This document shows, piece by piece, positions 1 through 20,900 of a DNA stretch of 20,900 bases. Source of the DNA: a virus. A program made the translations under genes and the position numbers. The first letter of the stretch is position 1; the number at the start of each line of letters is the position of its first letter. The stretch covers positions 1 through 20,900 of the IMG/VR virus record IMGVR_UViG_3300024346_000631, one strand, 5' to 3'. The notes beneath the pieces were generated by a model. The model did no database searches. It saw nothing but the letters and a program-made list of their open reading frames with translations, and was not told the DNA's origin.

Positions 1-724
1 CTTCAAACATTTGTTTAATGATTGAAAGTTCTGTTTCGGAAGGTTTCTTTGGCAAGAAGTCGTTTAAGTCAAACAAGCCGTTTGTATTAACTGCGCCTTG
101 CTCTTCTTCGGTGAGTGCAGTTTCTTTACGAGCCCAATTACTTGTGCTATAGTCTGCATAACCACCTTTTGAAGTCTTAACTACACGGAAGTCTAATCCT
201 TGATTATAATCAGTTGGTAGTTCTTCCATGTCTGGATCCATTAAACTTGCTTTAATAATATTAAAGAGTTGTGGTCCCATAATGAACCTACGGATCGGAT
301 TTGCCGGTGATTCTTCATCAAGTGGATTATCACGAACAAAGCCTTGAAACAAGTAAGACTTCTTTTTCCAGTACTTACGGCCCATGTCTTCAAGACTTGA
401 GTCTTTAAACCACGGACGTACCTCTGCAAGGATTGGGCAAGAACCAGTTGGTTCCCACATTTCCATACATGGCACTTGTACCATTACTGTTTTAGAATCT
501 GATTGATCTGCAATACCTTGGAATGGCAAACGAATCATTGCTCGTTCTACCCAAAAGAATGTATTGTCAGGGTTTGCGTCTGGAAGGAAGCGAATAGTTG
601 ATGTTTCGCCTTCTTGAATGTTCCAGTGTGGATATATGGCGTTGTCGCCACCGTTTGAGCCGTTGCCTCTTGTGTTGGTTTCTTGTGCTTGTAATTTTGC
701 ACGGATTTCTGCTAATGATGCCAT
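1..724 (-). CDS. 32: T4 gp32-like single-stranded DNA-binding protein (C-terminus beyond window)
   Basis: This gene reads leftward from ATG at 724 and is open to the left edge, giving 241 residues without a stop. Known T4 gp32 coats ssDNA during replication, recombination and repair. Recognisable gp32 features are the N-terminal basic-acidic helix (MASLAEIRAKL), the core motif IRFLPD near residue 44, and the aromatic/basic block GRKYWKKKSYLFQGF around 113-127. The segment KTSKGGYADYSTSNW near 185 also fits the marine T4-like form. The visible end (FDLNDFLPKKPSETEL) leads toward the usual acidic tail. Of the four T4 zinc ligands, Cys86 and Cys96 keep the ten-residue spacing of T4 Cys77/Cys87, but the position of Cys90 is Leu99 and the His64 position seems to be Asp. 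The start is supported by a GAAAGG Shine-Dalgarno 8 nt upstream. It is transcribed from a strong sigma70-type promoter at 812-840. Confidence 0.93.
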   Translation of the reverse strand, partial: MASLAEIRAKLQAQETNTRGNGSNGGDNAIYPHWNIQEGETSTIRFLPDANPDNTFFWVERAMIRLPFQGIADQSDSKTVMVQVPCMEMWEPTGSCPILAEVRPWFKDSSLEDMGRKYWKKKSYLFQGFVRDNPLDEESPANPIRRFIMGPQLFNIIKASLMDPDMEELPTDYNQGLDFRVVKTSKGGYADYSTSNWARKETALTEEEQGAVNTNGLFDLNDFLPKKPSETELSIIKQMFE

Positions 725-811
725 TTTAGTTGCCTTTCGTTATTAGCCTAGTTTAAGTTGTTTTATATGCCTTGATAGCAATTTGTACACCTTACTGATG
801 TACTGCTAACT

Positions 812-840
812 ATTATATTTATGAAACTGACATTTGTCAA
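812..840 (-). promoter_or_regulatory. Consensus sigma70 promoter of gp32, overlapping a late-type box
   Basis: On the minus strand TTGACA (840-835) is followed by a 17-nt spacer and TATAAT (817-812): both hexamers match the bacterial housekeeping consensus exactly at ideal spacing. CATAAATA, one base from the T4 late box TATAAATA, lies at 823-816 and overlaps the -10. This suggests gp32 can be read by unmodified host polymerase and perhaps again late. Confidence 0.85.
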
Positions 841-919
841 CCAGTTTTTTAAACATTTTTTTCTATAGTTGCTATTTAACATATACTGTATAATAACAAA
901 CTATGATACAAAGGTCAAG

Positions 920-947
920 AAAAAACTGCTTCGAAAAGCAGTTTTTT
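920..947 (-). terminator. Bidirectional-looking intrinsic terminator
   Basis: A 12-bp perfect stem (AAAAAACTGCTT paired with AAGCAGTTTTTT) encloses the tetraloop CGAA. Its outer A/T runs give a U-tract on either strand. It sits about 15 nt after the stop of the 869-aa gene and should end that minus-strand transcript before the gp32 promoter. Confidence 0.8.
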
Positions 948-961
948 TGAATTTAATTTTT

Positions 962-3571
962 TTATAGAAGTCCGGCTAAGTGCATCATACGTTGTCTTAG
1001 CTCTTCTGGATCGTCTTTTGCAAGTGCAATATCGTCATCACCGTCGCCATCAACATCTACTTTAATCCAGTGATCACCTTCCTCATCATGGCAATCATGC
1101 TCACAGTCTGTTGTAGGCTTGTGCATTGTGTCGCCACAGTCTTTACATTGCATCATTTCTGCAACTTCTTCACTTTCAAATGCACTATTTGGTAAATCTA
1201 ATAAATTAAAACTATCTAACATATCGTTAATTTCTTGTATTGGATCTACGTCACTACCTGCCATGTAAATGCCACTTTCCGAAGCCATATAATCTTCAAG
1301 TGCATTGTATAGCTCTGAGCCATATATATCCGTTACATCACCTGCCTGTGCCATTTTCTTTGCGGCACTTGGATACTTTTTAAGTATATCCATTACCTCG
1401 CCTTTGTCAGTATCGTTAGCCATATGGCTGCCATGATCTCGGTGACTACTATCAAAGTCTTCATTTGATAATCCGGCTAAGTTAAGAACTCTGTCTAATT
1501 CATCATTAATTTCTTCTGCTTCTTCTTGGGATTCTTCTACTGCAATGTCTTCAGTTTTTGCCATTGCTTTTTCTACTTCAGCTGGATCCATATCTAGTTC
1601 TTTTGCTATATCTTCAATGCTTTTGCCTTTTGCTTTTAGACTGTGCATATACTTGATACTGCCTTCTTCAATGTCTGCTTCTTCAAGTGACTCGTTTTTG
1701 CTGCCTTCTCGAGCATCTCTCTTCATTTCAACATACTTGTCGTACATTGCTGGATCAACATCATATTTTTCACATGCTTCGTCCTGTGCATCTTCTGGCT
1801 CCATGCCGTCGTCAACTAAATCCATTTTCATCTTATTAATCTTAGAATAAACTTTTCCAACTTCTGCAATCTGATCAATGTCTGACTCTCCAAGTGGTAG
1901 TTCCATTTGAGGATTTGCTTCTGCACTTCCAGTTTTAGCAACAGCTATTAATTTACTTGATAAATCTGCTGGCATACCTGGATAAGAACGAATATTTTTT
2001 ATAATCCAATCTGCTATAATTGGTCTAGCATCTGCATTTGGATCTTCATCACCTTTATCGCCTAAGTCATCAAATAGTGTGTCATCGCCAATTACTGCAC
2101 CAATAGCATTTGTTGCATCTTCGCCACCTGGTCCTAATGGAAGAGGCTGTTTCATTAATTCTTCAATGTTTGCAACTGCTTCTGCTGTATCCGGAATTGC
2201 CCATGTACCTTCAACAATATTGTTTGCCCAATCTTCAAATTGTACTTCTTCAGTTTTCTTAATATGCTTTTTAGCCTTTGGCTCAACTACTTTAACTTTA
2301 CCTTTTAAGTATTTGCCTGCTAATTGATATGCAATCCTTTTCTGAGTTGAATCTGTCATATCTAATCCACCTAACTGGCGAGCTAACTCATCGTCAGTTG
2401 CACGTTTTGTAAGTGTTAGAACAATACGACTTGCAATTCCATCCATTGGATCTTCGCTTGTCTTACGATTACTTGCTTTCATTCTTTTAACAAAACCAAT
2501 GTAATTTTTAATGTCCTGATCTTCTTCTGGATTTGGATATATCTCAATCTCTGAATTAGCATCACCTGCTACTTGTGCTAATTCCATGTTTTCTTCAATG
2601 TTCATTGCTTTAATTCCTCGGGCTAAACTTGGTAATACTGTATCAACAATATTGTCTTTTTGAATTCTTACTAACTTTGCACGAATCTCATCAAGATCTG
2701 CTTGTTCGATACTTTCTTCAGTGGGCTCATATTGTCCAACATACCCTGCATAGCCTTTTGGGCCTGACAGTGTTTTAAGTGTAGAATTTAAGCCTATTGC
2801 ACGTTCTCGTGCTTGTTCAATAATTTTATAACCATCTTCGTTTGCAAAGTTATCAGCACGTCTAAAAGACTTTACAAACTTTTTGAGATCAACAACTTCT
2901 TGAACCATGTCAATTATATGTTGTCCAAATTCATCTTCAAATACTCCGCCTTGATTTACATGTTGTGCTAATGCTCTTGCACCAGCAAGATAATTGTAAG
3001 GCATTCTTGTTCTTTGTTTAGAAGTATCTTCGACGTATAAACTGTGTATTTGGCGTGTTCGACTTCCACGCTTCTCTTCATCAACTGGTTTGCTATGCTT
3101 TACGATTACTCTTACTTCGCCAATGTTTTGGTAACTTGTTCTTAGGCTTCCGTGCATTTTGCTTTCCATAGTAAATTCATCACTGCTATATGCAACATCA
3201 TTTGTCTTAATATAAGCATAGTCTTTTTTGTCAAGTTGTTGTTTTCCAATGTTACGAACATCAAAGCCCATTAAGTTACGCTTTGCAAAGTAACGAAGTT
3301 CTTTTAGAAATCCATACCAACTTTTTTTATCATCATATCTCATGTCTTCGGAAATATTATTATTGTAATAAACTACAAGAGTTGACGGGTCAACAATGTT
3401 TACTGTCACACTACCATATGTTTTTCCACTGCCAGTATACTCAAGTGTAAATATACGCCCGGAACTAGGATCGATTGTACTAAGTGCTTGTTCGTTTGCA
3501 ATAGTTAATTTGTCAAACTTTTTGCCTAGTATACTACTTAAATCTTTTGCAATTTTATTATGTATTTCCAT
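962..3571 (-). CDS. Large acidic multi-domain phage protein with LAG motifs and C-terminal Cys/Asp-rich tail
   Basis: The product is 869 aa. The function is not known to me; the N-terminal 280 residues look like a conserved globular domain of marine T4-like phages (WYGFLKELRYFAKRNLMGFD near 85-104, then SLRTSYQNIGEVRVIVKHSKPVDE near 142-165). The rest is acidic and segmented. Residues 649-670 read like a small helix-turn-helix (SIEDIAKELDMDPAEVEKAM), and 584-616 is a similar two-helix unit. LAGL motifs occur at 698-701 and at the extreme C-terminus (865-868). Before the end there is a C-x2-C (809/812) with a C-x3-C (823/827), possibly metal-binding, and a DxDGDGD run at 839-845 resembling a calcium loop. 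There is no Shine-Dalgarno: ATG lies 4 nt after the upstream gene's stop and at the predicted late transcription start. It could be a virion or head-assembly protein by context. Confidence 0.85.
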   Translation of the reverse strand: MEIHNKIAKDLSSILGKKFDKLTIANEQALSTIDPSSGRIFTLEYTGSGKTYGSVTVNIVDPSTLVVYYNNNISEDMRYDDKKSWYGFLKELRYFAKRNLMGFDVRNIGKQQLDKKDYAYIKTNDVAYSSDEFTMESKMHGSLRTSYQNIGEVRVIVKHSKPVDEEKRGSRTRQIHSLYVEDTSKQRTRMPYNYLAGARALAQHVNQGGVFEDEFGQHIIDMVQEVVDLKKFVKSFRRADNFANEDGYKIIEQARERAIGLNSTLKTLSGPKGYAGYVGQYEPTEESIEQADLDEIRAKLVRIQKDNIVDTVLPSLARGIKAMNIEENMELAQVAGDANSEIEIYPNPEEDQDIKNYIGFVKRMKASNRKTSEDPMDGIASRIVLTLTKRATDDELARQLGGLDMTDSTQKRIAYQLAGKYLKGKVKVVEPKAKKHIKKTEEVQFEDWANNIVEGTWAIPDTAEAVANIEELMKQPLPLGPGGEDATNAIGAVIGDDTLFDDLGDKGDEDPNADARPIIADWIIKNIRSYPGMPADLSSKLIAVAKTGSAEANPQMELPLGESDIDQIAEVGKVYSKINKMKMDLVDDGMEPEDAQDEACEKYDVDPAMYDKYVEMKRDAREGSKNESLEEADIEEGSIKYMHSLKAKGKSIEDIAKELDMDPAEVEKAMAKTEDIAVEESQEEAEEINDELDRVLNLAGLSNEDFDSSHRDHGSHMANDTDKGEVMDILKKYPSAAKKMAQAGDVTDIYGSELYNALEDYMASESGIYMAGSDVDPIQEINDMLDSFNLLDLPNSAFESEEVAEMMQCKDCGDTMHKPTTDCEHDCHDEEGDHWIKVDVDGDGDDDIALAKDDPEELRQRMMHLAGLL

Positions 3572-3575
3572 ACTA

Positions 3576-3935
3576 TTATTTATCCAAAGTTCTCTGTCTT
3601 GCCTTAGTCAAGATGACTAGATCCTGTTGAATCAGGACTGGTATTGGCGTTGAATGTCCGCTATAACAAGGATGACTGTATAACCATTCTTCATGATCTC
3701 TACTGTCATTTAGTCTGTTATGTACTTTACACAACAACCTTCCACTAGCATGTTTGTGTATCCACATCCTAGCAACATAATCTTCTAACGGTGTAATATT
3801 ATGTTCGCCCTGCCATTGTTGTATGTCTATCTTTTGCTTTAACCAATAAGACTTACTCCAAGGACAAACACAGATAATTGAAGCAAAATACTCGCTCCAA
3901 TTAACATTACTTACGCTTTCCGCCTTTTCCGCCAC
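3576..3935 (-). CDS. Conserved-looking Cys/Trp-rich protein of about 119 aa, start uncertain
   Basis: I do not recognise the family. The body is a soluble Trp/His/Cys-rich protein (NWSEYFASIICVCPWSK, then ARMWIHKHASGRLLCKVHNRL and YSHPCYSGHSTP), ending LTKARQRTLDK. Codon use looks genuinely coding to the stop. The start is a problem. The frame is open to a TTG at 3968, but that lies upstream of the predicted transcription start at 3964. The only good ribosome-binding site (AGGAG) serves an ATG in another frame at 3945. I list GTG at 3935, 17 nt from that AGGAG, which is too far to be convincing. Alternatives are +1 frameshifting from the mini-ORF at 3907-3945 or translational coupling to it. 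It lies between gp17 and the 869-aa gene and was probably co-transcribed with one of them. Confidence 0.6.
   Translation of the reverse strand: MAEKAESVSNVNWSEYFASIICVCPWSKSYWLKQKIDIQQWQGEHNITPLEDYVARMWIHKHASGRLLCKVHNRLNDSRDHEEWLYSHPCYSGHSTPIPVLIQQDLVILTKARQRTLDK
3577..3584 (-). promoter_or_regulatory. Late-type promoter box GATAAATA for the 869-aa gene
   Basis: GATAAATA differs from T4 TATAAATA only in the first base. It is built from the last codons of the preceding gene (GAT AAA TAA). With T4 geometry (start 6 nt after the box), transcription begins at 3571, the A of the ATG. Confidence 0.6.
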
Positions 3936-3945
3936 GTTTTGCCAT
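3907..3945 (-). CDS. Mini-ORF encoding a 12-residue Lys/Arg/Gly peptide
   Basis: ATG at 3945 is preceded by AAAAAAGGAGTCAGCAA, the strongest Shine-Dalgarno in this part of the window, and by a late-type box that predicts a 19-nt leader. The frame encodes MAKRGGKGGKRK and stops at TAA. It overlaps the Cys/Trp-rich gene in the +1 frame. The peptide may be a real nucleic-acid-binding micropeptide, a translational-coupling leader, or the 5' part of a frameshifted fusion with the following gene. A base-calling error is also possible. Confidence 0.45.
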   Translation of the reverse strand: MAKRGGKGGKRK

Positions 3946-3969
3946 TTGCTGACTCCTTTTTTATACAAA

Positions 3970-3977
3970 TATTTATC
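3970..3977 (-). promoter_or_regulatory. Late-type promoter box GATAAATA after gp17
   Basis: The box starts immediately after the TAG stop of the terminase gene. T4 geometry predicts a transcript start at 3964, leaving a 19-nt leader with AGGAG before the ATG at 3945. Confidence 0.65.
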
Positions 3978-5543
3978 CTACAACATAATAAATGGCATAG
4001 GCTCAATAATGTCGTCAACACTATCTCTCATTCTCTCTTCAATACTTGCATCATAATTTCGAATAATATTTGTCATTCGTAGTGCAAGTATCATGCTCAT
4101 AACTAAATCATCATTGTCGCCGGGTTTGGCAGAATAACTGTTTCCAGTTGCAACGAATGCTTTTAATTCACTTATAAGATTTTTACTGTGTAACTGTAAT
4201 CTGTCACTTTCAATCAAACTTTTTAATTTAGCACAAGCAGTAAGTTTACTTTTATGGGTTGTATTAAATCCTTTTCTATAACGTTTTGAATTACCATGAC
4301 TACGAGGTTCACTTAAAAACACGCCTGGTATATTTTCTTCTCCAATTTCTTGTATAGTAACAAGTATGGCTTCACCTAGTGTATTGTTTTCAACACTATA
4401 ATATACATCATTGGGTTCACCTGTTATGTCACACAAGTAACGGCATATTTCTCTTACAATTGCTACTTGCTGTTGCACTGGTGTTTTGTTGTGCATCCAC
4501 TCTCCAACTTGAGTTAAACTTGGAAGCTCAATAATTTGTATGGCTGCATTATCGCCACCAGTACCAAGACTAGGATCAAGTGCTACCATATATGTTTGTT
4601 CTTTGCTTGGCTTTTTAAACCAACGTACTTGCCCTTGCTTTTCTATTGGCTCTGTACCAGTTAGTTCGCTAAGTTTAATTGAGTTAATTAAAGTTTCGTC
4701 AAAGATGATTGGTTCGCAATCCATCTCTCTTCTGAATCGTTCTTCGCCAATACGAGCACGTTCTTCTTTTGCCCACTCATCATCTCTGTCCGGGTGCTCT
4801 CTCCATAGCGACTGGAAGGCACGAAATCCATTTTTTCCTAAGGGTTGTTGATTGCCGTATTCGTCAACTGTGTTATTTGCTTCTGTCCATAATAGCCAAA
4901 ACTGGTCTTCATCACTGCTTGGTGTTGATGTAATAATAGCCTTACCACCTGTTGCTAGTGTAGGTGAAATACTAGTCCAGAACTCTCTAGCAACACTAGG
5001 ACGCACAAACGCAAACTCGTCACAGTATAGTAATGTAATACTCATACCACGTCCTGTGTTTTCTGTTGTTGCTTGTGCTACAATTCTACTTCCGTTCTCA
5101 AACTCAATGCTACCTTTGTTGTAACTAACTGCACCAGCACGAATGTGGTCTGGGCATAGTTCGTAGGCATATCGTATACGTTGCATAATCTCCTGGGCAC
5201 CTTGATACTTATGTGCCGCAACTAATATAGTACTGTCAGGGACAAACATAGCATACCACAATAAGTAACCGCCCGCAGTTGTAGTTTTTCCCATTTGTCG
5301 ACTTAACAGATTGATACTAAATCTAAAACTGTGATATGTTGCCGCCAATGCAGACTGATATTCAAATGCTTTATACAACATTTTACCTTTTACAGGATGT
5401 TGTATATGGAAAAAGTTATCCATAAAATAATATGGACCTGTTGCCGGATCGGCACACTTAGCAAATTCAATAAGCTCATCTTCTTTCCAAGATTGGCTTT
5501 TGTGTGCTCTTTTTACTAGTACGCCATCTAAACTCTTGCTCAT
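3978..5543 (-). CDS. 17: Terminase large subunit (T4 gp17-like)
   Basis: The 521-aa product is the DNA-packaging motor ATPase and headful nuclease that docks on the portal. The ATPase domain shows Walker A SRQMGKTT at 81-88, Walker B LLYCDE at 171-176 with the catalytic Glu, and the coupling motif TSTP at 205-208. The nuclease domain has an RNase H-like set of acids: Asp323 (ALDPSLGTGGD), Glu385 (VENN) and Asp478/479 (NDDL), matching the layout of T4 Asp401/Glu458/Asp542. It is shorter than T4 gp17 (610 aa) mainly at the ends. ATG at 5543 follows AAAGG with 7 nt spacing. A GCTAAATA box lies upstream at 5584-5591, back to back with the promoter of the plus-strand HNH gene. The gp16-like gene is not adjacent but about 2.7 kb upstream in the same orientation, unlike T4. 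Confidence 0.96.
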   Translation of the reverse strand: MSKSLDGVLVKRAHKSQSWKEDELIEFAKCADPATGPYYFMDNFFHIQHPVKGKMLYKAFEYQSALAATYHSFRFSINLLSRQMGKTTTAGGYLLWYAMFVPDSTILVAAHKYQGAQEIMQRIRYAYELCPDHIRAGAVSYNKGSIEFENGSRIVAQATTENTGRGMSITLLYCDEFAFVRPSVAREFWTSISPTLATGGKAIITSTPSSDEDQFWLLWTEANNTVDEYGNQQPLGKNGFRAFQSLWREHPDRDDEWAKEERARIGEERFRREMDCEPIIFDETLINSIKLSELTGTEPIEKQGQVRWFKKPSKEQTYMVALDPSLGTGGDNAAIQIIELPSLTQVGEWMHNKTPVQQQVAIVREICRYLCDITGEPNDVYYSVENNTLGEAILVTIQEIGEENIPGVFLSEPRSHGNSKRYRKGFNTTHKSKLTACAKLKSLIESDRLQLHSKNLISELKAFVATGNSYSAKPGDNDDLVMSMILALRMTNIIRNYDASIEERMRDSVDDIIEPMPFIML

Positions 5544-5583
5544 TTAAAACCTTTATATTATAATATACATATATAACTATTAT

Positions 5584-5591
5584 TATTTAGC
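5584..5591 (-). promoter_or_regulatory. Late-type promoter box GCTAAATA for gp17
   Basis: Part of the repeated string GTTGCTAAATA, which also precedes gp18 and the gp13-like gene. It predicts a start near 5578 and a 34-nt leader containing AAAGG. Confidence 0.6.
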
Positions 5592-5604
5592 AACTTTTTG
5601 CAAC

Positions 5605-5612
5605 GGTAAATA
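5605..5612 (+). promoter_or_regulatory. Late-type promoter box GGTAAATA for the HNH gene
   Basis: CGGTAAATAT occurs here and again before the other plus-strand nuclease-like gene (15025-15034). T4 geometry puts the transcript start at 5618, within one base of the GTG start codon, so the mRNA would be leaderless. Confidence 0.5.
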
Positions 5613-5616
5613 TGAC

Positions 5617-6171
5617 GTGAGCGATTGTTTAATTTTAAATGGCGACTACCAGCCACTCAGCCTACTTCCACTAAGTGTGGTCGGTTGGCAACAGGCTGTT
5701 AAGTTATACTTCCTTGATCGGGTTCGTATTATAGAAGTCTACGACGATTGGAAAGTACATAGCCCAAGTATGGATTTTAATGTTCCTGCTCTTGTTGCTT
5801 TAAAAGAATATCACCATATTAAGAAGCATGTAAAATTTGGAAGAGCACATTTATTTCTTAGAGATATGTATCAATGCCAATACTGTGCTGACACATTTAA
5901 CATAGCCGACCTTACAGTTGATCATGTTACTCCTGTCAGTAAGGGCGGTAAAACTTCTTGGGAAAATTGTGTAAGTGCTTGTAGGAAATGTAATACAAGT
6001 AAAGGAAATAAAGTTGGATACATGACTCCATTAAAAGAGCCATATCGCCCTGATTACTTTAACTTATCAAGTTTACGAAAAAATCGCCCATTCAATGTTA
6101 AACATCAAAGTTGGCTACAGTATATTGGAAATGCGGAAGGCTTTAAGTTCCGTAAGGATTCTCGCCAGTAA
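5617..6171 (+). CDS. HNH endonuclease (stand-alone)
   Basis: The 184-aa product has an N-terminal domain typical of phage and cyanobacterial HNH proteins (CLILNGDYQPLSLLPLSVV, 4-22). A complete HNH zinc-finger core follows: C87-x2-C90, VDHVTPVSKGG with Asp102-His103, Asn117 in WENCV, and C122-x2-C125 followed by Asn126. Such proteins nick or cut DNA and often act as homing or moron genes. It is inserted against the direction of the flanking structural genes. Its 3' end overlaps the 70-aa gene on the other strand by 29 nt. The start is GTG at 5617 because ATG at 5612 is followed by an immediate stop and the next in-frame ATG would remove the conserved N-terminus. No Shine-Dalgarno is visible. 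Confidence 0.9.
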   Translation: MSDCLILNGDYQPLSLLPLSVVGWQQAVKLYFLDRVRIIEVYDDWKVHSPSMDFNVPALVALKEYHHIKKHVKFGRAHLFLRDMYQCQYCADTFNIADLTVDHVTPVSKGGKTSWENCVSACRKCNTSKGNKVGYMTPLKEPYRPDYFNLSSLRKNRPFNVKHQSWLQYIGNAEGFKFRKDSRQ

Positions 6172-6355
6172 GTCCAGGTTGTGCAAACCATAACTTAAAC
6201 CATTCAGGTGTGCCTGGTTTAATATTTTTCTTTTTCATAGTTTTAGACTTTTTATTTCCCACGTAGGAAAGGTTTTCGCTATAAGGGGTCAAACCTTTAA
6301 AAGATTCAACCCCTGCTAGTTTTTTTAAATTTTTTAACTCTTGTTCAAAAGTCAT
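6143..6355 (-). CDS. Small LAG-motif protein, 70 aa
   Basis: The function is unknown. The N-terminus is a short amphipathic helix carrying the LAG motif (EQELKNLKKLAGV, 4-16). The middle is basic (KKSKTMKKKNIK) and the end has a PGTPEWFKLWFAQPGLTGE segment that looks conserved rather than random. Its ATG overlaps the TAA of the 464-aa gene (TAATG), so translational coupling is likely. Its last 29 nt overlap the HNH gene on the opposite strand. The shared motif suggests it works with the 464-aa and 869-aa proteins. Confidence 0.75.
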   Translation of the reverse strand: MTFEQELKNLKKLAGVESFKGLTPYSENLSYVGNKKSKTMKKKNIKPGTPEWFKLWFAQPGLTGENPYGT

Positions 6356-7749
6356 TACTTATTCAAGTCGTCTAACATTGCTTGTAGTTTGCCTGCTAGT
6401 TTTGCTGCCAGTGGATTATCTCCAGGATAACCTTTATCAGTTTGCGTTTTAGGACCATTTAGCCCACCTGCCATTTTGTTTAACATATAATCGCTGTCTC
6501 TGTAATCTTCGTCTGGTGAGTTGGCATACTCATCCAGTTCACTAGTAGTTGCCTGTGTAGAGTCCATACCAGCCATTGTTAATAATGCTGATAAGTCATC
6601 TTTTGCAATCTCTACAGTTTCTTGAACATCAAATTCTGACTCGTCAATGCTTTCTTCTGTATCCGATGTAACAGATTCATCCATTTGTCTTTGTACTTCG
6701 TCCCACATCTTAGCGGCTTCGTCTGCTGACATATGATCTTTGTGCATTTTAATAAAATCTTCTTTGTCATTTTCTTGTGCATCTTGATGCATGTCTGACA
6801 TCTTGCCTTCGCCCATATTATCTTTAGACTCATTAGCTTCATGTTCCTGAGCACCTAATATTTTAAGACACATTTGACCTGTTTCATAAACGTCTGCTGG
6901 ATCTTCATCTATCATATCTCTCATTGCGGAATAACAAGACAATGTTGCATCGTCTGCGTTTAAATGCATGGCAGCGAAATTATCGCCCATCTCATCTGCA
7001 ATGTAATCATTGTCAGTAAAATCATCACCAGCCTTATCCATTAAATGGTAGATATCGCCCTCTAATGTGTCTTTAAGCTCTGCGGCACTCATTTTGCGAG
7101 CTTCCATTTCTTCTTGTTTATCGTAAATGTTAAGATCTGCTAAATTTGTAATTCTGTCCACTTTATCAAACGCTTCGTCAACAACTTCTTCTGTTGCTAA
7201 TTCAACTGGCTTGTATAAACCTGCAAGACTAAGAATATCACTTAACTGATCTTCAGCAACTGCTTCTTCAGACATATTAAGTACTTTAGCATCAGTTGCT
7301 TCTAATTCATCATGTGTAAATACTTCTGTTGAACCATCGCTAAACTTAACAGTACACTTGTCGCCATCAACTTTAATGCATTTGCCTGGTGCTTGTCCTG
7401 GGCCTTCCTCTTTTGGAAGTACTGTATCACCTACTTCAAATCTTTCTAAGTAATCATCTAAAGGAACATCTGCTAAATCAGGTCTTTCTGCTTCATCCAT
7501 TCCGTTTGGCATATCATGATTTCTACGATAGTCTGAAACAAATTCTGCAATTTGATCAACGTCTAAGTAGCGTACTAGCTCTTGGAAGATAGGATGATCT
7601 GGATCACAACCTACGTCATCGCATAAGTCCATAATTGGATCAGCGGCAGTACCTACTGCTTCGTCAGTTTGTACGTTATCTTCTAATTTTTCTTGTGTTA
7701 CTTCTGAGTTATTAACGCCAGAATATTTTAACAATGTGTTTAAGTCCAT
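6355..7749 (-). CDS. Acidic LAG-motif protein with SH3/KOW-like domain, possible head scaffold or core component
   Basis: The 464-aa product is strongly acidic and mostly helical by composition, with long Met/Asp/Glu-rich stretches. Residues 104-150 (FEVGDTVLPKEEG ... CTVKFSDGSTEVFTHDELE) look like a small SH3 or KOW-type beta barrel. LAG-type motifs recur: LLKYSGV at the N-terminus, LSDILSLAGL at 169-178, VDRITNLADL near 197-206, and LSALLTMAGM at 386-395. Near the C-terminus there is a basic-free segment DYMLNKMAGGLNGP and a final amphipathic helix. I do not recognise the family with certainty. An acidic helical protein beside a protein with a capsid-targeting-like leader would fit a prohead core role, but that is inference. 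The start ATG at 7749 follows AAGGTG. Confidence 0.8.
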   Translation of the reverse strand: MDLNTLLKYSGVNNSEVTQEKLEDNVQTDEAVGTAADPIMDLCDDVGCDPDHPIFQELVRYLDVDQIAEFVSDYRRNHDMPNGMDEAERPDLADVPLDDYLERFEVGDTVLPKEEGPGQAPGKCIKVDGDKCTVKFSDGSTEVFTHDELEATDAKVLNMSEEAVAEDQLSDILSLAGLYKPVELATEEVVDEAFDKVDRITNLADLNIYDKQEEMEARKMSAAELKDTLEGDIYHLMDKAGDDFTDNDYIADEMGDNFAAMHLNADDATLSCYSAMRDMIDEDPADVYETGQMCLKILGAQEHEANESKDNMGEGKMSDMHQDAQENDKEDFIKMHKDHMSADEAAKMWDEVQRQMDESVTSDTEESIDESEFDVQETVEIAKDDLSALLTMAGMDSTQATTSELDEYANSPDEDYRDSDYMLNKMAGGLNGPKTQTDKGYPGDNPLAAKLAGKLQAMLDDLNK

Positions 7750-7761
7750 AATAATTTCACC

Positions 7762-8265
7762 TTATTTTTCTATTTTAGCAATTTCAACTTCAGGAGTTCC
7801 ACGCTCAAGTTCTTTTAACATGTTTGCGTTATACTCGTCACCGAATGTTGCTTCTTGTTTTTTATCTTCATATTCACTATCTAGTAGTGGCTTATATTCT
7901 TGGTCGTCGGGTATCTTTGCAGCTTCTTCACGTGCAATTTCTTCAGGGTGCTCAGCATTAATAACAACTAAATGCGACCCGGAAATACCTGCATATTCCT
8001 GTAGCTCGTTACGAATAACATCAACAGTGCTTGGATAGCTAACTGTAACATCAAGCATACAGACTTCAGAATTTTTTAATGTTTGAAAATCCATTGGATG
8101 TTCCTGGATAGGAGTTGTTTTTGGCTTACTCATATCGACTATACTGTATTTGCCGAGCGCCAATTCGATTCTATCCATTTGTGAATCGGTTAAGGTGCCG
8201 GCATACTTAATACGGAATTTATATTCTTTTTTACTTTCAGTTAAGTAATTTTTGAATGATTTCAT
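7762..8265 (-). CDS. Protein with capsid-targeting-like N-terminal leader
   Basis: I chose ATG at 8265, not the in-frame GTG at 8274, because AAAGG lies 8 nt before it; the product is 167 aa. It begins MKSFKNYLTE|S, close to the capsid-targeting leader of T4 internal proteins (MKTYQEFIAE|A). It ends in Leu-Thr-Glu, matching the (L/I)-x-E cleavage rule of T4 prohead protease gp21. The rest is one alpha/beta domain (KYAGTLTDSQMDRIELALGKYSIVDMSKPK, then VCMLDVTVSYPSTVDVIRNEL) followed by an acidic tail. By analogy it may enter the prohead core and be trimmed; the family function is otherwise unknown to me. A GATAAATA box lies at 8296-8303. Confidence 0.82.
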   Translation of the reverse strand: MKSFKNYLTESKKEYKFRIKYAGTLTDSQMDRIELALGKYSIVDMSKPKTTPIQEHPMDFQTLKNSEVCMLDVTVSYPSTVDVIRNELQEYAGISGSHLVVINAEHPEEIAREEAAKIPDDQEYKPLLDSEYEDKKQEATFGDEYNANMLKELERGTPEVEIAKIEK

Positions 8266-8294
8266 TATGCACACCTTTATATCATTATAATATA

Positions 8295-8774
8295 TTATTT
8301 ATCGTTTTTTAAAAGTTTTTCAAGTAACGAATTGCGGTCTAGCACCACTGCATCGCCCGAATCTACTGATTCTGTTGACCCGTCAATCTTTGATTGTTGC
8401 TGATCTAGCCTTGCTTTTTTCAATTGTAAATCAATCATTTTTAATTTACGATCAATTTTAGCACTTTTAGCATTAAGAGCAGTATCTAACATACGAGCTG
8501 CAGTACTAAAAATGTCTCCACTAAATCGTGCTTCAACATTCATTCCTAAATCCATTAAATCTTTAAATGTATCTTTGGCAGTATCAGCAATGTCATCCAT
8601 TTCAGCATCACTTGCCTCAAGATTAGTAACCATTGGCAGAGCCGCATCAATCTTATCAGCTTTATCTAATGCGTTTGTAAGTTGTTCAGCAGTAGGTTGT
8701 GGTAAAACATCATCCACAGGCTCTTCAATTGGAATTGGCGCTAAGTCCAATAATTCTTCCAGTTTTTTTGTCAT
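8295..8774 (-). CDS. 16: Probable terminase small subunit (T4 gp16-like)
   Basis: The 159-aa product is close in length to T4 gp16 (164 aa). The family regulates gp17 ATPase and DNA entry as a ring. Residues about 55-130 form a predicted helical hairpin (DIADTAKDTFKDLMDLGMN, then FSTAARMLDTALNAKSAKIDRK, then LKMIDLQLKKARLDQQ), the coiled-coil pattern of gp16 central domains. The N-terminus KKLEELLDLAPIP and the C-terminus LLEKLLKN are short flexible arms. It lies directly downstream of gp4 rather than beside gp17. The assignment rests on pattern, length and context; a different helical virion-assembly protein is possible. No strong Shine-Dalgarno is seen; the start context GATAAGTATTAGTATG resembles that of the 869-aa gene. 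Confidence 0.65.
   Translation of the reverse strand: MTKKLEELLDLAPIPIEEPVDDVLPQPTAEQLTNALDKADKIDAALPMVTNLEASDAEMDDIADTAKDTFKDLMDLGMNVEARFSGDIFSTAARMLDTALNAKSAKIDRKLKMIDLQLKKARLDQQQSKIDGSTESVDSGDAVVLDRNSLLEKLLKNDK
8296..8303 (-). promoter_or_regulatory. Late-type promoter box GATAAATA for the leader-bearing protein
   Basis: The box is formed by the end of the upstream gene (GAT AAA TAA). It predicts a start at 8290 and a 24-nt leader containing AAAGG before ATG at 8265. Confidence 0.65.
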
Positions 8775-8782
8775 ACTAATAC

Positions 8783-9220
8783 TTATCTCTTTTTAGATCC
8801 ATGGAAAATATCGTCTTCAGTTACAACACGAAACTTAATTCTATTCTGTTTACACCAGCGACTAGCGGCTTCCCATTTAGCCATATTAACAACAACCCGG
8901 GCTTGTGTTACTTGACTTTTACCAGCATTTTCCATAGTTGTTTCTTTTTTTGGCTTAACTTCAATCAATTCAGCAATCTTGCTACCATTTCGTCCTTGAT
9001 ATACTACAAGAAAGTCTGGAACATACACTGATGCTTTACCGGTTAAAGGATTCTTGTAAGGAATTTGTATTGCTTCACTTGCCCATTGCACAATACTTGG
9101 ATGGTTGTCACAGAATTGCATAAAAGCCCACTCCCAACTACTACGATAAGTTGGCGTTCTATTACCACTATACTTTTCTGGATTTTTTAGTGTAAACTTA
9201 CCTTGAGCAAATTTAGCCAT
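8783..9220 (-). CDS. 4: Head-completion nuclease-like protein (T4 gp4/gp50 family)
   Basis: The 145-aa product matches the T4 gp4 pattern: YRSSWEWAFMQF at 25-36, then SEAIQIPY, VPDFLVVY near 67-74, and IEVKPKKET at 86-94. Glu30, Asp69, Glu87 and Lys89 form the D-(E)xK layout of a TnsA/restriction-type nuclease fold. The final part (VVNMAKWEAASRWCKQNRIKFRVVTEDDIF) is also typical. In T4 this protein acts after packaging to prepare heads for tail joining. The gene is in a close operon, 4 nt from the 113-aa gene and 8 nt from the gp16-like gene. Confidence 0.88.
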   Translation of the reverse strand: MAKFAQGKFTLKNPEKYSGNRTPTYRSSWEWAFMQFCDNHPSIVQWASEAIQIPYKNPLTGKASVYVPDFLVVYQGRNGSKIAELIEVKPKKETTMENAGKSQVTQARVVVNMAKWEAASRWCKQNRIKFRVVTEDDIFHGSKKR

Positions 9221-9224
9221 GGTA

Positions 9225-9566
9225 CTAACTTATTACGTTGCGGGCAACTGCCTGGTTTGGTACTTGAGACTTGTTGTAGCCTAGTATACTTGTGTTTCCA
9301 CGAGTCTGATTAATCATACTTATTAAAACTTGTTGTATTTCACTTGTATCGTATTCTGCTAATTCATCAATCATTGCCATTGGCGAAATACCATGTAAGT
9401 TACACACTGTAAGTATTGTATCAGTTAATGAATTTGCTGAATCAATAGAGCCTTCAGTTTTTCTAAGAAAGAATCCTTTTACTGCATCAAACTCATTAGT
9501 AGTTGCTACAATTTTTTGTCCTTCGTTGTAATTATCAAATACTGCATTTTGATCTTGATTAGCCAT
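9225..9566 (-). CDS. Conserved small structural-type protein, 113 aa
   Basis: The function is unknown. The sequence is a compact helical domain (EFDAVKGFFLRKTEGSID, NSLTDTILTVCNLHGISPMAMIDELAEY). It ends in ISMINQTRGNTSILGYNKSQVPNQAVARNVI, a C-terminal signature I associate with short structural-cluster proteins of marine T4-like phages. It lies between gp4 and the tube initiator-like gene with gaps of 2-4 nt, so it is likely co-translated and used in virion assembly. Confidence 0.75.
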   Translation of the reverse strand: MANQDQNAVFDNYNEGQKIVATTNEFDAVKGFFLRKTEGSIDSANSLTDTILTVCNLHGISPMAMIDELAEYDTSEIQQVLISMINQTRGNTSILGYNKSQVPNQAVARNVIS

Positions 9567-9568
9567 GT

Positions 9569-11017
9569 TTATACACTAAGTCCTTTTGGTAAACTTGCCA
9601 GTGACGCTGGGTTCTTTGCACCAGCCATTATATTACCACCAATTTTGCCTGGGCCTGTCTGTGATAATTGTTTCTGAGCTTTACCAAATGCGGCGTTTGC
9701 TTCTGCTATTGCACCAGGTAATTCTTTATTCATAGTTTGTTGAGCTTTTGCCAAATCACTGTTATATGCTGCTGTAACTGCTGGATCAGTAAACGGACTG
9801 ATGTTTGGAAACTTAGCATTGATTGCTGCCGGTAAACCTTTAGCAAGATTAAATGCTTGGTTTGAACCACTTTGTAAAGATTGAATATCAAACGGATTAC
9901 TTGGCAATGTAGGCATGCCTGATTTTAAGTTTGCTTGTATGGCCGAACCGTTACTACTAACTTTCTGACCACTTCCTGGAACAGTAACACTTGATACTCC
10001 AGATATTTTTGGAACACTCGGTAATGGATTTCCTCCTGAGCCTGCAGACTTAGTATTTGGAAAACTAAAATCACCAAGTGGATTTTTGCCTTGCATTGCT
10101 GATACTGCCATACCAGTTAATTCAGTTTTTAGCATATTCTTAAGATTAGCACCTTTAAGATTTTGTGCTCCTCTCATTCCAGTAAGTACTGCACTAGCAA
10201 CATTTCCACCTGCTAAGTCAGCACCAATTGAACCAACTGCATCAACTAGTCCACCTGGACCAAATACGCTTGTTGTTCCACCACCTTGCGGTGTTAAAGG
10301 ACTTGCGGCTTTATCGTAGTGCGTTTGTCCAAACCCTGCTGGACCACCGGAGCCTGCTATAAGACCGGATTTATACTTTACAGTTTCAAATCTTAAAGAC
10401 ATGGAATGCTCCATAGTTCCCTGTTGATCTGCATAGTCGTGTCTGTCGTGTTCAAAACTCTCAATGATTGGATTTACCAACCAATACTCAGTATACTTCT
10501 TTTGGTATAAACTATAAATTTTAATATAATTAAAAAATTGTCCGCCGTTACGATCTAAACCCCATTGTGTAGAGTTACCCATCATTGGCGCATATACATC
10601 TCTATAACTGTAACTTGCTGTACTTTCGTAGCCTGGATCATTACTATAGTAAGAATAATATGCATACCACATATTTCTTATTACGTCACTGTTGTCATCA
10701 TGTAAAATAAGACGAACAGGTTCGTAATTTAGTTTGTTGTATGAATACCGTTTTCTATTGTACTGATTTTGCTCTTCAAGATCAAATGAATACTTAGGAA
10801 GGTCTACACTCTTAACAAGAAAACTTGCTTCAAGTGTATCACTAGCACCAAACGAAAATCCTAGTCCAGCATTTACTGCAAAAGTAACGTGGAATAGGAA
10901 TCTATGTTTCGGAGCGAGACGGTAATTACCGTCGACGAATGTACGAGAAGCATGTCGGAAATCTCGTACGTTATCACCGGTGCTAAGAGCGTTTAGGAAA
11001 GAGTTAAGAATAGCCAT
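9569..11017 (-). CDS. Tail tube-fold baseplate protein, gp48/gp54-like tube initiator (probable)
   Basis: The product is 482 aa. Residues 1-225 form a structured domain: HRFLFHVTFAVN at 38-49, FLVKSVDLPKYSFDLEEQNQYNRKRY near 66-91, a Tyr-rich NMWYAYYSYYS near 113, and VNPIIESFEHDRHDYADQQGTMEHSMSLRFETVKY. This resembles gp19-like proteins, where a strand pair (VKSV-LP) and the closing 'MSLRFETV' strand are typical. The C-terminal 250 residues are Gly/Ala/Ser/Pro-rich with LTPQGGGTT and FGPGGLVDA, probably flexible or helical. Lying immediately downstream of gp19, it may be the first tube-like ring on the baseplate. A different tail role is possible. Confidence 0.7.
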   Translation of the reverse strand: MAILNSFLNALSTGDNVRDFRHASRTFVDGNYRLAPKHRFLFHVTFAVNAGLGFSFGASDTLEASFLVKSVDLPKYSFDLEEQNQYNRKRYSYNKLNYEPVRLILHDDNSDVIRNMWYAYYSYYSNDPGYESTASYSYRDVYAPMMGNSTQWGLDRNGGQFFNYIKIYSLYQKKYTEYWLVNPIIESFEHDRHDYADQQGTMEHSMSLRFETVKYKSGLIAGSGGPAGFGQTHYDKAASPLTPQGGGTTSVFGPGGLVDAVGSIGADLAGGNVASAVLTGMRGAQNLKGANLKNMLKTELTGMAVSAMQGKNPLGDFSFPNTKSAGSGGNPLPSVPKISGVSSVTVPGSGQKVSSNGSAIQANLKSGMPTLPSNPFDIQSLQSGSNQAFNLAKGLPAAINAKFPNISPFTDPAVTAAYNSDLAKAQQTMNKELPGAIAEANAAFGKAQKQLSQTGPGKIGGNIMAGAKNPASLASLPKGLSV

Positions 11018-11026
11018 CTTACTCTA

Positions 11027-11644
11027 TTATCCTGTTACAACCTCACCAATTGTTCTAGCTACTGTTGCCCCAACACCAGCACCAATTGGTGTCTGTACTG
11101 CGTTATCAAAGCGAATGCTCATTGTAACTGTTGCAGCTTCACTTGATGCGTAGTTAAGATCGTTATAGTTAACGTTAGTAACCATACATCCGTATAACTC
11201 CCAAGTTTCAAGTACATTTGGTGCACTTGCGCCGTTGCCGCCGTCTAAGACTTCACAACGTGTGATAAACTTGTAGTCGATACCTGATGCTGCACTGGCT
11301 TGTTCTAACATATCAAATTGCTTTTGAAGTTGCTCGCCGACTAGTTTTGCAACTTGTCCACTTGCATCATCACGCATATTGACAGTACACTGTTCCCATG
11401 TGTGCTTACCTTGTAGGTATACTTTACTGTTGTAGATATCAATTGGGATCTCATCAAATGTTACACTTGGACGAGTAAAATCTACTACTTGTTTTGTTAG
11501 TTCGCTACGTGGAGTTGAAACACCAAAGTTTTCAAAACTTACACGGAAGCGATACTTTAATTTTGGCATTAACAGACCTTGAGCTGATGCGGATTGATCC
11601 GATGCTAAAGGTACTGTAAATTTGCTTAATGAACTTACTGACAT
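11027..11644 (-). CDS. 19: Tail tube protein (T4 gp19-like)
   Basis: The 205-aa product is slightly longer than T4 gp19 (163 aa). It has the tube-monomer order: KLKYRFRVSFENFG at 28-41, KQVVDFTRPSVTFDEIPIDIYNSKVYLQGKHTWEQCTVNMRDD at 51-93, and the late strand block ETWELYGCMVTNVNYNDLNYASSEAATVTMSIRFDNA. This is the classical gp19 arrangement in which a 'v...G..tW...tv...DD' segment and 'v..sirfD' strand are key. It follows gp18, as in T4. ATG at 11644 has AGGAG 10 nt upstream and its own ACTAAATA box. Confidence 0.9.
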   Translation of the reverse strand: MSVSSLSKFTVPLASDQSASAQGLLMPKLKYRFRVSFENFGVSTPRSELTKQVVDFTRPSVTFDEIPIDIYNSKVYLQGKHTWEQCTVNMRDDASGQVAKLVGEQLQKQFDMLEQASAASGIDYKFITRCEVLDGGNGASAPNVLETWELYGCMVTNVNYNDLNYASSEAATVTMSIRFDNAVQTPIGAGVGATVARTIGEVVTG

Positions 11645-11668
11645 ATTATTTTGCTCCTGCTATATTAG

Positions 11669-11676
11669 TATTTAGT
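11669..11676 (-). promoter_or_regulatory. Late-type promoter box ACTAAATA for gp19
   Basis: The TAAATA core in the context GCGACTAAATACTAA predicts a start at 11663 and a 19-nt leader carrying AGGAG. Together with the upstream hairpin it would uncouple gp19 from gp18 transcription. Confidence 0.55.
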
Positions 11677-11698
11677 CGCTTTTTAGACTTGTTTCAGA

Positions 11699-11712
11699 AA
11701 AGGGGCCCCTTT
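11699..11712. repeat. 14-bp perfect palindrome AAAGGGGCCCCTTT
   Basis: A GC-only octamer flanked by A/T arms stands out in AT-rich DNA, in the gp18-gp19 gap between a hairpin and a promoter box. Its role is unknown; a protein-binding or recombination site is possible. Confidence 0.7.
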
Positions 11713-11716
11713 AAAT

Positions 11717-11743
11717 ATACAGGCTCTTAGATAGAGCCTGTAT
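11717..11743 (-). terminator. Hairpin at the end of gp18, probable terminator or attenuator
   Basis: A perfect 11-bp stem (ATACAGGCTCT with AGAGCCTGTAT) and 5-nt loop contain the gp18 stop codon. On the minus strand it is followed by ATTTAAA, only a weak U-tract, so it may attenuate transcription or stabilise the 3' end rather than terminate fully. Confidence 0.65.
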
Positions 11744-14700
11744 TTTGTATACGAACCGGAATATAAATGAATTCAACTGCCTTTACTGGCTCAATTGCTA
11801 CATCAATATATAATTCGTTGCGGTCAATTCTGTCGTTTGTGTTATTACTTTCATCACAAACTACCAAGTAGTCATATAAACCACGCTTTGCGACCAAATC
11901 GTTCATCAATGATTCTACAACTTGTTTGACTTCATCACGTGTTAGTTTATCGTTTGGCTCAAATACGAAAGGCTTAGTAATTACGCCTAATCTTTCACGT
12001 ATGTAAGCAGTTAAACGTGCTACGTTAATACGGTCTAATGCACTTGCTGTTGCAGTTCTTGACTTGTTACCGTAGTTTAGGATTCCGTTACCCGGGAAGA
12101 ATGAAATTGGGTTAATACTATTACTGTAAAGTGTGTCTCTCAGTGACTCTCTAATACCAGTACTAGTTGCTTCACCTGTTTTCTTATCTAGGTAAACTAA
12201 TCCTGTTCCGTTGTCAACTACACCACGACGTACGCCTGCTGGTGCAAACCATGGATAACTAGCATCATCTGAACGTATCATTGTTCTTAAAATCATATGT
12301 GATGCTGGTACCATAATGCTTGATCCACTTAGGTCAGTTGTAATACCACTTGGGTAAAACAGTCCCATATATGTATCAGCACTTACTAGTCCATCGTCAT
12401 TGTTATCAGTTGATAAGTTAACGTTTAATGCCCAATTCTGAATATCTGTGCTATTTGCTCCTAAACGGAATGGTGCATCTGCAACAACAAACGCTGTGTT
12501 ACGTCTATCATTGTTTAGTGCAATCAAGTTAGCAATTAGCTCTGAATAACCTGGGCATGACATAAGGTTGAATCCACGTTGTTCTTCACGTAATTCTCCA
12601 CTTGTGTCAACTACTGACTTCATTGCGGCAATAACTGTTTGACGTACTGCATGTCTACCCATGTATGGTGAGCCATCGTTTTTCAAACCTGCTACTGATA
12701 CCCAACAATCTACTTCTGTTGGTAATGTTTCTCCGGAAAAGTCAATTGCGTTAAAGTAATCTTTAGTAAATCTCTTTACGTTATAACCACTTCTGCGTTG
12801 GTTAAACAGTATCATACCTCTTGGATATAATGCTGGAGCCGGTGCATCTAAGTCTAAATAATTACTTGTAGTTAAGTCTGCAATACTTGTAATATCACCA
12901 CTTGCTACACCTGTTGTACCGTCGCCCATATAACGTGCGTCTGCAAACAATACACCGTCTTCTGATGTTTGGTCTGTGTTATCTAGTTGAATCCATTCCC
13001 AAATACTATCAGTTGCATTATACTCATAACGCTTAATCATTGGGTAGTTTTCTAAGTCACTAGTGTCAATCCAAATATCTCCACCTACTAATGCAGTACC
13101 GTCACTTTGTGTAAGAGGAGCACTTGCACCTACTATTGCACCATTTGGACTAGTTGCAGTTAAATCATAACCTCTTGAATCAGAAGCAACGTTTCTGTAA
13201 CCTTTCCAGTTAGTTCCATCGTGAATCATAATATCAACTTCATCAGTAATGTTGTGATACCATAAACGACTGTTTGCTGGGTTAGTACTTGGTTGTAACT
13301 TTGAAGCAACATATGTTAAAGGAACAAAGTTTGACAATCCTAAGTTACCGCCTGGAGTAGTTGTAATGTAAGTGTTTGTGTTAGAAAAACCTGCATCAGT
13401 TAATGCTGTTCCACTAACGTTATCAAGACTAATATAACCACCTAAACTGTGCTTAAGAGTAATTGCACCAGTTGCTTCAAGCTCTGCAGTTACGTTTGTA
13501 ATGTTTTCTGAGTTAATGTCTTCAACAAATGATTCTGCAGTTGTACCAGTTAGTACAATTGTTGTTGCAGTTAATGATTCACTACCTTTAACACTTGAGT
13601 TAATTGTAAACGAATCACTTGCTGTAAATGTTGGAGTTGTTGTTTCTCCAGTTACTACAAGCTCGCCTTTTACTGCACGTCTATTAAATTCAATAATAAT
13701 CTGTCCAGTTGTAGAAAGTTGTGAAGTAACTGCAATTACTGTTCCTTCTGCAATGTTCAATCCGCCACCAATTGGATCAAGACCAAATATTGCACGACGC
13801 TCTCCGCGCCAACCTGTAACATTTAAGTCTCCAAACTTTTGAGTAATACTACTGAATACTGACATGTCAATTGCTTGACCGTTATTTGGTGATGTTGTTT
13901 TAATCCAAGCACTTGCTGATGGACGTGGTGCTGTATCGCCTGACTTCCATTCTGGAACGTTAGTATGTGGATCAACGTTAACTGCTGGAGCATAATTTGT
14001 TCCTGCACTTAATCCAACGTCTGTTAAAAATGTTCCGGAAACGTTTGCAATAACCAATTGTCCTGATGCGGCAGTTGAATCTGCATGTAATTGTAACTTG
14101 TTATCACGTTGTGATGCTGTAATTCCTGTAATTGCGGCTGTATTAATATCACTAACTACACTAGTTAATGTTGTACTAGATAGTGTAATTGTTGATCCGT
14201 TAATGCTAAATGAATCGCCTAAACTCACTGTTGGAGATGATACTGTACCAGTTACTGCTGGGATTGATCCGTACCAGCCAACTGTACCTAAACCAAACCA
14301 ACCTGTTGCTGATTTTCTAAAGATGTTGTTGTCTGTACTTGTTGCATCAATTGCATAATCGCCTTCTTTACCAATATGTGGCTTAGGCTTTGCGGTGCCA
14401 GCATCGATATCAGCAGCTTCAGTAAGTACTGTTGGGATTTTATTAACAAATTTCTGTGTACTTGCATTCCACTCAAAGATACCAAAACGTGTGTTTGCAA
14501 TATCTAACCAGTGTGTTCCGTTTGACGGAAGTGAAGTTGGTCTACCGGCTGAGCCATCTAGCTCTGCTAAATCAATATCTGCACGAACGACATAACATCT
14601 GTTGCTTACGCCTAACAGTGAATATGCAGCCATTAAGCCATATTCGTTAAGTTCATATCCGTGTAACGCAGTACCGGTTGAATTTTGGTAAAAAGATGGC

Positions 14701-14915
14701 TCACCAAAAGTCGATACCAACTCTCTTTGTGAACCTATTAAATAAGTTTTCTCAGCATTCGCTGCCGTTGTTCCCAGTGCAGTGTTGCCTGTAGTTGGAT
14801 CGAGTTTATCTTGAGCTGACGCCACAACCAACATAGGCACGGTGCCAACCGCGGTACTTGCATACTGTGACTCGTCAATTATTTTAACCTCGATACCTGG
14901 TGATACTAGTGCCAT
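11727..14915 (-). CDS. 18: Contractile tail sheath protein (T4 gp18-like) with long inserted domains
   Basis: The 1062-aa product is far longer than T4 gp18 (659 aa). The N-terminus (MALVSPGIEVKIIDESQYA) and the C-terminal 370 residues fit sheath proteins: YPRGMILFNQRRSGYNVKRFTKDYFN near 697, MSCPGYSELIANLIAL near 785, YPWFAPAGVRRG near 887, SINPISFFPGNGILNYGNKSR near 932, and the C-terminal ELYIDVAIEPVKAVEFIYIPVRI. Residues of roughly 130-690 are insertion. Two copies of an about 90-residue domain (225-310, 421-513) share DSFxINxS, tlt.vv.DINxxxIT, and VSGTxLTDxGxS. This looks like the flagellin/FliD 'IN' motif. Further W/Y-rich modules (RLWYHNITD, GGDIWIDTSD, IWEWIQLD) lie at 549-645. AGGA lies 9 nt before ATG. 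Confidence 0.95.
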   Translation of the reverse strand: MALVSPGIEVKIIDESQYASTAVGTVPMLVVASAQDKLDPTTGNTALGTTAANAEKTYLIGSQRELVSTFGEPSFYQNSTGTALHGYELNEYGLMAAYSLLGVSNRCYVVRADIDLAELDGSAGRPTSLPSNGTHWLDIANTRFGIFEWNASTQKFVNKIPTVLTEAADIDAGTAKPKPHIGKEGDYAIDATSTDNNIFRKSATGWFGLGTVGWYGSIPAVTGTVSSPTVSLGDSFSINGSTITLSSTTLTSVVSDINTAAITGITASQRDNKLQLHADSTAASGQLVIANVSGTFLTDVGLSAGTNYAPAVNVDPHTNVPEWKSGDTAPRPSASAWIKTTSPNNGQAIDMSVFSSITQKFGDLNVTGWRGERRAIFGLDPIGGGLNIAEGTVIAVTSQLSTTGQIIIEFNRRAVKGELVVTGETTTPTFTASDSFTINSSVKGSESLTATTIVLTGTTAESFVEDINSENITNVTAELEATGAITLKHSLGGYISLDNVSGTALTDAGFSNTNTYITTTPGGNLGLSNFVPLTYVASKLQPSTNPANSRLWYHNITDEVDIMIHDGTNWKGYRNVASDSRGYDLTATSPNGAIVGASAPLTQSDGTALVGGDIWIDTSDLENYPMIKRYEYNATDSIWEWIQLDNTDQTSEDGVLFADARYMGDGTTGVASGDITSIADLTTSNYLDLDAPAPALYPRGMILFNQRRSGYNVKRFTKDYFNAIDFSGETLPTEVDCWVSVAGLKNDGSPYMGRHAVRQTVIAAMKSVVDTSGELREEQRGFNLMSCPGYSELIANLIALNNDRRNTAFVVADAPFRLGANSTDIQNWALNVNLSTDNNDDGLVSADTYMGLFYPSGITTDLSGSSIMVPASHMILRTMIRSDDASYPWFAPAGVRRGVVDNGTGLVYLDKKTGEATSTGIRESLRDTLYSNSINPISFFPGNGILNYGNKSRTATASALDRINVARLTAYIRERLGVITKPFVFEPNDKLTRDEVKQVVESLMNDLVAKRGLYDYLVVCDESNNTNDRIDRNELYIDVAIEPVKAVEFIYIPVRIQNTGSI

Positions 14916-14958
14916 TTACATTTCCTCGCATTTCAAAAATAATTGTATTCTACTAGTG

Positions 14959-14966
14959 TATTTAGC
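14959..14966 (-). promoter_or_regulatory. Late-type promoter box GCTAAATA for gp18
   Basis: Context GTTGCTAAATA is identical to that before gp17 and the gp13-like gene. It predicts a start at 14953 and a 38-nt leader with a GAGGA ribosome-binding site. Confidence 0.6.
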
Positions 14967-15025
14967 AACGAAGACGTAAAATCACCCGATATGATTCAGA
15001 TTGGATGTCACCTTTAAAGGGCGCC

Positions 15026-15033
15026 GGTAAATA
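15026..15033 (+). promoter_or_regulatory. Late-type promoter box GGTAAATA for the Cys-rich gene
   Basis: It shares CGGTAAATAT with the HNH-gene promoter. The predicted start (15039) coincides exactly with the A of the ATG, and no Shine-Dalgarno is present. Confidence 0.5.
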
Positions 15034-15038
15034 TTTTC

Positions 15039-15386
15039 ATGAAGAACAGACCTATATGCACTAAATGCAAGAAAAAGTTTGCGGCAGTGAATTACAAAAA
15101 AGGGGAAAAGGTGTACTATCGTAAAATGTGCGATAGTTGCACTCGTAACCACCGACATCATAAAAATAAAAGCCCGTGGTCTAAAGCAGGATATAAGAAA
15201 AAAACCACATGTGAAAAATGTGGCTTTGAAGCAAAATTCTATGATCAACTTGAAGTTTATTATTTAGATGGAAACATGATTAATATCAAACATACTAATC
15301 TTAAAACTGTTTGTTTAAATTGTTTAACTGAATTAGGACACGAGGGTTGGAATACTAAGCAAGGTGACTTAGTACCTGATTTTTAA
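15039..15386 (+). CDS. Cys-rich zinc-binding protein, degenerate HNH-like
   Basis: The 115-aa basic product carries four CxxC pairs (Cys7/10, 31/34, 58/61, 92/95), expected to bind two zinc ions. The C-terminal half follows the HNH outline: CEKCGFEAKFYDQ, then LEVYYLDGNMINIKHTNLKTVCLNC. This matches the 'vyHiDgn..n....NL.tvC.nC' layout except that the usual His is Tyr75. It may be a DNA-binding protein without cleavage activity, or an HNH variant. Like the other plus-strand HNH gene it is inserted against the surrounding genes, has a near-leaderless promoter, and overlaps the end of its minus-strand neighbour (32 nt with dNMP kinase). Confidence 0.82.
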   Translation: MKNRPICTKCKKKFAAVNYKKGEKVYYRKMCDSCTRNHRHHKNKSPWSKAGYKKKTTCEKCGFEAKFYDQLEVYYLDGNMINIKHTNLKTVCLNCLTELGHEGWNTKQGDLVPDF

Positions 15387-15939
15387 GCTCATCTAGTGTA
15401 CCATCATTTTCAATAACTAGATCCTTTTTAGATTTAATCCACTTCCATTCACTAGCATGAACAGTTGGCTCAACTCCTGTTGATTCATATTCTATAAGCC
15501 ATTGTGGATCTGCACCACGTTTTACTTCCCAAACTTGACCGCCAATATCGCGAATCATTTCAACTTCGTTTGCAAAACGTACATCTGGAACTACATAATC
15601 AATTGTTGGATTTTCTAGTAACTTCTTTTTAATAGTGCTTACCCAAATTCCGTCATCAAAGCCATTACGCATACAATCAGTGCCAAATAACTGCAAAACC
15701 AAACGAGGAGTGACTTCCATCTTCGTTTCATTACTCCAAAAGTCGTCTTTAAGCTCTCGCCACTGTCTACTTTCATCTGTATCTCCTTCAAGCATTGCTC
15801 TATCCCAACCGAAGATAGTTGCTACACCATCTTTAAGTTTATCAGCAAAACTTAGTTTTTTAAAATTATGTGTCTCAACTAGAATATCCGCAACGGTTCC
15901 TTTGCCGCTACCAATTAGACCGCAGATTCCAATAATCAT
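15355..15939 (-). CDS. 1: Deoxynucleoside monophosphate kinase (T4 gp1-like)
   Basis: The 194-aa product is a P-loop kinase that phosphorylates dNMPs to feed phage DNA synthesis. The Walker A loop GLIGSGKGT is at 7-15. LSFADKLKDGVATIFGWDRAMLEG (29-52) is the family's nucleotide-lid start, LQLFGTDCMRNGFDDGIWV follows near 82-100, and VVPDVRFANEVEMI near 117-130 is the DxR motif of dNMP kinases. The end (LVIENDGTLDELKNQV) matches T4 gp1 closely (LVITNDGSLEEL). It follows the gp13-like gene by about 20 nt, with GAAGG 8 nt before ATG. T4 gp1 is around 240 aa, so this is a compact form. Confidence 0.93.
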   Translation of the reverse strand: MIIGICGLIGSGKGTVADILVETHNFKKLSFADKLKDGVATIFGWDRAMLEGDTDESRQWRELKDDFWSNETKMEVTPRLVLQLFGTDCMRNGFDDGIWVSTIKKKLLENPTIDYVVPDVRFANEVEMIRDIGGQVWEVKRGADPQWLIEYESTGVEPTVHASEWKWIKSKKDLVIENDGTLDELKNQVLSHLA

Positions 15940-15960
15940 ATCTTACCTTCTTGTGTAGAG

Positions 15961-16704
15961 TTAGCCCATAACCCATGTCATTGGCATCTGTCCATCAACA
16001 TAATTTAATAAATCAGTTTCTAGTTTATCAATTTCTTGTTGTGCTTCTGCCTTTAGTGAGTCGCCATTTAGACTTGTGCCACCTTGCGGACCTGCAATAG
16101 TAGCAAACTTTGATCTTGCTTCGCCTAGCATATACTTACTACGAGCCAATGCATAATCATATATCCAAGGCTTACAACGAGTGTCTGTTAATAAGTTAAC
16201 GTCTGGGCGAGTATTGTACATCCAAAGTAGTACAGTTTCGCCGTCGCTTCTTACATTACGAACAAGTGTCATTTTCTTTGACACTGGATCAAATGTAAAA
16301 TTAATATAAGCACCAAACATACGGCCTGCCATTTCTTGATACTGCTTGTAAAAATCATATGTAGCAAGTCCGCCAACACGACCAGCAACTAGCATATATG
16401 TATTCATATAGCCGGCTTCAAAGGGTTCAAAGACACTACCAACGTTACCAGTTGTACTACGAAAAACCTGTCTCACATTTTGTACTGCTTCAGGTAAAGT
16501 GTAGTCTTGCTGATTTTCAATAAGCTCAAGAAACCCATAACTTTCTTCAACTGCATTACTACTTTTCTGACGATACACATCAAACGATTTCTGTAAGGCC
16601 GCATCATAGTGTGCCGCATCAAGTTCAACATCAACCATTCCTCCACCGAGGCTTAATTGAATATAGTCATATAGTTTTTGTTTCTCAGTTGCTAAATCAG
16701 CCAT
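15961..16704 (-). CDS. Neck/head-tail connector protein, gp13-like (probable)
   Basis: The 247-aa product starts with a helical segment (TEKQKLYDYIQLSLGGGMVDVELDAAHYDAALQKSFDVYRQKSSNAVEE) typical of head-closure proteins: a gene-specific 'v.ve.d..h...Al..s...Yr..s'. The beta part (FLELIENQQDYTLPEAVQNVRQVFR) follows. The C-terminal region, KPWIYDYALARSKYMLGEARSKFATIAGPQGGTSLNGDSLKAEAQQEIDKLETDL, matches the pattern of T4 gp13-type necks, in which a 'yA.a..k..lG...skf......gg..lnG......a..eie.Le' block closes the protein. ATG at 16704 has AAAGGA 9 nt upstream and a GCTAAATA box. Confidence in the exact T4 equivalent is moderate. Confidence 0.7.
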   Translation of the reverse strand: MADLATEKQKLYDYIQLSLGGGMVDVELDAAHYDAALQKSFDVYRQKSSNAVEESYGFLELIENQQDYTLPEAVQNVRQVFRSTTGNVGSVFEPFEAGYMNTYMLVAGRVGGLATYDFYKQYQEMAGRMFGAYINFTFDPVSKKMTLVRNVRSDGETVLLWMYNTRPDVNLLTDTRCKPWIYDYALARSKYMLGEARSKFATIAGPQGGTSLNGDSLKAEAQQEIDKLETDLLNYVDGQMPMTWVMG

Positions 16705-16725
16705 GTTTGTTCCTTTGAATTACTA

Positions 16726-17964
16726 TTATTTAGCAACTTTAAGGAGTATTGTCTGATCATTAATACGGCCGTTAAGTTTAGTTTCTGTTGTTTTAATACC
16801 GTCCATAAACTTACGAAGTGCTACTTTGCCAAGTTTGTTAAATTCGGCTAACTGCTCCGTTGGCTTTCGTAATGTTTTTTGTACACTTTCACTTTCTTTA
16901 AAGCCTAGTATTGATGCTCCTTTTACGCCAAGAGTAATACTTGAGTTATACATGTCATCAACTACATACTTTCCAATCTTACGAGTTTTTGTATTATAAA
17001 CCCACAACTCAGTAGCATCAAGAATATCAACTGGATTGATACTAGCAATTTTAAGTGTACTATCTTCTTTTTGGTACTTGAGTTTAGATACAATCTTGTC
17101 TCGTGCAACAGGCTTTTTAGTACGAACCTTTGATGCTTTTTGGCTAGTAATAATCATATCACATGCTTGTATCAGTGATTGATAAATTGTAGCCAATTTC
17201 TTTTGAGACTTTGTGCTAATATGTGCATACCCTTCAAGTAACTGATCGTACATATCGTTATCCTTTTGCTTAGGACCGATTAGTTCTGCCATCTCGTCTG
17301 CAATTGGCTGAAAGTACTGTCGCATGATACGAGCATGATTTGCTTTGATTTCATGTTTCCTTAAGGTGCTAACTGGATTAAAGTCTTTAACGTTGTACTT
17401 GTCAATGTTAGCAATAATATCATCAAGCTCGTCCTCAATTATTGTTGCATAATTTAAACTTGTAATCCGCAACTTTTGTTGTATTGATAATACTGGCTTT
17501 GCTACTTTCGATTCTTCAACAACCTTTTGTTCATCTGCAATCAAAGATCCTGCCGCAATTGCTTCTTCAACCTTTGGCTTGATAAACTCTGTAATTGGTC
17601 TCATACTATTCATTGTTCCGGGGCATGATTCCCAATACTCGTTATGTGCTTCATAATAATCAGGACAACCGTCAATTAACAATTTAGAATAAATTGCAAC
17701 TGTAGCACTAATGTTTCCTTTTTTAGCAGACGAAATATCTTTTTTAGTATATCCTTCTGCTTTCATCCATTGGTAAACATAAGGAATAACATCACTTGCT
17801 TTATAGTTTTGGTAGTAAAAATCAACTGCTGTCTGACGATGCTTATGGAACTCATATCCAGATAACTTTTCATAATCAGCAAAACTAGGTCCTTGTACTT
17901 TAGAACCACGTTTTAAGCGAGGTGCACCACGTACAACTTTTTTCTTCTTCTTGATCAATGCCAT
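16726..17964 (-). CDS. Basic conserved phage protein of unknown function, 412 aa
   Basis: I do not recognise a function. The N-terminus is strongly basic (MALIKKKKKVVRGAPRLKRGSK), suggesting nucleic-acid contact. Residues of about 25-130 are a helical domain (YEKLSGYEFHKHRQTAVDFYYQNY, YQWMKAEGYTKKDISSAKKG). The middle is charged helices including a second basic patch (SQKASKVRTKKPVARDKIVSKLKYQKED). Near 317-345 a beta unit reads TELWVYNTKTRKIGKYVV, followed by LGVKGASILGFKESESVQKTLRKP, a block that looks conserved in marine T4-like phages. The upstream DNA carries a sigma70-like promoter, not a late box, so it may be expressed early while its stop codon forms a late promoter for the next gene. 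AGGAG lies 10 nt before ATG. Confidence 0.82.
   Translation of the reverse strand: MALIKKKKKVVRGAPRLKRGSKVQGPSFADYEKLSGYEFHKHRQTAVDFYYQNYKASDVIPYVYQWMKAEGYTKKDISSAKKGNISATVAIYSKLLIDGCPDYYEAHNEYWESCPGTMNSMRPITEFIKPKVEEAIAAGSLIADEQKVVEESKVAKPVLSIQQKLRITSLNYATIIEDELDDIIANIDKYNVKDFNPVSTLRKHEIKANHARIMRQYFQPIADEMAELIGPKQKDNDMYDQLLEGYAHISTKSQKKLATIYQSLIQACDMIITSQKASKVRTKKPVARDKIVSKLKYQKEDSTLKIASINPVDILDATELWVYNTKTRKIGKYVVDDMYNSSITLGVKGASILGFKESESVQKTLRKPTEQLAEFNKLGKVALRKFMDGIKTTETKLNGRINDQTILLKVAK
16727..16734 (-). promoter_or_regulatory. Late-type promoter box GCTAAATA within the end of the 412-aa gene
   Basis: The box is made by the last codons GCT AAA TAA of the upstream gene and shares GTTGCTAAATA with two other promoters. 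It predicts a start at 16721 and a 17-nt leader containing AAAGGA. Confidence 0.6.
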
Positions 17965-17993
17965 GTTTTAGATTCTCCTAAATTCTTATATTA

Positions 17994-18024
17994 CTTATAA
18001 TAACATCTTCTACATATTTGTCAA
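17994..18024 (-). promoter_or_regulatory. Sigma70-like promoter of the 412-aa gene
   Basis: TTGACA (18024-18019) is perfect; TATAAG (17999-17994) matches five of six bases of the -10 but at a long 19-nt spacing. It is the second TTGACAAAT start in the window, the other being gp32's. Confidence 0.5.
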
Positions 18025-18036
18025 CCGAAACCTTTT

Positions 18037-18044
18037 CATAAATA
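18037..18044 (+). promoter_or_regulatory. Late-type promoter box CATAAATA for the plus-strand neck/tail pair
   Basis: The box predicts a start at 18050 and a 13-nt leader with GAGG before ATG at 18063. It is back to back with the minus-strand sigma70-like promoter. Confidence 0.7.
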
Positions 18045-18062
18045 CTGTATAAGAGGTACAGA

Positions 18063-19280
18063 ATGCCAAGATTATCGTTATGGAAACCAGATCGCAGTAA
18101 AGATTACGAATTTTTTGACAATAGAATTCGTGAAATGTTCACTATTGGCGGTACTGGGGTTAATATACACAAGTACTTAGGTCCGGACACTGCTAATATA
18201 CCAGGAATTGATGCTGATACAGGATTGCCTGAACAAGGGTATGATTCAACTCAACCTGGATACTCGAGCCAGAGTGCAACAAATATACAAGATTTGTTGT
18301 TCTTAGAAAACAGAGATCGCAAATACGATACAGACATTTATCAACTACGAGGCATTTACAACGTTGCGGATATAGACTTTGATCTAACACAGTTTGGATT
18401 ATTTTTACAAAACGATACACTGTTTATTAGTTTTCATTTAACTGATATGGTTGATCTTATTGGTCGTAAACTTATCAACGGCGACGTTTTTGAGCTACCT
18501 CATTTACGAGATTTTTATCCACTTGATGCAGACTTGCCAGCAAGTTTACGTCGATACTATGTAGTGCAAGACGCTAACAATAGTGCTGAAGGATTTAGTC
18601 CTACATGGTATCCACACATATGGCGTGTTAAGTGTACTCCACTTGTTGATAGTCAAGAATACAAAGATATTTTTGATCAGAAAGCAAAAACACAAGACGG
18701 ACAAGAACTTGATAGTACACTTAAAGATTTACTAAGCACATATAAAAAAGAACTTGAGATTAATACTGCAATAATTGAAGAAGCAGAAAAAGAAGTTCCA
18801 AAGAGTGGGTACGATACAACTCCATTTTTTGTTGTTCCGCTCGAAAACGATGGAACACCAGTTGATCCTGATGAAGCCGAAAGTGCAGACAATGGTAGTA
18901 TTAAAGCAAGTAGTGTATTGGTTACTGTTGACGAAGTTCCAACTACTCCGGCTAGTAGCGGATATACTGGACACTTAGTTGGAGACGGATTAGCACCAAA
19001 CGGTTTTCCTGTTACTCCGGGTATATCATTTCCAAGTAATCCAAGTGTTGGAGATTATGCATTAAGACTTGACTTTACACCAAATCGTCTGTTCCGTTAT
19101 GACAGTAGACGCTGGGTGAAAGTTGAAGATGCAGTTCGTACTAACACAACTGGTGGACAAGGCAATACACAAAAAGATAAGTTTATTAACAATGATAAAA
19201 CTTATGTCGACGAAGATGGAACTACTAAAAAGCATAGACAGACTCTTAGCGATGCACTATTACCAGAGGCAGATGATTAA
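18063..19280 (+). CDS. Conserved virion structural protein, possibly neck (gp14-like)
   Basis: The 405-aa product has a conserved N-terminal half of marine T4-like phages: MPRLSLWKPDRSKDYEFFDNRIREMFTIGGTGVNIHKYLGP, then LLFLENRDRKYDTDIYQLRGIYNVADIDFDLTQFGLF near 80-116. RRYYVVQDANNSAEGFSPTWYPHIWRVKCTPLVDSQEY follows near 164-201. This order of an unwound N-terminus, a 'fDl.qFGLf...D...' strand and a final 'W.vk..pl.dsqEy' strand is similar to neck protein gp14, though I cannot prove it. A charged helix lies near 220-250, and the tail has GDYALRLDFTPNRLFRYDSRRWVKVED. Its stop overlaps the gp15 start (TAATG), so the two are translated together. Confidence 0.75.
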   Translation: MPRLSLWKPDRSKDYEFFDNRIREMFTIGGTGVNIHKYLGPDTANIPGIDADTGLPEQGYDSTQPGYSSQSATNIQDLLFLENRDRKYDTDIYQLRGIYNVADIDFDLTQFGLFLQNDTLFISFHLTDMVDLIGRKLINGDVFELPHLRDFYPLDADLPASLRRYYVVQDANNSAEGFSPTWYPHIWRVKCTPLVDSQEYKDIFDQKAKTQDGQELDSTLKDLLSTYKKELEINTAIIEEAEKEVPKSGYDTTPFFVVPLENDGTPVDPDEAESADNGSIKASSVLVTVDEVPTTPASSGYTGHLVGDGLAPNGFPVTPGISFPSNPSVGDYALRLDFTPNRLFRYDSRRWVKVEDAVRTNTTGGQGNTQKDKFINNDKTYVDEDGTTKKHRQTLSDALLPEADD

Positions 19281-20683
19281 TGGCAAGGCAGTTTTTTTAC
19301 GATAACCAAATACGAAGATTCCTGTTGCAATTTGTTAGAATGTTTAGTAACTTTCAAATTGAAGTAGGATCTCCTAACGCATCAGGTGTTAGAGACTTAC
19401 TCACTGTACCTGTACGTTATGGTGACATGAGTCGTAACGTTGCCGCTATTTTAAGAGAGAACAGTGAAAACAAAGTTGCTACTGCACCACTAATGAGTTC
19501 TTATATTAGTAGTTTAAAGTATGCTAGAGAACGTGTACAAGAGCCAAATTTTGTTGATAAATTACATGTTAGACAAAGAAAGTACAACGACAGTACACAA
19601 ACATATAGTCGTACACAAAGTAATGCAGTAACAGTTGAAAGACATATGCCTGTTCCATACGACTTAACAATGAACTTGGATATCTTTACTACTAACACTG
19701 AAATGAAGTTACAATTACTTGAACAAATGTTATGTTTGTTTAATCCAGCACTTGAAATACAAAGTACTGATAACTACGTTGACTGGACTAGTTTAAGTTA
19801 TGTTGAACTTACAGATGTAAACTTTACTAGCAGAACAATACCAATTGGAACTGAAGATCAGATTGATATTGCTACACTAACTTTTGAAATGCCAATTTGG
19901 TTAAGTATGCCAGCCAATGTTAAAAAGATGGGTGTTATACATAAAATTGTTAATAGCATCTACGATGCACAAGGAGACATTATCAATTCAATTGGAAATG
20001 ATAGTTTAGTGCTTGGCAACCGATTAGTAGTTACTCCGGGACGTTACGGTGCAATATTATTAAACGGACAAGCCGAGCTTGTTGATCATGGATTAGAAGC
20101 AACATCTGATACTGGCGAACCAACGTTAAACGATACTGCAAAAATTTCAAGTACTAAAGCAACAAAACCAGGATGGGCGGCTGTACTTGAACAGTATGGT
20201 CCTATTAACCCCGGAATTACACAAATACGATTTGAAAATCCAGCAGGAGCTGAAGTTGTAGGTACTATTGCATATCATCCAACTGATATTAACTTACTGT
20301 TAGTCACAGTAGATGCTGATACTATACCAACTAACACACTTACTGCTGTAGATGCAATTATAAAACCAACAAATGTTACTGATACACTTGTTAAGAATGT
20401 AGGTAGTCGCTACTTAATTTTAGAAGATATCGGAGACTCTACAAATACAGATGGACCAGATTTTTGGAAAAGTACAACAGATGTTGACTTTGTTGCAAAG
20501 GCAAACGATATTATTGAATGGGATGGTACACAATGGACTATAGGGTTTGATAGTTCAGAAGTTTCAACAACTCAGTACTTTACAAATGCTACAACAAGTA
20601 TACAGTATAAGTGGAACGGAACAAACTGGTTAAAGAGCTATGAAGGTGAATACTTGCCTGCTAACTGGCGTGTGGTTATTTAA
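19280..20683 (+). CDS. 15: Tail completion and sheath stabiliser protein (T4 gp15-like) with C-terminal extension
   Basis: The 467-aa product begins MARQFFYDNQIRRFLLQFVRMFSNFQIE, aligning with the T4 gp15 start (FYNSSFRRYATLMGDLFSNIQI). VPVRYGD near 43, a central QSNAVTVERHMPVPYDLTMNLDIFTTNTEMKLQLLEQMLCLFNP, and IDIATLTFEMPIWLSMPA near 205-222 are also gp15-like. T4 gp15 caps the tail and locks the sheath before head joining; it is 272 aa. Residues beyond about 240 are additional: a Thr/Asn/Asp-rich part, then IIEWDGTQWTIGF and IQYKWNGTNWLKSYEGEYLPANWRV. ATG overlaps the upstream TAA. The stop overlaps the stop of the minus-strand partial gene in TTAA at 20680-20683. Confidence 0.88.
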   Translation: MARQFFYDNQIRRFLLQFVRMFSNFQIEVGSPNASGVRDLLTVPVRYGDMSRNVAAILRENSENKVATAPLMSSYISSLKYARERVQEPNFVDKLHVRQRKYNDSTQTYSRTQSNAVTVERHMPVPYDLTMNLDIFTTNTEMKLQLLEQMLCLFNPALEIQSTDNYVDWTSLSYVELTDVNFTSRTIPIGTEDQIDIATLTFEMPIWLSMPANVKKMGVIHKIVNSIYDAQGDIINSIGNDSLVLGNRLVVTPGRYGAILLNGQAELVDHGLEATSDTGEPTLNDTAKISSTKATKPGWAAVLEQYGPINPGITQIRFENPAGAEVVGTIAYHPTDINLLLVTVDADTIPTNTLTAVDAIIKPTNVTDTLVKNVGSRYLILEDIGDSTNTDGPDFWKSTTDVDFVAKANDIIEWDGTQWTIGFDSSEVSTTQYFTNATTSIQYKWNGTNWLKSYEGEYLPANWRVVI

Positions 20684-20900
20684 CCTAAATCTATCTCACT
20701 AATAAATTGCGGTATCGTTAGTTTTCTAATATTCTTACACCAATTCCATTTATCTGGAAATACATGATTAGGATTATTATTTACAAAAATAAATTTAACA
20801 TCTGAGTATGCATTAAATAGTTTTAGCATATTGTTTATCCACTTGCCATCACTATCAGGTGATTTAGTATCGTTATAGTTCTCAGTACCAGCGTACATAC
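20680..20900 (-). CDS. C-terminal end of an unknown gene, truncated by the window
   Basis: The frame is open from the right edge to a TAA at 20682-20680. About 73 residues are visible, and an ATG at 20898 may be internal or the start. The text SDGKWINNMLKLFNAYSDVKFIFVNNNPNHVFPDKWNWCKNIRKLTIPQFISEI looks like a real alpha/beta fragment, with a hydrophobic strand KFIFVNNN. I cannot name it. It converges on gp15 without a visible terminator. Confidence 0.5.
   Translation of the reverse strand, partial: MYAGTENYNDTKSPDSDGKWINNMLKLFNAYSDVKFIFVNNNPNHVFPDKWNWCKNIRKLTIPQFISEIDLG

What the first reader, a model, noticed from the sequence alone, without database searches (positions are those of the whole stretch)
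3569..3984. Mini-ORF MAKRGGKGGKRK with the best ribosome site overlaps a Cys/Trp-rich gene in the +1 frame
The late box at 3970-3977, an AGGAG and an ATG at 3945 point at a 12-residue basic peptide. The real-looking longer protein has no start codon in a comparable position. The peptide would end in AAG TAA while the longer frame continues one base over. Either a micropeptide, a +1 frameshift producing a basic tail fused to a Cys/Trp protein, or a sequencing error explains it. The first two would be new.
Basis: partly seen in the sequence, partly recalled or inferred. Interest (0 to 1): 0.6.

Follow-up and report, generated by a model that had tools for sequence, protein, structure and literature searches.

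The report
Micropeptide gene holding next gene's start
In these ocean phages a 12-residue basic peptide and a larger Cys/Trp protein are two separate overlapping genes, the second starting at a GTG hidden inside the first, so the odd frame relation is a conserved gene overlap and not a ribosomal frameshift or a sequencing error.

Summary
On the minus strand, MAKRGGKGGKRK* (3945-3907, strong ribosome site) overlaps, one frame over, a Cys/Trp protein frame ending at 3576. It is not an error: 163 distinct relatives have a Lys/Arg/Gly mini-ORF in the same +1 relation. It is very probably not a frameshift. In all 175 distinct relatives with upstream DNA the long frame has an ATG or GTG within 30 codons of its first conserved Trp, more often than synonymous codon choice predicts, although its position moved at least 48 times on the tree. 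Where the two genes are physically separated (a gene inserted, a spacer, a hairpin), the long gene has its own ATG or GTG; in the two cases whose mini-ORF was read out fully, the mini-ORF has lost its internal GTG. No slippery site is shared. The mini-ORF is under purifying selection (pN/pS 0.13), so a conserved phage micropeptide is well supported. The GTG lacks a ribosome site, so translation is inferred to be coupled. Both genes lie in the packaging/head module; what they do is unknown. Ordinary mechanism, new micropeptide family.

The parts
3907..3945 (-). micropeptide gene MAKRGGKGGKRK* (12 residues)
   Evidence: same kind of mini-ORF in 163 distinct relatives; pN/pS 0.13 over 30 pairs
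3953..3957 (-). Shine-Dalgarno AGGAG of the micropeptide gene
   Evidence: pairing energy -8.2 kcal/mol
3970..3977 (-). late-promoter-like box GATAAATA, conserved in the close relatives
   Evidence: promoter function inferred
3933..3935 (-). GTG start codon of the long gene, nested in the micropeptide gene (CGT|GGC)
   Evidence: initiation itself not shown
3576..3935 (-). long gene, 119-residue Cys/Trp protein (MAEKAESVSNVNWSEYFASIICVCPWS...IPVLIQQD...)
   Evidence: family alignment A1; AlphaFold pLDDT 84.8, pTM 0.75
3907..3935 (-). region read in both frames; it evolves as the micropeptide frame, not as the long frame
   Evidence: pN/pS 0.16 in the micropeptide frame against 4.95 in the +1 frame
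3978..5543 (-). terminase large subunit gene upstream
   Evidence: PHROG and Pfam matches
962..3571 (-). 869-residue virion structural protein gene downstream
   Evidence: phrog_13484

Best explanation
Two separate overlapping genes. Ribosomes load at the strong site of the micropeptide gene (3945) and make a 12-residue basic peptide. The 119-residue Cys/Trp protein is a second gene in the +1 frame that starts at GTG 3935, inside the micropeptide gene. That GTG has no ribosome site of its own, so it is probably fed by ribosomes that translate the micropeptide and stop 26 bases further on (translational coupling). Shown: conservation of both frames, conservation of a start codon in the long frame, existence of separated copies, selection on the micropeptide. 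Inferred: initiation at this GTG, the coupling, and a role in head assembly or packaging from gene neighbourhood.
For: All 175 distinct contexts with upstream DNA have an ATG or GTG in the long frame within 30 codons of the first conserved Trp. Synonymous redrawing of the mini-ORFs predicts a start in 35.2 of 44 representatives under 70% identity; 42 have one (tail probability 0.002), and the other two, L239 and L249, have an ATG just outside the mini-ORF. The start position changes at least 48 times on the tree without loss. In L044 an unrelated 237-residue gene separates the two: the mini-ORF reads GGC GGA instead of GGT GGA, and a GTG stands directly before the long gene. L249 has a spacer, and L159, L192 and L201 have terminator-like hairpins; their long genes start with ATG. 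L203, L102, L114 and L262 carry ATG in place of GTG through codon changes in the mini-ORF. The micropeptide frame is under purifying selection and the +1 frame of the overlap is not. The GTG has no ribosome site (median -1.9, controls -3.1, mini-ORF ATG -8.2).
Against: No translation data. The GTG has no Shine-Dalgarno and lies 14-47 bases before the mini-ORF stop, further than the usual 1-4 base overlaps of coupled genes. At the strictest clustering (21 representatives) start retention is only modestly significant (P 0.02). The pN/pS pairs were chosen to have equal length and at least 40% mini-ORF identity, which favours a low ratio (unfiltered 0.45, partly from misassigned starts).
Confidence: 0.9

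Rival explanations
1. Programmed +1 ribosomal frameshift at or before the mini-ORF stop fuses the basic peptide to the Cys/Trp protein.
For: The frame relation is always +1 and the long frame is open back through the mini-ORF. The GTG lacks a ribosome site.
Against: The last codon plus stop is of 17 kinds (GGT TAA, AAG TAA, GGA TAG, CGT TAA ...), so no shared slippery site. Separated copies have their own start. A start codon is kept although a frameshift would not need one. The +1 reading of the overlap is not conserved as protein. The constant +1 relation follows from codon content: within Lys/Arg/Gly codons a start can arise only as xGT|G, which is the +1 frame.
Confidence: 0.05
2. Sequencing or assembly error: the two frames are one gene with a base lost or gained.
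For: A single window cannot exclude it.
Against: 163 distinct relatives from many samples show the same relation and none is joined in frame.
Confidence: 0.005
3. The mini-ORF is an untranslated or merely regulatory leader whose peptide does not matter; only the long gene is real.
For: The peptide is very short and low in complexity. Translating it could serve only to deliver ribosomes to the GTG.
Against: pN/pS 0.10 in the part upstream of the GTG, where only the peptide is constrained. The mini-ORF persists in L044 and L249 where it no longer overlaps the long gene. In the L139 group the basic stretch is the C-terminal end of a 671-residue protein.
Confidence: 0.15

Closest known systems
Translationally coupled overlapping gene pairs (termination-reinitiation; PMC6728339, PMC10666635)
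   Same: Co-directed overlapping genes, the second start without its own strong ribosome site
   Different: Known pairs mostly overlap by 1 or 4 bases; here the start lies 14-47 bases inside the upstream gene, which is itself only 12 to about 35 codons. Coupling is inferred, not tested.
Phage and bacterial small-protein (micropeptide) genes
   Same: Very short conserved ORF with a strong ribosome site that annotation tends to miss
   Different: Lys/Arg/Gly-only composition, and it carries the start codon of the next gene; no named family found
Programmed +1 frameshifting (prfB type; reviewed in PMC5009743)
   Same: Two frames joined by a +1 relation at a stop codon
   Different: No conserved slippery codon or stimulatory site; the second frame keeps its own start
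HMO-2011 phage protein phage1322_66 (phrog_28122) and relatives
   Same: Weak sequence relative of the long protein (25.8% identity to L046's protein, E 4e-3)
   Different: Starts at a plain ATG in a TAATG overlap after a longer upstream gene

Membership tests
Programmed +1 ribosomal frameshift genes | Conserved slippery codon at the shift site | tested here: not met
   17 kinds of last codon plus stop among 163 loci
Programmed +1 ribosomal frameshift genes | Downstream frame has no start of its own | tested here: not met
   ATG or GTG in the long frame in 175 of 175 contexts
Programmed +1 ribosomal frameshift genes | Fused product exists | not testable with these tools
   needs proteomics
Overlapping, translationally coupled gene pair | Co-directed genes sharing bases in different frames, both under selection | tested here: met
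   pN/pS 0.13 (micropeptide) and 0.17 (long body)
Overlapping, translationally coupled gene pair | Start codon of the second gene conserved | tested here: met
Overlapping, translationally coupled gene pair | Second gene's translation depends on the first | not testable with these tools
   only the lack of a ribosome site at the GTG was seen
YqcI/YcgG heme-thiolate enzymes (AglA), considered for the long protein | Same fold | tested here: inconclusive
   VIA-align Z 7.3 over 116 residues against AglA, next row 4.2, but Z under 8 may be a common arrangement; Foldseek's best PDB match had E 0.18
YqcI/YcgG heme-thiolate enzymes (AglA), considered for the long protein | Recognisable sequence relationship | tested here: not met
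   no Pfam match; profile-profile probability 0.3%
YqcI/YcgG heme-thiolate enzymes (AglA), considered for the long protein | Cys heme ligand | not tested
   the family has an invariant Cys24, but its match to AglA Cys44 (PMC12866846) could not be checked

The most novel reading that the evidence does not exclude
The basic micropeptide and the Cys/Trp protein are a two-part unit of phage head assembly or DNA packaging, kept together in many tailed marine phages, in which the protein binds or modifies the Lys/Arg-rich peptide (its predicted fold loosely resembles an arginine-hydroxylating heme enzyme).
Probability: 0.06. Interest if true: 0.7.

Novelty: new member of a known kind. Interest (0 to 1): 0.35.

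Why it matters
It adds a conserved phage micropeptide family, as short as 12 residues, next to the portal, scaffold and terminase genes, which standard gene calling would tend to miss. It also shows a clean case in which one gene's synonymous codon choice (GGT or CGT before a G) is held by the need to supply the next gene's start codon, and it shows how comparing separated and joined copies tells an overlapping gene from a frameshift.

Tried and rejected
Frameshift and sequencing error (see rivals). Transcriptional slippage on A-runs: the longest run in the window's mini-ORF is 4 A, too short by general knowledge of slippage. The TTG at 3968 as the start: it lies between the late-like box and the ribosome site, and in other clades the long frame has a stop before that point. 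A 22-residue hydrophobic ORF beginning at the TAATG after the mini-ORF was noticed by eye and not pursued; relatives with AGGTTAATTGG at that point have no ATG there. Naming the long protein: no PHROG or Pfam match above threshold, no PDB sequence match, no significant Foldseek PDB match (best E 0.18); a BFVD structure match (A0A516M8K8, E 3e-12, 49% identity) is an unnamed viral protein. The AglA fold resemblance was tested by profile-profile comparison with 111 YqcI/YcgG segments and not supported. No relatives in bacterial or archaeal genomes; among phage records only weak HMO-2011 matches. The first, unfiltered selection test mixed wrongly chosen start codons and was repeated. Attempts to reach prokaryote genomes through an E. 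coli locus failed.

Full report
What is there. The window is 20.9 kb of a tailed-phage contig, a virus record with nothing beyond the window held, with a terminase large subunit, an 869-residue virion protein, tail sheath and tail tube genes on the minus strand. Between terminase (ends 3978) and the virion protein (starts 3571) lie a late-like box GATAAATA, AGGAG, and ATG at 3945 opening MAKRGGKGGKRK*. One frame over, an open frame runs to 3576 and encodes the Cys/Trp protein.

Relatives. Four scans of viral contigs and one annotated phage record gave the 275 loci and window sequences that were analysed. After removing duplicates, 175 contexts have enough upstream DNA, and 163 distinct loci carry a Lys/Arg/Gly-rich mini-ORF in the same +1 frame. 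In all but one of those the mini-ORF stop lies 4, 7, 10 or 13 bases before the conserved Trp codon; the exception, L249, has a 43-base distance and is a separated case. None is joined in frame. This removes the error explanation. In the L139 group the basic stretch is the end of a long protein with a peptidoglycan-binding-like segment rather than a free peptide.

Start codon or frameshift. Every one of the 175 contexts has an ATG or GTG in the long frame within 30 codons of the Trp. When mini-ORF codons are redrawn synonymously with the usage of neighbouring long ORFs, a start is expected in 75.3 of 91 representatives and seen in 89; among 44 representatives under 70% identity 35.2 are expected and 42 seen (tail 0.002); among 21 under 55% identity 16.4 expected and 20 seen (0.02). 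Exactly one start is about twice as common as expected (32 against 15 of 44). The exceptions have their ATG just outside the mini-ORF. On a protein tree with many weak forks the start position changes at least 48 times. L026 and L030 show such a move: the GTG shifts by eight codons through synonymous Gly changes while the peptide stays the same.

Separated copies. In L044 an unrelated 237-residue gene sits between the two. Its mini-ORF has GGC GGA where sister L042/L043 has GGT GGA, so the internal GTG is gone, and the long gene begins GTG AAT GAG CAA ATT AAT TGG. In L249 a spacer separates them, the mini-ORF again has GGC GGA, and the long gene begins ATG ACA GAT TGG. In L159, L192 and L201 a hairpin with a T-run lies between, and the long gene begins with ATG. 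In L203, L102, L114 and L262 the frames overlap and the long frame has ATG where others have GTG, through Asn-Gly or Tyr-Gly codons in the mini-ORF. Together these show two genes, the second with its own start. The codon plus stop at the end of the mini-ORF is of 17 kinds, so no slippery site is shared. The constant +1 relation has a simple cause: inside Lys/Arg/Gly codons a start codon can only appear as xGT|G.

Selection. Over 30 pairs of relatives the micropeptide frame has pN/pS 0.13 (0.10 upstream of the GTG, 0.16 in the overlap), the long body 0.17, and the +1 reading of the overlap 4.95. The overlap therefore evolves as the micropeptide, and the first residues of the long protein are by-products. 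Pair selection favours a low ratio; the unfiltered first try gave 0.45 with wrongly chosen starts among the pairs.

How it probably works. The mini-ORF ATG has a strong ribosome site (median -8.2 kcal/mol) and the GTG has none (median -1.9, other positions -3.1). Coupling to micropeptide translation is the likely source of ribosomes for the GTG; this is inference, in line with termination-reinitiation in overlapping genes (PMC6728339, PMC10666635, found and not read in full).

What the products do. Nearest recognised neighbours are portal upstream and scaffold downstream in 48 distinct loci, with terminase downstream in 61; the window's arrangement, terminase upstream and the 869-residue protein downstream, is found in 4 (family assignments). 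A role in head assembly or packaging is therefore likely for both, and a DNA- or capsid-binding role for the basic peptide is a guess from its charge. The long protein is predicted with good confidence (pLDDT 84.8, pTM 0.75) and has no named family. VIA-align put five AglA chains on top (Z 6.9-7.3, 116 residues; next 4.2). AglA is a YqcI/YcgG enzyme whose heme iron is held by Cys44 (PMC12866846), and the phage family has an invariant Cys24. Profile comparison with 111 YqcI/YcgG segments gave no support, so this stays a lead.

Verdict.

Noticed in passing
L044:2271-2984: Unrelated 237-residue gene (MAQRIDGVEPFQ...) inserted exactly between the micropeptide gene and the long gene; a recent insertion relative to L042/L043.
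   Followed up: partly
L139:990-3005: 671-residue protein with a peptidoglycan-binding-like segment (PHROG endolysin matches) ends in SRGKKSRGKKSRG, the counterpart of the free micropeptide.
   Followed up: partly
window 3577-3584, 3970-3977, 8296-8303 (minus): Three GATAAATA boxes, all just upstream of minus-strand genes; candidate late promoters, though the motif is not enriched overall.
   Followed up: partly
window 5617-6171 (plus): 184-residue ORF with an HNH-endonuclease-like Cys/His pattern (CQYC...DHVTPVSKGG...CRKCN) next to terminase; by eye only.
   Followed up: no
window 15039-15386 (plus): 115-residue ORF with several CxxC pairs, zinc-ribbon-like; by eye only.
   Followed up: no
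window 3576-3935 (minus), model m32989a0871e4: Predicted fold of the long protein resembles AglA (YqcI/YcgG heme-thiolate enzyme) at Z 7.3 without sequence support.
   Followed up: partly
L159, L192, L201 upstream of the long gene: Terminator-like hairpin with T-run between the basic ORF and the long gene, seen by eye.
   Followed up: no
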